Origin: Candidatus Bathyarchaeota archaeon A05DMB-5
GTDB taxonomy: Archaea > Thermoproteota > Bathyarchaeia > Bathyarchaeales > Bathycorpusculaceae
NCBI GenBank assembly: GCA_019685655.1
Contig: JABFQP010000002.1
Coordinates: forward strand, 186,001-250,000
Length of the DNA stretch: 64,000 bases
Direction: 5' to 3'
Shown here one piece after another: positions 1-64,000 of this stretch (position 1 is its first letter; every line of letters starts with the position of its first letter). A program made the position numbers and the translations under genes. Under the pieces are notes generated by a model. That model made no database searches, was not told where the DNA came from, and saw nothing but the letters and a program-made list of their open reading frames with translations.

Positions 1-4
1 TGAA

Positions 5-26
5 CCTATTTATAAGGGGGCTATAG
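5..26 (+). promoter_or_regulatory. TATA/G-run motif, copy A
   Basis: The sequence reads CCTATTTATAAGGGGGCTATAG. It is one of four near-identical motifs in the window (others at 1511-1533, 30983-31006 and, on the minus strand, 7363-7383). It holds a good archaeal TATA box (TTTATAA), a run of five G and then CTATA. The next gene at 88 has its own closer TATA-like box (TTTAAA at 55-60), so this copy may drive something else or not be a promoter. Confidence 0.45.
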
Positions 27-87
27 CAACCGCAGAACAACAATAGGCATATCCTTTAAATCTCTTAACACACTCACTTACTCTCCT

Positions 88-546
88 ATGTCAACAAAAA
101 ACGCCATCATAAACAAAGCCCTACACTACTTCAACGTAGAAGGCTGGAACTGCGCAGAATCCGTTTACATGGCAATCTTCCAAGAATACTACAAAATAGA
201 CGTCACACCAAAAACCGTCACCGCCTTCGGCGGCGGCATCGCCCGAACAGGCAGCATCTGCGGAGCAGTAAACGTTGCTATAATGGGCATAAGCCAAAAA
301 TACGGCAGAACCAGCCCAAAACAGCCTTTTATTCGCACGCAACGCCCAGTCTTCCAGTTCCTCAATAAAATTCTTGACCAATACGGCTCCTTAAGCTGCG
401 CCAAACTAAAACAGTCCCAACACGATAAGCTGGAAGGCAAAGTCCGCGAAGAAGACGCAAAAGAAAACCTCTGCACGCCACTAATAAAAACAGTAATCGA
501 AACCTTCTTAGCTATAGCCGAAAACAACAAGCAAACACACACGTAA
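88..546 (+). CDS. C_GCAxxG_C_C family redox protein
   Basis: A 152-residue protein with the cysteine pattern of the C_GCAxxG_C_C family of predicted redox-active proteins: C22 in WNCAESV, C58 in the SICGAVNVAIMG segment after a glycine-rich FGGGIARTG stretch, C104 and C129. Members are thought to bind a metal or take part in disulfide chemistry; no substrate is established. A TTTAAA box at 55-60 lies about 30 nt before the ATG, which implies an almost leaderless transcript. The coding strand is strongly A/C-rich, like the next genes. Family assignment is good; function is unknown. Confidence 0.8.
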   Translation: MSTKNAIINKALHYFNVEGWNCAESVYMAIFQEYYKIDVTPKTVTAFGGGIARTGSICGAVNVAIMGISQKYGRTSPKQPFIRTQRPVFQFLNKILDQYGSLSCAKLKQSQHDKLEGKVREEDAKENLCTPLIKTVIETFLAIAENNKQTHT

Positions 547-605
547 TTACCAAACAAAACTTTTTATCCAAGCGCCTCATGGATGTTCAGCGAGGAGTTT
601 AAAAC

Positions 606-1187
606 ATGGCGTTAGAAACAACCAAAATCTTAGGCGGAATAGGCGCAGTGCTAATGCTCGTCTCACCCATAGGCATGCACACGGGCATAGTAGGCATAGC
701 AGGCGTAATCCTCGTTTTAATAGCCCTAAGCAAACTCGCATACCACTACAAAGAACCAAGCATATTCAACAACGCCATCTACGGAATAATCACCGCAATA
801 GCAGGAGCAGCAATATTCCTCGGCATCATAGTCATAGCCGCATTCGACCTGATAAGAACACTTGGACTCGACGTCAGCTGGACAGACCCAACAATATTCC
901 AAAGAATTAAATGGCGAGAACTCTTCAATTGGGAAACTTTCGCGCCGTACATTATCGTCATAGCCCTCAGCCTAGTGATGCTCTTCATACTATTCGTAGT
1001 TGCATCAATGTTCCTCAAGAAGTCATTCAGTCTTCTCGGCGAAAAAACAGGCATACACGCATTCAAAACCGCTGGATTCCTAATCTTCCTTGGCGCAATA
1101 CTAACAATAATCGCAGTAGGCTTCCTCATAATGTGGATAGCCCTAATATTCCTCGCAATAGGCTTCTTCTCAATAAAAACAACCTAA
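606..1187 (+). CDS. DUF996-type four-helix membrane protein
   Basis: A 193-residue hydrophobic protein with about five predicted membrane segments: two near the N-terminus (roughly 8-45), one at 55-85, and two more around 118-140 and 155-190. The N-terminal GGIGAVLMLVSPIG and overall layout resemble archaeal DUF996 proteins, whose role is unknown. The upstream context is ACTTTTTATCC (TATA-like) about 37 nt before the ATG. It follows the redox protein gene in the same direction with a 59-bp gap and has the same A/C-rich codon use. Confidence 0.65.
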   Translation: MALETTKILGGIGAVLMLVSPIGMHTGIVGIAGVILVLIALSKLAYHYKEPSIFNNAIYGIITAIAGAAIFLGIIVIAAFDLIRTLGLDVSWTDPTIFQRIKWRELFNWETFAPYIIVIALSLVMLFILFVVASMFLKKSFSLLGEKTGIHAFKTAGFLIFLGAILTIIAVGFLIMWIALIFLAIGFFSIKTT

Positions 1188-1214
1188 ATTGCGCCGCTCA
1201 CCTTCCATTTTCTT

Positions 1215-1478
1215 TTAGCGCAACAGAAACCAACAATAACGCATGCTGAAATCTCTACTTCCACGCAAAATCTTAACCCTCACACGCGCAACATACAACA
1301 TCCCAACAGCCAACAACACACCCAACAAAACCGCACCAACAACAGAAAAATCATAACCCAACCTACGCTCACCAACACCATAAGTAAAATACAAACCCAA
1401 AAGAAACAAAACAACCCCAACAAAAAACAAAAACAAAAGAAGCCACCACCAAAACAGCCAATACCAAGCCCTACGCAC
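1215..1478 (-). CDS. Candidate small two-helix membrane protein
   Basis: An 87-residue frame starting with GTG, with two hydrophobic segments (about 5-33 and 42-66) separated by a polar loop containing GERRLGYDFS and followed by a basic tail. On the minus strand the motif at 1511-1533 supplies a TTATAAAT box about 35-40 nt upstream of the start. The region is extremely C/A-rich on the plus strand, which favours spurious open frames on the minus strand (another overlaps at 1280-1510), so this is only a candidate. The frame chosen here has the more protein-like soluble segments. Confidence 0.35.
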   Translation of the reverse strand: MRRAWYWLFWWWLLLFLFFVGVVLFLLGLYFTYGVGERRLGYDFSVVGAVLLGVLLAVGMLYVARVRVKILRGSRDFSMRYCWFLLR

Positions 1479-1510
1479 CCTTCAACACCCCAAACTAATA
1501 AAGCATTCAA

Positions 1511-1533
1511 CCTATTTATAAGGGGGGCTATAA
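1511..1533 (+). promoter_or_regulatory. TATA/G-run motif, copy B; likely promoter of the PHP gene
   Basis: Contains TTTATAAGGGGGGCTATA (1515-1532). The TATA box is about 50 nt before the ATG at 1570, a workable distance for an archaeal promoter with a leader of roughly 27 nt. The TATA box is near-palindromic, so it could also serve the minus-strand candidate ending at 1215. It shares an 18-nt core with the copy at 30983-31006. Confidence 0.5.
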
Positions 1534-1569
1534 CTCAAACACACAACAAAAAAACAAACCACAAAGAGC

Positions 1570-2184
1570 ATGAAACCCTTGATACGCGCAGACCTACACA
1601 TCCACACTAACTATTCGGCAGACTCCACAATCAACCCCAAAACCCTCATAGACCAACTAAACGCACACCCAACAATCAAAGCCATAGCCATAACAGACCA
1701 CAACACAACAGAAGGCTACTATCACGCAAAACAACTCGCATCCGCATACACGGACACACTCATAATCCCAGCAGCAGAAATAACCACAACACAAGGCGAC
1801 ATAATAATCCTAGGCACAGTAGAACTCCCACCAAAACCATGGACACCACAAAACATCACAAACCACGCAAAACAAAACAACGCCATAACAATCGCGGCCC
1901 ACCCATACCGCACATACGGATTAGGCGAAAACGCAAAGAACTACCAAATAGACGCAATAGAAACCCTAAATGGCACATCACCCACACACATAAACAAAAT
2001 GGCAGAAAACCTCGCCAAAACACTAAACCTACCAGGCGTTGCAGGAAGCGACGCACACAACACAGACGAACTATGGACAGTCTACACAGAAATCCAAGCA
2101 CCACCAGACATAAACGAAATCCTAAAAGCCATAAAAAAAGGAAAAGTCAAAACTGCATACGCCCCAAAGTCAATACATTTTTAA
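1570..2184 (+). CDS. PHP-domain phosphoesterase
   Basis: A 204-residue protein built entirely of a PHP domain. The metal-binding motifs are in order: DLHIHTNYSADS (8-19), TDHN near residue 42, an acidic AAEIT site near 70, AHPYRTYG near 112 and GSDAHN near 157. PHP proteins are metal-dependent phosphoesterases; stand-alone archaeal ones often act on small phosphate esters or RNA 5' ends, and the substrate cannot be told here. It precedes the aCPSF2-like RNase by 43 bp in the same direction, which mildly suggests a nucleic-acid role. Codons end heavily in A or C. Confidence 0.85.
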   Translation: MKPLIRADLHIHTNYSADSTINPKTLIDQLNAHPTIKAIAITDHNTTEGYYHAKQLASAYTDTLIIPAAEITTTQGDIIILGTVELPPKPWTPQNITNHAKQNNAITIAAHPYRTYGLGENAKNYQIDAIETLNGTSPTHINKMAENLAKTLNLPGVAGSDAHNTDELWTVYTEIQAPPDINEILKAIKKGKVKTAYAPKSIHF

Positions 2185-2227
2185 AACACCAAACAACATC
2201 AATACTGAATTAACAGATGAAAAATAA

Positions 2228-3493
2228 ATGACACCATTACAAATAGGATTCCTAGGCGGAACACGAGAAGTAGGCAGAATCGCCATAGCCGTTAAAACAG
2301 AAAAAACACAAGTCTTACTAGACTACGGAGTAATGCTAAACCACAAACCAGGATTCCCAATGCACGTACCACCAAAAGACGTCGACGCAGTAATCCTAAC
2401 GCATAGCCACCTTGACCACTCAGGCGCCGTCCCAATATTCTACATCCACGAAAGAAAACCACTCTACACAAACAAACTCAACCTAGAACTAACCCAAATA
2501 CTAATCGCAGACTTCATCCACCTATCAAGCTACTACCTACCATTCGAATACCTAGAACTAAAAACCATGACACGCAGCAACAAACACATAGACTACGACA
2601 AAAAAGAACAAATCAAAGACATAAACTTCCAACTCGTAAATGCTGGACACACACCAGGAAGCGCATCAATACTACTCGAGGCAGAAGGAAAACGAATACT
2701 CTACACAAGCGACTTCAACACCACAGACACAAGACTTCTAGAAGGCGCAAAAATGCAATACAACAATTTAGACGCCGTAATAATCGAAAGCACCTACGCA
2801 AACGAAGACCACACAGAACGCTTAGAACTCGAAAAACGCTTCGTAGACGAAACCACAGACGTCATCGAAAAAGGCGGAACAGTCCTCGTCCCAGCCTTCG
2901 GCGTTGGCAGATCACAAGAAATCGCATGCGTGCTAACAGCGCACCATTTTGAATATCCAATTTACATGGATGGAATGGCACGAGAAGCAAGCCGCATAAT
3001 ACTTAACTACAGAGAGTTTCTCAGAGACCCAAAACTCTTCAACGACACAATGCACACGGTTGAATGGATAGAAGGCTGGAGAGACCGCAGAAAAGCAACA
3101 AAAACACCATGCGTAATAATTTCTCCAGCTGGCATGCTCAAAGGTGGACCAGCAGTGTTTTACACGTCAAAAATAGGGAAAAAAGCACACAACGCCATTT
3201 TCTTAGTTAGTTATCAAATTCCTGGCACTCCCGGAAAAGAATTGTTGGAGAAAGGAGTGTGTTTGATTGATGGAAAAATGAGAAAGGTGAAGGCTCGAGT
3301 TCAACATTTCGACTTTTCCTCTCATTGCGGAGCAACTCAGCTTAAAGAAGCAGTTAAAGAACTTGGAGGAAACCCGAAGGTTTTTGTAGTTCACGGCGCA
3401 GAGGGAAACTGTGAACTTTTTGCAAAATGGATAAAGAACGAGTTAGGATTGGACGCTTCTGCTCCGAAAACTGGCGACGTAGTTAAGCTTTAA
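2228..3493 (+). CDS. Beta-CASP ribonuclease aCPSF2
   Basis: A 421-residue metallo-beta-lactamase/beta-CASP protein without N-terminal KH domains, which fits archaeal CPSF2 rather than aCPSF1. Visible motifs are HSHLDHSG (59-66), GHTPGSAS (motif 3), YTSDFN (motif 4), ESTYAN (motif A), PAFGVGRSQE (motif B region), ISPAGMLKGG and FDFSSHCG with the final VHGAEGN. The family processes or degrades RNA, acting as endo- or 5'-exonuclease. Base composition of the coding strand changes inside the gene: A/C-rich up to about 2950, then T/G-richer. The archaemetzincin gene follows after 11 bp. Confidence 0.9.
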   Translation: MTPLQIGFLGGTREVGRIAIAVKTEKTQVLLDYGVMLNHKPGFPMHVPPKDVDAVILTHSHLDHSGAVPIFYIHERKPLYTNKLNLELTQILIADFIHLSSYYLPFEYLELKTMTRSNKHIDYDKKEQIKDINFQLVNAGHTPGSASILLEAEGKRILYTSDFNTTDTRLLEGAKMQYNNLDAVIIESTYANEDHTERLELEKRFVDETTDVIEKGGTVLVPAFGVGRSQEIACVLTAHHFEYPIYMDGMAREASRIILNYREFLRDPKLFNDTMHTVEWIEGWRDRRKATKTPCVIISPAGMLKGGPAVFYTSKIGKKAHNAIFLVSYQIPGTPGKELLEKGVCLIDGKMRKVKARVQHFDFSSHCGATQLKEAVKELGGNPKVFVVHGAEGNCELFAKWIKNELGLDASAPKTGDVVKL

Positions 3494-3504
3494 CAAGTGG
3501 AACT

Positions 3505-4071
3505 ATGAAAATTGGGATTCTACGGATTGGTCAAGTGGATTCTTACATAGCAGATAGAATTCAAGAGAATTTGAAAATGATTTTTCCAGAAGCAACATGC
3601 GTAGTTGTAGATGAGAAGATTGCAATTCCTAAAGAAGCCTTAGACAAGACGAGAAACCAATACCGCTCAGACATCATCCTGAACAGAATTCACGCTTACG
3701 CTGAAAAAGAAGAAACTTTGAATAGAATATTGGGAATCGTGGATGTAGACACCTTTGTTCCACAACTGAACTTCGTTTTCGGAGAAGCAGAATTCCCCGG
3801 AAAAGCAGCGTTGATATCACTGTGGAGATTAAGACCGGAATTTTATGGTAAACCCGCAAATGTGGAGCTTTTTGTGGAGAGAAGCACAAAGGAAGCAGTG
3901 CACGAGCTTGGACATACGCTGGGTTTGCGGCATTGCTCTAATCCGTTTTGTGTTATGTATTTTTCAAATTCCATTTTCGAAACTGACAGAAAACAAAGCT
4001 TATTCTGCAGTAAATGTTATCAGAAAGCTGAGAAAACCATCAAAGACATAGGTAAGCACATTGAACGATAA
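3505..4071 (+). CDS. amzA: Archaemetzincin metallopeptidase
   Basis: A 188-residue zinc peptidase with the diagnostic archaemetzincin signature: HELGHTLGLRH (133-143, three zinc histidines and general base E134), followed by C144, C149, the Met-turn M151 and a CxxC at 168-171. The four cysteines form a second, structural zinc site in this family. Physiological substrates are unknown. The 3' end overlaps the next gene by 11 bp, so the two are probably translated together. Confidence 0.93.
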   Translation: MKIGILRIGQVDSYIADRIQENLKMIFPEATCVVVDEKIAIPKEALDKTRNQYRSDIILNRIHAYAEKEETLNRILGIVDVDTFVPQLNFVFGEAEFPGKAALISLWRLRPEFYGKPANVELFVERSTKEAVHELGHTLGLRHCSNPFCVMYFSNSIFETDRKQSLFCSKCYQKAEKTIKDIGKHIER

Positions 4072-4879
4072 GTTTAAAGTTAAGCCTATACATTTGGCGC
4101 CTATTTTAGTAAGTCTCCTATTTGGGCTGTTGTGTGCTTTTCTGCTTTTGACGTTTTCCATGGAAATTTATGTGGTTACGCCATTTCCGGAAGGTGTTGG
4201 GTCGTTTGGTAACGCGTTTTATTTTGTTGTCTTAGTTGGAGTTGGCGCGTTGTTGCTGTATTTGCTTGTTAAGAGGAAAAGTCGTAGATTGATTAGTTTG
4301 GTTACTGGTTTTGCTTTGACAGTTGCGGTTTTTATGCTTTCGGTTGTTTACTTTTCGGCTATATTTTCTTTTTTTGCGGTCGCATATATCGATGTTTTGA
4401 CTTTGGCGTTATCCTTGGTTGTGACAGTTTCTGCGTATTTTGCAATTTTTCGGGCTAGAAGTAGTGTTTATGATTTTACAGTTCTTTGTTTGGGTGGTGC
4501 TTTGGGGACTTTTTTGGGTTTTTCGATTCCAACTTTGAGTGCGCTGTTGATTTTGGGTTTTCTGGCGGTTTATGATGCTTTTGCCGTTTATTATGGACCT
4601 GTTGGAAAAATAGCTCGTAGTGGACTTGAACAATTGCGCGGTTTGAGTTTTTCTTTTAAGAATGTGCAGATGGGGTTGGGTGATTTGACTTTTTATTCCA
4701 TGTTGACGAGTCGAGTGTTTTTTGATTTTGGTCCTGTTTTTTGTTTTGTTTCTATGATGGGTGTTTTGGTTGGTGTGTTTTTTGCTTTTAAGATGTTGGA
4801 GAAAAAGGGGATGTTTCCAGGACTGCCTTTTCCAATAGCATTAGGTTTAATACCATTGGTTATGTCGTTTTTTATTTAA
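4061..4879 (+). CDS. Presenilin/signal-peptide-peptidase-like intramembrane aspartyl protease
   Basis: A 272-residue polytopic membrane protein with about eight or nine hydrophobic segments. The two catalytic motifs of family A22 (presenilin/SPP) are present: YD at 171-172 and GLGD at 205-208 in successive helices, with a LPFPIALGL segment (255-263) standing in for the PAL motif. Archaeal homologues cleave peptides inside the membrane. The TTG start lies inside the archaemetzincin gene; a soluble and a membrane protease are therefore encoded back to back. The coding strand is strikingly T/G-rich, opposite to the genes before 3 kb. Confidence 0.85.
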   Translation: MNDKFKVKPIHLAPILVSLLFGLLCAFLLLTFSMEIYVVTPFPEGVGSFGNAFYFVVLVGVGALLLYLLVKRKSRRLISLVTGFALTVAVFMLSVVYFSAIFSFFAVAYIDVLTLALSLVVTVSAYFAIFRARSSVYDFTVLCLGGALGTFLGFSIPTLSALLILGFLAVYDAFAVYYGPVGKIARSGLEQLRGLSFSFKNVQMGLGDLTFYSMLTSRVFFDFGPVFCFVSMMGVLVGVFFAFKMLEKKGMFPGLPFPIALGLIPLVMSFFI

Positions 4880-4926
4880 GAAAAGTTGAAAATATAAGAT
4901 TGGAAAGGACAATTAACTTGGTTTGA

Positions 4927-6528
4927 GTGAGAAGGGAAAGTGTGTTGAGGGATTTCATTAAAAAATTGCTGGTTATCTTGTGCGTTGTGATTGTGGCGTC
5001 TGTGGCTTTATACTTTTATGTTATTCGCTACAGCTCCATTACTGATAATGTTGCCCCGCAATGGAAGAATCAAAATCAAAGTGATTCGTGGATTTTGCAG
5101 GGCGAACGCATTTTTCTTCAAGCAGATGGTAGGGATAATTTTGTGCTTTGTAAGGCTGTTCTTGCGACAAATGAAAGTGGAGTTTGGAGAAACGAGACTA
5201 AATACGCTTTTATGTGGAGGCAAGAAGTTGTTTTCGGCTTTGACAATTTTGGCACTGCGACGTATGAAGATGGAGTGTTGTATGCGCCTTCGAAAGGAGA
5301 CAACAAAGTTTACGCGGTAAACGCTTCCAATGGTAATGTTATCTGGAGCACTACGGTTAGGCAATGTGATGCTTCTCCATACATAGATGAGGATGTTGTT
5401 TATGTGGGTGAATGCATGGGTCCTAACCATGAACCTGTACCGTTTCCAAAGGCAATGGCATTAAACAAGACTAATGGTGAAGTAGTTTGGGAGTTTGTTG
5501 AGCCAAATGATTCTACTTGGGTGGGTTCGCCTGTTGTCTATGGTGATTACGTGTATTTTACAACGTATGGTTCTGGAGTTTACGCTTTAAACAAAACTAA
5601 TGGCGCGCCTATCTGGCAGTGTGACATTGGAAAGATAGTTTGTTCTGTTGCATATCATAATGGAATGGTTTTTGTTTCGACGCATGAACCATCTGGACAA
5701 TACGCTTTCAATGCGACAACTGGAGAAATAATATGGCAAAAAAATTATGGAGCATCCTGGGATTCTTCACCAATAATCTACGAGGGAATGATTATTCAGG
5801 TTACGAGAAACACGGCTGGAGTGTGGTCTGCTCATGTATTGAATGGAACAAATGGGGCAGTTATACGGAAATTTGAGGGAAAGGGAAGCTGCAGCACGCC
5901 TTTGGTGCATGATGGCAAAATATTTATTCCAAGCGAGGATTGGCGCATTTGGGCTTTTGATTTAACGACTGGAAGCGAATTGTGGCACAGCGTTCAACTT
6001 CACAACGGAACTCTTCAGAACCACAGTTATTGCAGTCCAGCTGCATCTGGTGGAGCGATTTATTATCAGGCTTTAAATGGAACATTCTATGTGATAGACG
6101 AGGCGGATGGAGGTGTTCTTTGGTCTTATGATTTAGGAGGATATGGTTTTGGAAGTCCAAGTGTTGGTGATGGGTGCGTTTTTATTACGAATGATTTTGC
6201 GCTTTACGCTTTTAGGATAGGACCTGGTGTTGGTGATTGGCGAATGTTTTGTGGCGACGAGTTGCATCAGAGTGTTTCGGAATATGGCGTGGATTATGTG
6301 CGGTATCCGTTGACGGAGCCTAAGAATTGTGTTAGTTTCTTTAATGTTTGGGTTACTGTAAGGTTTGTTTGGTGCAATAAGACGATTGCTTCAGATGCGA
6401 TAGCGTGGAGAATTTACTTTTTTGATTTTGCGGGAAACGTGAATGCGACTGACATGATGGTTTTTCGTGTTCGCATGCCAGCGCAAGAGATGGCTACGGT
6501 TAGTTCGTTGTTCAAAGTAAAAGCGTAA
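4927..6528 (+). CDS. Membrane-anchored PQQ-type beta-propeller protein
   Basis: A 533-residue protein with an N-terminal membrane anchor (about 11-33) and at least seven PQQ-like propeller blades, recognisable by repeated YALN-TNG-xxW and similar segments. Many NxT/NxS sites suggest exposure outside the cell and glycosylation. The last 100 residues depart from the repeat pattern. No PQQ-dehydrogenase active-site motif is evident, so it is more likely a structural or binding protein than an enzyme. The start is uncertain: GTG 4927 is used here, but GTG 4942 and TTG 4945 are possible. It stands alone. Confidence 0.8.
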   Translation: MRRESVLRDFIKKLLVILCVVIVASVALYFYVIRYSSITDNVAPQWKNQNQSDSWILQGERIFLQADGRDNFVLCKAVLATNESGVWRNETKYAFMWRQEVVFGFDNFGTATYEDGVLYAPSKGDNKVYAVNASNGNVIWSTTVRQCDASPYIDEDVVYVGECMGPNHEPVPFPKAMALNKTNGEVVWEFVEPNDSTWVGSPVVYGDYVYFTTYGSGVYALNKTNGAPIWQCDIGKIVCSVAYHNGMVFVSTHEPSGQYAFNATTGEIIWQKNYGASWDSSPIIYEGMIIQVTRNTAGVWSAHVLNGTNGAVIRKFEGKGSCSTPLVHDGKIFIPSEDWRIWAFDLTTGSELWHSVQLHNGTLQNHSYCSPAASGGAIYYQALNGTFYVIDEADGGVLWSYDLGGYGFGSPSVGDGCVFITNDFALYAFRIGPGVGDWRMFCGDELHQSVSEYGVDYVRYPLTEPKNCVSFFNVWVTVRFVWCNKTIASDAIAWRIYFFDFAGNVNATDMMVFRVRMPAQEMATVSSLFKVKA

Positions 6529-6540
6529 TGTTTTTTTGTT

Positions 6541-6720
6541 TTAGTTACTTGAAAGCACCAATCGCGTGGAGTTTACGTCAACTTCCACTATCTTGCAGTT
6601 TTTGAATTCTTTAGATTCTCCAAGCACGTTTTTGATAAGAATGCGGTTATTTTCCATTTTCGCGTAAACAACGTCTTTGAAAACTGTTTTTCCATCGAGT
6701 ATTACGGTGAATTCGCACAT
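6541..6720 (-). CDS. cooT: CooT-family small nickel-binding protein
   Basis: A 59-residue protein on the minus strand, starting MCEFTVILDGK and ending VLSSN. Cys2 directly after the initiator, the hydrophobic strand pattern and the LIKNVLGESKEF segment match the CooT family. In the bacterial CO-dehydrogenase system CooT is a dimeric nickel-binding protein that uses Cys2. It is convergent with the propeller gene (13-bp gap) and divergent from the ferredoxin gene. Because the window also encodes a Ni-dependent CODH/ACS and two CooC ATPases, a role in nickel supply is plausible, though many archaeal homologues are uncharacterised. Confidence 0.8.
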   Translation of the reverse strand: MCEFTVILDGKTVFKDVVYAKMENNRILIKNVLGESKEFKNCKIVEVDVNSTRLVLSSN

Positions 6721-6842
6721 TCACACCACAACCGACAACAAATAAAATGTGCTTAGTTATAAATGTCTCCTTTGTTTGTGTATTTTGGATAAGTAGTTAT
6801 AATCCACGAGTATTATAGGTTTTAATTCTTGTAGATTAAAAG

Positions 6843-7319
6843 ATGAAAGTAATGCCCAAGAAAAAGGAATCTGACAAGTCTTCGGATGTTAACATATTTC
6901 AAATTCTTACGGAAACGGCTGAAAAAGAGAAAAAGAAGCGCAGAGAGGAACTTTTGGCTCCGTTGGGCATAAAAGAGTTTTTTGTTGAAGGAAAAATATC
7001 GATTGACAAGCGAACGTGTAAGGGTGTCGAGTGCAAACTCTGCATAAAGGCTTGTCCAACTAATGCTTTGTTTTGGAAAAGTGGCGAAGTTGGGATAACT
7101 GAAGACTTGTGCATTTACTGTGGCTCATGTGTCTTAAACTGTATTGTGGATGATTGCATAAAAATTGTGAGAAGAAGGCAGAATGGACAAACTGAACGTT
7201 TCAGTAAACCGAAAGATTTCGTAACGCTTCAACATGGCATCTGTGCAAGAAAACGTTTTGAAAGAATTAATGATGTTTTTTCAAAACCAGAAACCTGCCT
7301 TGAAAGGTACAAGAAATAA
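6843..7319 (+). CDS. Ferredoxin-like protein with two [4Fe-4S] sites
   Basis: A 158-residue protein with a charged, probably helical N-terminus (1-45), then a bacterial-type ferredoxin fold. Cysteines C59, C64, C67 and C71-Pro form the first cluster with an unusual CX4C opening; C90, C93, C96 and C100 form the second. A basic tail of about 50 residues follows. It is too long for a plain ferredoxin and may be an electron-transfer subunit. Start at ATG 6843; a second Met lies at codon 4. It is the last gene before the mobile-element insertion and would originally have faced the 3' end of the cdh operon. Confidence 0.82.
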   Translation: MKVMPKKKESDKSSDVNIFQILTETAEKEKKKRREELLAPLGIKEFFVEGKISIDKRTCKGVECKLCIKACPTNALFWKSGEVGITEDLCIYCGSCVLNCIVDDCIKIVRRRQNGQTERFSKPKDFVTLQHGICARKRFERINDVFSKPETCLERYKK

Positions 7320-7362
7320 AAATAATTTTAGAAGCACGTGATTTTGATGCCTTCTTTTGAGA

Positions 7363-7383
7363 GGTACCCCCCTTATATATACT
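7363..7383 (-). promoter_or_regulatory. TATA/G-run motif, copy D (minus strand)
   Basis: On the minus strand this reads AGTATATATAAGGGGGGTACC, matching the other copies in TATAAGGGGGG. It partly overlaps the left target-site copy of the mobile element, so the element inserted next to this motif in what was a convergent intergenic region. Confidence 0.4.
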
Positions 7384-7391
7384 TTGAATTT
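7377..7391. repeat. Target-site duplication, left copy (15 bp)
   Basis: ATATACTTTGAATTT, identical to 11853-11867. The two copies flank the inverted repeats exactly, as expected for a staggered-cut integration. A 14-15 bp duplication is typical of casposase (Cas1) integration. Confidence 0.9.
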
Positions 7392-7411
7392 CCTTCCTTC
7401 CTTCCTTAAAC
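7392..7411. repeat. Terminal inverted repeat, left end
   Basis: Four CCTT units followed by AAAC. The right end (11836-11851) is the reverse complement with three units, so the ends differ by one CCTT, probably from slippage. Confidence 0.85.
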
Positions 7412-7429
7412 TTTAAAAATAGAAAAAGG

Positions 7430-8479
7430 TTAGGGTTGTTGAGTGGTTAGTGGTTTTAAGAGAAAAGGGTTGATAGTGAAGGTGTTGAGGTTTACGATTC
7501 GTGGTTGCCATGCTGATTTTTCATTGCGGATATACTGAGCAAATAAGAAGGCTTCTTCTGAAATTAGAGTTTCAATTTGTTGACGTAAACCATGACGGAA
7601 ACGTTCTATTCTGACATGTTGATGCAGAAACTCATGTAAAGCCTTAACAAATTTTTTGGTTTCAGCTTTGCCTAGAAAAAGCCTAGAACCTTTATTCTGA
7701 TAGTTCAGAGTAAACATCAAGTCTTTATTCTTAATGCAGTATTCAATAACGAAGTAGTCAATGAGATAACGGTAAATCTCCATGAAATCACAGACAAAAC
7801 TAGGCTTTTGAGGTTGAACACTATGCATGAAACCAAGATAAGGCTCAAGCTTAGCTTTAATCACAGCTTGATAAACCTTCCACGACAACACTTCATAAGC
7901 TAAATTAAAGAGGTTGTTGACTCCATCATAAGCATTATAGGTTTGTCTTGATTTAGGCTTAATCTTCTTAGGTAACAAACTGAACAGTCGTTGAAAGTAA
8001 GCCTTACTGTGCATGGCTTCAAAATGCATGACGTTTGTGAGACTGTCTAAGCCTTCGATTTTGTCTAGGTCATCATGAGGTTTAAGGTTTAATTTCTCTA
8101 AGACTTGATTCTGTCCTTCAAACTTAGCTTTAATAATGGTTTTGGCAATTTTAACTCTACGTTCAACATCACGATAAGCTTCATACTGCATAATGCGAGT
8201 TTTAACATGACTGTCGTAATTGAGAGGTTTAAGAACAGCTATGGGCTTGTTGTTTCTGGTCATAACAAGAACATCAACTTCAAAAAAGCCAAGACTAGCC
8301 AAAGCACCAACACTGACAAGACTACCGCTTTTAAGGATAACTTCGCCAATGTCGTTTTCAATAAGCGGATATTTTTCAGTTTTGCCGTTCCTACGCTTAA
8401 CATGAAAACATCCCTTAGTCATACCTAGATAATCACCGTAGTCATCAAGAACAATACTGAAGACCTTAGCTCGAACCAT
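7430..8479 (-). CDS. cas1: Solo Cas1 integrase (casposase)
   Basis: A 349-residue Cas1. The beta-rich N-terminal domain (about 1-85) precedes the helical catalytic domain with the Cas1 residues in place: E154 in MHFEAMHSKAYF, H219 in LEPYLGFMHS and D231/E234 in CDFMEIYRYLID. The stretch before H219 (YDGVNNLFNLAYEVL) is also typical. A C-terminal extension of about 40-50 residues could hold the extra DNA-binding part seen in casposases. I place the start at ATG 8479 because AGGTGA lies five bases upstream; an in-frame GTG at 8488 is part of that ribosome site. It is coupled to the zinc-ribbon gene upstream. No Cas2 or CRISPR is in the window, so the likely substrate is the element's own ends. 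Confidence 0.92.
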   Translation of the reverse strand: MVRAKVFSIVLDDYGDYLGMTKGCFHVKRRNGKTEKYPLIENDIGEVILKSGSLVSVGALASLGFFEVDVLVMTRNNKPIAVLKPLNYDSHVKTRIMQYEAYRDVERRVKIAKTIIKAKFEGQNQVLEKLNLKPHDDLDKIEGLDSLTNVMHFEAMHSKAYFQRLFSLLPKKIKPKSRQTYNAYDGVNNLFNLAYEVLSWKVYQAVIKAKLEPYLGFMHSVQPQKPSFVCDFMEIYRYLIDYFVIEYCIKNKDLMFTLNYQNKGSRLFLGKAETKKFVKALHEFLHQHVRIERFRHGLRQQIETLISEEAFLFAQYIRNEKSAWQPRIVNLNTFTINPFLLKPLTTQQP

Positions 8480-8491
8480 AACCCTCACCTT

Positions 8492-8599
8492 TCAATCGGT
8501 TATTTTGGTTTTGTAACTGCAGTTCGGACAGGTAGCCTGCTTCAGCTTTCCTTTGTAACGCCATTTGTATCCGCACTTTTCACATTTTACTTCTCTCAT
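8492..8599 (-). CDS. Small zinc-ribbon protein upstream of cas1
   Basis: A 35-residue protein starting MREVKCEKCGYKW, with CxxC at 6-9 and CPxC at 24-27: a single zinc ribbon rich in Lys and Arg. It reads into cas1 with only 12 bp between its stop and the cas1 ATG, and the cas1 ribosome site overlaps the junction, so the two are surely one transcript. A role in binding the element ends or helping Cas1 is inference. A TATA-like TATTTAAA lies at 8635-8642, about 36 nt before the start. Confidence 0.75.
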   Translation of the reverse strand: MREVKCEKCGYKWRYKGKLKQATCPNCSYKTKITD

Positions 8600-8634
8600 G
8601 GTTAGATTCCCCGAATAAGTAGTAGTGGTAGTAG

Positions 8635-8642
8635 TTTAAATA
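8635..8642 (-). promoter_or_regulatory. TATA box for the zinc-ribbon/cas1 transcript
   Basis: TATTTAAA on the minus strand, about 36 nt before the zinc-ribbon start. It is the leftward half of a divergent promoter region (8600-8792) that also serves the RHH gene. Confidence 0.5.
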
Positions 8643-8748
8643 GTTTACTGATGACCGTTTTCAGATGTCTGTTTATTCCATAAGTTAACGGTTAAGAGAT
8701 TACTTTAGAAGACCTCTAAAAATTCTAATAAAAAGATTCACCAAAAAG

Positions 8749-8757
8749 TTTATAAAA
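8749..8757 (+). promoter_or_regulatory. TATA box for the RHH gene
   Basis: TTTATAAAA preceded by A-rich CCAAAAAG (BRE-like), 36 nt before the ATG at 8793. GTGAT just upstream of the start serves as ribosome site. The spacing mirrors the divergent minus-strand promoter, so one regulator could control both. Confidence 0.65.
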
Positions 8758-8792
8758 TAGTATAACTATAATTATAGCTTGAGTGATAAAAA

Positions 8793-9314
8793 ATGATTAA
8801 ACCAATAGAATCACAAGCTGAACAATCCGCAATCGATATAGACACACTTGATGATACCCAAATAAAAGTCATCTTTCTAATGAGCAAAGCTACATGGAAA
8901 AGGCTTGGAGAAATAGCCTTAAACCGTGAAACATCAAGAGCCTCTCTAGTGCGTGAAGCAATCCTACAATACATGGAAAAGCTGGAGAAACCCGAAGAGC
9001 AGAATCCGAAAATTCCAGATAGACAACTTAACAGAATCATCAAAGAATGCACTAAGGATGATAATGAAGGATTTGAAATAGACGGAGAAGACGGCTTCAT
9101 AGAGCAAATGAAGGCTAAAGGCTTCAAACTTAAAGACTCAACGCCTGAACAATGGGAAAAAGTCAAAGAAAAACTTGAGATTGGTTATAAAGGCTATTTC
9201 AGTCCGCCAAGCCTAGAAGAGTTTGCTGAAAAATTCGAAGTTTTAGAGCCTTCAGAAGAACAGAAAACATGGCTTTCAACCGCTGAAGAAGAAACAGAAG
9301 AAACTGAAGACTAA
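8793..9314 (+). CDS. Ribbon-helix-helix protein of the mobile element
   Basis: A 173-residue acidic protein. Residues about 24-63 fit a ribbon-helix-helix DNA-binding domain: a short strand IKVIFLMS, then helix TWKRLGEIAL, a turn with SRASL and a second helix VREAILQYMEKL. The C-terminal 110 residues are highly charged (many Glu/Lys) and not recognised. It is divergent from the zinc-ribbon/cas1 pair with a shared 190-bp control region, so it is a natural candidate for a repressor of the element. A T-rich stretch at 9317-9332 after the gene may be a terminator. Confidence 0.7.
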   Translation: MIKPIESQAEQSAIDIDTLDDTQIKVIFLMSKATWKRLGEIALNRETSRASLVREAILQYMEKLEKPEEQNPKIPDRQLNRIIKECTKDDNEGFEIDGEDGFIEQMKAKGFKLKDSTPEQWEKVKEKLEIGYKGYFSPPSLEEFAEKFEVLEPSEEQKTWLSTAEEETEETED

Positions 9315-9345
9315 CCCATTTTCCCTTTTTTTATGGTGAACAAAA

Positions 9346-10296
9346 ATGAACAACCCTTCCCTCATGAACAAACCGAAAACATCTATACACGAACCTCTAG
9401 GTAAAACCATAGTAAACCCCAGCTATAGTGTTAAACCTAAAGGTTCGTATATAGAGAGTTCTCTTGTTGACATTTAACCTCTAATAGACATTGTATCATT
9501 AACCTTACAAACCGCTTTCGTAAGCGACACCATAGACGGATACAGACCAGCAAGTTTGCTCTTAATAGCTAAACCCGAATCTGGAAAAACCACAACCATA
9601 GAGAAATTTCAACCTTTACCCTTTGTCTATTACACAGATGAGATAACCGTTAAAATCTTAGTTGATAGAATTCTCAAAAGAATAGAGTCAAAAGAAATGA
9701 GGTTCATTCTGATTCCAGACATTCTGAACTCAATCAAAAAACAAACATACACTAGAGAGCCTCTCATTCAAACCTTCAAAAGCTTAACAGACGAGGGAGT
9801 ATCTAGAATTGAAACCTTGCATAAAGAATACATCACTAAAACTAAATGTAAAGCTGGTTTAATAACTGCAATAACACGTTCAGAACTATATGCAAGTCAA
9901 GGAAGATATAGTCTCTATGAAGATTTGAAAAGATACGGATTTCTAAGCAGAATGATTCCTTTCAGCTACGAGTATCCCATAGACAAGCTTGACAAAATCT
10001 TCAGTTATATCATGTCTGGAAACAGTGAAGGCAAAAATGTTGTTATCCCAAAAATTCGAATGTTCAAACGAGAAAGACAGTATCAACCAGCTATTGAGTA
10101 TTTTCACAGATTAAGACCAATAAGTGAAAGGCTAAGTCGTTATTCGGACTCTTATGGAATAAGAGTGCAGAAGAACCTTCAGAAATTATGTTATGCTAAC
10201 GCTTTGCTGAACGATAGAAGCTATGTTTCAAAGGAAGATGTTGAAAAGGTTCTCTATCTTGGAAGATGGATGAACTTTGACTTTAATCCGTTATAG
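9346..10296 (+). CDS. AAA+ ATPase frame interrupted by an in-frame TAA
   Basis: One reading frame runs from ATG 9346 (ribosome site GGTGA at 9335-9339) to 10296, but codon 44 is TAA (9475-9477). The first 43 codons give a short, unfamiliar N-terminus. After the stop the frame continues with PLIDIVSLTLQTAF and then a P-loop AKPESGKTT (about codons 75-83), a Walker B-like ILIPD, a sensor-like ITAITRSEL and GFLSRMI, which could contain an arginine finger, followed by a helical C-terminus. This fits an AAA+ protein of the MCM/helicase-like group. The only starts after the TAA (TTG 9556, or a non-standard ATT) leave out conserved-looking sequence before the P-loop. It is therefore a recent nonsense mutation, a recoded gene, or a sequence error. 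Confidence 0.65.
9389..9448. repeat. Inverted repeat (14-bp arms, 32-bp loop)
   Basis: Arms ACGAACCTCTAGGT (9389-9402) and ACCTAAAGGTTCGT (9435-9448) pair at 13 of 14 positions. It lies inside the first 35 codons of the ATPase frame and ends 26 bp before the in-frame TAA. It could be an RNA hairpin, a protein-binding site or an origin/recombination site of the element. Confidence 0.7.
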
Positions 10297-10308
10297 AAGG
10301 TGTTTTTA

Positions 10309-10698
10309 ATGAGCATCAGAACTATTGGCGAAAATGTTCTGTTGCAGAGAGAGTTAGACAATGAAGAACAGTATAGGCGAAGGAATCTTTACGCTCAAGT
10401 TACGGTTAATGATTGTTCATGTTTCAAGTTTTGGGTTAATCCCTACGGCTATTTCTGTCATAGAGACCTTCATATGCATTTGAATCATGGAATAGACAGT
10501 GTTGAGAAAGCTGTGGTTTTTCTTAATCATGAAAGCATCCATATTGTTCTGCGTAAAATTGCTGGTAAAGAAGTTTCTAAGAAATTTGATAGGCTGTTCA
10601 GAAGCGAACGTGATGTTGACGAGTTCGGATTGCCTAAAGAAGAAGGTTTGAAAGTGGTGGTTTTTCATGGTGAAGAAATTGAAGATTTATGGTACTAG
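10309..10698 (+). CDS. Small HEXXH (zincin-like) protein
   Basis: A 129-residue protein with HESIH at 74-78 in a predicted helix (VVFLNHESIHIVL), the active-site pattern of zinc peptidases. A third zinc ligand is not certain. Cys36, Cys38 and Cys50 are N-terminal to it. I start at ATG 10309 because AAGGTG lies just upstream; the in-frame GTG at 10300 belongs to that site. It follows the ATPase frame by 12 bp and overlaps the next gene by 32 bp, so it belongs to the element's rightward operon. Function unknown; it may act on a host or element protein. Confidence 0.65.
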   Translation: MSIRTIGENVLLQRELDNEEQYRRRNLYAQVTVNDCSCFKFWVNPYGYFCHRDLHMHLNHGIDSVEKAVVFLNHESIHIVLRKIAGKEVSKKFDRLFRSERDVDEFGLPKEEGLKVVVFHGEEIEDLWY

Positions 10699-10942
10699 AC
10701 GTAGAGGTCATCGTGAACGTTGGGTTGTTAAGGGTAAAGGTTGCTATAGGGAAGTGCGGAGGGATTCTAAGGGAAGGTTTGTTTCGGTTAAGCGGTGGAA
10801 TCCTAAGAAGCCTATTGGTAAAGAAGTGTTTACTGAGCTTCAGCCTTTGATTGTTGATTATGAAACGGGAAAGGAAGCTTTAGAGAAGGTGAGGGAAGCT
10901 GTTAGGGAGTGGAAGTGGATTGATTTTGAAGCTGAAAGCTGA
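10667..10942 (+). CDS. Small basic protein of the mobile element
   Basis: A 91-residue protein, very basic in its first half (KKLKIYGTRRRGHRER, RRDSKGRFVSVKRW) and helical in its second half. The basic first half suggests nucleic-acid binding, and RDSKGRFVS resembles a segment seen in some mobile-element and phage proteins, but I do not recognise a family. It overlaps the genes on both sides (32 bp upstream, 23 bp downstream), which supports real translation. The coding strand is G/T-rich. Confidence 0.55.
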   Translation: MVKKLKIYGTRRRGHRERWVVKGKGCYREVRRDSKGRFVSVKRWNPKKPIGKEVFTELQPLIVDYETGKEALEKVREAVREWKWIDFEAES

Positions 10943-11351
10943 ACAGAGAACTGAGCATGAATGGGTTTCCGAAGGCTACGTTATTGGGTTTATGACTAAC
11001 AGAGGTTTAATTCTGGATTTGGATAACATGAAGTTTAAGAAGGCTCGATGGCTTGCTCGGAAACTTTGTAAACAATATAGGTTAGAGGGATACTTGTTAA
11101 TTAAGTCAAGTCACAAAAATTACCATGTAGTTTTCAATCGTTATTTAACATGGAAGACAATAACGAAAATATTGTTCAATCAGTATGAAGCTTTGAGGTG
11201 GGCTGTTTTCCAAATGCAAAGCGGATATTTAACCTTACGGATAAGTCGAAAGAATGGAAAGAACAAGCCTAGAATACTATTGAAAGTTGGAAAGACTGAC
11301 AAGTTAATTAACGACTATTTAGAAGTTTACAATGCGTTCAAAGGCTTCTAA
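10920..11351 (+). CDS. Possible minimal archaeo-eukaryotic primase-like protein
   Basis: A 143-residue protein that overlaps the 3' end of the previous gene. Residues 30-35 (LILDLD) look like the hDhD metal motif I of AEP primases and residues 60-71 (LIKSSHKNYHVV) like motif II, where Ser and His precede a strand. A basic LRISRKNGKNKP segment (106-117) follows; motif III is not obvious. If correct, it would supply priming or replication in an element without a polymerase. It could instead be a nuclease or an unrelated replication protein. The TTG start at 10920 is uncertain. Confidence 0.45.
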   Translation: MILKLKAEQRTEHEWVSEGYVIGFMTNRGLILDLDNMKFKKARWLARKLCKQYRLEGYLLIKSSHKNYHVVFNRYLTWKTITKILFNQYEALRWAVFQMQSGYLTLRISRKNGKNKPRILLKVGKTDKLINDYLEVYNAFKGF

Positions 11352-11517
11352 GTTAACTTGATTTACTATTGAACAAAAAAATTACACGTGTTTCCCATTG
11401 AATTTCCCAATAAACTAGAAACTATTTTGTTTGATTCCTTACTTGTTTCTTAACTCTTTACCTAGATTCAATTAACTATAAACCATAAAAAACTTTTCAT
11501 AAGACCATTATTTTTGT

Positions 11518-11793
11518 TCAAGCTTGCTTTTCGTTTCTTTTAACATATACTTCTTCTACATATTTTCCAATCTCATATCCACTAACAAAACCAAAAGCCA
11601 TAATTCCTAGCATAGCGATAATCAAACCTTTTAAACCTTCAGACGTTATAATGAACTGTTCTCCACCCAAAGAAATTCCAGAAATATAACCATACACAAA
11701 AATAATTACTCCAACATCAAAAAACAACAATATTAATCCGAAGATAAGACTTTTCAAGCTTGCTTTTCTACCGAAAGCATACATACCCATCAC
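11518..11793 (-). CDS. Small two-helix membrane protein of the mobile element
   Basis: A 91-residue protein with two hydrophobic segments (about 13-36 and 50-72) joined by a polar loop and ending in a charged helix (GKYVEEVYVKRNEKQ). It sits alone near the right end of the element, pointing left toward the convergent rightward operon. No family recognised. The 166 bp before it (11352-11517) hold no gene that I can see. Confidence 0.6.
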   Translation of the reverse strand: MMGMYAFGRKASLKSLIFGLILLFFDVGVIIFVYGYISGISLGGEQFIITSEGLKGLIIAMLGIMAFGFVSGYEIGKYVEEVYVKRNEKQA

Positions 11794-11835
11794 TTCCTAA
11801 ACCACTGTTTTCTCGCTCATTTTTTAAGGGTTTTG

Positions 11836-11852
11836 GTTTAAGGAAGGAAGGA
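11836..11852. repeat. Terminal inverted repeat, right end
   Basis: GTTTAAGGAAGGAAGGA, the reverse complement of the left end (AAAC preceded by CCTT repeats) with three tetranucleotide units instead of four. Confidence 0.85.
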
Positions 11853-11867
11853 ATATACTTTGAATTT
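11853..11867. repeat. Target-site duplication, right copy (15 bp)
   Basis: ATATACTTTGAATTT, identical to 7377-7391. It lies 26 bp beyond the cdhE stop codon, so the insertion landed just 3' of the cdh operon. Confidence 0.9.
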
Positions 11868-11893
11868 TTGGTTCAATTGTAAACATTAAAAAA

Positions 11894-13333
11894 TTAGGCT
11901 TGCGTTTGCCATTTTTCTTGTAGGAATTTTGGTATGTCTGATGAATCCCGTGGTCCGACTAGAACTTGCCATCCGCTGAGTTCTTCAATTTCGCCGCTGA
12001 GACGTGCCGCTTTTCCAGGGATTATGAGTTTTCTGTGTTTAACTTTGCTTTCTACTCCAGACGCCTTAATGGCATCAGCAACTTTCTCTGCTGTAAGTTT
12101 TCTCCCAGCTACTGCGCTGTCTACGGCTATGCCCTCAGTGTCAACAACCAGCAGGTACGCGTTTACTTTCGCATTTTCAATGTCGGAAGCTACTGTGTAA
12201 TATGTCAAAGCAAAGTTAGTAGTAAACATCACAGGCGAATTCTCATCTGGAGTCCCGAAAATCTTCAAGCCGGGTTCAACAGCAACTGGCTTGCGTGGGT
12301 CTGTGTAAATGTTCTGCCGCAACACGACTGGTGGAAGAAGCGACCAGCCATCAACACTATGCATTATCACAACGTCAGCAAAGCGAGTAATAAGCAACCC
12401 AGCCAAATACGCTTCTCGCCACTTCGCAATTTCTTCTGGTGCTTCACCACGGTCAACCCAAGCAGTCATAGGTACGCCTATCAAAGGAAAACCAAAAAGT
12501 TCATCGCCCCGCTTGCAAGCAGCTCTGCGAATCATTGTAAAATTGTTAAGCGTGTCAGCCAGTCCATCGCTTGGGAAAGTGCCTGGGTCCAATACTATGT
12601 CTTCGGCACCATACTCGAGTAAAGTCTTCGCCAAAGACCGCAGTAGCTTCAAATTGTTAGGCGCAAAAACCGTCAACGAACAATTATACATTAATGCAAG
12701 CTCAGCCATGTCCTTCCAGTTTTCCTTCGTTGCCGCATACAAAAGCGGACGCGCCTTTGGCGCTGCCATTAATCCAGCTTCCAGAACATTCGGGTTCAAA
12801 GAGCATAGAATCAGTGGCAAACGAGTGTTTTCAACAACTTTCTTAACTGTTACCTTGAATTTTTCTGGGTCATTTGATGTGGAGCGAATGGCAATCATGT
12901 CAAGCTTTAACGTTTGTCCAATGTATTCGAAATTGAACTGTTCAGTCCGCTTTATCCGGTTCATTATTTCTTCGTCAGACATTTCGTCAGTGACGTCAAT
13001 CGCAATGGCAGTGGGGTTGAAATATGCGAACTCGTGGCGGTACATTACGAGTTTCCCGCCAATCTTCACTGCTTTATCGCCAACGCCAATAACAATCTCT
13101 TTTATGGCTGGCTTCAGCATTTCCTTCAATTGCTTGTAAGCTTTCTCATGCTCCTTAGTCAATAAGGGAGGACACTTCTCAATTGCGACTTCACGGTTAA
13201 CAACTTTCGTCGCAAAAGCCATACAGTTCTCTTCGCCACATTCCTTACAGTTAGTTTTGGGAAGAAGCTTGTAAACATCAATGGGGCTTAGTTCTTTTAC
13301 GCCAACTTTTCCCTTTCCTTCCTTCTCATCCAT
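11894..13333 (-). CDS. cdhE: CODH/ACS corrinoid iron-sulfur protein, gamma subunit
   Basis: About 479 residues. The N-terminal [4Fe-4S] motif of the large corrinoid protein subunit is complete (CKECGEENC, then a fourth Cys 17 residues later in AIEKCPPLL). A TIM barrel follows, and the C-terminal part binds the cobamide. With CdhD it carries the methyl group from tetrahydropterin to the acetyl-CoA synthase. It is the last gene of cdhABCDE. ATG 13333 is preferred over an in-frame GTG at 13339 because GGAG sits nine bases before the ATG. Confidence 0.95.
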   Translation of the reverse strand: MDEKEGKGKVGVKELSPIDVYKLLPKTNCKECGEENCMAFATKVVNREVAIEKCPPLLTKEHEKAYKQLKEMLKPAIKEIVIGVGDKAVKIGGKLVMYRHEFAYFNPTAIAIDVTDEMSDEEIMNRIKRTEQFNFEYIGQTLKLDMIAIRSTSNDPEKFKVTVKKVVENTRLPLILCSLNPNVLEAGLMAAPKARPLLYAATKENWKDMAELALMYNCSLTVFAPNNLKLLRSLAKTLLEYGAEDIVLDPGTFPSDGLADTLNNFTMIRRAACKRGDELFGFPLIGVPMTAWVDRGEAPEEIAKWREAYLAGLLITRFADVVIMHSVDGWSLLPPVVLRQNIYTDPRKPVAVEPGLKIFGTPDENSPVMFTTNFALTYYTVASDIENAKVNAYLLVVDTEGIAVDSAVAGRKLTAEKVADAIKASGVESKVKHRKLIIPGKAARLSGEIEELSGWQVLVGPRDSSDIPKFLQEKWQTQA

Positions 13334-13350
13334 AAACACACGCTCCGTTT

Positions 13351-14571
13351 CTAAACTTTAGCGGAAACCCATTCAACAAGCCTGTCCGCATTGCCAGACC
13401 TGGCATTTGTCAACTGTTTCGTTACGTCCTTGAGAGTTTTCACAGCAGCTGGATGCATCATCATAAACAAGTCCACACCAGCAAGCAGCAAAGTCAACGC
13501 AGTAGTCACTTCCCACAAAGGTCCACGCAGCTCACGGGGCTCCCACTCTGGCGCCATCTTCAACCACGCTTCTCTCGCCGCCCAAGCGTTTGTTGTTCCA
13601 GAAGACATTGGATGCGCAAGTTCTGGGTCGCCCATCAAAGCTGCCAGCCTAGCTCTTTCCATATTGGTAAAAGCGTAGTCAAGACCGTAACCCAAAGCAG
13701 CAGTCGTCAAATCCATGACAATGTCTTCTTTCGGTAGAAAATCATACAATCTGCGATTAAGCTCTCGGGCTAAATTCAAATCCATAGGAGTAAAGGACAA
13801 GGCTACATGCCCATTCTTCTTAACAAATTTCGCGCAACGTTCAACATCCATGTCCCGCGTTAATGAACTAATCAGAAAACGTTCACCAGCAAAAGTTTCA
13901 GTAATCTCCGCAAAAACATCCGCATCTTTAACAGGGTCACCGCAACCGCCAATCACAAGCGGCACATCCACAGCCTGCGCGACAGCCTCAACCGTTTTAA
14001 CCGCATCCTTAGGCGACACATCCTTAACCAACGGGTCAATAGTAATCAAATGAATCGTCACCATGTCAGCCCCAAACTTTTCAACAGCAAGCTTAGCCCA
14101 AGCCGCAGGGTCGCCTAAAACCTCCTTCACATGCATCTTCACCGCTTTCGCAAGCGGCACTTCCATGTCAAAAACATCCAACGTCACAACAGGAGGATGC
14201 AAAGTCGGACGCTCAAAAGTGTAAAAGGCAGGAGTAGTTTCGCCTCCGATAACAAGAGATTTTCCGCGCGTTCCCCCTTCGCTTTTTGTGGCGCCAAGTT
14301 TCACCTCAACAACCTTGCCCGGATAAGTTTCAATTGGCGGAATAAAATCGGTCTCAATTATTGTGGCGGGTTTAGCTTTTGCTGGAGCTGCAATCTTTGG
14401 CAAAGCCATTGTGGGAGCAGCAACAGCGCCCGGTTGAAGCCAAATTTCCAAGTCGCCTACGTTCATTTCAAAATCTTCAAGCTCAATCTCTTGAAGTTTC
14501 GCAAGAAGCTCTAGCAAGCGCGGGCTAAGCTTAAGCCCAAATGTTTCCTCTTCTTTCTTCTTCTCTGGCAA
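13351..14571 (-). CDS. cdhD: CODH/ACS corrinoid iron-sulfur protein, delta subunit
   Basis: A 406-residue small corrinoid-protein subunit. After a linker rich in Ala, Pro and Lys (about 50-75) the CdhD barrel follows, with recognisable PLVIGGCGDPVKD and LDYAFTNMERARLAAL segments. It forms the methyl-carrying heterodimer with CdhE. The TTG start is supported by AGGTGA seven bases upstream. It lies between cdhC (7-bp gap) and cdhE. Confidence 0.95.
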   Translation of the reverse strand: MPEKKKEEETFGLKLSPRLLELLAKLQEIELEDFEMNVGDLEIWLQPGAVAAPTMALPKIAAPAKAKPATIIETDFIPPIETYPGKVVEVKLGATKSEGGTRGKSLVIGGETTPAFYTFERPTLHPPVVTLDVFDMEVPLAKAVKMHVKEVLGDPAAWAKLAVEKFGADMVTIHLITIDPLVKDVSPKDAVKTVEAVAQAVDVPLVIGGCGDPVKDADVFAEITETFAGERFLISSLTRDMDVERCAKFVKKNGHVALSFTPMDLNLARELNRRLYDFLPKEDIVMDLTTAALGYGLDYAFTNMERARLAALMGDPELAHPMSSGTTNAWAAREAWLKMAPEWEPRELRGPLWEVTTALTLLLAGVDLFMMMHPAAVKTLKDVTKQLTNARSGNADRLVEWVSAKV

Positions 14572-14578
14572 GTTTTCT

Positions 14579-15988
14579 TCACCTTTTCTCAGACTTTTCG
14601 CTTTTCATTGAACGAATTATGACCTTCTTGGCGTAGATTTTGGCGTCTTTCAATATGATTTTGAAACCTCCAGCAGTTATCGGCAAAGTAGCTGCGGTAG
14701 CAACAGGAAACATCGGCGCTTCTTCTTTCGCTTCAGCTGGCACCGCTTCTTCAACAGTCACAGTTTCTTTCTTCCAACTTTCCACAACTGGATGATTATG
14801 CTCCTTAAGAAAAGCCTTCAATTCATCAATTGTTTTAGCTTGCTCTTCCGTAGCAACTTTGTCGACAATCTCAGCAGGAATGAAATCCTTAACTCTTTCC
14901 TTAACTTCTTTCGGCATCCAAACCACACGTTTCCATCCACCGTCTGCTTGCAGAAACTTCTGCGAACGCATGTACTCAATGGATATTCCGTGGAAACCGT
15001 CAACCTGGCGACCGCCAGCCGTGGAATCCGCTAAAGTGGAGAAGGGCAACCCATTCACAGTCACATCCTTGTAGCCTCTGTGAACTATGCCGAAGCCATC
15101 CACTTCAGGAATGTAGAAAGCCACACCTTCAAAGCAACCGCAAGAAGTGTGCGGATAACCAAAAGCCGTGTAAAGCCACACTTTCGTTATTTCGCCAAGA
15201 GTCCTCTTCTTCACCGCTTCGTCCACGCCAGAATACTCACCCTTAACAGGGTCTAACAGTTCGCCTCTCTCAATTGTGAACACTGGTCCCTTAGGGTCTA
15301 TGCTTGCGGCGGCTCTGCCGTCAAACCAGCTTATAGCTCCACAGTTTGAATATCGCTGAGGCGTGATTACGCAACAGTGGGTTGGAGCAAAAGACTGACA
15401 TAAAATGCACCCGTAAAACTTGTCAACTTCCTCATCCTTCAAGCCACGAGCCCTGGCGTCTCTTGCATCGTAGATTTGCAATGCTTCATCGTAAAGTTCT
15501 TTCACTTTTTCTGCATCAGTTATGAAAGTAACCTGCATTTTCTCGATTATTGGCAGTTCGCTTTTGAAGAGTCTATGCAAAACTTTGCCTACGAAATCAA
15601 AGGAGTTTAAGCCCTTTTCAAAAGATTTCTTGCTTAGTCTCAGCCAAATGTCGTAGCGTTGGTTGAGGTGCATGAAGCCTTCGATGAAGTTGCAGTAGGC
15701 GTGAATGCGTCTTTCGATTACGCCTTCAAGTTCGGGTTCGAGTTTGGCGCCAGCAACTTCTATGACGATGCCTAGAGGGTAGGTTTTGCCTTCTTCCATG
15801 TCCTTTATGTCTGGTCCGATGACTGTTACTTTTCCATCTTCAACTTCTTCTGGCTTTTTAACTCTTGCAAGTTCAAATTTTTCTTTAATGTCTGGTCCGC
15901 CGAGTTCCACGTACATGTCTTTTCTACGGATTCTTTCGCCTTCGTAGATTACGCCCACATCTACTGGTATGTCCTTAAACATTGACAT
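14579..15988 (-). CDS. cdhC: Acetyl-CoA synthase, beta subunit (CdhC)
   Basis: A 469-residue archaeal-type ACS lacking the N-terminal CODH-interacting domain of bacterial AcsB. The A-cluster ligands are visible: C194 and C197 in FYGCILCQSF, and C283 and C285 in TSCGCFEG, the Ni-Ni-[4Fe4S] site that joins CO, methyl and CoA. A low-complexity Val/Glu/Ala-rich linker near 410-430 leads to a short C-terminal segment ending in a basic tail. Three bases separate it from cdhB. Confidence 0.96.
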   Translation of the reverse strand: MSMFKDIPVDVGVIYEGERIRRKDMYVELGGPDIKEKFELARVKKPEEVEDGKVTVIGPDIKDMEEGKTYPLGIVIEVAGAKLEPELEGVIERRIHAYCNFIEGFMHLNQRYDIWLRLSKKSFEKGLNSFDFVGKVLHRLFKSELPIIEKMQVTFITDAEKVKELYDEALQIYDARDARARGLKDEEVDKFYGCILCQSFAPTHCCVITPQRYSNCGAISWFDGRAAASIDPKGPVFTIERGELLDPVKGEYSGVDEAVKKRTLGEITKVWLYTAFGYPHTSCGCFEGVAFYIPEVDGFGIVHRGYKDVTVNGLPFSTLADSTAGGRQVDGFHGISIEYMRSQKFLQADGGWKRVVWMPKEVKERVKDFIPAEIVDKVATEEQAKTIDELKAFLKEHNHPVVESWKKETVTVEEAVPAEAKEEAPMFPVATAATLPITAGGFKIILKDAKIYAKKVIIRSMKSEKSEKR

Positions 15989-15991
15989 TTG

Positions 15992-16540
15992 CTATTTGCC
16001 TCCTTCCTCAAACTTTTCAATTATTACTCTAAGATTTTCCACCCAGTCTTTCACTGAAGTGTTTGGGAAAGACCAACTTGCATGCGGGTGATAAACGTTA
16101 TCCAACGTTATCGTTTTAAGATTTGGGGCGAAATGCTTCAATCCAGAAAGAATTGTCCACTCCATGTAGTAAGGAAGCCCAACAAACAACGCCAAATCAT
16201 GCGGTCCCTTGCCGTCGATTCCAGACCATTCCGCGTCTACGAGACGGTTGCCAATGTCTACTGCAGGCATGAAACCAGCCGGCTTGTATTTTCGCTTGTG
16301 AAACTCGCTGACAATGTGAGCTGTGGCAACGACTGGAATTTTCGCTTTCTTTGCAAGCTCAATCATAAGGTCAATCAGTTTTTTCTTATTCAGTTCGGTT
16401 TCAACCGCCTTATGACCAACAACGAGAATCGGATGCTTAGCCTTCTTAATCATTGCAGTAACAATTTCCGGCTTTGTCACTACCAGAGCCTTTTTTGGTC
16501 CGGGAACTTCAGCAGTTTGCCAAGGTTCAGCAGCAACCAT
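15992..16540 (-). CDS. cdhB: CODH/ACS epsilon subunit
   Basis: A 182-residue protein of the CdhB family with the ADHX-like nucleotide fold (HPILVVGHKAVE near 37-48; VDAEWSGIDGKGPHD). It forms the alpha2-epsilon2 CO dehydrogenase with CdhA and may help FAD-linked electron transfer. Located between cdhA (6-bp gap) and cdhC. Confidence 0.94.
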   Translation of the reverse strand: MVAAEPWQTAEVPGPKKALVVTKPEIVTAMIKKAKHPILVVGHKAVETELNKKKLIDLMIELAKKAKIPVVATAHIVSEFHKRKYKPAGFMPAVDIGNRLVDAEWSGIDGKGPHDLALFVGLPYYMEWTILSGLKHFAPNLKTITLDNVYHPHASWSFPNTSVKDWVENLRVIIEKFEEGGK

Positions 16541-16546
16541 GCCTTC

Positions 16547-18895
16547 TCACTCCTTTTTCTTCCTAATCATCCTAGGAAGAAGCGTCGGGTCAGGAATCAC
16601 CGTTTCCTTCCACCCCTTCTCCTCAAGAATCTTAACTATTTCATCCTTCATCGTCACAGGCACATCAGCAATTGTGCGCACAAACAAATGAATATCTTCA
16701 GGCATCGTTCCATACAATCTCTTGTGTAAATCAACGTAATGCGTAAGTTTAATGGCTCGTCCTTTCATTGTGTCGTTTGGACGCATGCAAAGCTTAGCAA
16801 TCATAACCATGGCTTCTTCCTTTGTTTCTGCAGTGTAGAACAGATGTTCCGGCGTGGGTCCAACATACACTTTCTCGCCAGTCCGTGCGTCATAAACGTA
16901 CCAGTCCTCCTCTCGGTCAGCCCTTCCAAGAAGCATACGCCGGTATTTAATGCCATGCGGACCAACAATGACTGGCACGCCAAGCCGCCAGAACCCGCTT
17001 GCAATTGACGCTGCCTTTTGAGAGTAAGCGCCCCATGCAACGCCAACTGCGCCAACACGGTTCAGTATGTAATCGGCTATTTCTTCATAGTTGGCTCTCA
17101 AATTTCTCTTCGCAAAAATGTTCGCGATTTTTATTGCAGCTCCAGCGATGTGCGAGTTTGAAACGCAAGAACCCACGTTAACAAGACAGCCTGACGTGAA
17201 CTCTCCTGTGAAGTACTCGTAGGGTGTTTTTCCCTCTTCGTTTTTGTACATAGCAGCCGACATCGCTGAGCAACCAGAAGTCACAACTATGAAACGCCTA
17301 TTAGCGAATTCCGTGCAGATTTCCGCAACTTCCTGCCCGCCCTTCGGATAGTTAGAGCAACCCACAACAGCAACCACGCCTGGAATTTCACCGAGCACAA
17401 TTGGGCTGCCAACGTTTCTTATTTCAACGTCCTGTATTGCGCCTCTTCCGACTCTCACCTTGTAAGTCTCTTCCTTCAGCTTTTTCTCTCCAGCCTTGAC
17501 AATGAAACTGTGAACCGTCAAGCCTACCGGGCAAGCATGTTCGCATCGTCCGCAGCCCACACATAATTCGTACAGGTCAGCAAGCTTTGCTAAGTTGCCC
17601 GTGGCTGCGGCTTTCATTGCCTCTGGAATGTGCAAGTCTTGCGGACACGCCCTTCTACAGTCGTTGCATTGTCTACATTCCTTTGCACGTTGGATGACCT
17701 CGTCGACTTCGGGAATTACCTTAAACTTTTTGCGTAACGGAGCAACCTTTAATGCTAATTTTACGGCGACTTCTCCAACTTTCTCGGGGTCGAGAATTAA
17801 GGCTCCAGGCGCCTTTCCATTTAGCAAGTCCTCGACTATAATGTCAGCTGGGTCGTTGGTGCGGTTCGGCAAACCCATACAATTCTTTTCGGAAGCCACA
17901 ATCACAGGTGCCTTAATCCGTTGAGCCTCAAAGAAGGAGTCTGCTCTAACGCATTGTTCATCCAGCACAACAACGTCGGGAACGCCGCTTCGTATGAAAC
18001 GCAGTTGCCAAGATATTGGGCCAATAATCTTGCCACGCTTATAATACCGTGTTATGTCGTGGGCTGTGCAGCATAATCCGCAAACTTCGATTTCTCCGTC
18101 ATGCCCATTGTCTTTCATATAATCGATTATGCCAATAGAAGGAACAACATTGTGTCCGATGCAGAGAATCACTGGCTTCTCCACGTTTATTGTTCCATAT
18201 CCCAGGTCTACAAGCAGCGCTTCAGGGTCAGCCTTGGGAAAACCATAAGCAGCTATTTGCGCTATGTCTGCAACTTCCATTCCAACATGGTCAACCATGC
18301 CAGCATGCAAAACTTTCGACTCAAAGTCAAGATTGCTCCCTTCTTGTCCCGTGTGCGCAACAGACAAAAGATGCGTAACTTGAGTTTCAACGTAATCCAA
18401 AACTTCTTCTAAATCACCAAGCGTTTCAGGTTTTACTCCACACACGAGACGGGTTACTGGAGCCTCAACCTTAATATTTAAGCCACCTACGTCAAGAGGA
18501 TAATTGTGCCCGAATTTTTCGATTAAATGTTCAAGTAAGTGGCGTGCGTGACCAATGTGTGTTGCAGCACCGATGCAGCATGCCAAAAGCACGATGCGGG
18601 ATTGCTGGGCTGACATGTTTATTCCGCATGCTCCGCGTTTGTCGCCGGTTAAGTCGCATTTTCCAAAAGTGCAGAGGCAGCAAACGTCACAGTAGGGCAG
18701 ATAGAAGGGTTTGTAGCGTTGGAGAAGCTTCAAGTCCCATTCTCTTAGTGCAGTAAGCGAAGGAAAGGGTGTTGGTCCCATCGGTTCAGTCCACGTTTCT
18801 GCGATAAGTTTGCAGAAGGAAAGTTGAAGATTCTTTATAAATCCAACATCAGTGTTTAACTCGTCAATTTTTATGTTAACGCCTTTTTTACTCAC
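16547..18895 (-). CDS. cdhA: CO dehydrogenase alpha subunit
   Basis: A 782-residue Ni-CODH of the archaeal CdhA type. Cysteines between 69 and 90 (CDVCCLCTFGKC, then RGAC) ligate the B and D clusters. H203 and H249, C272-C276, C316 (DEQCVRAD) and a later VVGCSNYPKGG lie where C-cluster ligands and catalytic residues are expected. A two-cluster ferredoxin insert marks the archaeal form (C407-C417 and C445-C455). It interconverts CO2 and CO and leads the operon. The start is GTG. A TATA-like CTTAAAATAA lies at 18944-18953. Confidence 0.96.
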   Translation of the reverse strand: MSKKGVNIKIDELNTDVGFIKNLQLSFCKLIAETWTEPMGPTPFPSLTALREWDLKLLQRYKPFYLPYCDVCCLCTFGKCDLTGDKRGACGINMSAQQSRIVLLACCIGAATHIGHARHLLEHLIEKFGHNYPLDVGGLNIKVEAPVTRLVCGVKPETLGDLEEVLDYVETQVTHLLSVAHTGQEGSNLDFESKVLHAGMVDHVGMEVADIAQIAAYGFPKADPEALLVDLGYGTINVEKPVILCIGHNVVPSIGIIDYMKDNGHDGEIEVCGLCCTAHDITRYYKRGKIIGPISWQLRFIRSGVPDVVVLDEQCVRADSFFEAQRIKAPVIVASEKNCMGLPNRTNDPADIIVEDLLNGKAPGALILDPEKVGEVAVKLALKVAPLRKKFKVIPEVDEVIQRAKECRQCNDCRRACPQDLHIPEAMKAAATGNLAKLADLYELCVGCGRCEHACPVGLTVHSFIVKAGEKKLKEETYKVRVGRGAIQDVEIRNVGSPIVLGEIPGVVAVVGCSNYPKGGQEVAEICTEFANRRFIVVTSGCSAMSAAMYKNEEGKTPYEYFTGEFTSGCLVNVGSCVSNSHIAGAAIKIANIFAKRNLRANYEEIADYILNRVGAVGVAWGAYSQKAASIASGFWRLGVPVIVGPHGIKYRRMLLGRADREEDWYVYDARTGEKVYVGPTPEHLFYTAETKEEAMVMIAKLCMRPNDTMKGRAIKLTHYVDLHKRLYGTMPEDIHLFVRTIADVPVTMKDEIVKILEEKGWKETVIPDPTLLPRMIRKKKE

Positions 18896-18943
18896 TCAAA
18901 GACACAACCTAAAGAGTTTAGAAGATGTATCCTTATCGCTGCG

Positions 18944-18953
18944 TTATTTTAAG
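18944..18953 (-). promoter_or_regulatory. Candidate TATA box of the cdh operon
   Basis: CTTAAAATAA on the minus strand, about 49 nt before the cdhA GTG; it predicts a leader of roughly 25 nt. It lies in the 109-bp gap after cooC, so the cdh operon may have its own promoter as well as readthrough from the cooC genes. Confidence 0.45.
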
Positions 18954-19004
18954 TTTTTCTAGAACCTTTTTCCATTAAACCTAAAGCAAAATTAGGATGC
19001 TATC

Positions 19005-19775
19005 TTACGATTTTAGGTATCCAGCATTTTCCATTATCTTCTTCACGGAAACATACGCAGGAGAATTCGAAGACAAAGCCAGCAAAGATTTTCCAGCTAG
19101 AACATGCTCCTCCACAGCTTCATCAAAAGCTATTTTGCCCAAAAATTTATGCTTCAACATCTTTTCAGCACTATCCGCTAAGCCTTCTGGAAATCGGAAA
19201 CCGCCAACAACGTAAAAGTTTCTGAAGTCAATTTTGACCTCTTTGGCTATGCGATGCGCACGTTCAACATGGTTGAAGGATTTTTTAGAAGGGTCCAAAA
19301 CGTCGAAGATGTCATCCACCTTAGACGTGATTCTTCGGTTTAAGTGTTCTAAACCCGCTGGTGAATCAATCAGAATATACTTGTAGTTTTTTGTTAGCGA
19401 TTCTAATGCTCCCTTCAGAGCTGCGTTGGGCAGACAATAGCATCCTTCAACCCACTTCGTCCCAAGCGCTATAAAATCGAAATAGTCACTCTCGAACATG
19501 CCATAAGACCAAATCCTGTTTTCAATCCTTTCAGTAGGCGCAACACCAATCGTTGTTCCGCCTTGCTCCAAAAAAGTTTCAACTAGCAATTCTGAAATTG
19601 TCTTTTTACCCGCATCTTTCAGGTCTACGCCTATCATTTCGCCCAAGTTTTGGTCTGGGTCGGCATCGACAAGCAACAAAGGCGATTCGCCGATTTCCAT
19701 GAAATATTTTGCCATCAAAGCCACAAAACTTGTTTTCCCCGTGCCTCCACGTCCTATTGTGACAAGTATTTTCAC
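19005..19775 (-). CDS. cooC: CooC-type nickel-insertion ATPase, variant P-loop
   Basis: A 256-residue MinD/ParA-fold ATPase. It carries the CooC-specific GCYCLPNAAL motif, a CxC that binds nickel at the dimer interface, plus LIDSPAGLEHL as Walker B region. The P-loop reads GRGGTGKTS: the signature lysine of the deviant Walker A motif (normally KGGxGKT) is arginine. CooC matures the Ni-containing CODH. It lies between the second cooC (44-bp gap) and cdhA, in the same direction, so it probably serves CdhA. Confidence 0.88.
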   Translation of the reverse strand: MKILVTIGRGGTGKTSFVALMAKYFMEIGESPLLLVDADPDQNLGEMIGVDLKDAGKKTISELLVETFLEQGGTTIGVAPTERIENRIWSYGMFESDYFDFIALGTKWVEGCYCLPNAALKGALESLTKNYKYILIDSPAGLEHLNRRITSKVDDIFDVLDPSKKSFNHVERAHRIAKEVKIDFRNFYVVGGFRFPEGLADSAEKMLKHKFLGKIAFDEAVEEHVLAGKSLLALSSNSPAYVSVKKIMENAGYLKS

Positions 19776-19819
19776 GTTCTTTTTCTCCTATTATCTACTA
19801 GATGTTGTTTCAAACGTAT

Positions 19820-20599
19820 TTAGATGTTGTTAACCATTAACTTTTCACACAAACGCTTTATGGCAAATAATGCTTCAGATTTCTCAAGTAAAAGTGGAGT
19901 TTTCCCCAACATTTCTGCTTCTACAACTGTTGGGTCGAAAGGAACGAAACCCACAACTTCCAAACCGTTTTCCAACGCATATTTTTTGACGTTTTCCTTT
20001 TGCGTATCGTTTTCGATTTTGTTTCCAACAAGAAAAACCTTCTTCATACCTGCCTTTGCGGCTAAATCATGAATGCTCTTTGCAGTTTCAAGAGACTTCA
20101 CATTCGCATTTACCACAACAAGCATCGTGTCAACGTGTCGTGCTGTTCCACGACCAATATGCTCAACACCAGCCTCCAAATCCAAAACCACCGCCTCATT
20201 TCGCTCCACAACCAAATGACGAAGCAAAGCACGCACAACAGCGTTCGCCGGACAAGTGCAGCCAGAACCCATCGACCGCACAGTCCCCATAACAATTAAG
20301 TTCACACCAAAAGGAGTTTCAACCGAATAGTCGCGGGCAATATCGTCAACAGTGAAGGATAAGCGAAAAACGCCCGAATAACCTGTGCCAGTTTTAGACT
20401 CCACCAACTCTTTATTTTCTGATATGGGCACTATTGTTCGAGCCTCTTCAGGCGACAAGCCTAAGGTTAAGGCCAGATTTGGCGAAGGGTCAGCATCAAT
20501 AGCTATCGTTTTTAGTCCTTTCTTTGCAAAAAAGTTGGCGAGAGCTCCAGCGATTAAGGTTTTGCCAACCCCGCCCTTTCCAGAAACCGCAATCTTCAC
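19820..20599 (-). CDS. cooC: CooC-type nickel-insertion ATPase, canonical
   Basis: A 259-residue paralogue of the neighbouring gene with an intact deviant Walker A motif GKGGVGKT (7-14), the nickel-binding CTCPANAV motif and VVLDLEAGVEHIGRG as Walker B/switch region. Expected role: ATP-driven nickel delivery to CODH (or to ACS). Two CooC copies beside one cdh operon suggest division of labour between the C-cluster and the A-cluster; that is inference. Confidence 0.92.
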   Translation of the reverse strand: MKIAVSGKGGVGKTLIAGALANFFAKKGLKTIAIDADPSPNLALTLGLSPEEARTIVPISENKELVESKTGTGYSGVFRLSFTVDDIARDYSVETPFGVNLIVMGTVRSMGSGCTCPANAVVRALLRHLVVERNEAVVLDLEAGVEHIGRGTARHVDTMLVVVNANVKSLETAKSIHDLAAKAGMKKVFLVGNKIENDTQKENVKKYALENGLEVVGFVPFDPTVVEAEMLGKTPLLLEKSEALFAIKRLCEKLMVNNI

Positions 20600-20669
20600 T
20601 CAACATGCCTCTTGCTGATTAACTCTCGCAAAATTATTTACACTTTTCTACGCTGCAGCTTTGCAACTG

Positions 20670-21428
20670 TTAGAGAAACAAGTCCTTTTCTGGTGGTCTT
20701 ATCAGTTCTGTTGCTTTCGCGTTTTCTAATTTTTGATATTTGTAGCCGCGGATTATCGCTACTGGAACAGCCTCGTCTGCTTGCCCTATGACCAGCTCAG
20801 CAGCAGAACAAAGCTCATCAGCCACGGCCGTTTGCTTCACCCTCAAAACATAACCAAACAAATCCTTCTCGCCCCGTCTATCTCTAATCGGTTTTATCCC
20901 AGCCACCCCAATAGCCACGTTTATTTCACCCTCTCTTAATGGACGCCCATGCGTATCAGAAATAATCACCGCAACATCATAACCAGTCAACCGCTTAACC
21001 TCTTGCCTAATTCTTTCCGCAGAAGCATCCGCGTCGTCAGGCAACAAAGCAACAATTCTTTCGCCAGGCACGTTAGATTTGTCAACACCAGAATTCGCGC
21101 AGACAAACCCATGCTTAGTTTCTGTGATAAGCTTCCCGTCGCCCATGCGCTTGATGCTCTTAGATTCTCGAAGGACAACTTCAACCATTGCAGGGTCCTT
21201 CTCATATTGCGCGGCTATACTTTTCGCAAACTCCGACGGCACAACATCATCAAGATTCACAATTTTGCCTTCAGCACGCGAAGCAATAACATGCGTAACC
21301 ACGAGTATGTCTCCGTCGCGGATTGGGGTTCCTTGCTTTTCCGCTGCTTCACAAATAAGTTTGGCTAAGTTGTCGCCTTCCTTAATTATTGGCAATCCAT
21401 TAATTCCAATTATTTGAATTATGCTCAT
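20670..21428 (-). CDS. cofE: F420-0:gamma-glutamyl ligase
   Basis: A 252-residue CofE. The family's start (IIGINGLPIIKEGDNLA), DGDILVVTHVIASRAEGK, SDTHGRPLREGEINVAIG and the ADELCSAAELVIGQ segments are all present. It adds glutamates to F420-0 with GTP. It is transcribed in the same direction as the cooC genes and diverges from the MetF-like gene. cofD lies 3 kb away, so F420 genes are partly clustered here. Confidence 0.93.
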   Translation of the reverse strand: MSIIQIIGINGLPIIKEGDNLAKLICEAAEKQGTPIRDGDILVVTHVIASRAEGKIVNLDDVVPSEFAKSIAAQYEKDPAMVEVVLRESKSIKRMGDGKLITETKHGFVCANSGVDKSNVPGERIVALLPDDADASAERIRQEVKRLTGYDVAVIISDTHGRPLREGEINVAIGVAGIKPIRDRRGEKDLFGYVLRVKQTAVADELCSAAELVIGQADEAVPVAIIRGYKYQKLENAKATELIRPPEKDLFL

Positions 21429-21631
21429 AGCAGCGCCACATCGGCATTAATATAAGACAGGTGGGTTCTTTACAATTTCGCTGAGCCCCGCCAATCACAA
21501 CCAGAAAACTGCTCCACAACACTTTTGGCTAAACTGGATTGTTTAAACACAATCTTCACACATTTTGCAACACGTCTACGAAAGATTTTTAATCTCAACA
21601 CCATTTTCTCTTTAGTCAAGATGATGTTTCA

Positions 21632-22357
21632 ATGAAAATATTACATGAGTTTGTTCCAACACGCAAATTCCTAAAAATCGCAGAAGAAGTAAAAGATTTA
21701 GTTGACGGATGGAACGTCACCGACAGCGCAGCGGGACTCCCAGCGCCAAGCGGCACAGCCGTAAGCTGCGTACTCAAGGCTAAGTATCCCGACAAGATAG
21801 TGATACCAATCTTCATATTGCACTATAAAGGTCCAGTGGAAGTGGGAGGTTTAGCTTTAGCAGCAGACGCCGTAGGCCTAGACGGCCTCGTGCTCACAAT
21901 GGGCGATGTTCCAAAATATGGAGAACCAATAAAAATGCTCAAATCTTCAGAAGAAGCCCGAGATTTCCTCCGCACAACGGTACGCTTAAAAAACCTGAAG
22001 CTGGGTTCTCTGCTTACAGCACGCCGTTCCATAGAAGACAGCATTGCCAGAGTGAGAGAACCTTGGGACTTTGTTTTCTTCATGAGGCTGGAAGATAAAA
22101 CCTTCCCAGCACTGGAGCAAATAGCCAAAGAATGCAAACGCCTAGACAAGCCGATATACACATACTTGCTGGTGGAAACACCCAACAACGTGGAAACTAT
22201 GAAAATGATTGGTTGGACAAGCACCACAAGCATAGACCACGTTGAAGATTATGTGGCAAAATTGGAAGGCATCGTAGACGGCGTAATCGCGACATGCGCA
22301 GGAGACCACGAAGGCGACAAAGAACTGCTAGGAAAGCTTCAGAAATTCAGAAAATAA
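21632..22357 (+). CDS. MetF-like methylenetetrahydrofolate/-methanopterin reductase
   Basis: A 241-residue TIM-barrel protein resembling the MetF family: an N-terminal VPTRKF with a WNVTDSAAGLPAPSG segment (the family's DxP/acidic start region), then GPVEVGGLALAADAVGLDGLVLTMGDVPKYG, where the NAD/FMN-binding barrel normally has LxLxGDxP, followed by SLLTARRSIEDSI. MetF reduces methylene-pterin to methyl-pterin with FMN or FAD. Its place between cofE, an F420-type flavoprotein and the CODH/ACS operon suggests that it feeds methyl groups to CdhDE. Which pterin and electron donor it uses cannot be read from the sequence. Confidence 0.75.
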   Translation: MKILHEFVPTRKFLKIAEEVKDLVDGWNVTDSAAGLPAPSGTAVSCVLKAKYPDKIVIPIFILHYKGPVEVGGLALAADAVGLDGLVLTMGDVPKYGEPIKMLKSSEEARDFLRTTVRLKNLKLGSLLTARRSIEDSIARVREPWDFVFFMRLEDKTFPALEQIAKECKRLDKPIYTYLLVETPNNVETMKMIGWTSTTSIDHVEDYVAKLEGIVDGVIATCAGDHEGDKELLGKLQKFRK

Positions 22358-22498
22358 AATAACGTTTAACCCATAAACCTTTTACCTTTTTATTTTTAGT
22401 TTTACACAGAATATTCTATACCCTTAATGAAAAAGGCTTTTCCAAAACTTTTAAACTTAAACATGCATGTTATTCTCTCATAAAGTGGGCTATTCACC

Positions 22499-23560
22499 AT
22501 GAGCTTTAACAAAATAAGCTTCGAAGAATCCTTAGAAAAAAATGTTGTCGCTACAGGGAACTGTGTTGGCTGTGGCACATGCGTTGTCGTTTGTCCTTTT
22601 GGTTGTTTAGAATACTTTGAAGGCGAGCCTCGAATAGTTAAAGAATGCAAAGTCTGCGGCATCTGCGCACAAACCTGTCCAACATATGAATGGTCATGGT
22701 TGAAAGCGGAAAATTTTGTGCTTGGCAGAGAACGGAAGGCTGAAGAAGAATTTGGCGTCTATCGCAGGCTCGCGGTAGCTAAAGCGAAGAATAATGAAAT
22801 ACTGAAGGTTTGTCAAGATGGCGGCGTCGCCACGGCACTGTTGCTTTTTGCTCTAGAAAAAGGGATTATTGATGGCGCTGTGGTCTCTGGAATCAGTAAC
22901 GAAAAACCGTTTTATCCGATTCCAAAGTTAGCCACAACACAAAAGGAAATTCTGGAATGTGCCGGAACAAAATACTCCTATTCGCCCAACATTCTCGCAT
23001 TGACTGAAGGAATCAAACAGAAAAAGAAAAGCTTAGCATTTGTTGGAACGCCATGCCAGATTCGTGCAATAAGAAAAATACAAATGTCAGGCTTAAAGAA
23101 ATACAGTGCGCCTCTAAAATTTTTGGTTGGACTCATGTGTTCAGAATGCTTCACTTACGAAGGACTAATGGAAAAATACATCCACCAAACATTAGGCGTA
23201 AACTTGAACTCAATAAAAAAGATGAATATTAAAGGAAAAATGCTCGTCACAACAGAGTCGGAAGTAAAAGCCATTCCCTTAGCTGATATTAAACAATACG
23301 TCAGAAAAAGCTGCAGATTCTGCGATGATTTCAGCTCTGAATTGGCAGACATGTCCATTGGCGGTCTGGGACTAGACGGCTGGACTTTCATGGTAATACG
23401 CACAAAAGAGGGAGAAGAACTCTTTGAAGCAGCAGAAAAAGCTGGAACTATTGAAACCCGACCAGTAGAAAAAGGCGAGTTTGCACTTAGCTTACTCTTG
23501 AAACTTTCAGAGAAAAAACGAAAAACCGCAAGCGAAGAAACGACTCAGCCTAAGAGCTAG
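22499..23560 (+). CDS. FrhB/FdhB-type F420-interacting iron-sulfur flavoprotein
   Basis: A 353-residue protein. Residues 22-32 (CVGCGTCVVVC) and 50-60 (CKVCGICAQTC) hold two [4Fe-4S] clusters. After them come the FrhB N- and C-terminal domains, with GGVATALLLFAL, GTPCQIRAIRK, LMCSECFTYEGL and the extra cluster-binding KSCRFCDDFSSELADMSIGG. Such proteins oxidise or reduce F420 with FAD. It follows the MetF-like gene (141-bp gap with its own TATA-like CTTTTAAAC), so it may be its electron donor. The 3' end overlaps the convergent nitroreductase gene by 11 bp. Confidence 0.88.
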   Translation: MSFNKISFEESLEKNVVATGNCVGCGTCVVVCPFGCLEYFEGEPRIVKECKVCGICAQTCPTYEWSWLKAENFVLGRERKAEEEFGVYRRLAVAKAKNNEILKVCQDGGVATALLLFALEKGIIDGAVVSGISNEKPFYPIPKLATTQKEILECAGTKYSYSPNILALTEGIKQKKKSLAFVGTPCQIRAIRKIQMSGLKKYSAPLKFLVGLMCSECFTYEGLMEKYIHQTLGVNLNSIKKMNIKGKMLVTTESEVKAIPLADIKQYVRKSCRFCDDFSSELADMSIGGLGLDGWTFMVIRTKEGEELFEAAEKAGTIETRPVEKGEFALSLLLKLSEKKRKTASEETTQPKS

Positions 23561-24185
23561 CCCAACCGTTGAAAGCACATATTTCATTCAATGGTTTTCG
23601 TTGAGGAAGCCGTGGTTTTTCATTCGCATGTCCCATGATGACCATAGCTTGCGGCTCAAATTCTTTAGGCAGTCGCAGAACTTCTTTCACAGTGTCTTGA
23701 CAGAAAAGTGGTGCGCAAATCCAACATGCGCCAAGTCCATGGTGATGGGCTAATAGGAGCAGTGTTTGGATGTATGCTGCTACGCTTTGAGTTGCCATTA
23801 AATATTCAGCCTTTCGTCTTCGCGGGTCTGGATATTTGTGCATGTCCGCCAGTGTTACACAGGCAATCATAACAATTGGGCTTTTTGTGATTCTGTCCAA
23901 ACTCTCAACTTTCACAATTTTTTCAGCTTCTTCTTTTGGAACGCCATCTTTAAGCATGTTAAAAAGCCATGCTTTGCCCATTTTAGCGGCTAATTTTTTC
24001 TTTACCTTGTCATCGTCTATTACTATTATACGCCATGGCTGAGCATTGTGAGCAGAAGGAGACCATCGTGCTAAATCTAAAATGGCAGTTACGAGTTCAC
24101 GTGAAACTTTAGTGGATTTGAATCTTCTAATACTTCTTCTCGACTTTACCAGTTCAGTTATATCCAAGCGTATTCCTCTTTCCAC
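23550..24185 (-). CDS. Nitroreductase-family flavoprotein
   Basis: A 211-residue protein of the FMN nitroreductase fold: VKSRRSIRRFKSTKVSRE (13-30), then LARWSPSAHNAQPWRIIVID, and the C-terminal LGACWICAPL and PQAMVIMGH segments. Substrate unknown; such proteins reduce quinones, nitro compounds or flavins, and some archaeal ones act in cofactor metabolism. A role linked to the surrounding F420 genes is possible but not shown. It is divergent from cofD. Confidence 0.85.
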   Translation of the reverse strand: MERGIRLDITELVKSRRSIRRFKSTKVSRELVTAILDLARWSPSAHNAQPWRIIVIDDDKVKKKLAAKMGKAWLFNMLKDGVPKEEAEKIVKVESLDRITKSPIVMIACVTLADMHKYPDPRRRKAEYLMATQSVAAYIQTLLLLAHHHGLGACWICAPLFCQDTVKEVLRLPKEFEPQAMVIMGHANEKPRLPQRKPLNEICAFNGWASS

Positions 24186-24273
24186 GCTCTTTATTTGAAT
24201 CGGAGGTTTTTAAAATCGTGGTTTATAGTCAGCTTTATGAAGTTAGATGAAAGCTCTATCCTTGTGAACGTTT

Positions 24274-25200
24274 ATGGGATTCGTGACAGCTCTTGCTGGC
24301 GGAGTGGGCGCAGCCAAACTGTTACGCGGTCTTATTCAGATAATTCCCCCGCAGGATTTAGTGATTATTGGCAACACCGGTGACGATACAGAGCTTTATG
24401 GGCTCCACATAAGCCCAGACTTGGACATAATCATGTACACGTTAGCTGGGATTATTGATGAAACGAAAGGATGGGGCGTTTCCGGTGACACATTCAACTG
24501 CCTCGATATGCTGGGTAAGCTTGGACTTGAAACATGGTTTAAGCTTGGCGACCGAGATTTGGCAGTCCACATTTTAAGAACGAAAATGTTGAAAGAAGGC
24601 ATGACACTTTCAAGGGTCACAACAGAACTCTGCAAGATGCTTGGAGTCGAAGCCAAACTCGTGCCCATGAGCAATGACCCTGTGAGAACCAAAGTGTTGT
24701 CGGGCATGCTTCGCCTTGAGTTTCAAGAATACTTTGTAAAAAGACAAACCAAAGATACAGTAACGGGCGTATTGTTTGAGGGAGCAGACAAAGCTAAGCC
24801 CACACCGGGCATAATCAAGGCAATAAGCGAAGCAGAGCGTGTTGTCATATGTCCAAGCAACCCTGTTTTGAGCATATCGCCTATACTCTCCGTTTCGCCA
24901 ATCAGAAAGGAATTACAAAAAACTAACGCGTATATTGTTGGCATCAGTCCAATTGTTGGCGGAAAAGCACTCAAAGGACCAGCAGATAAAATTATGGCTA
25001 GTATGGGATTAGAAGCCTCAGCATATGGCGTGGCTAAATTTTATGCAGACTTTCTTGACCATTTCATAATAGATAAGGTTGATGAAGGCTATAAGAGACG
25101 GATAGAAGAGTTAGACGTAAAAGTGACTGTTACCGATACAGTAATGAGAACTCTGGAAGATTCCATTCGCTTGGCGAAAATCGCAATGGAAGTAAAGTGA
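24274..25200 (+). CDS. cofD: 2-phospho-L-lactate transferase (F420 biosynthesis)
   Basis: A 308-residue CofD. The N-terminal ALAGGVGAAKLLRGL (6-20) and VIIGNTGDDTELYGLHISPDLD (31-52) bind the nucleotide-activated lactate and Fo, and VICPSNPVLSISPIL is also diagnostic. It transfers phospholactate (or an analogue) to Fo to make F420-0, the substrate of CofE at 20670-21428. It is divergent from the nitroreductase gene; GTGAACG near the start may be the ribosome site. Confidence 0.94.
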   Translation: MGFVTALAGGVGAAKLLRGLIQIIPPQDLVIIGNTGDDTELYGLHISPDLDIIMYTLAGIIDETKGWGVSGDTFNCLDMLGKLGLETWFKLGDRDLAVHILRTKMLKEGMTLSRVTTELCKMLGVEAKLVPMSNDPVRTKVLSGMLRLEFQEYFVKRQTKDTVTGVLFEGADKAKPTPGIIKAISEAERVVICPSNPVLSISPILSVSPIRKELQKTNAYIVGISPIVGGKALKGPADKIMASMGLEASAYGVAKFYADFLDHFIIDKVDEGYKRRIEELDVKVTVTDTVMRTLEDSIRLAKIAMEVK

Positions 25201-25206
25201 AGTTAA

Positions 25207-25401
25207 TTATATTTCACGAATTTCGCATTGAAGTTTCTTTATGATTTCTTCAGCCTTTGCCGGTTCGACTTTTAAAGTGTAAAGCTTCTTAGGCGTGCGC
25301 AGTTTCAATTTTACAACATCCTTCAACCTTTTCACTGCACAGTAATCTGCACGCTCGCTTATGCTGATGAATTTTTCTTCGTCAAAGATTTCAGAGGGCA
25401 T
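25207..25401 (-). CDS. rpl38e: Ribosomal protein eL38
   Basis: A 64-residue protein with the eL38 pattern: MPSEIFDEEKFISISERA, then KDVVKLKLRTPKKLYTLKV (27-45) and a helix that ends with PAKAEEIIKKL. eL38 is shared by eukaryotes and part of the TACK/Asgard archaea and is absent from most Euryarchaeota, so it is useful taxonomic evidence. It lies tail to tail with cofD (6-bp gap). Confidence 0.88.
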   Translation of the reverse strand: MPSEIFDEEKFISISERADYCAVKRLKDVVKLKLRTPKKLYTLKVEPAKAEEIIKKLQCEIREI

Positions 25402-25533
25402 GAATCATCCCACGTTAGACACTTCTTGAGTGACGCCGCATTTTTATCTGTTTTGGTTAAGCATAACCCTCAACGTTAAGAGCAAATGATATCTGCAATT
25501 TCCAACAAAGAAGAACACAAAGGAAGAGGGAGA

Positions 25534-26421
25534 ATGGCAAAAAGAAAGCTTGAGGGAATTTTTGTTCCACATGTAACGCCTTTCAAACGTGACGGCGGTT
25601 TTGATGAAAAAGCGTTAAGAACATGCGTAAGGTTTTGGCTGGAAAGTGGAATTTCTGGACTTGTGTCATGCGGAAGTAATGGAGAGGCACCTTATCTATC
25701 TAGGGAAGAAAGGAAAAAAGTCATAAAAACAGTGATGGACGAAGTTAGCGAAAAAACAATCGTTATTGCTGGGACGGGTAGCATAAGCACTAGGGAGACT
25801 ATTCTGTTCACAAAGGACGCAAAAGATGCTGGAGTTGATGCAGCGCTGGTGGTCACGCCGTTTTATTTCAAACTTTCAAACAAAGAAGTGTTAAAGCACT
25901 ATGAAGCTTTGCTGAATGCTGTTGACCTTCCAATCATTCTCTACAGCGTCCCAAAATTCACGGGCTATACTCTCGAACCAAACTTAATACAACAACTCGC
26001 ATCAGAACACGAAAATGTTATCGGAGTTAAAGATAGCAGTGGAAACTTCGGCGCTATAACTGAAACTATAAGGTTGGTTGGCAATAAAATCTCGGTTTTG
26101 GCTGGAACAGCCGAGGTAACTCTTCCAACGCTAATCGCGGGTGGAAGCGGCGCAGTGATAGCCGTTGCAAATGTGTTCCCAAAACTATGCAACGAACTTT
26201 ATGAAAGTTTTAAAAGAGGAAACTATGAAAAAGCGGGCAAACTACAGCGGCAAATATCCCACATAAACGAAATACTCGTTAAAAAATACAACCAGCTATC
26301 ATCCATAAAAGAAGCACTAAACATTTTAGGATTACCAGCAGGCTATCCACGAATGCCAGCGTTACCACTGAAGAAGGAAGAGAGAAAAGAAATCAAAGAT
26401 TTTCTGAAAAATTACGCTTAA
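25534..26421 (+). CDS. dapA: DapA-family lyase (dihydrodipicolinate synthase-like)
   Basis: A 295-residue TIM-barrel aldolase of the DapA/NAL superfamily. GIFVPHVTPFKRDGG opens the protein; LVSCGSNGEAPYLSREER is the pyruvate-carboxylate motif; Tyr in LPIILYSVPKFTGY and the Schiff-base Lys in IGVKDSSGN are in place. It may make 4-hydroxy-tetrahydrodipicolinate for lysine, or act on 2-keto-3-deoxy sugars; neighbours do not decide. I use ATG 25534 (upstream GGAAGAGGGAG). A start at 25486 would add 16 charged residues that do not belong to the fold. Confidence 0.85.
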   Translation: MAKRKLEGIFVPHVTPFKRDGGFDEKALRTCVRFWLESGISGLVSCGSNGEAPYLSREERKKVIKTVMDEVSEKTIVIAGTGSISTRETILFTKDAKDAGVDAALVVTPFYFKLSNKEVLKHYEALLNAVDLPIILYSVPKFTGYTLEPNLIQQLASEHENVIGVKDSSGNFGAITETIRLVGNKISVLAGTAEVTLPTLIAGGSGAVIAVANVFPKLCNELYESFKRGNYEKAGKLQRQISHINEILVKKYNQLSSIKEALNILGLPAGYPRMPALPLKKEERKEIKDFLKNYA

Positions 26422-26444
26422 CAACGCGTCTAAGAAAGTTGTAA

Positions 26445-26519
26445 TGGGCCGGACCGGATTTGAACCGGTGACCTTCCGCACGTCAAGCGGATGTCCTAAC
26501 CGAGCTAGACTACCGGCCC
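26445..26519 (-). tRNA. tRNA-Val (GAC)
   Basis: The minus strand folds as a standard cloverleaf: acceptor GGGCCGG/CCGGCCC, D-arm with GGTTAGG, anticodon stem TCCGC/GCGGA around loop TTGACGT (anticodon GAC), T-arm ACCGG-TTCAAAT-CCGGT and discriminator A. CCA is not encoded. No intron. Confidence 0.95.
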
Positions 26520-26635
26520 ACCACGGTATTCCTATTTGATTAGGTTTCTTTTAAAATAGGTTTTCGGTTCACATGGAGGCCAGTCTGCAAGCAAACATTT
26601 TAAGATGTAAAAGGATTAAATGAGCATATATTGAT

Positions 26636-26724
26636 GCCGGGATGGCGGAGTGGATAACGCGCAGGCCTTGAGAGCCTGTGGACCCTTTGGGTCCGCATGG
26701 GTTCGAATCCCATTCCCGGCGCCA
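26636..26724 (+). tRNA. tRNA-Ser (TGA), with encoded CCA
   Basis: A class II tRNA: acceptor GCCGGGA/TCCCGGC, anticodon stem CAGGC/GCCTG around CTTGAGA (anticodon TGA), long variable arm GGACCCTTTGGGTCC, T-arm ATGGG-TTCGAAT-CCCAT and discriminator G followed by genomic CCA. No intron. It lies divergent from tRNA-Val. Confidence 0.96.
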
Positions 26725-26774
26725 AATTACACGAATCATATTTAAATCTTTAGTTGAGCATGCAATGTTGGTAT

Positions 26775-27347
26775 TTACAGCTTTACGCTTATTTCAAGTC
26801 CATCTTCGCGATGGTGTCCTACTGCGGCAGGACCTATGGATTCGAATCTGCTACTATATTTTCCTGAAGACTTTACGTAATCTAAGTAGGATGGCGCATG
26901 CTCTACATTGTCGGCGACTATGACGCTTCCTTTATGGAGTTTCTCCTCAACCAGTCGCAGATAGTCTAGGTACTGCGCTTTATCCGCGTCGATAAAGACC
27001 AAGTCAAACATGCCTTCCAACGTTGGTATAATTTCAATTGCATCGCCGACTAACACTTCCACGGTTGGCGGTATCTCCGCCTTTCTTATGTTCTCTTTCG
27101 CTATCTCTGCGTTGTTGGCATCAATTTCAATAGTGATTAAGTGGGCGTCGCTCCCAAGCTCTTTTCCCATAAGGATTGCCGAGTATCCAATTAGAGTCCC
27201 AATCTCCAAAACGCGTTTAGGTTTGATTTCACGAACAACTTTCACCAGTATTTGACCCCTGTTTGGTCCCACAATAGGAAGAAACCTCCTCCTTCTCGCT
27301 ACACCTTCAATTTCCCTTAAGACCTTCTCTGCCTTGCTCAGAATCAT
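26775..27347 (-). CDS. SAM-dependent O-methyltransferase
   Basis: A 190-residue class I methyltransferase of the O-methyltransferase family 3 type. Motif I is VLEIGTLIGYSAI (about 45-57); acidic EID and DAIEIIPTL follow, with FDLVFIDADKAQYLDYL as the metal/substrate region and VIVADNV near 143. Substrate unknown. The gap 27348-27563 after its start holds nothing that I recognise. Confidence 0.87.
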   Translation of the reverse strand: MILSKAEKVLREIEGVARRRRFLPIVGPNRGQILVKVVREIKPKRVLEIGTLIGYSAILMGKELGSDAHLITIEIDANNAEIAKENIRKAEIPPTVEVLVGDAIEIIPTLEGMFDLVFIDADKAQYLDYLRLVEEKLHKGSVIVADNVEHAPSYLDYVKSSGKYSSRFESIGPAAVGHHREDGLEISVKL

Positions 27348-27563
27348 TTTCCATCAAACCTTGCCTTCACAATCTCCTACTATTCTAACACTTATAGGCA
27401 TTATTTTGACTTGTGTTCTACGATTTTAGATCTGCCGAGAAATTAAATCGAAATGTAAACCTATTCCCCGGCGCTAAAGCAGAACCGTTAATATCGGTTG
27501 ATACTAGAAAGAAAAAATATATGCGGAAAATACTGTCACATGGTGTGTTATTTCTTTAGCTAT

Positions 27564-28553
27564 TTAAATGACTGTTTTAACCGCTTTAATTATTGCTTTT
27601 TCATCGGAAATCACATATTTTTCTAAGGGTGGACTGAAGGGGATTGGCGTGTCTGGCTCTGCCACCCTTTTTATTGGAGCATCTAAATAATCCAAGGCTT
27701 CTTCGGCTACTACTGCCGCAATCTCGGCGCTTACGCCGGCGGTCTTGCAGTCTTCGCTTACTATGATTATTCTTCCCGTCTTTTTGATTGATTTTATTAT
27801 TGTTTGTTTGTCGAGTGGTGTTAGTGTTCTTGGGTCAACAACTTCTACGCTTATGCCTTCTGCCTCAAGCATTTCTGCCGCTTTTAAGGCTTTGTGGACC
27901 ATGTATAAGGTAGCCACTACAGTTACGTCAGCTCCTTCCTTCTTCACGTCTGCCACTCCAAAAGGAACAGTGTATTCTTCTTCTGGAACTTCTCCTTGGA
28001 TTGGATACAAAAGTTTGTGTTCACAGAAGAAAACGGGATTGTTGCCACGTATGGCTGATTTCAAAAGTCCTTTTGCGTCATAAGGCGTTGACGGCGCAGC
28101 CACATACAAACCTGGAACGTGCATAAACCAAGCTTCCAAACTTTGCGAGTGATGGGATGCAATGTTTACGCCAGCTCCGAATGGTGTTCTGATAACAAGA
28201 GGGCAGTTTATTTGACCGCCGAACATGTATCGTATTTTTGCTGCTTGATTTGCAATTTGGTCCATTGCTAAGGCGGTTAAGTCTCCAAACATTATTTCCG
28301 CGACTGGGCGCATGCCCGTTATTGCAGCGCCTACAGCCGTGCCGATTATGGCATTTTCGGATATAGGTGTGTCGCGGACTCTTTCATCTCCGAATTCTTC
28401 CGCCAAGCCCTCGGTTACTTTGAAAGCGCCTCCCCAATATCTGCCGATATCTTCTCCAAGCAGAAAAACTGTTGGGTCTCGGCGCATCTCCTCTTTCAAG
28501 GCTTCTCTTAAAGCTTCTTTATATGTTATTTTTCGCATACTATGCTCCTCCAC
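27564..28553 (-). CDS. 2-oxoacid/acetoin dehydrogenase E1, beta subunit
   Basis: A 329-residue TPP-dependent E1 beta: ITYKEALREALKEEM at the start, GEDIGRYWGGAFKVT, DTPISENAIIGTAVGAA, the FGDLTALAMDQIANQAAK segment and a transketolase C-terminal domain (LTPLDKQTIIKSIKKTGR). With the alpha subunit two bases upstream it decarboxylates pyruvate, a branched 2-oxoacid or acetoin and passes the acyl group to a lipoyl E2. The E2 lies at 40405-41514. No E3 is in the window. Confidence 0.9.
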   Translation of the reverse strand: MEEHSMRKITYKEALREALKEEMRRDPTVFLLGEDIGRYWGGAFKVTEGLAEEFGDERVRDTPISENAIIGTAVGAAITGMRPVAEIMFGDLTALAMDQIANQAAKIRYMFGGQINCPLVIRTPFGAGVNIASHHSQSLEAWFMHVPGLYVAAPSTPYDAKGLLKSAIRGNNPVFFCEHKLLYPIQGEVPEEEYTVPFGVADVKKEGADVTVVATLYMVHKALKAAEMLEAEGISVEVVDPRTLTPLDKQTIIKSIKKTGRIIIVSEDCKTAGVSAEIAAVVAEEALDYLDAPIKRVAEPDTPIPFSPPLEKYVISDEKAIIKAVKTVI

Positions 28554-28555
28554 AA

Positions 28556-29518
28556 TTAGGCGTAAACATCCTCCAACGCTTCTTCTGGCTCGGGAAACGG
28601 GCTTTCTATGGCAAACTTGACTGCTTCTTCAATTTCAACCGAAACTTCCTTTTCAATGTGCTGAATTTCAGTTTCGCTCAACGCCTTTGTATGTATGAGT
28701 TTTTCTTTGAAACGTTTAATCGGGTCTTTTGCCAGCCATTCTGCTACTTCTTCCTTAGGTCTATACCTTGCCGGGTCAACGCGCGAATGCCCCCTGTGTC
28801 TGTAAGTTTTGCATTCAATTAGTGTTGGTCCTTCGCCTTTTCTGGCTCTTTCAACTGCCTTCTCTGTGGCTTCGTAAACTGCTAAGACATCATTGCCGTC
28901 TACAAAAACGCCTGGAATGCAATAAGCTATTGCTCTGTCAGCTATGTTTTCTATGTTCATGACTATTGATTGGCGTGTCCCCATAGCATAGAGGTTGTTT
29001 TCGCAGACGAAGATTACTGGCAGTTTCCATATTGACGCCATGTTTATGCCTTCGTGAAATGTGCCTTGATTTGAAGCGCCTTCCCCGAAGAAACATGCCA
29101 CGACTTGGTTTGTCCGTCTAAGTTTTATTGATAAGCCTGCGCCGACTGCAATGGGTATTCCTGCTCCGACGACTGCGGTTGCGCCTAACATGCCTATTCT
29201 GAAATCTGCTATGTGCATTGAACCGCCTTTGCCTTTGCAGTAGCCTGTTTTTTTGCCTAGAATCTCAGCCATTGTCCGTTTTAAATCAGCGCCTTTTGCT
29301 ATGCAATGTCCGTGTCCTCTATGCGTGCTTGTAATATAGTCGTCCTTGCGAAGGTTACTGCAAACGCCAACTGCCACCGCTTCCTCTCCAGCATAAAGAT
29401 GAATTGTGCCTGGAACAAGATTTTGAGCGTAAAGTTCGAAAACTTTCTCTTCGAAAAGACGAATTTCAAACATTTTTCTAAGCATCTCGGCGAGCTTGTC
29501 TTTTGGCAGATTTAACAT
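28556..29518 (-). CDS. 2-oxoacid/acetoin dehydrogenase E1, alpha subunit
   Basis: A 320-residue E1 alpha: STHRGHGHCIAKGAD, the TPP-binding FFGEGASNQGTFHEGINMA (GDG/GEG...N pattern), CENNLYAMGT and CKTYRHRGHSRVDPA with the conserved arginine-histidine phosphorylation-loop region. Substrate among pyruvate, branched 2-oxoacids and acetoin is undecided. The short chain and the YRHRGHSR motif occur in both acetoin and pyruvate versions. It is divergent from the GTPase gene. Confidence 0.9.
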   Translation of the reverse strand: MLNLPKDKLAEMLRKMFEIRLFEEKVFELYAQNLVPGTIHLYAGEEAVAVGVCSNLRKDDYITSTHRGHGHCIAKGADLKRTMAEILGKKTGYCKGKGGSMHIADFRIGMLGATAVVGAGIPIAVGAGLSIKLRRTNQVVACFFGEGASNQGTFHEGINMASIWKLPVIFVCENNLYAMGTRQSIVMNIENIADRAIAYCIPGVFVDGNDVLAVYEATEKAVERARKGEGPTLIECKTYRHRGHSRVDPARYRPKEEVAEWLAKDPIKRFKEKLIHTKALSETEIQHIEKEVSVEIEEAVKFAIESPFPEPEEALEDVYA

Positions 29519-29637
29519 GCATTTTTTCCCTCAGCGCATTTGGTGAGTTATACTTTTTCATACTTTTATATTATTTGATGATGGAAGCACAAACCATATA
29601 GAATCAGTTATTGTAGTATTCTGTAAAGGAATCCTCT

Positions 29638-30861
29638 ATGCAGAAGTCTTATTCACGCTTGCTTGGCATAGTTGGAAAACCAAACACTGGCAAGTCCACT
29701 TTCTTTTGTGCTGCAACTTTGGCGCCTGCTGAGATTGCAAACTACCCGTTCACGACGATAAAACCGAACAGGGGCGTCGGTTATGTAAGGACCCCGTGTG
29801 TGCATGAGGAATTTAATGTTAAAGATAATCCGGTTAACTCTCTATGCTTGGACGGCGTAAGGCTTATTCCCGTAGAGTTCATTGACTGTGCGGGTCTTGT
29901 TCCAGATGCTTGGAAAGGAAGAGGACTGGGCAATCAGTTTTTGGATGAAATTAGAAAGGCAGACGCTTTAATTCACATCGTTGATGCTTCCGGCGGAACA
30001 GACTGCGAAGGAAGACTATGCAAAGCTGGAGAACATGACCCAGTGGAGGATGTTCGCTTTTTAGAACGCGAAATAACCATGTGGATGGCAAATATACTAA
30101 AACGCGATTGGCCCAAAATCGCTAGAACCGCAGAATCTGAAACAAGAGACCTTTTTTCGATGCTTGAGGAACGGTTAAGTGGTTTGGCAATCCGACGAAG
30201 CCACGTGATTGAGGCAGTTAGAAGGACTGGGTTAAATGCAGAAAAGGCAACGGCTTGGAGTGAAGAAGACTTCCTGAAGTTTGTGGACATGCTAAGGCGA
30301 GTTGCCAAGCCCATGTTAATTGCAGCAAACAAAATAGATGTGCCTCCTGCAGAGGAAAACTTGGAAAGGCTCAAAAAATTGGATTATCTTGTTGTTCCTT
30401 GCTGTGCAGAGGCTGAACTTGCGTTAAGAAGAGGAGCTGAAAAAAAGTTAATAGATTACCGACCTGGAGACTGCAACTTTAAGATACTTACTCCAGAAAA
30501 ATTAACTGAAAGCCAAACCAAAGCGTTGGAGACGATTAGAGAGAAGATTCTTCTCAAATATGGTTCAACTGGCGTTCAAGACGCGATAAACATGGCTTTT
30601 TTCAAACTTTTGAACATGATTACCGTTTATCCTGTAGAGGATTTGGAGCATTTAGCGGACCATAATGGGCGAGTTTTGCCTGACGCTTACCTTGTGCCTT
30701 ATGGGATTACAGCGCGTCAAATGGCTTACTTGATACATACGGAACTTGGGGAAGGTTTCCTCTACGCAGTTGAAGCTAGGCAAAGAAAACGAATTGGAGA
30801 AGACTATCCGCTCAAAGATGGAGACGTCATATCCATTGTGAGCACAAGGAAAAGAGCTTAA
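29638..30861 (+). CDS. YchF/Obg-type GTPase with TGS domain
   Basis: A 407-residue OBG-family protein. G1 is GKPNTGKST (17-25), G2/G3 lies in the PFTTIKPNRGVGY and EFIDCAGLVPDAWKG segments, and G4 is ANKID. A helical insertion follows the G domain and a TGS domain ends the protein (LPDAYLVPYGITARQMAYLIH, then DGDVISIVS). Archaeal YchF-like proteins bind ribosomes and hydrolyse ATP or GTP. The intact NKxD motif favours GTP. Confidence 0.9.
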   Translation: MQKSYSRLLGIVGKPNTGKSTFFCAATLAPAEIANYPFTTIKPNRGVGYVRTPCVHEEFNVKDNPVNSLCLDGVRLIPVEFIDCAGLVPDAWKGRGLGNQFLDEIRKADALIHIVDASGGTDCEGRLCKAGEHDPVEDVRFLEREITMWMANILKRDWPKIARTAESETRDLFSMLEERLSGLAIRRSHVIEAVRRTGLNAEKATAWSEEDFLKFVDMLRRVAKPMLIAANKIDVPPAEENLERLKKLDYLVVPCCAEAELALRRGAEKKLIDYRPGDCNFKILTPEKLTESQTKALETIREKILLKYGSTGVQDAINMAFFKLLNMITVYPVEDLEHLADHNGRVLPDAYLVPYGITARQMAYLIHTELGEGFLYAVEARQRKRIGEDYPLKDGDVISIVSTRKRA

Positions 30862-30982
30862 TCTTCCATTAACTGTTGTATGAACTTGAAAGAGACATTT
30901 CACCCATGGCTGTATAACCCAGACGGCTCTCACAACACACAAACCAAATTCGCATCTAACCCAGACCCTAACTATAGTTTCA

Positions 30983-31006
30983 ACCTATAAATAAGGGGGG
31001 CTATAG
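30983..31006 (+). promoter_or_regulatory. TATA/G-run motif, copy C
   Basis: A CCTATAAATAAGGGGGG core followed by CTATAG, nearly identical to copies A and B. It lies in the 165-bp gap between two convergent genes, where no plus-strand gene follows. A promoter here would make an antisense or non-coding RNA. Confidence 0.4.
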
Positions 31007-31026
31007 CTTCTCCAAGCCTAATATTT

Positions 31027-32130
31027 CTAAAACTCTAACAATTTACCATCCTTGTAAAACAATTTTCCATTCGCGTAAATTTCTCCACTCTTGCGCATAT
31101 CCTTCAAAATATCCCAATGCAAAGCAGACTTATTCAAACCACCAGTGGCAGGAACAGGATTAAATCCCAACGCCATATGCAACGTCCCACCCATCTTCTC
31201 ATCAAACAACATATTCTTTGTAAATCGGCTAATTCCATAATTCGTCCCAATCGCAAACTCTCCAACCCGCTCAGCACCTTCAATCTTCAACAACTGCCGC
31301 AACAACTCCTCACCCTTACCCGCAGAAGCCTTCACAACCCTACCCTTCTCAAAAACAAGCCTAACATCTTCAACCTCACGCCCCATAAAAATCCCAGGGA
31401 ACGTAAACCTAATCTCCCCTTCAACCGAATCCTCCACAGGAGCCGTGAAAACCTCCCCATCCGGCATGTTCTTCTCACCACAACAATTAATCCACTTGCG
31501 TCCTTTCACGCTAAACCGTAAATCAGTATCCTCACCAACAACCCTAATCTCGCTCTTTCCATTTAGAAAACCGCAAATCTTCTCCTGCTCCACCTTAATC
31601 TTCTTCCACTCAGCAATCGGGTCATCCCTATCCACCAAACAAGCACTATAAACAAAATCCTCATACTCCGGCAAAGCCATCTCAGCCTCCTGCGCCTGCG
31701 TAGTAACAGGAAACGGCAAACCAGTCCACCTATACTTCCCTTCAGCTTCGCGCCTAAACAAAATCTCCGCAATCTCCCTTCTAGCAACACTCCGCATTCT
31801 AATCCTAGCAGGATCAATACCCGTCAATTTCTTCGGATTTGGCTCGCAGAAAATTCCGATCATAACATCAAAATGCTCAGCAGCAAAACGGTCAAAAGGC
31901 GAAACAAAAGTCAACTGATGTTCTTTGGCGTATTTAAAAAATGTGTAAACAGTATCCAGATTCGCCATAATCAGTGGATAAGCGTCACTTAACAAACATT
32001 CTCGGTAAATTTCATGCATCAACGGAAAAGCCAAATCACTCCCATTAATCAGAACTTTCTCCTTAGGCTTCACATCAACACTATAATGGACACAAAGCTT
32101 AGCCAACTTGACAACTCTCTCATCAACCAA
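31027..32130 (-). CDS. M29-family aminopeptidase
   Basis: A 367-residue thermophilic-type metallo-aminopeptidase of family M29. Expected metal ligands lie in PDGEVFTAPVEDS, RVGEFAIGTN, GTLHMALG and ALHWDIL. Family members remove N-terminal residues with a two-metal site. A paralogue lies at 33313-34431. The coding strand is strongly G/T-rich. Confidence 0.88.
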   Translation of the reverse strand: MVDERVVKLAKLCVHYSVDVKPKEKVLINGSDLAFPLMHEIYRECLLSDAYPLIMANLDTVYTFFKYAKEHQLTFVSPFDRFAAEHFDVMIGIFCEPNPKKLTGIDPARIRMRSVARREIAEILFRREAEGKYRWTGLPFPVTTQAQEAEMALPEYEDFVYSACLVDRDDPIAEWKKIKVEQEKICGFLNGKSEIRVVGEDTDLRFSVKGRKWINCCGEKNMPDGEVFTAPVEDSVEGEIRFTFPGIFMGREVEDVRLVFEKGRVVKASAGKGEELLRQLLKIEGAERVGEFAIGTNYGISRFTKNMLFDEKMGGTLHMALGFNPVPATGGLNKSALHWDILKDMRKSGEIYANGKLFYKDGKLLEF

Positions 32131-32194
32131 CCAAACACACCAGCCTTAAAGAAAACGATAACAACTTAAACCAGCATAAAACCTTGCCGATAAC

Positions 32195-32704
32195 CTAAAC
32201 GATATACTTATCTGCCTTCTCAAAATCCCTAACAATCTCCATAACTCGCTTTCGAACATTAACACCTTCTAAAGGTATATCCTTAAGCAAAACCCAAGGG
32301 CTTTTCCTCGCAACAAAAGTTGCAACATAATCCTCACCAAAACATTCTCTCGCAACCTTGTACACTAAACGCCTAACCTCAACTTCCGAATACTCGCCCA
32401 ACGCATGCAAATACTCATGTAAAAGCAAATTAAAAACCAAAGCATTCACAATGCGCTTCGACTTAACAGCAGCCTCAACAATCTCCACCAAAGCCCTATT
32501 CAAAACAATATTGTTTGTCCCAACAGAATGATAAGCACCCAACTGCAAAGGCAAATCATCAAGAAAAAGCATCATCCCACCCCTACGCTTATGCAGAGAA
32601 AACTCCACACAATCCCTAACAACATCCCAAACCTCCCCATAACTCTTTGCATTCTCCAAACGACTCCGAAACCTGTCAACAACTGAAGATTCACCATCAC
32701 CCAT
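32195..32704 (-). CDS. Putative zincin (HEXXH) protein
   Basis: A 169-residue protein with HEYLH (96-100) in the helix FNLLLHEYLHALGEYSE, a zinc-peptidase-like active site; the downstream E104 or E107 could be a third ligand. The rest is not recognised. Located between the two M29 aminopeptidase genes, it may be a third peptidase of a peptide-degrading group. It is divergent from the CBS gene. TATATAAAT-like sequence at 32750-32762 fits a promoter for it. Confidence 0.65.
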   Translation of the reverse strand: MGDGESSVVDRFRSRLENAKSYGEVWDVVRDCVEFSLHKRRGGMMLFLDDLPLQLGAYHSVGTNNIVLNRALVEIVEAAVKSKRIVNALVFNLLLHEYLHALGEYSEVEVRRLVYKVARECFGEDYVATFVARKSPWVLLKDIPLEGVNVRKRVMEIVRDFEKADKYIV

Positions 32705-32857
32705 ACCAACAACCCTTCACAACACTTCCAAAATTCCTCACAATCTTATTTATATGCATATAGAGAATTCACGTCCCTAACCCATTTTTGAAACACTAAC
32801 CAAAACAAATAAAACCCCCAACCCAAAACAATTAGTTACCAAAAGGAGCAAAACAAA

Positions 32858-33289
32858 ATGGCAAGCATAATACTCGTCAGAGACGTCATGTCCAAAGACG
32901 TCCGCGTCGTCCGACCAGACACAACCGTCAAAGAAGTCGTCGCCACAATGAACAAATTCAACATAGGCTCAATAATAGTCACCCAAGCAGACAGACCAGT
33001 AGGCATCATAACAGAACGCGACATCCTCAGAAGACTAGTAGAACAATGCCTAGCACCAGAAACCCTAACCGCAAGACAAATCATGACAAGCCCAGTCACA
33101 ACAATAAACGAAAACACAACAATAGAAGAAGCCGCAAAACTCATGGCTAAAAAAAGAATCAAACGACTCCCAGTCACAAACAACAATAAACTCGTCGGCA
33201 TCGTAACCTTCACAGACATAGTAACCAAAGTGCCAACACTACTTTCAATCCTAGAAGAACTTGTCAGACCACACCGCCGCACATACTAA
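32858..33289 (+). CDS. CBS-domain pair protein
   Basis: A 143-residue protein made of two CBS motifs: VRDVMSKDVRVVRPDTTVKE (7-26) with GIITERDILRRL, and ARQIMTSPVTTINENTT with GIVTFTDIV. Such modules bind adenosyl nucleotides and regulate partners; the partner is unknown. AGGAG lies 12 bases before the start. It stands between divergently and convergently placed peptidase genes. Confidence 0.9.
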   Translation: MASIILVRDVMSKDVRVVRPDTTVKEVVATMNKFNIGSIIVTQADRPVGIITERDILRRLVEQCLAPETLTARQIMTSPVTTINENTTIEEAAKLMAKKRIKRLPVTNNNKLVGIVTFTDIVTKVPTLLSILEELVRPHRRTY

Positions 33290-33312
33290 ACCAAAAATAA
33301 TAATCCTTCTTT

Positions 33313-34431
33313 CTACCTTCTAAAAAGTTCCCGAACAAATTTCCCTTCTTTCACAACCAATCTCCCATCAACAGTCACAGTGGGACACTCAACCAAGAAA
33401 TCCCAATGAATACTACTCTCATTCTTACCGCCCAACCACGTATTCTGACCAATCGCCACATGACACGTGCCATACGCTTTCTCCGTTGCAAGAAGCATAT
33501 CACCACACGGATTCGTGCCAAAAGCAAACTCCGCCATACAATACGGATTTCCAGTCGCCTTCTCAAGCCGCGCTTTCAAAAACTCAAATCCCTTCTCAGC
33601 AGAAACAGCAGCCTTTTTCTTTCCTCTAAACTCTATACGAATGTCAGTTGCAACGCTTCCAGGCAAATCTTTAGGACACAAAACACCATAAGCACTTTCT
33701 TCAATAGGCGCCACAAAAACTTCCCCAACCGGCAAATTATGAACATACTGAACTATAGGAATTGACGGCGGAGAAGATTTCCCGTCATCATTAATCCAAT
33801 AGCGATTCTCAGCATGAAATTTCAAATCCGTTCCTCTCGGACAAGTCAAGTGAATTTCGCCCCCTCTTTTCATAAAATTAATCAGTCGCTGTCCCAAATC
33901 GGTTAAAGCATCATAGTCTATGTCTAAAGAAGCAAGGAACATTTCACGCGTTTCTTCATAGGTTTTCCCCAAAGCCTGCGCTTGTTGCAAGTTCGGGTCC
34001 AAAAACGCCACAAGATGGGTCTTCTTTTTTAGGCATAGTTGGAGAATGCTATCAAAAGTCCATTTCGAAATTTTCTGGATTTCCAGTAGCCGCTTTTGCG
34101 TCTCTGACTTTTGATAAATTGAAGTATCAAATCTGCTTCCTCTCATCAAAATAAGCCAATCTGCAACATCAACAATAGCTTCTGGAATTTTAGGCGTTCT
34201 TTCAAAAGCATCTGTTGGAGCTTCTAGAAGCTTAGTGTTTGAGATGTAATCCCCTTCACTTTGAACTAATGTTTCAATTCCTCTAGCTTCGCATTCAGCA
34301 GCAAACGCGTAAGCAAGGTCTAAATTCTCGACACCAGCGCAAAAGACCGCAATCTCACCCCTTTTTATCGGAAGCGCATTATCTATAACTTTCTTGGCAA
34401 CTGTTCTTAGACGTTTTGAAACATAAAACAT
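33313..34431 (-). CDS. M29-family aminopeptidase, second paralogue
   Basis: A 372-residue paralogue of the M29 enzyme at 31027-32130. Shared metal-site segments: VGEVFVAPIEES, MAEFAFGTNP, GTCHVAIG and SSIHWDFLV. The N-terminal half differs more, so substrate preference probably differs. The 3' end is convergent with the CBS gene (23-bp gap); upstream is pyrG, read in the same direction. Confidence 0.86.
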   Translation of the reverse strand: MFYVSKRLRTVAKKVIDNALPIKRGEIAVFCAGVENLDLAYAFAAECEARGIETLVQSEGDYISNTKLLEAPTDAFERTPKIPEAIVDVADWLILMRGSRFDTSIYQKSETQKRLLEIQKISKWTFDSILQLCLKKKTHLVAFLDPNLQQAQALGKTYEETREMFLASLDIDYDALTDLGQRLINFMKRGGEIHLTCPRGTDLKFHAENRYWINDDGKSSPPSIPIVQYVHNLPVGEVFVAPIEESAYGVLCPKDLPGSVATDIRIEFRGKKKAAVSAEKGFEFLKARLEKATGNPYCMAEFAFGTNPCGDMLLATEKAYGTCHVAIGQNTWLGGKNESSIHWDFLVECPTVTVDGRLVVKEGKFVRELFRR

Positions 34432-34453
34432 AGCGTTTCTAACCCACCCACTT

Positions 34454-36079
34454 TTAAAACTCAGGTTTGGCTTTCCCCAATTTTTTGCATAAACACGCCT
34501 TTACGAAACCATAATATTCTGGTTCTGGCTTCACTGGGCGACTTTTGAATTCTCCATGAAATTGTGACGCAAAAAAGAAGAAATGATTTGGCAACTCCAG
34601 AATCTCCATTCTTCTTCCATCTGCGCTTTTTCCAGAAAAAACTAATCCATTTTTCTCAAGCTTATCCAGATAGCCCAAGTTGACTTCGAATCTATGTCTG
34701 TGGCGTTCGTAGATTTCCTCATTTTTGTAAAGGCTATAAGCTAGCGTGTTAGGTTTTATGACTATTTTGTGAGCGCCCAACCGCATTGTTGCTCCTTTAA
34801 TTTCTATTCCGCGTTGTTCTGGCATGAGGTCAATTACTGGGTTAGGTGATTGCGGGTTGATTTCTGTGCTGTTTGCGTCTTTTAAGCCGCACACGTTGCG
34901 TGCAAATTCTATCACAGCTAATTGGAAACCATAACATATTCCAAGAAAAGGCATGTCGTTTTCTCTTGCGTATTTGATTGCCATTATTTTTCCTTCAGTT
35001 CCTCTAGGACCGAAACCGTAAGGCACGAATATTCCATCAAAATTCTTCAAAATCTCAAATTCATTTGGATTTTGTTCAAATTTTTCGGCTTCTATGTAAC
35101 TGATGCAGACCTTTGTCTTGCAAGCAGCACCTCCATGCCGCAATGCCTCGTTCATACTTACATAACTATCTGTTAAGCCGGCATACTTGCCCACTAATGC
35201 AATTTTGACTTCGTGTTGAGGGTTTAATATGGCATCAACAAACTTTTTCCATTCCTTAAAATCTTGCAATCGCCCCGAAAAACCTAGCCGTTTACAGATA
35301 AACTCGCCCATTCCCTGCTCGTCCAAAATAAGTGGAACTTGGTAAACTGATTCGACATTGTAAGAGCAGAAAACCGCATTTTCTGGTATTGTTCCGAAAA
35401 GAGCTATTTTCCTTAAAGATTCAGAGTCTATCATTTCCCGACTTCTTGCAACTATGGTGTCTGGTTGAATACCGATACGCCGTAACTCGTTGACACTGTG
35501 CTGCAAAGGCTTTGTTTTCATTTCCTTCGTAACATCTAAAACTGGAACCAGCGCAACATGCACGTACAAAGTGTTTTCGTAGCCCTCTTCCAAACGCATT
35601 TGACGAATGGCTTCCAAAAAGGGTAATCCTTCAATGTCGCCCACCGTTCCACCCACTTCCGTTAAGACAACATCCACATCTGAAGCTTTGGCAACCGCTC
35701 GAATACGATGTTTAATTTCGTTTGTCACATGCGGCACAATTTGAACACATCTTCCTAGAAAATCACCACGTCGCTCTTTTTCAATAACCGCCCTATACAC
35801 CAAACCCGTGGTAAGATTATTTTCTTTCCTCAAGTTTAAATCAAGAAAGCGTTCATACCAGCCCAAATCCAAGTCTGTTTCGCCGCCATCGTCAGTCACG
35901 TAAACTTCACCGTGCATGTAAGGATTCATTGTTCCAGCGTCAACATTCACGTAAGGGTCAATCTTTATGACAGTTACCTTTAAGCCTCGTGCTTGCAACA
36001 TTTTTCCAATAGAAGAAGTTACAATACCCTTCCCAACCGAACTCAGCACGCCGCCTGTAATAAAAATGTACTTAACCAT
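34454..36079 (-). CDS. pyrG: CTP synthase
   Basis: A 541-residue CTP synthase of full length. The synthetase domain opens with [20 protein letters not shown] and contains [15 protein letters not shown] and [18 protein letters not shown]. The class I glutamine amidotransferase domain has [17 protein letters not shown] (nucleophile Cys) and the catalytic HRHRFEVN and FHGEFKSRP segments. It makes CTP from UTP, glutamine and ATP. Confidence 0.97.
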
Positions 36080-36129
36080 AATTCTGCCTCTGCAATAACA
36101 AAAGCATACACCCGAATCTACATTTAAAT

Positions 36130-36672
36130 TTATTCCAGAAGCCTTTTTGCCGAAACAAGCAGAACACTTATGACCACCGCGGCATCAAAGCATTCACCTT
36201 TTAAAATTCTCTTAAACAGTGAATCAAAATCAACCATTTCGATTTCAACTATTTCGGTTGTATCAAAATGTTCATTTTTACGTTTTATCTTTGCAAAGAA
36301 TACTTCTACAACTGCTTGACTGCTTGGACCACGACTGAATCTACCAATCCACTCAAGTTTTTCAGCGGTAAAACCAGTTTCTTCCTCAAGTTCTCTCAGA
36401 GCAGCTTCCAGAGGTGTTTCACCATTCTCTATGGCACCTCCTGGAACATCGTAAACAATTCTTCTGAGAGGATGACGGTATTGCTTTGTCAAAATCATCT
36501 TTTTATCTTCTGTGAAAGCCGCTATTACGACAGTTCCCTTGCTTCTGAAGTAAACATATTCATAAGTTGTTCCATCAGCAAATTTCACACTGTCTTCTAA
36601 GATTGTTATACCATGTTTATTGTAAATGGGCTTTGATTTTAAGATTTTTACCGAACAAAATTTTTTACTCAA
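36130..36672 (-). CDS. NUDIX hydrolase (ADP-ribose pyrophosphatase-like)
   Basis: A 180-residue NUDIX protein with the complete box: [14 protein letters not shown] followed by [10 protein letters not shown] (about 96-119). VPGG before it and a preceding [11 protein letters not shown] are typical of ADP-ribose pyrophosphatases. Likely hydrolyses ADP-ribose or related nucleoside diphosphates. Start is TTG 36672. It is divergent from the radical SAM gene. Confidence 0.9.
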
Positions 36673-36744
36673 ATGGTTTGATTCCCCTCTTGATATACCT
36701 CTAATGTCTGAAACGGTATATTTTTGAGTATCTCTTATTAGAGT

Positions 36745-37389
36745 TTGTTTAAGGAAGAGAACAGTTTGAAAAAAAGCCCAAGTGTAGTCTATTGGCTTGG
36801 AAGTAATCTCTACCTAAACATTACTAACAAATGTTCTAACAACTGTTATTTCTGCATAAGAAATTTCAAAAGTGGAGTTGGCAACTTCAACCTAAAACTT
36901 TCAAAAGAACCATCCACCGAAGAAATTCTAGACGACCTTCTAAAAGTTCTGAACCGAAAAAATTGGCGTGAAATTGTGTTCTGTGGTTTTGGTGAGCCTT
37001 TGGAAAGACTGGATTGCCTTTTAGAAGTTACACGTTGGATAAGGAAGCATTATGGAAAGCCAGTAAGCATTCGTGTGGACACGAACGGTCAAGGTTTTTT
37101 GCTCAACAAGAGCAGAGACATTACCACAGAATTAAAAGCCGAAGGTGTGAATAAGTTAAGCGTCAGCCTAAACGCTCACGACAAGGAAACATATAATCAA
37201 GTTTGCAAACCAAAATTTGAAGACGCATTTGAAAACGTATTAACGTTTATTGAAAAAGCAAAAGGAAAATTTGATGTCGAGATTACAGCAGTGACCATTT
37301 CGGAAGTTGACCTTTCAAAAGTTGCCAAGATTGCTCAACAGATAGGTGTGAAATTTCGAGCAAGAGAATACATTCCGGGTTTCTGGTGA
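36745..37389 (+). CDS. Radical SAM protein, compact
   Basis: A 214-residue radical SAM protein with CSNNCYFC (30-37) as the CX3CX2C cluster motif, GFGEPLERLDCLLE as the GGE-like SAM-binding strand and VRVDTNGQG/ LSVSLNAHDKETYN barrel strands. It resembles small proteins often paired with TatD nucleases, but no tatD gene is in the window. Reaction unknown. The start may be TTG 36745 or the TTG at 36766. Confidence 0.78.
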   Translation: MFKEENSLKKSPSVVYWLGSNLYLNITNKCSNNCYFCIRNFKSGVGNFNLKLSKEPSTEEILDDLLKVLNRKNWREIVFCGFGEPLERLDCLLEVTRWIRKHYGKPVSIRVDTNGQGFLLNKSRDITTELKAEGVNKLSVSLNAHDKETYNQVCKPKFEDAFENVLTFIEKAKGKFDVEITAVTISEVDLSKVAKIAQQIGVKFRAREYIPGFW

Positions 37390-37399
37390 ACCTTATCTC

Positions 37400-37813
37400 T
37401 TAACGGTTTTCTGCTTGCTCTATAATTGATGTTATTTGTTCTCTTTTAAGAGGCAAGCCATGAAAGTATTTCCCTCGAATTTTTAAATCTTTAAGAAATG
37501 TCTCCTTTATCAACAATGGATTTTCAAATTCTTTGACATAAGTGAATTCTATTGCCTTCTTCCAACCGTGTTTTTTACATTCAAGTTTTTCTTCTTCGGA
37601 AAGCTCATCAATCGAGTATAAGTTCCCTATTTCACCATAACCTACAACAGCATCACCCTTGCTAGTCTTGTGCACGAAAAGTATAGTTTGCCCCGGTTTC
37701 CATTTTCTACGGGCGCTAGTATAGTATATTGCCATGTTAAAGACTTGCTCTACCCACTGTTTGGTAGCGATTCTTAAAATGTAACCTTCAGCTTCAACCA
37801 TCTGAGATTCCAT
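37400..37813 (-). CDS. PUA/EVE-like domain protein
   Basis: A 137-residue protein with a PUA-like pattern: WVEQVFNMAIYYTS, then the turn KWKPGQTILFVHKTSKGDAVVGYGEI and a central FTYVKEF strand, as in EVE/ASCH-type domains that bind modified nucleotides in RNA or DNA. Function unknown. The last six bases of the convergent radical SAM gene are 10 bp away. Confidence 0.6.
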   Translation of the reverse strand: MESQMVEAEGYILRIATKQWVEQVFNMAIYYTSARRKWKPGQTILFVHKTSKGDAVVGYGEIGNLYSIDELSEEEKLECKKHGWKKAIEFTYVKEFENPLLIKETFLKDLKIRGKYFHGLPLKREQITSIIEQAENR

Positions 37814-37823
37814 TGTTACTTTT

Positions 37824-38852
37824 TTACGGGTTTATAGCTATTTTAATTTCGGTCTTTGATGTGGACAGTATGTTAAATGCTTCCGTAATATTGGTTAATT
37901 TCATTTTCTTTGTTATCAAGGGTCTTACATCAATTGTTCTAGACGCAATCAAATTGAGGGCCTTTCTGAAATGCAACGGTGTCGTGTGAAAAGCGCCCAT
38001 AACTGTTACTTCACCATAATGCAGCATTTCCGCGTTAACTTTCACTTCCGTTCCCGGAGGACAGCCACCAAATTCCAAGACTGTTCCGCCTTTCCTAACA
38101 AGTCTGAGGGCTTGCTCCCATGTAGCTGGCAACCCTATTGCTTCTATTACTACATCCGCGCCATAATCACGAGTAAGTTTGCGAACGGTTTCAATAACAT
38201 CTGTTTTTCCAGCGTTAACTGTTTCGTCAGCGCCGAGTTTTTCTGCAAAATTCAGTCTTTCCTCTACAAGGTCAATCATTATTGCCTTTTCCACGCCCAT
38301 TTTCTTAACCGTCAACATGTGCAGAAGCCCAATTGGTCCAGCACCAATTATAGCCACAGAATCGCCCAACTTAACATCCGCTTCTTCAACGCCATGCAAA
38401 ACACAGGCCAAAGGCTCGGTGACGGCTGCTTCTTCAAAAGAAACATGCTGTGGAATTTCTTGCATGTTCACCAAAACCATCCGCGCCGGAACTTTAATGT
38501 ATTCTGCATAAGCGCCCCAAAGCCAAATCATATTCTCGCAAAGATTATACTTGCCCTTTTGACACATTGTGCAATGCAAACAAGGCGCACTGTTACCAGC
38601 ACGAACACGCATTCCTTTCGTGGGCCATTCCAAATTCTCTCCTACCTCAACAACTTCTCCAGCCCATTCATGCCCAAAAATTGTTGGAAGCTTTATTACC
38701 TTTCCAACGTAACCGCGCTGAAATATCTTCAAATCCGTACCGCAAGTTGTTGCAGCTTTCACCTTGACAAGAACCTCACCGGTATTAACCTTCGGTTTTT
38801 CAACTTCCTCAATCCTTAGGTCTTTTACTCCATAAAGCATGGCTGCTTTCAT
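37824..38852 (-). CDS. Zinc-dependent medium-chain alcohol dehydrogenase
   Basis: A 342-residue MDR enzyme. Catalytic zinc: C38 in TTCGTDLKIFQ, H in IFGHEWAGEV and a Glu nearby. Structural zinc: CLHCTMCQKGKYNLC. Rossmann motif: AIIGAGPIGLLHMLTVKKMG. Resembles threonine/butanediol/sorbitol dehydrogenases. It follows a paralogue by six bases; both lie with the E2 gene and may act on diols or acetoin, which would fit the E1/E2 enzyme as acetoin dehydrogenase. Confidence 0.88.
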   Translation of the reverse strand: MKAAMLYGVKDLRIEEVEKPKVNTGEVLVKVKAATTCGTDLKIFQRGYVGKVIKLPTIFGHEWAGEVVEVGENLEWPTKGMRVRAGNSAPCLHCTMCQKGKYNLCENMIWLWGAYAEYIKVPARMVLVNMQEIPQHVSFEEAAVTEPLACVLHGVEEADVKLGDSVAIIGAGPIGLLHMLTVKKMGVEKAIMIDLVEERLNFAEKLGADETVNAGKTDVIETVRKLTRDYGADVVIEAIGLPATWEQALRLVRKGGTVLEFGGCPPGTEVKVNAEMLHYGEVTVMGAFHTTPLHFRKALNLIASRTIDVRPLITKKMKLTNITEAFNILSTSKTEIKIAINP

Positions 38853-38858
38853 TCAGAA

Positions 38859-39884
38859 TCACCCATTCAATACAACAACCTTTAAGCTCTCTTTATTCTT
38901 CAAAGCTGTTTCAAAGGCTTTTGCAGTATCGCCAAGCGAAAAACGATGAGTTATCAACTCTTCCACCTTTATTTTTCTAGATTCTATTAGCCCAAAAGCC
39001 TCTCTTGTTTCCAAATGCGAAGTTGAATAGGATGGAATTATTTGGATTTCGGAGAAAAACAGTTCTTTCGGGCTTATCTGCAAGTGTTTTCCCGGGTCAG
39101 TGGGAGCAAAAATGCAGAGTTTTCCACCTTTTCGAATGACGCTTAAACCAGTTTTATAGGCTTCCAAGCTTGGTGCAGTAACCACCGCCACATCTACACC
39201 TCTTCCTTCAGTTTCAACCTTAACTATGTCCGTCAGATTTTCCTTTTCCGAATTAACAACGACATCTGCTCCAAATTTTTTCGCTATTTTCAAGCGGTAA
39301 TCAATTAAATCGCTTGCAATCGTTTTTTTAGCTCCAAAAATTTTCGCTAATGCTGTGTGAATTATTCCGGTTGCTCCGACGCCTATTACCGCTACCGAAT
39401 CGCCTTTTTGAAGATTACATTTTTTGAGAGCTCTTATGCAGCAGCCTACTGGTTCGATTAATGTTGCTTCTTCAAACGACATTTTTTCTGGAATTTTTAA
39501 TGTGTCTATCTGCAAGTTAGGCGCTGGAACTTTGAAGTATTCTGCTAATCCGCCTGGTTTAATGTTCGTGTTGTGGAATTGTTCGCATAACGTGTAATCG
39601 CCATGTTTGCAGTAATGACAAGATAAGCAAGCAACATGATGGTGAACAAAAACTCTGTCGCCAACATCAAAATCCTTAACCTTTCTTCCTTTATTTGCAA
39701 TTACACCAGCAGGTTCGTGCCCGAGAACAAGTGGAGCGCGAGTTTTCAAATACCAAGCCATAAGGTCTGAACCGCATATTCCACAAGCCTTCATTTTTAC
39801 CAAAACTTCGTCTTCCCGTATTTTTGGCGTAGGCATTTCCTCTATTCTTATGTCTTGTGGGCTATAGTACATGGCAACCTTCAT
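38859..39884 (-). CDS. Zinc-dependent medium-chain alcohol dehydrogenase, paralogue
   Basis: A 341-residue paralogue of the preceding protein: catalytic GICGSDLMAWYL and LGHEPAGVI, structural CLSCHYCKHGDYTLC, and Rossmann motif AVIGVGATGIIHTALAKIFG. Same operon, first gene. Substrate undecided among polyols, threonine and acetoin/butanediol. Confidence 0.88.
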   Translation of the reverse strand: MKVAMYYSPQDIRIEEMPTPKIREDEVLVKMKACGICGSDLMAWYLKTRAPLVLGHEPAGVIANKGRKVKDFDVGDRVFVHHHVACLSCHYCKHGDYTLCEQFHNTNIKPGGLAEYFKVPAPNLQIDTLKIPEKMSFEEATLIEPVGCCIRALKKCNLQKGDSVAVIGVGATGIIHTALAKIFGAKKTIASDLIDYRLKIAKKFGADVVVNSEKENLTDIVKVETEGRGVDVAVVTAPSLEAYKTGLSVIRKGGKLCIFAPTDPGKHLQISPKELFFSEIQIIPSYSTSHLETREAFGLIESRKIKVEELITHRFSLGDTAKAFETALKNKESLKVVVLNG

Positions 39885-40051
39885 TTTGACTCACTTGTCT
39901 TTCTATCGCTGAACACTTAAGACTTTCCAAAATACGCTTTAGCATATAAAAATGTCAATTCAAAGACACAAGCAATGGATAATTTCAATTTTCATGCAAA
40001 AAAATGTTGCTGAGTAAAAAGTTTTTATAAAAGGAAAACAAGTGATTTTCC

Positions 40052-40399
40052 ATGAAAGCCGAAAAAATAGAGAAAATCTCCGGATACACTTTTCTTATAA
40101 TCGGATTAATCTTCATAATTCTCCCAGCAGTGCTGGCACTCGTAATGTTTTTGGCTGGTTGGCAAATCCCAAAATTTATACCCATTCAACCTGGAGAAAC
40201 AGATAGTTACGTAAAGGCGGCTACAATTTTCAGTAACGCTTGTCTTGTGTTCTTCATTTTTGTTATACTGGTTTGGGCAGGTTCTATTCTTTCAAGTCGT
40301 GGAGTAACGCTGATAAAAGATGTAAAATTAAAGCTTGTCAAGAAAAGCTTACGCGAAGTAGAAGAAACCGCCGAGAAAATAGAGAATAAAGAATCTTAG
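40052..40399 (+). CDS. Small two-helix membrane protein
   Basis: A 115-residue protein with two hydrophobic helices (about 13-38 and 62-88), a short outside loop and a charged C-terminal helix (KLVKKSLREVEETAEK). A TTTTTATAAAA box at 40021-40031 and GTGAT before the ATG support expression. No family recognised. It is convergent with the E2 gene (5-bp gap). Confidence 0.7.
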   Translation: MKAEKIEKISGYTFLIIGLIFIILPAVLALVMFLAGWQIPKFIPIQPGETDSYVKAATIFSNACLVFFIFVILVWAGSILSSRGVTLIKDVKLKLVKKSLREVEETAEKIENKES

Positions 40400-40404
40400 C
40401 CTTT

Positions 40405-41514
40405 TTAGCTTTCTAACTCTGAAGCCCTTTCAATTTTCTCTTTAATTTTTCGCAGAAACTCAGAGGCTGGAGCGCCATCGACGATTCTGTGGTCATAAGA
40501 AAGACTCAACATCATTCTCGGCTTGACCTCGACTTTTCCATTAATCACAACGGGTTTTTCTGTTATTTTTCCTACGCCAAGTATGGCTGCTTCTGGTGGA
40601 TTGATTATTGGTGTGAAAAATTCGACGTCATACATGCCGAGGTTTGTAATTGTGAATGTTCCTCCTGTTAGTTCTTCTTTGGATAGTTTTCCTTGTCGGG
40701 CTTTCTCCGTTAATCCTTTTATAGCTGCATCGATTTCTTGTAAAGACTTCTTGTCAGCGTTATGGATGACTGGAACAACTAAACCATACTCAGTTGCAGC
40801 GGCAACGCCCAAGTTTACATCTTCGAAAACTTTTATTTGGTTTCCATCTAACGTTGAATTCAACAGTGGATGCTCAATTAATGCTTTTGCAACGGCTTTT
40901 ATAATAATCGTTGTGTAGGACACTCGAAGTCTGTTATGCAATTCTTCAGCTTCAGAAACATCAACCTCCATTACTACTGTACTGTGCGGAGCTGTTTTGA
41001 AGCTTGTTGAAACCCTCTCAGCGGATGTTTTTCTGAAACCACTTAACGGAATAACCTGCCTAATTTTTGGCAAAAGCCCTCGACTTTCTTCCAAAAATCT
41101 TTTAACATCCTCCTCAACTATTCTTCCTTCAGGTCCGCTGCCCTTAACAAGCGATAGATTTATTCCATGCTCTCTTGCCAAACGTTTCGCGGCCGGCGAA
41201 GCCAAAACCTTCTCACCTACTTCTCCAGCGTCTTGCGGTGCTTCTGCGCGAATTTGCTCTTCAGAAAACGCTTCATCTGGACTTGTTATAAAAGCCAGAG
41301 CAGCATTAACCGGAGCGTCAACGCCTTCTTCTACTAAAATTTTCCGCAACACTCCAGAGGCTGGTGATTCCAAGTCGTATGTGGCTTTTTCAGAGATTAT
41401 CTCAACTATTGGCTCGCCTTTCTCCACAACCTCTCCTTCCTTTTTGTACCATTTGCCTACGGTACCTTCTTTCATTGTTAAACTAAGTTTTGGCATGACA
41501 ATCTTTGTAACCAT
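40405..41514 (-). CDS. Lipoyl-bearing E2 acyltransferase of a 2-oxoacid/acetoin dehydrogenase
   Basis: A 369-residue E2. Lipoyl domain 1-77 with the lipoylated Lys in IISEKATYDLESP; subunit-binding domain about 107-140 (ASPAAKRLAREHGINL); catalytic domain with SYDHRIVDGAPA, i.e. the HxxxDG active site, near the end. It works with E1 alpha/beta at 27564-29518, which lie 11 kb away. One lipoyl domain is the minimum. The operon neighbours are alcohol dehydrogenase genes on the same strand. Confidence 0.9.
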   Translation of the reverse strand: MVTKIVMPKLSLTMKEGTVGKWYKKEGEVVEKGEPIVEIISEKATYDLESPASGVLRKILVEEGVDAPVNAALAFITSPDEAFSEEQIRAEAPQDAGEVGEKVLASPAAKRLAREHGINLSLVKGSGPEGRIVEEDVKRFLEESRGLLPKIRQVIPLSGFRKTSAERVSTSFKTAPHSTVVMEVDVSEAEELHNRLRVSYTTIIIKAVAKALIEHPLLNSTLDGNQIKVFEDVNLGVAAATEYGLVVPVIHNADKKSLQEIDAAIKGLTEKARQGKLSKEELTGGTFTITNLGMYDVEFFTPIINPPEAAILGVGKITEKPVVINGKVEVKPRMMLSLSYDHRIVDGAPASEFLRKIKEKIERASELES

Positions 41515-42044
41515 ATTGATTCCACTTTTTCAGGCATTTTAGCCAGTTTATTTATTTTTGCTTGCAGAAATAACAAAGTCTTTTTTTAAATGTATTTGAA
41601 ACTTGCTTTTAGCAACATCTTTACCTCTTCTGTTGTTTGGACTATTCTGGTGTAGAATTAAGAATTAATATATTAAGTTGTTCGGGGAGATTTGTATGTT
41701 CAAGAATTTGTTTAACATGCATATGCTTGTGGTTGTACAGTATTTTATTGTATCTTTCTAGTTTAGAAATGTTTGAAAACTTATTTTGAGGTTCGGGGAA
41801 GAGAACATGAAATTACAAGAAAGACTTTCAAGGAAACCGATTTTCATGAAAACTGCCTTTAAAATATTGGATAAGGGAATCGACTAACACGCATCCAAAT
41901 TTAGAGGAAGTAGAGGGAAACTGCTCACTTTCAATGCGGCTTAATACGTTCTCTCTTAAACATAATTCAAATCTGCGTTAAGCTTATTAATGAGATATAT
42001 AGATTTTAGACGGTTTAGAATAAAAAGAACCAGAAGGGATACGC
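41515..42044. other. 530-bp intergenic region with two tiny candidate ORFs
   Basis: No established gene. Two short frames are each preceded by a related leader, GTTCGGGGAGA (41679-41689) and GTTCGGGGAAGA (41793-41804): a 21-codon frame at 41697-41762 and a 26-codon frame at 41807-41887 (MKLQERLSRKPIFMKTAF...). They may be spurious. The end of the region carries A/T-rich promoter-like sequence for the pyrophosphatase gene. Confidence 0.3.
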
Positions 42045-44093
42045 ATGGAATGGTTCCTTATAACTCCATTAGCTGGTTTGGCTTCTGTTGCTCTTGCAGC
42101 TTATCTTTATCATTATGTTAACAACCAAGAAAGCGGCACAGAAAAAATGGAGGCGATAGCTAAGGCAATAAAGGAAGGAGCAAAGGCATATTTAAGAAGA
42201 CAAAACTTAACTCTCACAGTATTCGTTTTAGTCATGGCCACAGTGCTCGGAATACTTTTCGGAATAACCCAAAGCATATTTCACGGAGCAAGTATTGCAA
42301 TAGCTTACCTATTTGGCTCATTGTGCACAGCAGTAGCCTCCTACGCTGGAATGATGGCAGCCGTCAAGGCAAACGTAAAAACAGCAAATGCAGCAAAATC
42401 CGGCTTGAAAAAAGCTTTTCCAGTAGCATTCTTCGGCGGAGCAGTTATGGGTTTAGCAACGGTAGGTTTAGCCCTCCTCGGAATCAGCCTACTATTCTAC
42501 ATTTATAATGTAGTGCTAGGCTGGACTGAAGGAGAAGCCGCAAACATAGTCTTAGGCTTCAGCTTCGGAGCCAGCGCGCTCGCGCTTTTTGCAAAGGCAG
42601 GGGGAGGCATCTACACAAAAACAGCAGATATAAGTGCAGATCTTGTAGGGAAAGTGGAATTGGGGATTCCAGAAGATGACCCACGAAATCCAGCTGTTAT
42701 TGCAGACAATGTTGGCGACAATGTCGGTGACGTTGCGGGCATGGGTGCAGATTTGATCGACTCATACATCGCAAGCGTCATTGCAGCAGTAATCATTGGC
42801 GCTGAAATTGGAGGTGGAATCTTTGCAACACTTCCGCTTCTGATAGCAGCCGTTGGAGTTTTCGCGTCGATAGTAGGAACCCTTTTTGTAAAAGTTACTG
42901 TGGCTAACAATCCAGGAGCTGCATTGAACAGAGGAACTTTCTCAACATGCTTATTCTTTGCAATCTTCCTTCTGATTATTACGTATTTTTCAGGGTTAAG
43001 TGGAAATATGTGGCTTGGCGTTTTTCTTCCTACATTGGCTGGGTTAATTGCTGGAATGATCATTGGAATCACAACTGATTACTTCACTTCAATTGACAGA
43101 GCACCAACGCAGAAAGTTGCTTCTTCTTCCACCAGCGGCGCAGCAATAAACATACTGACAGGATTTTCTTACGGAATAATGAGCATTGTTCCACCAATAA
43201 TGGGTATATGCGCCGCCACTTTAGCCTCATGGTATCTTGCAAGTGCCTTTGGAGTCGAACCCTTCTACGGAATCGCTGTCTCAGCTCTGGGAATGCTTTC
43301 AATTGTCGGAATGATAATATCCGCTGACGCTTACGGACCGATTTCTGACAACGCTAAAGGCATAGCTGAACAATCAGGGTTAGGCGAAGAAGTTATAGAA
43401 GTTGCTGACAAGCTTGACGCTGCAGGCAATACGTCAAAGGCAATAACAAAAGGTTTCGCAATAGGAGCTGCAGCCTTAACAGTCCTTGCACTTTTCCATG
43501 GCTACCTAACACTTGTAGATATTCCAACATTAGATTTAATGAAACCAGAAGTGGTGGTGGGCATTTTCGCTGGGGCAATGATGCCGCCTTTACTTTCTGC
43601 AATGCTCATCTTAGCTGTCGGGAAGAATGCTGGAAGAATGGTTGAAGAAATCCGACGCCAATTTAAAGAAATTCCTGGACTTATGGAAGGAAAAACGAAA
43701 CCTGACTATGCCAAATGCGTTGACATAGCTACTAAAGGAGCCTTGAGGGAGCTTATATTGCCTTGCGCCTTGGCAATAATAGCCCCGATAGTGGTTGTGT
43801 CAACTTTGGGAAAAGAAGCACTTGCGGGATTCTTGGCTGGAAGCATCATTACAGGAATAATATTCGCTTTGTTCATGGCAAATTCTGGTGGAGCATGGGA
43901 CAACGCCAAAAAGTATATTGAAGCTGGCGCTTTTGGTGGTAAAGGCTCAGAAGCACACAAGGCGGCGGTCACGGGCGACACGGTTGGCGACCCCTTCAAA
44001 GACACGGCGGGGCCTTCATTGAACACAATGATTACAGTAATGTCTCTCGTCGCATCAGTTTTCGCTCCCTTAATCTTACTATTAATACACTAG
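42045..44093 (+). CDS. hppA: Membrane H+-translocating pyrophosphatase, K+-independent type
   Basis: A 682-residue integral membrane pyrophosphatase with about sixteen helices. The PPi/Mg site is shown by [25 protein letters not shown] and [15 protein letters not shown] (near 195-235), plus [12 protein letters not shown] and [13 protein letters not shown] near the C-terminus. [10 protein letters not shown] carries Lys where K+-dependent enzymes have Ala, which points to the K+-independent, proton-pumping class. It would save the energy of PPi made by the acetyl-CoA synthetase encoded 4 kb away. Confidence 0.95.
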
Positions 44094-44193
44094 TGAAAAA
44101 TGTGTTAAGTTTCACACAATTTTTTTATAGTCATGCCCGCGTCTATTCATAGTCACAACCAAAACCTAAGAGGTGTAGGTCACGTCAAAGCCG

Positions 44194-47019
44194 TTGCATG
44201 CCACAGAAATCGATGAAGCTATGTGTCTTCTAAATACGAACCGCAAAGGTCTAACTTCTCAAGAAGCGCAGGAAAGACTGAAAAAGTTTGGATACAATGA
44301 ACTGAAAGAAAAGAAAAGAAGAACTGCGCTTCAAATGTTTTTGAGCGAATTTAAAGATATATTCATCTTACTTCTTATAGCCGCGGCGATTTTCTCTGCA
44401 ATAGTCGGATATTACGAGTTGCAACGACCTTTAATGCCTGGCGAGTTACCTAAAGAGCCTCTTGAAGAGTATGCCGACTCAATTGTTATAGCCATAATAG
44501 TAGTCTTGGTTGCTGTGGCTGGCTTTGTTCAGGAATATAGAGCAGAAAAAGCGTTAGAAGCCTTGAAAAAACTTGCAGCACCTAAAGCACGCGTACTACG
44601 CGACGGAAGAGAAACCATAATTCCGGCTCGAGAAGTAGTTCCCGGTGATATTCTAGTTTTGGAGTCAGGAGACCTTGTGCCGGCGGATGCGAGATTAATA
44701 GAGAGTATCGAGGTAAAAGCCGACGAGGCTGTTTTGACAGGAGAGTCAACACCTGTAAACAAAGATGCTAAAGCGATATTGCCGCCAGAAGCGCCAATAG
44801 GCGACAGACGCAATATGGTTTTCACTGCTACCCACATCATTTATGGTCGAGGCAAGGCGGTAGTTACAGCAACTGGTATGCAAAGCGAATTTGGAAAGAT
44901 AGCGGAACTTGTTCAAGAAGAAGAGGAAGAAGAAACCCCCTTGCAGAGGAAACTTGACACTTTCGCCAAGAAAATCGCCAAAGTAGTGGTGGCTGTCTGT
45001 GTGATAATTTTTGCATTAGAAGCCTTCGAAGTGGCTTCAACGCTGTGGCATGGTAGCGGAGTATTAAACCTAGAAGGTTTTATACAAGCTTTTATGTCTT
45101 CAATTTCATTGGCAGTATCCGCGGTTCCAGAAGGACTGCCTGCAATAGTCACGATTAGCCTTGCTCTGGGCGCAAGAGAATTTGCAAGACGCAACGCCAT
45201 AATCAGAAAGCTTTCTGCCGCGGAAGGTTTAGGCGCCGTCACGGTCATTTGCTCAGACAAGACAGGCACATTAACAAAGGGAGAAATGACTGTTCGCAAG
45301 CTCTATGCTAACAGTAAGTTTGTGGACGTTTCAGGAGTTGGTTATGAACCAAAAGGTGAGTTTCAACAAGACGGAAAACTAATCAATCCAACAAATGACA
45401 CCGGACCCTCAACACTTCTTAAAATAGGTTCGCTTTGCAGCAACGCCCAGCTTGAACAGAACAACAATGGGTCATGGATAGTTATAGGCGACCCAACTGA
45501 GGGCGCCTTAATAGTCGCTGCAGCCAAGGCTGGCTTCGCTCAAAGAGAGTTAACAACGCAGTATCCACGCATAAGCGAGATTCCCTTCACTTCGGAAAGA
45601 AAACGCATGACAACCGTCCACTTAACGCCGGAAAAAGAAAAGGTTGCATTTATGAAAGGTGCTCCCGAAATAGTCCTTGAAAAATGCAGCCATATTCTCG
45701 AAGACTATGAAGAAAAGAAACTAACCGCAGCTAAGCGGAAGAAAATCTTAGAAGTAAATGAGCAGATGGCAAGCTCGGCATTACGTGTCTTAGCCATGGC
45801 ATACAAGCGACTACCAGTAGAACTTAATGAGTTTAACGAGAAGACTGTTGAAGAAGGCTTGGTTTTCGTGGGTCTGGAAGGAATGATTGACCCACCACGT
45901 GAAGAAGCAATCGAAGCCAACAAGAAATGCGAAAGAGCTGGAATAAAAACTGTAATGATAACTGGTGACCACAAACTCACGGCTGTAGCAGTAGCGAAAG
46001 AAATCGGAATGATGAAAGAAAATAGCATAGTTCTCACTGGTGTAGAATTAGATGCTATGAGCGACCAAGATTTCGAAAAAATCGTGGAAAACGTTGCCGT
46101 GTACGCGAGAGTTTCGCCAGAGCATAAGTTGAAAATTGTAAAAGCCTTGAAGGCTAAAGGACACATTGTAGCAATGACGGGCGACGGAGTCAACGATGCA
46201 CCAGCAGTTAAGGCTGCAGACATAGGCGTTTCAATGGGCATAACAGGCACAGATGTCACACGTGAAGCCTCAGACCTTGTGCTTACAGACGACAATTTTG
46301 CAACCATAGTTAAGGCGGTTGAGGAAGGAAGAGTAATCTACGACAACATCCGCAAATACGCCAGATTCCTAATCGCCTGCAATTTTGACGAGTTACTTGT
46401 CATTGGGTCATTCGCTATTTTAGGAGGCATATTCAGCCCGGAACTGTTTCCGTTGCCTCTGCTTCCAGCCATGATTTTGTGGATAAACCTCGTCACCGAC
46501 GGCGCACCAGCGGTAGCGTTAGCCACAGACCCTCCAGACGTGGATGTTATGGACCGGAAGCCCCGCAAGCCAGAAGAAGGAATATTGCATGGAATGGGTC
46601 GGTTTGTTATAGCGTCATTCATACTGCAAGCTACTGGAACAATACTCGTCTTCTGCCTTGAATATTATGTGTGGCCAGCCCACGGATTTGGAACCCCAGA
46701 AACTCTGCAAGAAGCAAGAACAACAGCTTTCGTGCAAGCTGCAATGTTCGAATTGTTCGTTGTCTGGAACTGCCGCTCTGAAACTCGAAGTGTGTGGAGA
46801 ATGGGAAGAGACGCGTTCAAGAACAAGTTCTTCGTAATAGCTGAAATCGTTTCAATAGCCGCCACTCTAGGCATAACTTACATTCCAATAACAGCAAAAA
46901 TGTTTGGTTTGTCACCGCTAAGCCTAACAGACCTAGCCTACGTAATAGGGGTAGCCAGTTGGGGACTCTTCATCCTTCCAGAATTCTTAATGAACAGAAA
47001 AATCTGGAAATGGAAATAA
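44194..47019 (+). CDS. Ca2+-type (P2) cation-transporting P-type ATPase
   Basis: A 941-residue P-type ATPase. LTGES (actuator), [17 protein letters not shown] (M4 cation site), CSDKTGTLT with phosphorylated D355, [10 protein letters not shown] and the C-terminal membrane domain are all present, as is the cation-transporter N-terminal domain. PEGLP and the M6-like [12 protein letters not shown] fit Ca2+ or Mn2+ transport rather than heavy metals. A stop codon (44176-44178) limits the start to the TTG at 44194 or a non-standard codon. No regulator adjacent. Confidence 0.93.
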
Positions 47020-47092
47020 TCGTCTAGAAAAGCTTATATGAAAAGGTGTTTCAAAAAACGTTCCACACTCAACATAAAAAGACGTGAACAAC

Positions 47093-47755
47093 ATGAACGA
47101 AAAATCAGCAAACCCAGCACCACTCGGACTATTAGGCTTCGGAATGACAACCGTTCTCTTAAACTTCGTCCACAATGCCCGCTTAGGCCCAATCGACAGC
47201 ATGATTCTAGGAATGGGCATATTCTACGGCGGTCTAGCACAGATTATTGCGGGTGTATTGGAATATAAAAAGGGCAACACGTTCGGAACAACAGCATTCA
47301 CATCCTACGGACTCTTTTGGCTATCTTTCGTAACTCTAAACTGGCTGGGAACGACAAGTGTAGCCGCCCGAGGAGTCTGGCCCTTCACATCCTACGCTCC
47401 ATACATTTCAGGTTACAATACACCTTGGTTCGTCAGCCAAGAAGCATTTATGGCTTATTTCCTAATGTGGGGAATATTCACATTCATCATGTTTTTCGGC
47501 ACTCTGAAAACCAACCGTGCACTACAATTCGTCTTCATGAGCCTTGCAATACTCTTCTTTCTACTCGCGGCGAAGTCAGCAGTCCTCGCTTACACAACAA
47601 TATCGCCCACAGACCCGCAAATAGAACTATTCACTCGCATAATCGGAGCTGAAGGCATCATTTGCGGTTTCAGTGCAGTTTACCTAGCATTGGCAGAGGT
47701 GCTAAACGAAGCGCACGGAAAAACAGTGTTGCCAATCTGCCCAGTAAATCAATAA
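47093..47755 (+). CDS. satP: Acetate transporter, GPR1/FUN34/SatP family
   Basis: A 220-residue six-helix protein with the family motif [14 protein letters not shown] near the N-terminus and [16 protein letters not shown] in the second half of the first domain. Family members carry acetate and other small monocarboxylates with protons. It lies 160 bp upstream of acsA in the same direction, so uptake and activation are linked. ATG 47093 is preferred because an upstream ACGTGA serves as ribosome site; an in-frame GTG lies at 47084. Confidence 0.88.
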
Positions 47756-47915
47756 CTGCTTCCACATTTTTTACCAAAAAAATAAAAATTAGCGCAAAAA
47801 TAAATCTGAAAGCCAAACAACAACAATTCCTTCTCAAAAGAACCTAAATGCATATATACGATAACAAATTTTCCTAAAAAGAACCAATTAACCAAGCTCT
47901 AAAAGGTGAAGTAGA

Positions 47916-49955
47916 ATGTCTAAAGAATCAGTAGAAGTTTACAAAGAATTCGAAACCGACATAATCCCACCTAGCTGGAAAGACAGAGTCTGGGATAAAA
48001 AAGACTTCAAAGAATGGTACGAAAACACAGTAAAAGACAAAAAGGCAAAGGAAGAATGGTGGGAAAAATGGGCAAACGAGATTTTCTGGTTCAAAAAATG
48101 GAACAAAGTATTAGACGACAGCAACCCGCCATTCTACAGATGGTTTGTCGGTGGCGAAACAAATCTGGCGTACTTAGCCACAGACTGGCAACTAGCACAA
48201 GGCAGAAAAAACAAGTTAGCTCTAATATGGGAAGGAGAGCCATGGGACGAAAACCTGCAGCAGCCAAAAGAAGTTAGAAAATTCACATATTATGACATTC
48301 ACAGAATATCAAACGTTATTAGCCATGCCTTGAAGGAGAAATTGAAGGTCAAAAAAGGAGAAATTCTAACATTCTATCTACCGATGATTCCAGAACTCCC
48401 ATTCTACATGCTCGCCGCACAAAGACTAGGAGCAAAACACAGCATAGTCTACAGTGGATTCAGCGCAGATGCACTAGCCACTAGAGCAATAGACGGCGGC
48501 GCCAGAATCATAGTTACGGCAGACGGGTTCTATAGAAGAGGACGCATAATAAGCTTGAAACCCATCGTCGACGAAGCCGTAAAAATATGCGCACAAAACG
48601 GATGCAAAATCGAAAAAGTCATCGTAGTCAAAAGAACAGGACAAGACATTCCATGGAATAACGACATTGACGTTTGGCACCATGAATTCATCAAAGATGT
48701 GCCACAAAATGTAAACATTCCAGTCGAAAAATGCGGCTCAGAAGATTTCTCCTATATACTCTACACGTCAGGCACAACCGCCGCCCCAAAAGGAGCACAA
48801 CATTCTATAGGTGGCTACGCAGTCGCCCTGTACACAACAATGAAGCTCATATTTGATGTGCGCGAAGACGACATCTACTGGTGCACAGCGGACATCGGAT
48901 GGGTTACCGGTCATTCATACATTGTTTACGGACCGCTCATGGCAGGTTTGACATCCGTAATGTATGAAGGAGCACCAGACTGTCCGGGACCAGACAGATG
49001 GTGGAACATAATCCAGCGATATGGCGTAACAATCTTCTACACCACGCCAACAGCAATCAGAATGCTAATGAAATTCCCAGAAGAGCTCGTCAAAAAATAC
49101 GATTTATCAACAGTAAGAATCTGCCACTCCGTTGGCGAACCCATCAACCCAGAAGCATTCAAATGGTATTACAAAAACATCGGCAGAGAAGACATAGTCG
49201 CATCAAGCACATGGTGGATGACAGAAACAGGACAAATGCTAACAGGACACTTCCCCGGATTAGGAAAAATATTCCCACTCAAACCGGGAACAAACGGCTA
49301 TTCAATACCAGGAGTTACAATGGAAGTTCTTGACGACGACGGAAATCCATGCAAACCTGGAGTGAGAGGATACTTAGCCATAACTTCACCATGGCCAGGA
49401 ATGCTCATGACACTTTACAAAAGCCCCCAGAGATACATAGACGTTTACTGGTCAAGATTCAAGGGTAAAATGTACTTCTACACTGGAGACTTCGCTATCA
49501 AAGACCAAGATGGATACATATGGGTGTTGGGAAGAGCGGACGACGTCCTCAAAGTTGCAGGTCACAGAATCGGAACAGCAGAAATCGAATCGGCAATGAT
49601 TAAACATCCAGCCGTAGCAGAATCAGCATGCGTCGGCAAAGAAGACCCAGTAAAGGGGCAGACACCGTTTATTTTCACAGTGCTTAAACAGGGATATTCT
49701 CCAAGCCAAGAACTTGCAAACGAATTAAAAATGCATTTAAGAAGCACAATTGGTCCACTCGTAGCATCAGACACCACAATAGCCTTTGTAGATTCCGTTC
49801 CAAAAACAAGAAGCGGCAAGATAATGAGACGTCTATTAAAAGCGATAATTGCAGGAGCAACTCTCGGAGATGTCAGTACGCTGGAAGATGGCGTAGCTGT
49901 AGAAGAAGCAAAGAAAGCCTATGAATCAGTAAAAGCAGCCCTCGAACGCAAATAA
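47916..49955 (+). CDS. acsA: AMP-forming acetyl-CoA synthetase
   Basis: A 679-residue AMP-forming acyl-CoA synthetase. Motifs: YTSGTTAAPKGAQHS (P-loop-like, about 286-300), SSTWWMTETGQ with the Trp that limits the pocket to acetate, YTGDFAIKDQDGYIWVLGR hinge and SVPKTRSGKIMRRLL with the catalytic, acetylatable Lys. It converts acetate, ATP and CoA to acetyl-CoA, AMP and PPi. It is flanked by an acetate transporter and a GNAT fusion protein that could modify that Lys. Confidence 0.95.
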   Translation: MSKESVEVYKEFETDIIPPSWKDRVWDKKDFKEWYENTVKDKKAKEEWWEKWANEIFWFKKWNKVLDDSNPPFYRWFVGGETNLAYLATDWQLAQGRKNKLALIWEGEPWDENLQQPKEVRKFTYYDIHRISNVISHALKEKLKVKKGEILTFYLPMIPELPFYMLAAQRLGAKHSIVYSGFSADALATRAIDGGARIIVTADGFYRRGRIISLKPIVDEAVKICAQNGCKIEKVIVVKRTGQDIPWNNDIDVWHHEFIKDVPQNVNIPVEKCGSEDFSYILYTSGTTAAPKGAQHSIGGYAVALYTTMKLIFDVREDDIYWCTADIGWVTGHSYIVYGPLMAGLTSVMYEGAPDCPGPDRWWNIIQRYGVTIFYTTPTAIRMLMKFPEELVKKYDLSTVRICHSVGEPINPEAFKWYYKNIGREDIVASSTWWMTETGQMLTGHFPGLGKIFPLKPGTNGYSIPGVTMEVLDDDGNPCKPGVRGYLAITSPWPGMLMTLYKSPQRYIDVYWSRFKGKMYFYTGDFAIKDQDGYIWVLGRADDVLKVAGHRIGTAEIESAMIKHPAVAESACVGKEDPVKGQTPFIFTVLKQGYSPSQELANELKMHLRSTIGPLVASDTTIAFVDSVPKTRSGKIMRRLLKAIIAGATLGDVSTLEDGVAVEEAKKAYESVKAALERK

Positions 49956-50042
49956 AAGAAAAACTGCCTAACAACTAAACATCAAACTTCAAGTTCCAAA
50001 ATTTTTCTTAATTCTACTTTTCAAAAATCCACAAGAGAAGTG

Positions 50043-52724
50043 CTAAGCTATTTCTAATGTCGCAATGGAAAGCTCACTGTCAAACGGTTGTATCACGAAC
50101 CCTTTTTTGGTGCACATGTTAATCATTTTAGAGTTATCCGAGATTACGTAACCGAATATCGTTTTTAACTTCATATCTCTGCCAATTTCAATAATGTAAT
50201 CGAGCAGTTTGGAACCAAGCCCAAGCCCTTGCCATTGGTCTCCTACTACAACAGCAAACTCTCCACGTTTTCCACCAGGCTCCAAAGTGAGCAGGGCAAC
50301 ACCAATTATGCTTCTTTTGTCTTTCTGCATCTCCGCAACAATGGCAATCTCACGGTCATAATCTATATTACAATAACGCGTTAAGGTTTTATGAGGAACC
50401 TCCTTAAAAACTTGGAAAAACCGGAGACGCATCGTTTCTTCAGATAAGGAACAATAAAGTTCGTTTAATAGAGCCTCATCTTCAGGTTTTATTGGACGAA
50501 GAACCACGGGGGTTCCATTTTTTAATGTCCACTGAGTGACGTATTTCTTAGGGTAAGGGGCTATCACGAGATGTTCATGAGGTGAGATTTCATGCAGCAT
50601 TTTTTCAGTTTCTATAACTATTCTGGCGTCAACAGCTACAGCGCTATTCTCATCGACAAGTAAAGGATTCACATCAATCTCCTTTATCTCCGGAAAATCC
50701 ATCACAAGCTGTGAAAACTTCACTAAAATCTCCTCGAGAAGTTTAAAATTAGTACGAAAGCCGCTCGACTCAGAAAGCTGGTAAATTTTAGTCTTCTCCA
50801 TGAGTCGCTTTGCGAGAACTTGGTTTAATGGCGGAAGCCCTATGCTTATATCTTGCAATAATTCTGTCGCTACACCACCCATTCCAAAAACTATCACGGC
50901 GCCAAATTGAGGGTCTTTCTTAGAACCAATCAACAGTTCGTATCCTCGTTTCCGAACCATAGGCTGGATTACGACACCTTGAAATTCGGCTTCAGGGCTG
51001 TAGCTTTTTACTTTTTGCGCCAATTCGTTAAAAAACATCTTAACCTCAGCTGGCGACCAAACATTGAGTATGACGCTTTCTGCTTTGGATTTATGGGTTA
51101 TTTGTGGCGAAAGGGCTTTCATGACAATTGGATACCCTAACACAGAAGCCACAACTTCAGCTTCCTCCGGAGTCCTTGCAGTCATAGTTTTTATTGTTGG
51201 AATCTGATATGCCTCAAGAAACTGCAGAGACTCTGATTGAGTCAGAACTTTTCGCCCTTCGCTAAAAGCTCTTCGCAAAATCTCTTTAAGAAAAGCAGGA
51301 ATAGTTAACTCAATGGGAAGCTCTTCAGGAGTTTGATAGAGAAGCTCCAAGTTTTGAGTGTAGCTATACATGTACATGAATGTAGAAACAGCTTGCTCCG
51401 GCGTGCTAAACGCTGGGATGCTGTTCTTTTGCAGTAACAGCCTAGCCCTTCGGCAGTCACCTTCACCTATAAATGACGTAAGAACTGGCTTTGTTGTTTG
51501 TTTAGAAAGTTCGATTATCATTTTTGCTGTCGCAAGAGGATTAGCCGCCCCTTGAGGAGTATACACAATCAAGAAGCCATCGCTATTCGGATCTTTAAAA
51601 CATATTTCCATAACCTTCCTAAACCTGTCCACGGTGGCTTCTTCTAAAATGTCAATGGGATTTGCCGCGCGACAATACAATGGCAAAACATTTCGCAAAG
51701 CTTGAACAGTTTCACTGCTTAACTGTGAGAGACGCCCACCTCGCGCAATGAGACAATCAGTTGCGATTATGCTTGGTCCACCAGCGTTGGTGATTATTGT
51801 AAGATTTGGTCCTTTAGGATTTGATTGCATTGCCAACGCTTCTGCACAGCTAAAGAGGTCATTTATCGCTTCAACACGAACAATTCCAGCACGTCTAAAA
51901 GCCGCGTCGTAAATAGCGTCTTCTCCACAGAGGGCGCCGATATGAGATACTGTTGCTTCTGCACTCTCGGGAAATCGTCCTGCTTTTACTACTACGATAG
52001 GTTTGGCTCTGGCGAACCCTCTTGAGGCGCTCATAAATTTCCGCGCGTCTGTGACACATTCAATGTAGAGTATGATGCTTCGTGTTTGAACATCATTTCC
52101 GAAATAATCAATAAGATCCCCAAGATCTACGTCAATCATTGAGCCAGTTGAGACTACAGCGCTGAAACCAATGTTTGCTTCAGCAGCCCAGTCTAGCACT
52201 GAAGCACATAATGCTGCACTTTGAGAAATGAATGCTATTCTTCCAGGTTCAGCTGTTTTGTTTGCAAATGTAGCGTTTAGTTTGATTTTTGGTCGCATTA
52301 TTCCAAGGCTGTTGGGTCCAATGATTCGCATGTTGTATTTATTTTTGAGTTCAAGAATTTGGTTTTCGAGTGCTTCTCCTTCTTTTCCTGTTTCTCTAAA
52401 ACCAGCCGAAATAATGATTGCTCCCGCTACACCGGCTTTTCCACATTCTTCTATAATTTGCGGAACCGTATGCGCTGGAGTTGCAATTACTGCAAGGTCT
52501 ATTTGCCACGGGATTTTGGTGACGCTAGGATATGCGGTGATTCCTTGAATTGTGGGTCTGAAAGGGTTAACGGGGTAAACTACTCCGGTGTAGCCTACGC
52601 CGACCAAATTTTGTATGAGTCTGGCGCCAACTGAGCCCTCTTTGTCGCTTGCGCCTATCACTGCGATTCTTTTAGGATTGAAGATTTTGTCGAGATTTTC
52701 AGTGCCCACCCTCACGTCCTCCAT
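50043..52724 (-). CDS. ADP-forming acyl-CoA synthetase fused to a GNAT acetyltransferase
   Basis: An 893-residue fusion. Residues about 10-460 form the CoA-binding and ligase domains of ADP-forming acetyl-CoA synthetase (FNPKRIAVIGASDKEGSVG; GPNSLGIMRPK). TVSHIGALCGEDA contains the His that is phosphorylated in true ACDs. Residues about 480-700 are an ATP-grasp domain (AYQIPTIKTMTARTPEEAE, PIVMKALSPQITHKS). The last 180 residues are GNAT (GDQWQGLGLGSKLLDYII). This is the layout of Pat/PatZ lysine acetyltransferases that inactivate Acs. The retained His suggests that the ligase could still be active. It is convergent with acsA. Confidence 0.88.
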   Translation of the reverse strand: MEDVRVGTENLDKIFNPKRIAVIGASDKEGSVGARLIQNLVGVGYTGVVYPVNPFRPTIQGITAYPSVTKIPWQIDLAVIATPAHTVPQIIEECGKAGVAGAIIISAGFRETGKEGEALENQILELKNKYNMRIIGPNSLGIMRPKIKLNATFANKTAEPGRIAFISQSAALCASVLDWAAEANIGFSAVVSTGSMIDVDLGDLIDYFGNDVQTRSIILYIECVTDARKFMSASRGFARAKPIVVVKAGRFPESAEATVSHIGALCGEDAIYDAAFRRAGIVRVEAINDLFSCAEALAMQSNPKGPNLTIITNAGGPSIIATDCLIARGGRLSQLSSETVQALRNVLPLYCRAANPIDILEEATVDRFRKVMEICFKDPNSDGFLIVYTPQGAANPLATAKMIIELSKQTTKPVLTSFIGEGDCRRARLLLQKNSIPAFSTPEQAVSTFMYMYSYTQNLELLYQTPEELPIELTIPAFLKEILRRAFSEGRKVLTQSESLQFLEAYQIPTIKTMTARTPEEAEVVASVLGYPIVMKALSPQITHKSKAESVILNVWSPAEVKMFFNELAQKVKSYSPEAEFQGVVIQPMVRKRGYELLIGSKKDPQFGAVIVFGMGGVATELLQDISIGLPPLNQVLAKRLMEKTKIYQLSESSGFRTNFKLLEEILVKFSQLVMDFPEIKEIDVNPLLVDENSAVAVDARIVIETEKMLHEISPHEHLVIAPYPKKYVTQWTLKNGTPVVLRPIKPEDEALLNELYCSLSEETMRLRFFQVFKEVPHKTLTRYCNIDYDREIAIVAEMQKDKRSIIGVALLTLEPGGKRGEFAVVVGDQWQGLGLGSKLLDYIIEIGRDMKLKTIFGYVISDNSKMINMCTKKGFVIQPFDSELSIATLEIA

Positions 52725-52843
52725 TCTTTGCAGAATGCGCCCTTCACATGTGTTAGTATATACGATACATATTCTTTAAAGTATTCCTAAATGACCCATA
52801 CCAGAAAAAATTAGACCACTTCTCTTATCATCATTTTATAGTT

Positions 52844-54142
52844 TTAGGGATAAATTCTAGTGATTGTCCTAGGGAAGGGAATCGTTTCCCGTATGTGCTT
52901 TAGTTTACATATCCACATTACAGTTCTTTCAAGTCCCAATCCAAACCCGGAGTGGGGCACTGAGCCGTACCTTCTTAAATCTAAGTACCATTCGTACGCT
53001 TTCTTGGGCAAGCCGAACTCTTCTATTCTTTGTTCGAGCAGTTTTAAATCGTGAATTCTTTCGCTTCCTCCGATTATTTCGCCGTAACCTTCAGGAGCCA
53101 TCAAATCAGCGCAAAGCGCAACTTCAGGATTTTTCGGGTCAGGTTGCATGTAGAAGGCTTTGACTTTTGCTGGGTATCTGTGAACGAACACGGGTTTTTC
53201 AAATTTCAAGGAAATGAATCTTTCATGAGGCGCTCCCAAGTCTTCTCCCCATTGTATTGGACATTTGGCTTTCTGCAGCATCTCTATTGCTTCCGTGTAG
53301 CTGATTCTTTCGAAAGGAGGCTCAACTTTTTTCAAAGGCTTTAAGTCTCTCTTTAAGGCTTCAAGCTCTCGCTTTCTTCTTTCCAGGACTGTTTTCACTA
53401 TGTATGTGACCAATTCTTCTTGAAGCTTCAAGTTATCCTCAAAAGTGTAGAATGCCATTTCAGGCTCAAGCATCCAGAACTCCGTTAAATGCCGTGGTGT
53501 TTTTGATTTTTCAGCTCGGAAGGTTGGTCCAAAACAGTAAACTTTGCCAAACGCGGCGATTGTAGCTTCAACATAAAGCTGTCCGCTTTGTGTTAGGAAT
53601 GCTTTGTCGCCGAAATATGGAACCTCGAAAAGAGTTGCAACGCCTTCTACGGCGGCGGGAGTGAGAATCGGAGAATCTGTTAAGGTGAAGCCTCTTTCGT
53701 CCAAGAAATCTCTGCATGCCTTCACGATTTCAGCTCTCACTTTCAATATAGCAACTTGCCTAGGACTTCGTACCCATAATTGTCGAAAGCTAAGTAAGAA
53801 ATCGATGCCATGTTCCTTCTTGCCTAATGGATATTCCTGTTCTGCTAAATGGATAATTTGTAAATCCTTGATTCTTATTTCGTAGCCGCCTGGTGCTCTT
53901 TTATCCTCTTTAACTAAGCCTTTAATTTTGATGGATGATTCTTGTGTTAGTTTGTCAGTGTCGCTGAAAACTTTCTTGGAGACTTCGTCCTTGTGAACTG
54001 TGGCTTGTATGGTTCCAGTGCCATCTCGCACCATCAAAAACTGGACGCCGCCGCCGGAACGTTTTGTAACTAGCCAACCTTTTATTTCAACTTCTTTTTC
54101 AGTTAGTTTTCCGTCTAATATGTCACTAACGCTCATGCGCAA
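52844..54142 (-). CDS. asnS: Asparaginyl-tRNA synthetase
   Basis: A 432-residue class IIb synthetase: OB-fold anticodon domain (1-110), then motif 2 with [24 protein letters not shown] and motif 3 with [16 protein letters not shown]. The [11 protein letters not shown] form, and the ending [10 protein letters not shown], mark AsnRS rather than archaeal AspRS (which has HLNE...DVE). It charges tRNA-Asn directly. Confidence 0.92.
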
Positions 54143-54379
54143 GCACCTTCTTCAAAACTTACGGGGTATATGCTTATAAATCCAAAAGAAGATTCAGCTT
54201 TTTCAGGTGAAGTTAAAACGTTCACCGTGCAAGTTTAGCACCTTACAACCCTAATTGCGTCTTTAATTTTAAATGTTTCGTTTTCAATGTTAACTTTCTC
54301 GTTAAAAGTAAGGTGGACAATAGGTTGTTGTCACACAATTCTTAAATCTCTAACTTTTGGCAATACTACATGAAGAAGA

Positions 54380-55756
54380 ATGCATATTATGGGAAAGCAC
54401 AATCAGAAGCTGCTGACTCTGAAGATTTCGGCAGTTGCAATAATGAGTGTGGTTGTTGTTGAAGTTATTTTGGGCTTTATTGTTGGGAGTTTAGCAATCT
54501 TAAGCGACGGTGCTCACGCGTTGTTAGATGCCATATCCATGTTTGTGCTCGTGATTGCTACAAGAGCTTCGCTTAAACCGCCCGACGAGGAACACATGTA
54601 TGGACACGAAAAAATCGAATCCATCGGCGGATTAATCGGTGGAATAATTCTCTCTGTTACAGCAGTTTTCTTGATGTTTGAAGCTGTTTTGAAACTTCTG
54701 GAAAATAAGCCATATCTGGTTTCAGAATGGGAGTTTGCGGGTTTCATAGCCATCGCCTACACTTTCTGCATAGACATCTTAAGAGTTACAATATTGCATA
54801 AGATGGAACATGAAAGCGTAACAGTTAAAGCAGGACTATACCATGCTCTAGCGGATTTAGGTTCAACAATCATTGCGTTTCTCGGATTTGGACTGGCAAC
54901 GGTTGGAATATTTCAAGGAGATGTATTAGCTTCAATAGTTCTTAGCACTATAATAGGCTACTTAAGCGTCAGATTAGTCTGGAGCAGCGGAATGGAGTTA
55001 AGCGATGCCATATCAAGGGATGTTGCAACAAAAGTTAGGAAAGAAATACTCAGCGTAAAAGGAGTCTGCAGATGCGAGAACTTGAGAGTCAGAAGGGCAG
55101 GCGAGAAAACATTTGTAGAAACTACAGTGCAAGTGCCAGATTATATGAGCCTAGAAGAAGCGCATGCATTAGCCTCAAAGATAGAAACAGACATCAAAAG
55201 TTCTCTGGGAAACGCCGACGTCACAATCCACATTGAACCATTGGAAGCGGAAGGACGAACTGAAAAACTTGTGGAGAAATTGGCAACTGAAGTTGAAGGC
55301 GTAAAGGAAGCCCATGAAATAAACGTGACATGCACTGGAGGAAAACTGTACATAACCTTGCATGCACAAGTAGACCCCGCGATGTCTATTGAAAAATCTC
55401 ATGAAATAGCGGACAAAATTGAACAGAAAGTCAGTAAAGGGATAAGGGATGTTAAGAACATAACCGTTCACATAGAACCGTTTGATGCTGAACTGCGGAA
55501 AGGCTCAGCAGTAGATGAGAATGAAATAAGAGAAATTGTTTCTCATGCCATGGAAAAGTACAAGCAAACTTTTGAAATTAAAAAAATAGTAACTTATGTG
55601 GCTGAGAAAAGGCGCTATATCAACATAGACTGCAGCTTCAGCGGCAAACCATCAATAAAAGATGCGCATGAACTCGCTTCTTACATTGAAGAAAAATTGA
55701 AGGAAAAATTTGCGGAAACAATAGTCACTGTTCACATAGAACCAGAGAAAAAATGA
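54380..55756 (+). CDS. Cation diffusion facilitator with three C-terminal dimerisation repeats
   Basis: A 458-residue CDF transporter. Six helices occupy about 12-205; the metal site is SDGAHALLD (42-50) in helix 2 and HALADLGST in helix 5. After that come three ZT-dimer-like repeats instead of the usual one, at about 213-300, 300-375 and 380-458, each ending with a similar strand: VTIHIEPLE, ITVHIEPFD and VTVHIEPE. Substrate is probably Zn2+, Fe2+, Mn2+ or Co2+. The start could also be ATG 54389. It is divergent from asnS. Confidence 0.88.
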   Translation: MHIMGKHNQKLLTLKISAVAIMSVVVVEVILGFIVGSLAILSDGAHALLDAISMFVLVIATRASLKPPDEEHMYGHEKIESIGGLIGGIILSVTAVFLMFEAVLKLLENKPYLVSEWEFAGFIAIAYTFCIDILRVTILHKMEHESVTVKAGLYHALADLGSTIIAFLGFGLATVGIFQGDVLASIVLSTIIGYLSVRLVWSSGMELSDAISRDVATKVRKEILSVKGVCRCENLRVRRAGEKTFVETTVQVPDYMSLEEAHALASKIETDIKSSLGNADVTIHIEPLEAEGRTEKLVEKLATEVEGVKEAHEINVTCTGGKLYITLHAQVDPAMSIEKSHEIADKIEQKVSKGIRDVKNITVHIEPFDAELRKGSAVDENEIREIVSHAMEKYKQTFEIKKIVTYVAEKRRYINIDCSFSGKPSIKDAHELASYIEEKLKEKFAETIVTVHIEPEKK

Positions 55757-55761
55757 GAAGG

Positions 55762-57618
55762 TTAAAGGAGTTCGATTTCGTTTATGAAATGTAAGTCTTC
55801 TAAACTGTTCATTTTAATTTTCTTGTCAGACACCGTGTAAAGTGTTTCCTCGATGTAGAGTATCCGCTTCACCCAGTAGCTGGGGGTCCACACATTCATT
55901 TCAGCAGTTAAGTGTGTAATATTTCCTCTGAGCATGAAGCCTTCAATGGATGCACTAAACACGTAAGCACCTTGCCAGACCGGTTCTCCAGACGCCCATG
56001 GGGGTACACCGTCAGGATATTCGCTTTCATCTATTTCTGCAACTAAAACGGGTACAGCTAGAAGATTTCTTGATTTATCAAAAAGAAATGCTTTATGATC
56101 GCTTAGAACAAGCGAGTCTGTTCCTCTGTCGCCGATCGTGTAGTTTGCTATTTGTTTTGGATTGTTTACGTCGGTGACGTCAAAGAGGGATATTTTTACT
56201 CCTTGATACCATGCAAAGTCTCCTTCGTCTGCTTCGACTGTATGTTTGCCTATGCCGATTAGATGTGTTTCATCATAAGGATGCAAGTAGTCTGAGTATC
56301 CTGGAATGTGCAGTTCTCCTAGAACTGATGGATTGGCTGGTTGGCTTAAGTCTATCACGAACAATGGGTCAGTTTTTTTGAAAGTTACAAAATAAGCTCT
56401 ATTGCCCATGAATCTGGCGGAATGGAAGTTTTCACCAGGTGCAAGTCCTTCCAGTTTTCCAACTACGCTTAGATTCATGTCTAGTACGTAGAGGTTTGTT
56501 TGCGTTGTCCAGTTCTGTGTCCACGTTGTTGTTTCGATTCTGAAATAGTCGCTGTATTCGTCCATTGAAAATTGATTGCGTTCATGCCCTGGCACTGTTC
56601 CCTTGGCTTCGCATGTCATATTACTACCTTGCACACGTATTCGATAGATAGTAGTATTACCATTCCAGTCCCAGTCTCGATATGTCACATATATGTTATT
56701 GAGTGAGACATACATGTTGCATGTGCCTCCAAGCATTAGTGTCAAGTAAACTGGCGACTCTGTTATGTTTTGCATGTTCATAGCAAAGAATGTTGTATAC
56801 TGATAGTAGTCGTCAGTTCCATTAAAGTATCGGATTTCGGTGGGAGCAATTCGTATGATTTTACCGTCAGAGTTAATTTCTGGAAGGAAAAGCGTTTCAT
56901 TAATCAAATAAGCTGCTTCGCTGACAACGAAGTAGACATAGTCGCCAATCATTCTGGAGTTGAAGTAGCTACCTGAAATGACAAGGTCGCGCAAAAGTGT
57001 TGGATTGTCAGGATTTTTAATATCATATACTTTCACGAAGGTCTTGATGTCAACAACGTAATATTTATCGTAAACTAGTGGAAAGTGATATTCTGACCCT
57101 AAAATCGCTAACTTGTCGCCGTTGACAAAAATTCCAATAGGATATAGATTCTCAAAGGTTATTTTTGAAACTATTTTAGCCTGCGCGGGAGGATAAGCTC
57201 TCAGGATATAAACCGCATTACCAGACAAAGTGTACATATAACCTCTATCGTCAACTTTTACAATGTCTGCTTCGTCTACTCCAGCAACTTGAATGTTTGT
57301 GGTTGAATGCGAAGGAGCAGCACTTTTCACTATTCCGCTTTCAGATAGTATGCCAAACGAGTTAGCGAACCTAGCATCCGCAGGTCCATAAATCCAAAAA
57401 GGCGCTTGATTCTTAGAATTCATTCTTAAGAAGTTCTTCAACTCTTCCTCGGATTGAAATGATGAGAGCAAAGGAGACTGTGGCGCGGAGACCGGCGGAG
57501 CGCCGGGAGTATACTTAAACGGGATAATGATGTTAAGAATTACTGCTGTTAATATAGAGGCGAGCAGAATAGCAGCGAGTCCATAGAGGAGTGCTTGTTT
57601 CTTAATTTTGCTTTCCAC
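55762..57618 (-). CDS. Membrane-anchored secreted beta-propeller protein
   Basis: A 618-residue protein with an N-terminal membrane anchor (about 10-33) and a C-terminal propeller of the PF09826 type (secreted beta-propeller). After a linker, IQVAGVDEADIVKVDDRGYMYTLSG opens the propeller. Many NxT/NxS sites fit a surface glycoprotein. Function unknown; perhaps cell-surface binding. It faces the CDF gene tail to tail (5-bp gap) and follows a winged-helix gene on the same strand. Confidence 0.83.
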   Translation of the reverse strand: MESKIKKQALLYGLAAILLASILTAVILNIIIPFKYTPGAPPVSAPQSPLLSSFQSEEELKNFLRMNSKNQAPFWIYGPADARFANSFGILSESGIVKSAAPSHSTTNIQVAGVDEADIVKVDDRGYMYTLSGNAVYILRAYPPAQAKIVSKITFENLYPIGIFVNGDKLAILGSEYHFPLVYDKYYVVDIKTFVKVYDIKNPDNPTLLRDLVISGSYFNSRMIGDYVYFVVSEAAYLINETLFLPEINSDGKIIRIAPTEIRYFNGTDDYYQYTTFFAMNMQNITESPVYLTLMLGGTCNMYVSLNNIYVTYRDWDWNGNTTIYRIRVQGSNMTCEAKGTVPGHERNQFSMDEYSDYFRIETTTWTQNWTTQTNLYVLDMNLSVVGKLEGLAPGENFHSARFMGNRAYFVTFKKTDPLFVIDLSQPANPSVLGELHIPGYSDYLHPYDETHLIGIGKHTVEADEGDFAWYQGVKISLFDVTDVNNPKQIANYTIGDRGTDSLVLSDHKAFLFDKSRNLLAVPVLVAEIDESEYPDGVPPWASGEPVWQGAYVFSASIEGFMLRGNITHLTAEMNVWTPSYWVKRILYIEETLYTVSDKKIKMNSLEDLHFINEIELL

Positions 57619-57692
57619 TGATTAATCACCTACTACACGTTAGAGTTTCTGCGATATTTCATGCTATACTTTGGAACGCGATGTTCCAAAAG

Positions 57693-58142
57693 TTAGTACG
57701 GTCGTAAAGACCATACTCGAAACGCTTCGTACCAGAAAATAACCGAGACAATGGCTCCGAAAGTTATTATAAACAAGTTCTCTCTTGTAATCCCTTGAAC
57801 GAGAAATAAAAGAAAAAGAGCGTAAAAAACGGTGGAAAATACGGCATAAAAGAAGTAACGCGGAAACAATAATCTTCCAAGCTTGACAAAGTGTCTAAGC
57901 ACGCCAATTTTGACTTCGTTGACTAAGAAATAGTGACCGCCGACATTCTGCTTCTCAACCAATCCTAACTCACGGAGCTGTTCAAGGTGATGCTGCGCCA
58001 CGCTGGGACTACTGAAACGCAGGGCTTTCTGAACTTCTCGAACACTCAATGGATGACCGCTTTTCAAAAGAAGCCAGTATACTTTCCAAGCCTTTCCTCT
58101 AAGCGCGTATTCAAACTTTGCCTCTTCAGCCTCGTTCAACAA
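57693..58142 (-). CDS. ArsR-like winged-helix regulator with two membrane helices
   Basis: A 149-residue protein. Residues 15-75 form a winged helix (HPLSVREVQKALRFSSPSVAQHHLEQLRELGLVEKQ); two hydrophobic helices follow (about 95-118 and 121-140). Membrane-tethered HTH proteins of this kind are common in archaea and may sense an envelope signal. It lies 74 bp upstream of the propeller gene on the same strand and may control it; that is inference. Confidence 0.78.
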   Translation of the reverse strand: MLNEAEEAKFEYALRGKAWKVYWLLLKSGHPLSVREVQKALRFSSPSVAQHHLEQLRELGLVEKQNVGGHYFLVNEVKIGVLRHFVKLGRLLFPRYFFYAVFSTVFYALFLLFLVQGITRENLFIITFGAIVSVIFWYEAFRVWSLRPY

Positions 58143-58219
58143 GCAGCACGCTTCTCAAAATATAGTTCTAGAATATGACACTTATAAGTCCAATTTTAGA
58201 ACAAAACAGACCATACGGA

Positions 58220-58789
58220 TTATAATTGATCTTTGATTTCTCTTGCTATTTCTGCTGCTGGCTTGTTTGCGTTTACAATTTTCCATTCGTCTATTAACGC
58301 CAAGAAGAGTGCTTTACGTCTAATCCTTTTTAACTCTTTTAAACTTTCAAAGATTTCCCGCCTTTTACGCCCATGCTGTATTCTTTTGTATGCCTCTTCT
58401 GGAGTAACATCTAGAAAAAACATGAAATTTGATTTCGGCACAACAAGAGCGAAGAAGTGGTAGGCAATTCTGTGTAATGGTGATGGCAGATAGGCGGTTC
58501 CCATTAAATAGCGGACAAAAATTATGTAGTCAAATTTTCTCCAATAATAAAAGAGGATTGAGCGGATAACGTCAACCATGTAAAAAAGGGCTGCTGCAAA
58601 ATGAGCGCTTTTGCCTTTTGAATAAAGAAACTGTTTTGCTTTGATTCCAAAAAAATTGTCGTTTGACGGGTGAAAACGCAAGAAAACTCTTTTTCCACCA
58701 CTTTTTAGAAAATTGTAAAGTCTAAAGGCTTGAGTGCTTTTTCCAGACGCATCCAAACCGTCTATAACTATGAAAACCAATGAGTTCAT
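58220..58789 (-). CDS. Thymidylate-kinase-like P-loop kinase
   Basis: A 189-residue P-loop kinase: GLDASGKST (11-19) is intact, and the LID-like KRIQHGRKRREIFE segment is basic. The TMK DRY motif reads VRY (FVRYLMGTAYLPSP), and the usual REPGGT is replaced by RFHPSNDN, so it may not act on dTMP. The start overlaps the last four bases of the polyprenol kinase gene, so the two are translated together. Confidence 0.72.
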   Translation of the reverse strand: MNSLVFIVIDGLDASGKSTQAFRLYNFLKSGGKRVFLRFHPSNDNFFGIKAKQFLYSKGKSAHFAAALFYMVDVIRSILFYYWRKFDYIIFVRYLMGTAYLPSPLHRIAYHFFALVVPKSNFMFFLDVTPEEAYKRIQHGRKRREIFESLKELKRIRRKALFLALIDEWKIVNANKPAAEIAREIKDQL

Positions 58790-59502
58790 ACGCCTCCGTT
58801 CAAAAGAAAGAAGACTAAAGCACCGAAAGCTGGCACAGTTAAATTATCAAAGCTTAGGGGGGTAAATCCTTCAACCAAGGTTGTAACTGCAGCCACAACA
58901 ACTGCGTGAAAAAGCTTGTCTAAAAATGAAAATGGCAATATTAGAGAAAAATAGAAAAGGCTGAAAGTTAAAACGCTAAAACTAGCAAGGAACATAGCCG
59001 CTGAACCCTCAAGACTTTTTTCTGAAAAAACTCCATACTTCCTCTTGCCAAATTTTTCTCCAACAACAGAGGCCACAGCATCGCCATAAGCCATTGGTAA
59101 AATTCTTGCCGCCAAAACCATAACATACTGTTTAGAAGCGAAAAGCAAAGCCAAAACAGTGTAGGATATAGCATAAAAAACCAGTCCCAACTGATGCCCC
59201 TCTTCGGTTATGTCTGTAAGTCCCTTCATCTTGTTGCTTAAATTTTTAAATGGCGAATAGGCGGATGCCAAAAATGTTATGGGTATGAATGGAACTGCAA
59301 CCAAGAATGGATAAAAATTCGATGTAAAAAAAGGGATTATAAAGGGTAAGTTTCCAATCATTATATGCAAGAATTTTCGAGAAGCCTTTCGCCGTAAGCC
59401 TAAAATTTTGTCCATTTTGCTAGAAACAAAAATTATGAGTAATATGTAAAAATAGCACAAAAGCATTAAAAGCATGTTTGCAAAAATCTCATCGTCAATC
59501 AA
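58786..59502 (-). CDS. Dolichol/phytol-kinase-like membrane protein
   Basis: A 238-residue membrane protein with seven or eight helices of the SEC59/VTE5 group. The CTP-binding region reads YGDAVASVVGEKFGKRKYGVF, then SEKSLEGSAAMF, as in polyprenol and phytol kinases. It probably phosphorylates geranylgeraniol or another isoprenoid alcohol with CTP. It lies 9 bp after the UbiA gene and overlaps the P-loop kinase gene: a lipid operon. Confidence 0.82.
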   Translation of the reverse strand: MIDDEIFANMLLMLLCYFYILLIIFVSSKMDKILGLRRKASRKFLHIMIGNLPFIIPFFTSNFYPFLVAVPFIPITFLASAYSPFKNLSNKMKGLTDITEEGHQLGLVFYAISYTVLALLFASKQYVMVLAARILPMAYGDAVASVVGEKFGKRKYGVFSEKSLEGSAAMFLASFSVLTFSLFYFSLILPFSFLDKLFHAVVVAAVTTLVEGFTPLSFDNLTVPAFGALVFFLLNGGV

Positions 59503-59511
59503 TGTTTCACC

Positions 59512-60360
59512 CTAAAAGGCTCCGGCAATAAAGGCTAACAATCCAATGAGAAACCATAAAAGAACAATGTTTTTGATTTTTCTAGCATTTTCCTTTGAAA
59601 AATCTTGAAGGAGCGCGAACGCGGAAGCCAAAAGTCCAAAATCGGTTATGGCAACAAAGGGAAGGAACCAAAAAGAAACATTTCCCAAAAGCCATGGGGT
59701 CGGACTCAACAAAACTGCAGAAAGGTAGAATAAAGCTGCAGTTATGGCAGCTTTTTTCTCTCCATAAAGCACAGCCAAAGTTCTCACATTCTGCAGTCTA
59801 TCCCCTTGAACATCAACTATCCCTTTAGTTATCTCTCTACCGGTGTTTGATAGAAAAACCATTAAGACAAAGATCAAAACATTTGGCACAACAGTATTCA
59901 CTGTGACGGCGCTTCCATAAATGAATGGCATCGATACGCATGTGCTTACTAGGAGGTTGCCTGGTAAACCGCTGCGTTTTCCCACAGTGGTGTAGGTTAC
60001 AAAGAGTATCCATGCAAGTATAGCTATTAAGAAACAGAGGATGTTTGTTAAAAACGCAATTATGAAACCTATTGCTGTCAGGGTTAATGCAAAGATTAAG
60101 GCGTTTTTTGGCTGGATTAAGCCGCTTGGGATTGGACGTTTCGGCTCGTTTACTGCGTCAATTTCCCTATCATAATAGTCATTTATAGCCATAGAAGCGG
60201 CGGTTAAAGCAAAACCGGTGACAAATCCATATGCAAGCTTTTGCCAAAAAGTGCCTAAAACATTTGGGTTTGCTAGTGCTGCGCCTACTATTACCGCGAA
60301 ACCCATCATTAAACAATTAATTGGACGCATCAAACGCAGGTAACCAGTGAATTTCTGCAT
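59512..60360 (-). CDS. UbiA-type prenyltransferase, likely digeranylgeranylglyceryl-phosphate synthase
   Basis: A 282-residue protein with nine helices. The two Asp-rich sites are NDYYDREIDAVNEPKRPIPSG (about 65-85) and KGIVDVQGDRLQNVRTLA (about 180-197). The NEPKRPIPSG form is typical of archaeal DGGGP synthase, which attaches the second geranylgeranyl chain of archaeal lipids. It leads the operon with the polyprenol kinase and P-loop kinase. Confidence 0.88.
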   Translation of the reverse strand: MQKFTGYLRLMRPINCLMMGFAVIVGAALANPNVLGTFWQKLAYGFVTGFALTAASMAINDYYDREIDAVNEPKRPIPSGLIQPKNALIFALTLTAIGFIIAFLTNILCFLIAILAWILFVTYTTVGKRSGLPGNLLVSTCVSMPFIYGSAVTVNTVVPNVLIFVLMVFLSNTGREITKGIVDVQGDRLQNVRTLAVLYGEKKAAITAALFYLSAVLLSPTPWLLGNVSFWFLPFVAITDFGLLASAFALLQDFSKENARKIKNIVLLWFLIGLLAFIAGAF

Positions 60361-60477
60361 TTTCTCAAGCCTTGCACTAAACCATAAGCCTTCATTAAAG
60401 TTATAAAACTCACGATAAGATTCGAAAGTTTAATACGTTGAACGTAAAATAAACATTTCCGAAGTTGGTGACAACTT

Positions 60478-61749
60478 TTGCGTGACAACTACGCACCAGA
60501 AAGACTAAGAGTGATAATTCCAGTGGGCGGGAAAGCCAAACGCTTATTACCGCTTACAGCGGAAACCAGCAAGGCGTGCATCCGCCTCTTGAATAGACCG
60601 TTAATAGAATTTTCGCTTCTATCTCTTGCCCGCCAAGGCATCCGAAACTTCATTTTCGGAGTGAAAGGCTACACGAATTATAGGGATTTACATGACTATT
60701 TCGAGTCGGGCTATGGGTTTTCCACAAGATACGAAATTAGTCCACGTGTTCACATAAAATACCAACCCAACGTTGACGACCTAGGAAGCGCAGATTCAGC
60801 GAGAATAAACATGGAATATTACAACGTTAGAGACCCAGTTTTCGCGGTGCAAGGCGACAACATCTTCAACGTAAATGTGAAGGAACTTGTGGAATTTCAC
60901 CGAAAAAAAGGCGCAACAATGACAATAGCATTGCGGGAAGTTGCTGACGTTGAAGGCTACGGAATAGCTGACATAAACAAAGACATGAAAATTTCAAGAT
61001 TCGTCGAAAAACCAATGCCTAAAGAAGCCCCGTCAAATCTTGCCAACACAGGCTTATACATGGTCTCGCCAGAAATAAAGAAAATCTTCAAAGAAAAAGG
61101 AGTAAAGCAAATAATCAAAGAAAAAAATCGCCTAGATTTTGGCTTTGACTTTATTCCCTACCTTATAAAAACTGGAAGACCAGTTTATGGGTACACTTTG
61201 AAGGGAAGCTGGTATGATGTTGGCAGTCCAAAACGCTATTTGGAAGCTATGCAAGACATGCTTAATGGACGCTTCTCATCCTTAAAGGATTTTGGCGGAA
61301 GAATAAGTGAAGAAACAAGAGTGTGGGTTCAAGGAGAAAGCTCCGAATCACAAAAGAGAAGACAAGAAATCATAAGAAAAATCAAACAAGGAAAAATAGA
61401 AATCGAAGGCGCTGTTCTAATCGGGCGGCACTGTGAAATAAGCGACGGTGTGCGATTGGTTAATTCGTGTGTTGACAATTATACGAAGATAGGAAAGGAT
61501 GCTGTGATAGAGAATTCGGCAATTCTAGATAGGGTCATAATTGAGGAAAAAGCGGAGATAAAAGACAGTATTGTCGGAAGACATGTGACAGTTCTGTCAA
61601 GCCCCAGAAAACAGACAAAGATAGATGGGGTATCAGTTATTGCAGATGACGTGACAATAGCAGAAGGATGCACACTAACAGCAACAAAAATTTACCCTCA
61701 CCAGTACGTGAGAGGAGAATTCGCTAATCAAACATTAATGCCAGGTTAA
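60478..61749 (+). CDS. Sugar-1-phosphate nucleotidyltransferase with left-handed beta-helix
   Basis: A 423-residue protein. N-terminal nucleotidyltransferase domain: VIIPVGGKAKRLLPLT (13-28), VFAVQGDNIFNVN (metal Asp) and SRFVEKP. The C-terminal third is a left-handed beta-helix (hexapeptide pattern in GAVLIGRHCEISDGVRLVNS onward). It activates glucose-1-phosphate, mannose-1-phosphate or a similar sugar. Start TTG is supported by GGTGA seven bases upstream. The thioredoxin-like gene follows after two bases. Confidence 0.88.
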   Translation: MRDNYAPERLRVIIPVGGKAKRLLPLTAETSKACIRLLNRPLIEFSLLSLARQGIRNFIFGVKGYTNYRDLHDYFESGYGFSTRYEISPRVHIKYQPNVDDLGSADSARINMEYYNVRDPVFAVQGDNIFNVNVKELVEFHRKKGATMTIALREVADVEGYGIADINKDMKISRFVEKPMPKEAPSNLANTGLYMVSPEIKKIFKEKGVKQIIKEKNRLDFGFDFIPYLIKTGRPVYGYTLKGSWYDVGSPKRYLEAMQDMLNGRFSSLKDFGGRISEETRVWVQGESSESQKRRQEIIRKIKQGKIEIEGAVLIGRHCEISDGVRLVNSCVDNYTKIGKDAVIENSAILDRVIIEEKAEIKDSIVGRHVTVLSSPRKQTKIDGVSVIADDVTIAEGCTLTATKIYPHQYVRGEFANQTLMPG

Positions 61750-61751
61750 AA

Positions 61752-62225
61752 ATGGACATCAAATTAGCTGAAATCAGAAAGAGAACCATTTCAGTAAACG
61801 AATATTTGGATAGTTTGGGAGAACCGTTCCGCGAAAAATTCTTCACCAGAAAACGAACTTATAGATTGAATCAAGAAATGATAATCCAGCTTAAAAAATT
61901 TGCAGACAATTTTGTGGTGGTTGCTTTTTCAGCGGAATGGTGCAAAGACTGCGCCGCCAACATCCCAGTTCTAGCGTTAATATCAGAAGCAACAGGATTA
62001 GAAGTCCGAATCTTCGGCGGATTAATGAAAGACCCGTTAAGTCATACTATAAAATGGAGAATCCCGCCATCACCGCCTGAGGTAGAAACATTCAAAGTGG
62101 ATAAGATTCCACTCATAATATTATTCTCTAAGGAAGGAAAAGAAGTCGGAAAAATAATTGAGAACCCGCAGAAACCAACACTTGAAGAAGAATTGCTGAC
62201 GTTTATTTTAGAAAAACGCTCATAA
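61752..62225 (+). CDS. Thioredoxin-like protein with a CKDC motif
   Basis: A 157-residue protein with a thioredoxin fold: VVVAFSAEWCKDCAANIPVL (55-74), with CxxC 64-67, cis-Pro in VDKIPLIILFSKEG and a VGKIIENPQKP end. An N-terminal extension of about 45 charged residues precedes the fold. It probably acts as a disulfide reductase. It lies two bases after the nucleotidyltransferase gene and is probably cotranscribed. Confidence 0.85.
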   Translation: MDIKLAEIRKRTISVNEYLDSLGEPFREKFFTRKRTYRLNQEMIIQLKKFADNFVVVAFSAEWCKDCAANIPVLALISEATGLEVRIFGGLMKDPLSHTIKWRIPPSPPEVETFKVDKIPLIILFSKEGKEVGKIIENPQKPTLEEELLTFILEKRS

Positions 62226-62349
62226 ACCGGTTCATTCAACGATTTTGTTGAGAAATTTGCTTCATTCCGATTCTATCAAAATATCATGCTTCTAAAATCT
62301 ATTTTCAATAAAAGAGGAAACCTTTCAATGAGCATAATTTTATGCTTAT

Positions 62350-62907
62350 TTACGCTTTGAACCATTTGAATATCAAATATCTTATTTTTCCCTTTTCCAA
62401 GTTCGGCACCGCAATAATGAATCTTTTTCGGACGGTTGTCGCTAGCCTTCCAGCTTTAACAATATCAGTGGCGGTAATCTCAGACTTAGCACTTTTAACA
62501 GACACCATATACGGTGCATGTTCAACACCGGGTCCATACTTGTAAACAGCAAAGTCGCATCCAAACTTTATACCCGGCGTGACGATTAACCCATCATCAC
62601 GCAAATCCCGATAAACAGTATATTTTTCATCAAAATCCTCATATAATTGCCTAGCTCTTTGACGTAACTTAACGAGACTAACCTTCTTCTTGTCAACGCC
62701 TTCATAGACTGTTATGATTCCCTTTGACGCGAGGTACAAACCTTCCATCAAATCTAAAACAAGCGGAACATTGAACTCCGGAATTTTTGGTTTAGAAATT
62801 CCCAAGGGTTTCCCATAAAAACCCATCTTGTAAAGTTCCGAGCCCTTAACGGAATCCCACACCACTAAGAAGTTTTCGATGAACTCCACTTCTATTTTCT
62901 TAGGCAT
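62350..62907 (-). CDS. endA: tRNA-splicing endonuclease
   Basis: A 185-residue EndA of the homo-oligomeric archaeal type. The catalytic triad Y122 (FAVYKYG), H130 (GVEHAPYMV) and K161 (TTVRKR) is present, with YTVYRDLRDDGLIVTPGIKFGCDF before it. It cuts bulge-helix-bulge introns in pre-tRNA; the two tRNA genes of the window have none. Tail to tail with the thioredoxin-like gene (124-bp gap with nothing recognised). Confidence 0.9.
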   Translation of the reverse strand: MPKKIEVEFIENFLVVWDSVKGSELYKMGFYGKPLGISKPKIPEFNVPLVLDLMEGLYLASKGIITVYEGVDKKKVSLVKLRQRARQLYEDFDEKYTVYRDLRDDGLIVTPGIKFGCDFAVYKYGPGVEHAPYMVSVKSAKSEITATDIVKAGRLATTVRKRFIIAVPNLEKGKIRYLIFKWFKA

Positions 62908-62923
62908 TTCGTTTTTCTCTCTC

Positions 62924-63601
62924 TCACATAATCAAAGATAAGATTCGTGCAGCGTCGGCAGCGTCTTCTGCTTTGTCGGCTGAATCTTCAAGAAGTTGCA
63001 GAACATCTCTTAAGAGAATCAACGTGGGAAACTCTAACTTGCTGCTTAGAAGTTTTATTTCAAACTCGCGGTAAAGTTCATCAACAGTTCTTTCAGCAAC
63101 TTCAACATCCTTAGCTTTTTCCATAGCTTTGGCGGGACCATAACTTAAGACCATAACTGTCTCTCTAAGCTTAACAACAGCGTCCAAAACTGCCTCTGAA
63201 AGTTTAAGCAAATCTTTCTTTATGTCTCCCGAAACGTTCCAATTGTGTTCCATAATTTCAACCAAACGGAAGGCAATGCCCTCAGAGAAATCTGCGATTT
63301 CACTTGTCAAGTTTGTGAACCTCAAAAAGTCTTCTCTGCTAAGAAGAATAGCTCCTATCTCTGCAAGTTCTTGCGAAACCAGTCGTCTAGCTTTGTCAAC
63401 TTCTTCTTCGCCGCTTCTGATTTCAGTGAAAAGCTGCTTTGCCTTTTCCTTATCATTTCGCATAAAACAGTCTATCATTTGAGGAACCTTTCGGGTGACG
63501 TCTAAAACCTTTCTTAAATGGTCTTGGCAAACGGTCAAGGCTCGCCGTTTTACACGTTCTTCAGTTTCTGCCGGAAGCACCAAAGTTTTTCCCGCCCGCA
63601 A
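62924..63601 (-). CDS. DUF47/PhoU-like protein
   Basis: A 225-residue all-helical protein of the DUF47 family (PhoU-like): DHLRKVLDVTRKVPQMIDCF at 28-47, REDFLRFTNLTSEIADFSEG with conserved acidic metal ligands, and EDSADKAEDAADAARILSLI at the end. Such proteins often regulate phosphate transporters; no pit gene is in the window. It lies 16 bp upstream of endA. Confidence 0.85.
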   Translation of the reverse strand: MRAGKTLVLPAETEERVKRRALTVCQDHLRKVLDVTRKVPQMIDCFMRNDKEKAKQLFTEIRSGEEEVDKARRLVSQELAEIGAILLSREDFLRFTNLTSEIADFSEGIAFRLVEIMEHNWNVSGDIKKDLLKLSEAVLDAVVKLRETVMVLSYGPAKAMEKAKDVEVAERTVDELYREFEIKLLSSKLEFPTLILLRDVLQLLEDSADKAEDAADAARILSLIM

Positions 63602-63667
63602 AACAGGGCAAATTTTCCTATCATTAGATATACTGAAGCATTAAAAAAGGTAACGTAAACAGTGCTT

Positions 63668-64000
63668 TTAGAGTGGCTTGCCTAAATCTTCAAAATTGAT
63701 TTTCTTCTTGAAATATTTGTGCAGAAGCTCTGGTAGGTTCTCGATTTTGGTTCTGACTTGTTTCCATGAATCGCGGTCGCGAATAGTTACTGTGTCGTTT
63801 TTTAGTGTTTCGTAATCAACTGTTACGCCTAAGGCTGCGCCGATTTCGTCTGCACGAGCGTATCTTCTACCAATAGAACCCGCTTCGTCATATTCAACTG
63901 CGAAACCCTCACCGAGAAGCATGTTATACACTTCCAATGCTTTTTGGGGCAGTCCATCTTTGCTTACAAGAGGATAAACACCGACTTGTATTGGTGCAAT
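63668..64000 (-). CDS. glyS: Glycyl-tRNA synthetase, C-terminal part (cut by window end)
   Basis: The open frame runs off the window at 64000, giving 110 residues of the C-terminus. IAPIQVGVYPLVSKDGLP and DEAGSIGRRYARADEIGAALGVTVDY followed by TVTIRDRDSWKQVR are the anticodon-binding domain of the alpha2-type archaeal/eukaryotic GlyRS. The catalytic part lies outside. Confidence 0.88.
   Translation of the reverse strand: MAPIQVGVYPLVSKDGLPQKALEVYNMLLGEGFAVEYDEAGSIGRRYARADEIGAALGVTVDYETLKNDTVTIRDRDSWKQVRTKIENLPELLHKYFKKKINFEDLGKPL

Follow-up and report, generated by a model that had tools for sequence, protein, structure and literature searches.

A compact casposon-like transposon with a solo Cas1 in a Bathyarchaeia genome and its PolB-less relatives

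Cas1 is the type of enzyme by which CRISPR systems store virus DNA, and CRISPR adaptation is proposed to have arisen from casposons. Almost all of the described casposon families carry a family B DNA polymerase (PolB). The first-pass annotation of the DNA studied here treated its lineage as one without known casposons, and our literature search likewise found no paper linking casposons with Bathyarchaeia; one paper on casposons named Bathyarchaeota, but only in passing. Casposon families 1-4 (Krupovic et al. 2014, PMC4046053), which include the casposases of M. mazei and A. boonei, combine a solo Cas1 with a full active site, terminal inverted repeats (TIRs), target site duplications (TSDs) of 14-15 bp, the possibility of several copies per genome and a varied DNA-handling cargo (methylases, restriction enzymes, ribbon-helix-helix proteins, zinc ribbons), all of which are shared with the group described below. 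In 2022 a further casposase family without PolB, family 5, was put forward on the basis of hot-spring metagenomes (PMC9755687).

We analyzed a window of 64,000 nucleotides (G000:C2:186001-250000) from a genome of 98.6% completeness; among named genomes, Candidatus Bathyarchaeota MAGs are the nearest to it. A mobile element of 4,461 bp with a solo Cas1 aboard occupies positions 7392-11852. It is flanked by a ferredoxin-like gene (6843-7319) and by the CODH/ACS operon next to which it had first been placed; the operon's gamma subunit gene ends at 11894. The features are as follows.

7377..7391, + strand: left TSD ATATACTTTGAATTT, single copy in the G001 empty site
7392..7411, + strand: left TIR, (CCTT)4AAAC
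7430..8488, - strand: solo Cas1 of 352 aa with a GTG start, putatively the transposase (PF01867, E=1.8e-47)
8492..8599, - strand: zinc-ribbon protein, 35 aa (weak zinc-ribbon matches)
8793..9314, + strand: ribbon-helix-helix (CopG-like) DNA-binding protein (RHH_1 weak, E=0.02; CopG-like PHROG, E=0.0023)
9346..10296, + strand: gene for an AAA+ ATPase/helicase-like protein, Walker A motif present (4 other elements have homologues)
10300..10698, + strand: element ORF, no recognised family
10667..10942, + strand: small basic element ORF, no recognised family
10920..11351, + strand: AEP-like (primase-like) protein of 143 aa bearing DxD and R motifs (6 other elements have homologues)
11518..11793, - strand: small predicted membrane protein (hydrophobic by inspection; no family match)
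11836..11853, - strand: right TIR, exact complement of 7394-7411
11853..11867, + strand: right TSD ATATACTTTGAATTT, one base in common with the TIR

The inverted ends (7394-7411 and 11836-11853) were identical at 18 of 18 positions, and the direct repeat outside the element (7377-7391 and 11853-11867) at 15 of 15, in agreement with the 4.46-kb segment with inverted ends and a perfect 15-bp repeat described initially. A TIR and TSD finder applied to 38 control anchors elsewhere in the window returned no matches. The genes flanking the element stand 111 nt apart in G001, a genome of the same genus (proteins 91% and 97% identical), and the window flanks joined with one target copy aligned cleanly to this empty site. 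Chance repeats as the source of the TIRs and TSD are ruled out by the 0 of 38 control matches together with the empty sites, the G001 site holding a single target copy. The source genome also contained a second, divergent copy of the element on contig C5 (Cas1 51% identical) at a site that is empty in G001, while the site corresponding to G001's own element was empty in the source genome. The empty sites are reciprocal: each of the three insertions is present in only one of these two congeneric genomes. The search for an empty site and further copies that the first-pass annotation had proposed thus yielded both, and its casposon-like interpretation of the segment is supported, none of the three results that it had named as refuting having been obtained. 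The 4.5-kb segment is a real transposon, probably moved by its Cas1.

Both ends of every bounded element consisted of short tandem, telomere-like repeats, with the outermost 18 bases nearly always lacking G. The repeat unit (CCTT, CCT, CCCAAA, CCCAA, CCAA or CT) varied among elements and was matched within each, and the periodicity of 17 of the 22 ends exceeded that of 99% of 18-mers drawn at random from the locus concerned. Nine of the ten occurrences of CCCAAACCCAAACCC in 12 genomes were at the ends of Cas1 elements. An isolated CCCAAACCCAAACCC end was observed at G015:C100:15822-15836, on a contig where the search gave no Cas1 match, and is possibly a Cas1-less relative or an element split between contigs. 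GG runs are lacking in the (CT)n ends, so G-quadruplex ends as a common rule were unsupported. The TIRs were non-repetitive in three thaumarchaeal casposon-like loci, each of which encodes PolB-motif ORFs, and in two of the three they begin 5' GGGG (3' CCCC). This is the opposite C/G polarity to that of the Bathyarchaeia ends and agrees with the TCCCC 3' end of the A. boonei casposon (PMC6614799). The TSDs were 13-15 bp in the relatives and 15 bp in the window element, matching the 14-15 bp made by casposases (PMC6614799). Targets were AT-rich and mostly intergenic, often of the form xTTAAAxTTTxAT, with a palindrome that was marginal only (p=0.048). The targets at 7365-7391 in the window and at L003:5525-5543 in the same genome resembled each other (CCCCCCTTATATATA..TTGAAT); each is located between two convergent genes and may represent a terminator-like target.

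The window Cas1 matched PF01867 over residues 13-285, and its full active-site set (E157, H222, D234, E237) was invariant across eight relatives; these are the catalytic E154, H219, D231 and E234 of the first-pass annotation, where the count began at an internal ATG. A profile scan of all 352 residues gave no helix-turn-helix (HTH) match, the Cas1 match stopping at 285. The comparison of G024 with G029 (dN 0.18, dS 2.5) indicated purifying selection on Cas1. Fifteen solo Cas1s, including that of the window element, formed one clade in our tree (support 100/100), apart from 18 CRISPR Cas1s including that of the sister genome, and adjoining the casposases at 90/68; the tree also included the solo Cas1 of G088 (L082/L147), an ungrouped long branch. 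The tree placement proposed as a check on the original interpretation thus put the protein outside the CRISPR clades, with the casposases as neighbours at that support and a grouping with I-A-like CRISPR Cas1 not rejected (p-AU 0.22).

This last topology bears on whether the same element could have acquired its Cas1 in a second recruitment from a CRISPR I-A-like Cas1 instead of by descent from classical casposases, in which case it would have become a Cas1 transposon in parallel with the casposons, without being descended from them. We regard this as a possible but rather unlikely origin. The best tree, which joins the clade to the casposases, argues against it, as does the single-sequence PDB search with the window Cas1, in which the best match was the M. 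mazei casposase 6OPM (E=6.7e-21). The family-profile PDB search pointed the other way, placing the Archaeoglobus CRISPR Cas1 4n06 at the top (E=3.5e-35) and the casposase behind it (E=1.2e-27). The polarity and repetitiveness of the ends, unlike those of thaumarchaeal casposons, are also consistent with a second recruitment, as is the placement of the family 5 Cas1 likewise beside I-A in the available text of its report (PMC9755687). On the tree support of 90/68, placement of the clade beside the casposases is favoured, with the I-A grouping not rejected.

Long matches belonging to the clade were observed in 7 of 41 genomes searched with the window Cas1. A collection of 84,980 species genomes contained 24 matching loci, nearly all from Bathyarchaeota; one small 'Levybacteria' contig is apparently mis-binned, and a few distant Thermoproteota matches (26-31%) fell outside the Cas1 clade. 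At least 11 elements (about a dozen) could be bounded in Bathyarchaeia, ranging from 3.9 to 12.6 kb: the window element (4.46 kb), L003 (5.4 kb), L036 (3.9 kb), L037/L051 (4.2 kb), L039/L060 (4.1 kb), L040 (6.2 kb), L050 (5.2 kb), L053 (12.6 kb), L054 (6.2 kb), L056 (7.6 kb) and L038/L052 (7.5 kb, possibly composite). L038:5745-13243 (G012) had two right-type ends (10746 and 13217) with differing targets, perhaps from nested insertions. Degenerate fragments of clade Cas1 were observed at five places (L041-L044) in the single-contig 2.15-Mb genome G036, as if the element had spread there and then died.

Cas1 was the only gene common to all elements. The AEP-like protein was observed in seven elements (the majority) and the AAA+ protein in five (about half). 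An AEP identity for the small DxD/R protein is plausible from its motifs: D33, D35 and R107 were invariant in the cluster of seven, and matches to PF24387 were sub-threshold (E=0.0099 for the window copy; 0.00026 and 0.0016 for relatives), while its structure model was poor (pLDDT 60) and fold searches gave no reliable match. The window AAA+ gene has an in-frame TAA (9475-9477) at the position of a Glu conserved in relatives, and this copy is therefore probably broken or read only from a downstream start (uninterrupted part 9478-10296). By inspection, a CxxC motif similar to that of the 35-aa zinc-ribbon protein lies at the N-terminal end of the L056-element methylase. The cargo of larger elements also included a DNA methylase paired with a restriction enzyme of the Mrr or ThaI type, as at L056:6462-8141 (ThaI-type enzyme, E=4.5e-90, plus methylase). 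Two elements without the AEP/AAA+ pair contained beta-rich proteins of 181-208 aa that are 44% identical (L036:10834-11379 and L039:1193-1819), for which family and fold searches gave no reliable match (G001/G024 model poor, pLDDT 57); a capsid role is conceivable. The absence of PolB noted in the first-pass annotation held for all elements inspected, since the longest ORF in the bounded elements (~360 aa) is too short for this polymerase. No HNH match was found among the element proteins scanned.

Two IMG/VR contigs (L073:8859-11026 and L074), identical over the 12.4 kb compared, contained tailed-virus genes including tail genes, a target-like TAAATTTTAAT, then CCAACCAACC, and then a clade Cas1 with a ParB-like gene. 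The candidate element end stands between the virus genes and Cas1, with the right end beyond the contig, and the element was apparently inserted in a virus or provirus. Another target-like site, with (GCT)4, was observed at 9292. A search of IMG/VR for euryarchaeal casposases with an M. mazei fragment found nothing.

The segment might instead be the decaying remains of an integrated plasmid or virus, with Cas1 as a mere passenger and another integrase responsible for the insertion, a reading we consider improbable. The strongly different cargo among elements, the broken AAA+ gene, the beta-rich protein common to some elements and the related Cas1 on tailed-virus contigs would all suit such a remnant, but the sole gene shared by every element is Cas1, and on the virus contigs the candidate end parts the virus genes from it. 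Furthermore, no recombinase or transposase family matched among the scanned ORFs, a scan that omitted the small ORFs of several elements.

Inverted CRISPR arrays give false positives with the TIR and TSD finder. The G088 solo Cas1 (L082/L147) was dropped as a further casposon for this reason: in L147 (5253-12716) it is flanked by two inverted arrays (repeat CTTTCAATTCTATCTAACAGATTC) that mimic TIRs and a TSD. That the window segment is itself the adaptation remnant of a CRISPR-Cas locus with repeats by chance, as membership of the Cas1 family and the G088 case might suggest, is highly improbable and refuted by the empty sites, with further evidence against it from the control anchors, a scan that found no CRISPR-like array in the window, and a host CRISPR locus with its own Cas1 located elsewhere. 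The genome's only cas2 is on contig C8 beside the host CRISPR-Cas genes and a different Cas1, a fragment cut off by the contig end, which bears out the earlier statement that Cas2 and CRISPR are absent nearby.

We therefore prefer, with a probability of roughly 0.88, the reading of the segment as a casposon-like transposon of a Bathyarchaeia-specific group, with the solo Cas1 most likely acting as transposase through tandem-repeat ends and a staggered attack on the target. The ends, the duplications, clean insertion at three sites that are empty in the sister genome, and an active site under purifying selection were observed directly. Cas1 would bind the tandem-repeat ends and direct the 3'-OH of their G-rich strands against an AT-rich intergenic target. 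The two target strands would be attacked ~14 bp apart, and filling of the gaps by host repair would give the 13-15-bp duplication. The joining would be performed by Cas1 itself. Replication of a putative excised form may rely on the AEP-like protein and the AAA+ ATPase, together with host polymerases, in place of PolB. The window copy, its AAA+ gene interrupted by a stop, may need the genome's second copy.

Such a PolB-less, widespread and recently mobile group in Bathyarchaeia suggests that Cas1 transposition needs no self-encoded replicative polymerase. With their simple ends, the small elements (3.9-4.5 kb) lend themselves well to the study of Cas1 action without Cas2 and of its choice of DNA ends. 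That the ends are matched yet change among elements raises a new question of how casposon ends arise. One speculation, which we hold only tentatively and think unlikely as a whole, is that a copying process, for example by the element's primase-like protein or through slippage at the termini, generated or homogenised the telomere-like matched ends, that Cas1 reads the repeat phase or a G-rich 3' structure and not a fixed sequence, and that CRISPR integrase and transposase were interconverted a second time, independently, in this Cas1. The placement of the Cas1 clade bears directly on the direction of CRISPR-transposon evolution, and the group thereby on the origin of CRISPR memory.

Compared with the original description of casposons, the window element has no tie between its Cas1 and CRISPR or cas2, and has the catalytic residues, TIRs, a TSD of ~14-15 bp and mobility (an empty site and several locations), but not the self-encoded PolB. 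Since PolB was the exception among the element-level features tested, we file it as a variant of the casposon kind, which behaves like a casposon but is not self-synthesizing in the sense originally meant. Unlike families 1-4, the Bathyarchaeia group was without PolB and without an HNH match, and no C-terminal HTH was found on its Cas1; neither the C-terminal HTH nor the HNH nuclease that mark family 2 gave a match among the element proteins scanned. The Bathyarchaeia TIRs are short tandem repeats with a 5' C-strand (3' G), whereas those of families 1-4 are unique sequence; the elements are usually smaller (3.9-7.6 kb), and their targets are intergenic and AT-rich rather than the ends of tRNA or EF-2 genes. 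The CRISPR Cas1 of the same hosts (G001:C2) shares the Cas1 fold and active site but is only ~33% identical to the window Cas1, adjoins cas2 and belongs to a separate clade. The suggestion of a new or minimal family carries a caveat, since family 5 may be the same clade. As described in the available text (PMC9755687), family 5 has an archaeal-like solo Cas1 near I-A with no HTH and the catalytic residues kept, mostly no DNA polymerase, a variable hypothetical cargo and TIRs in some contigs, all like our group; the same text names no Bathyarchaeia and gives no TSD, empty site or tandem-repeat ends. Compared by description only, the Bathyarchaeia clade may be family 5 with a host, TSDs, empty sites and an end structure now attached.
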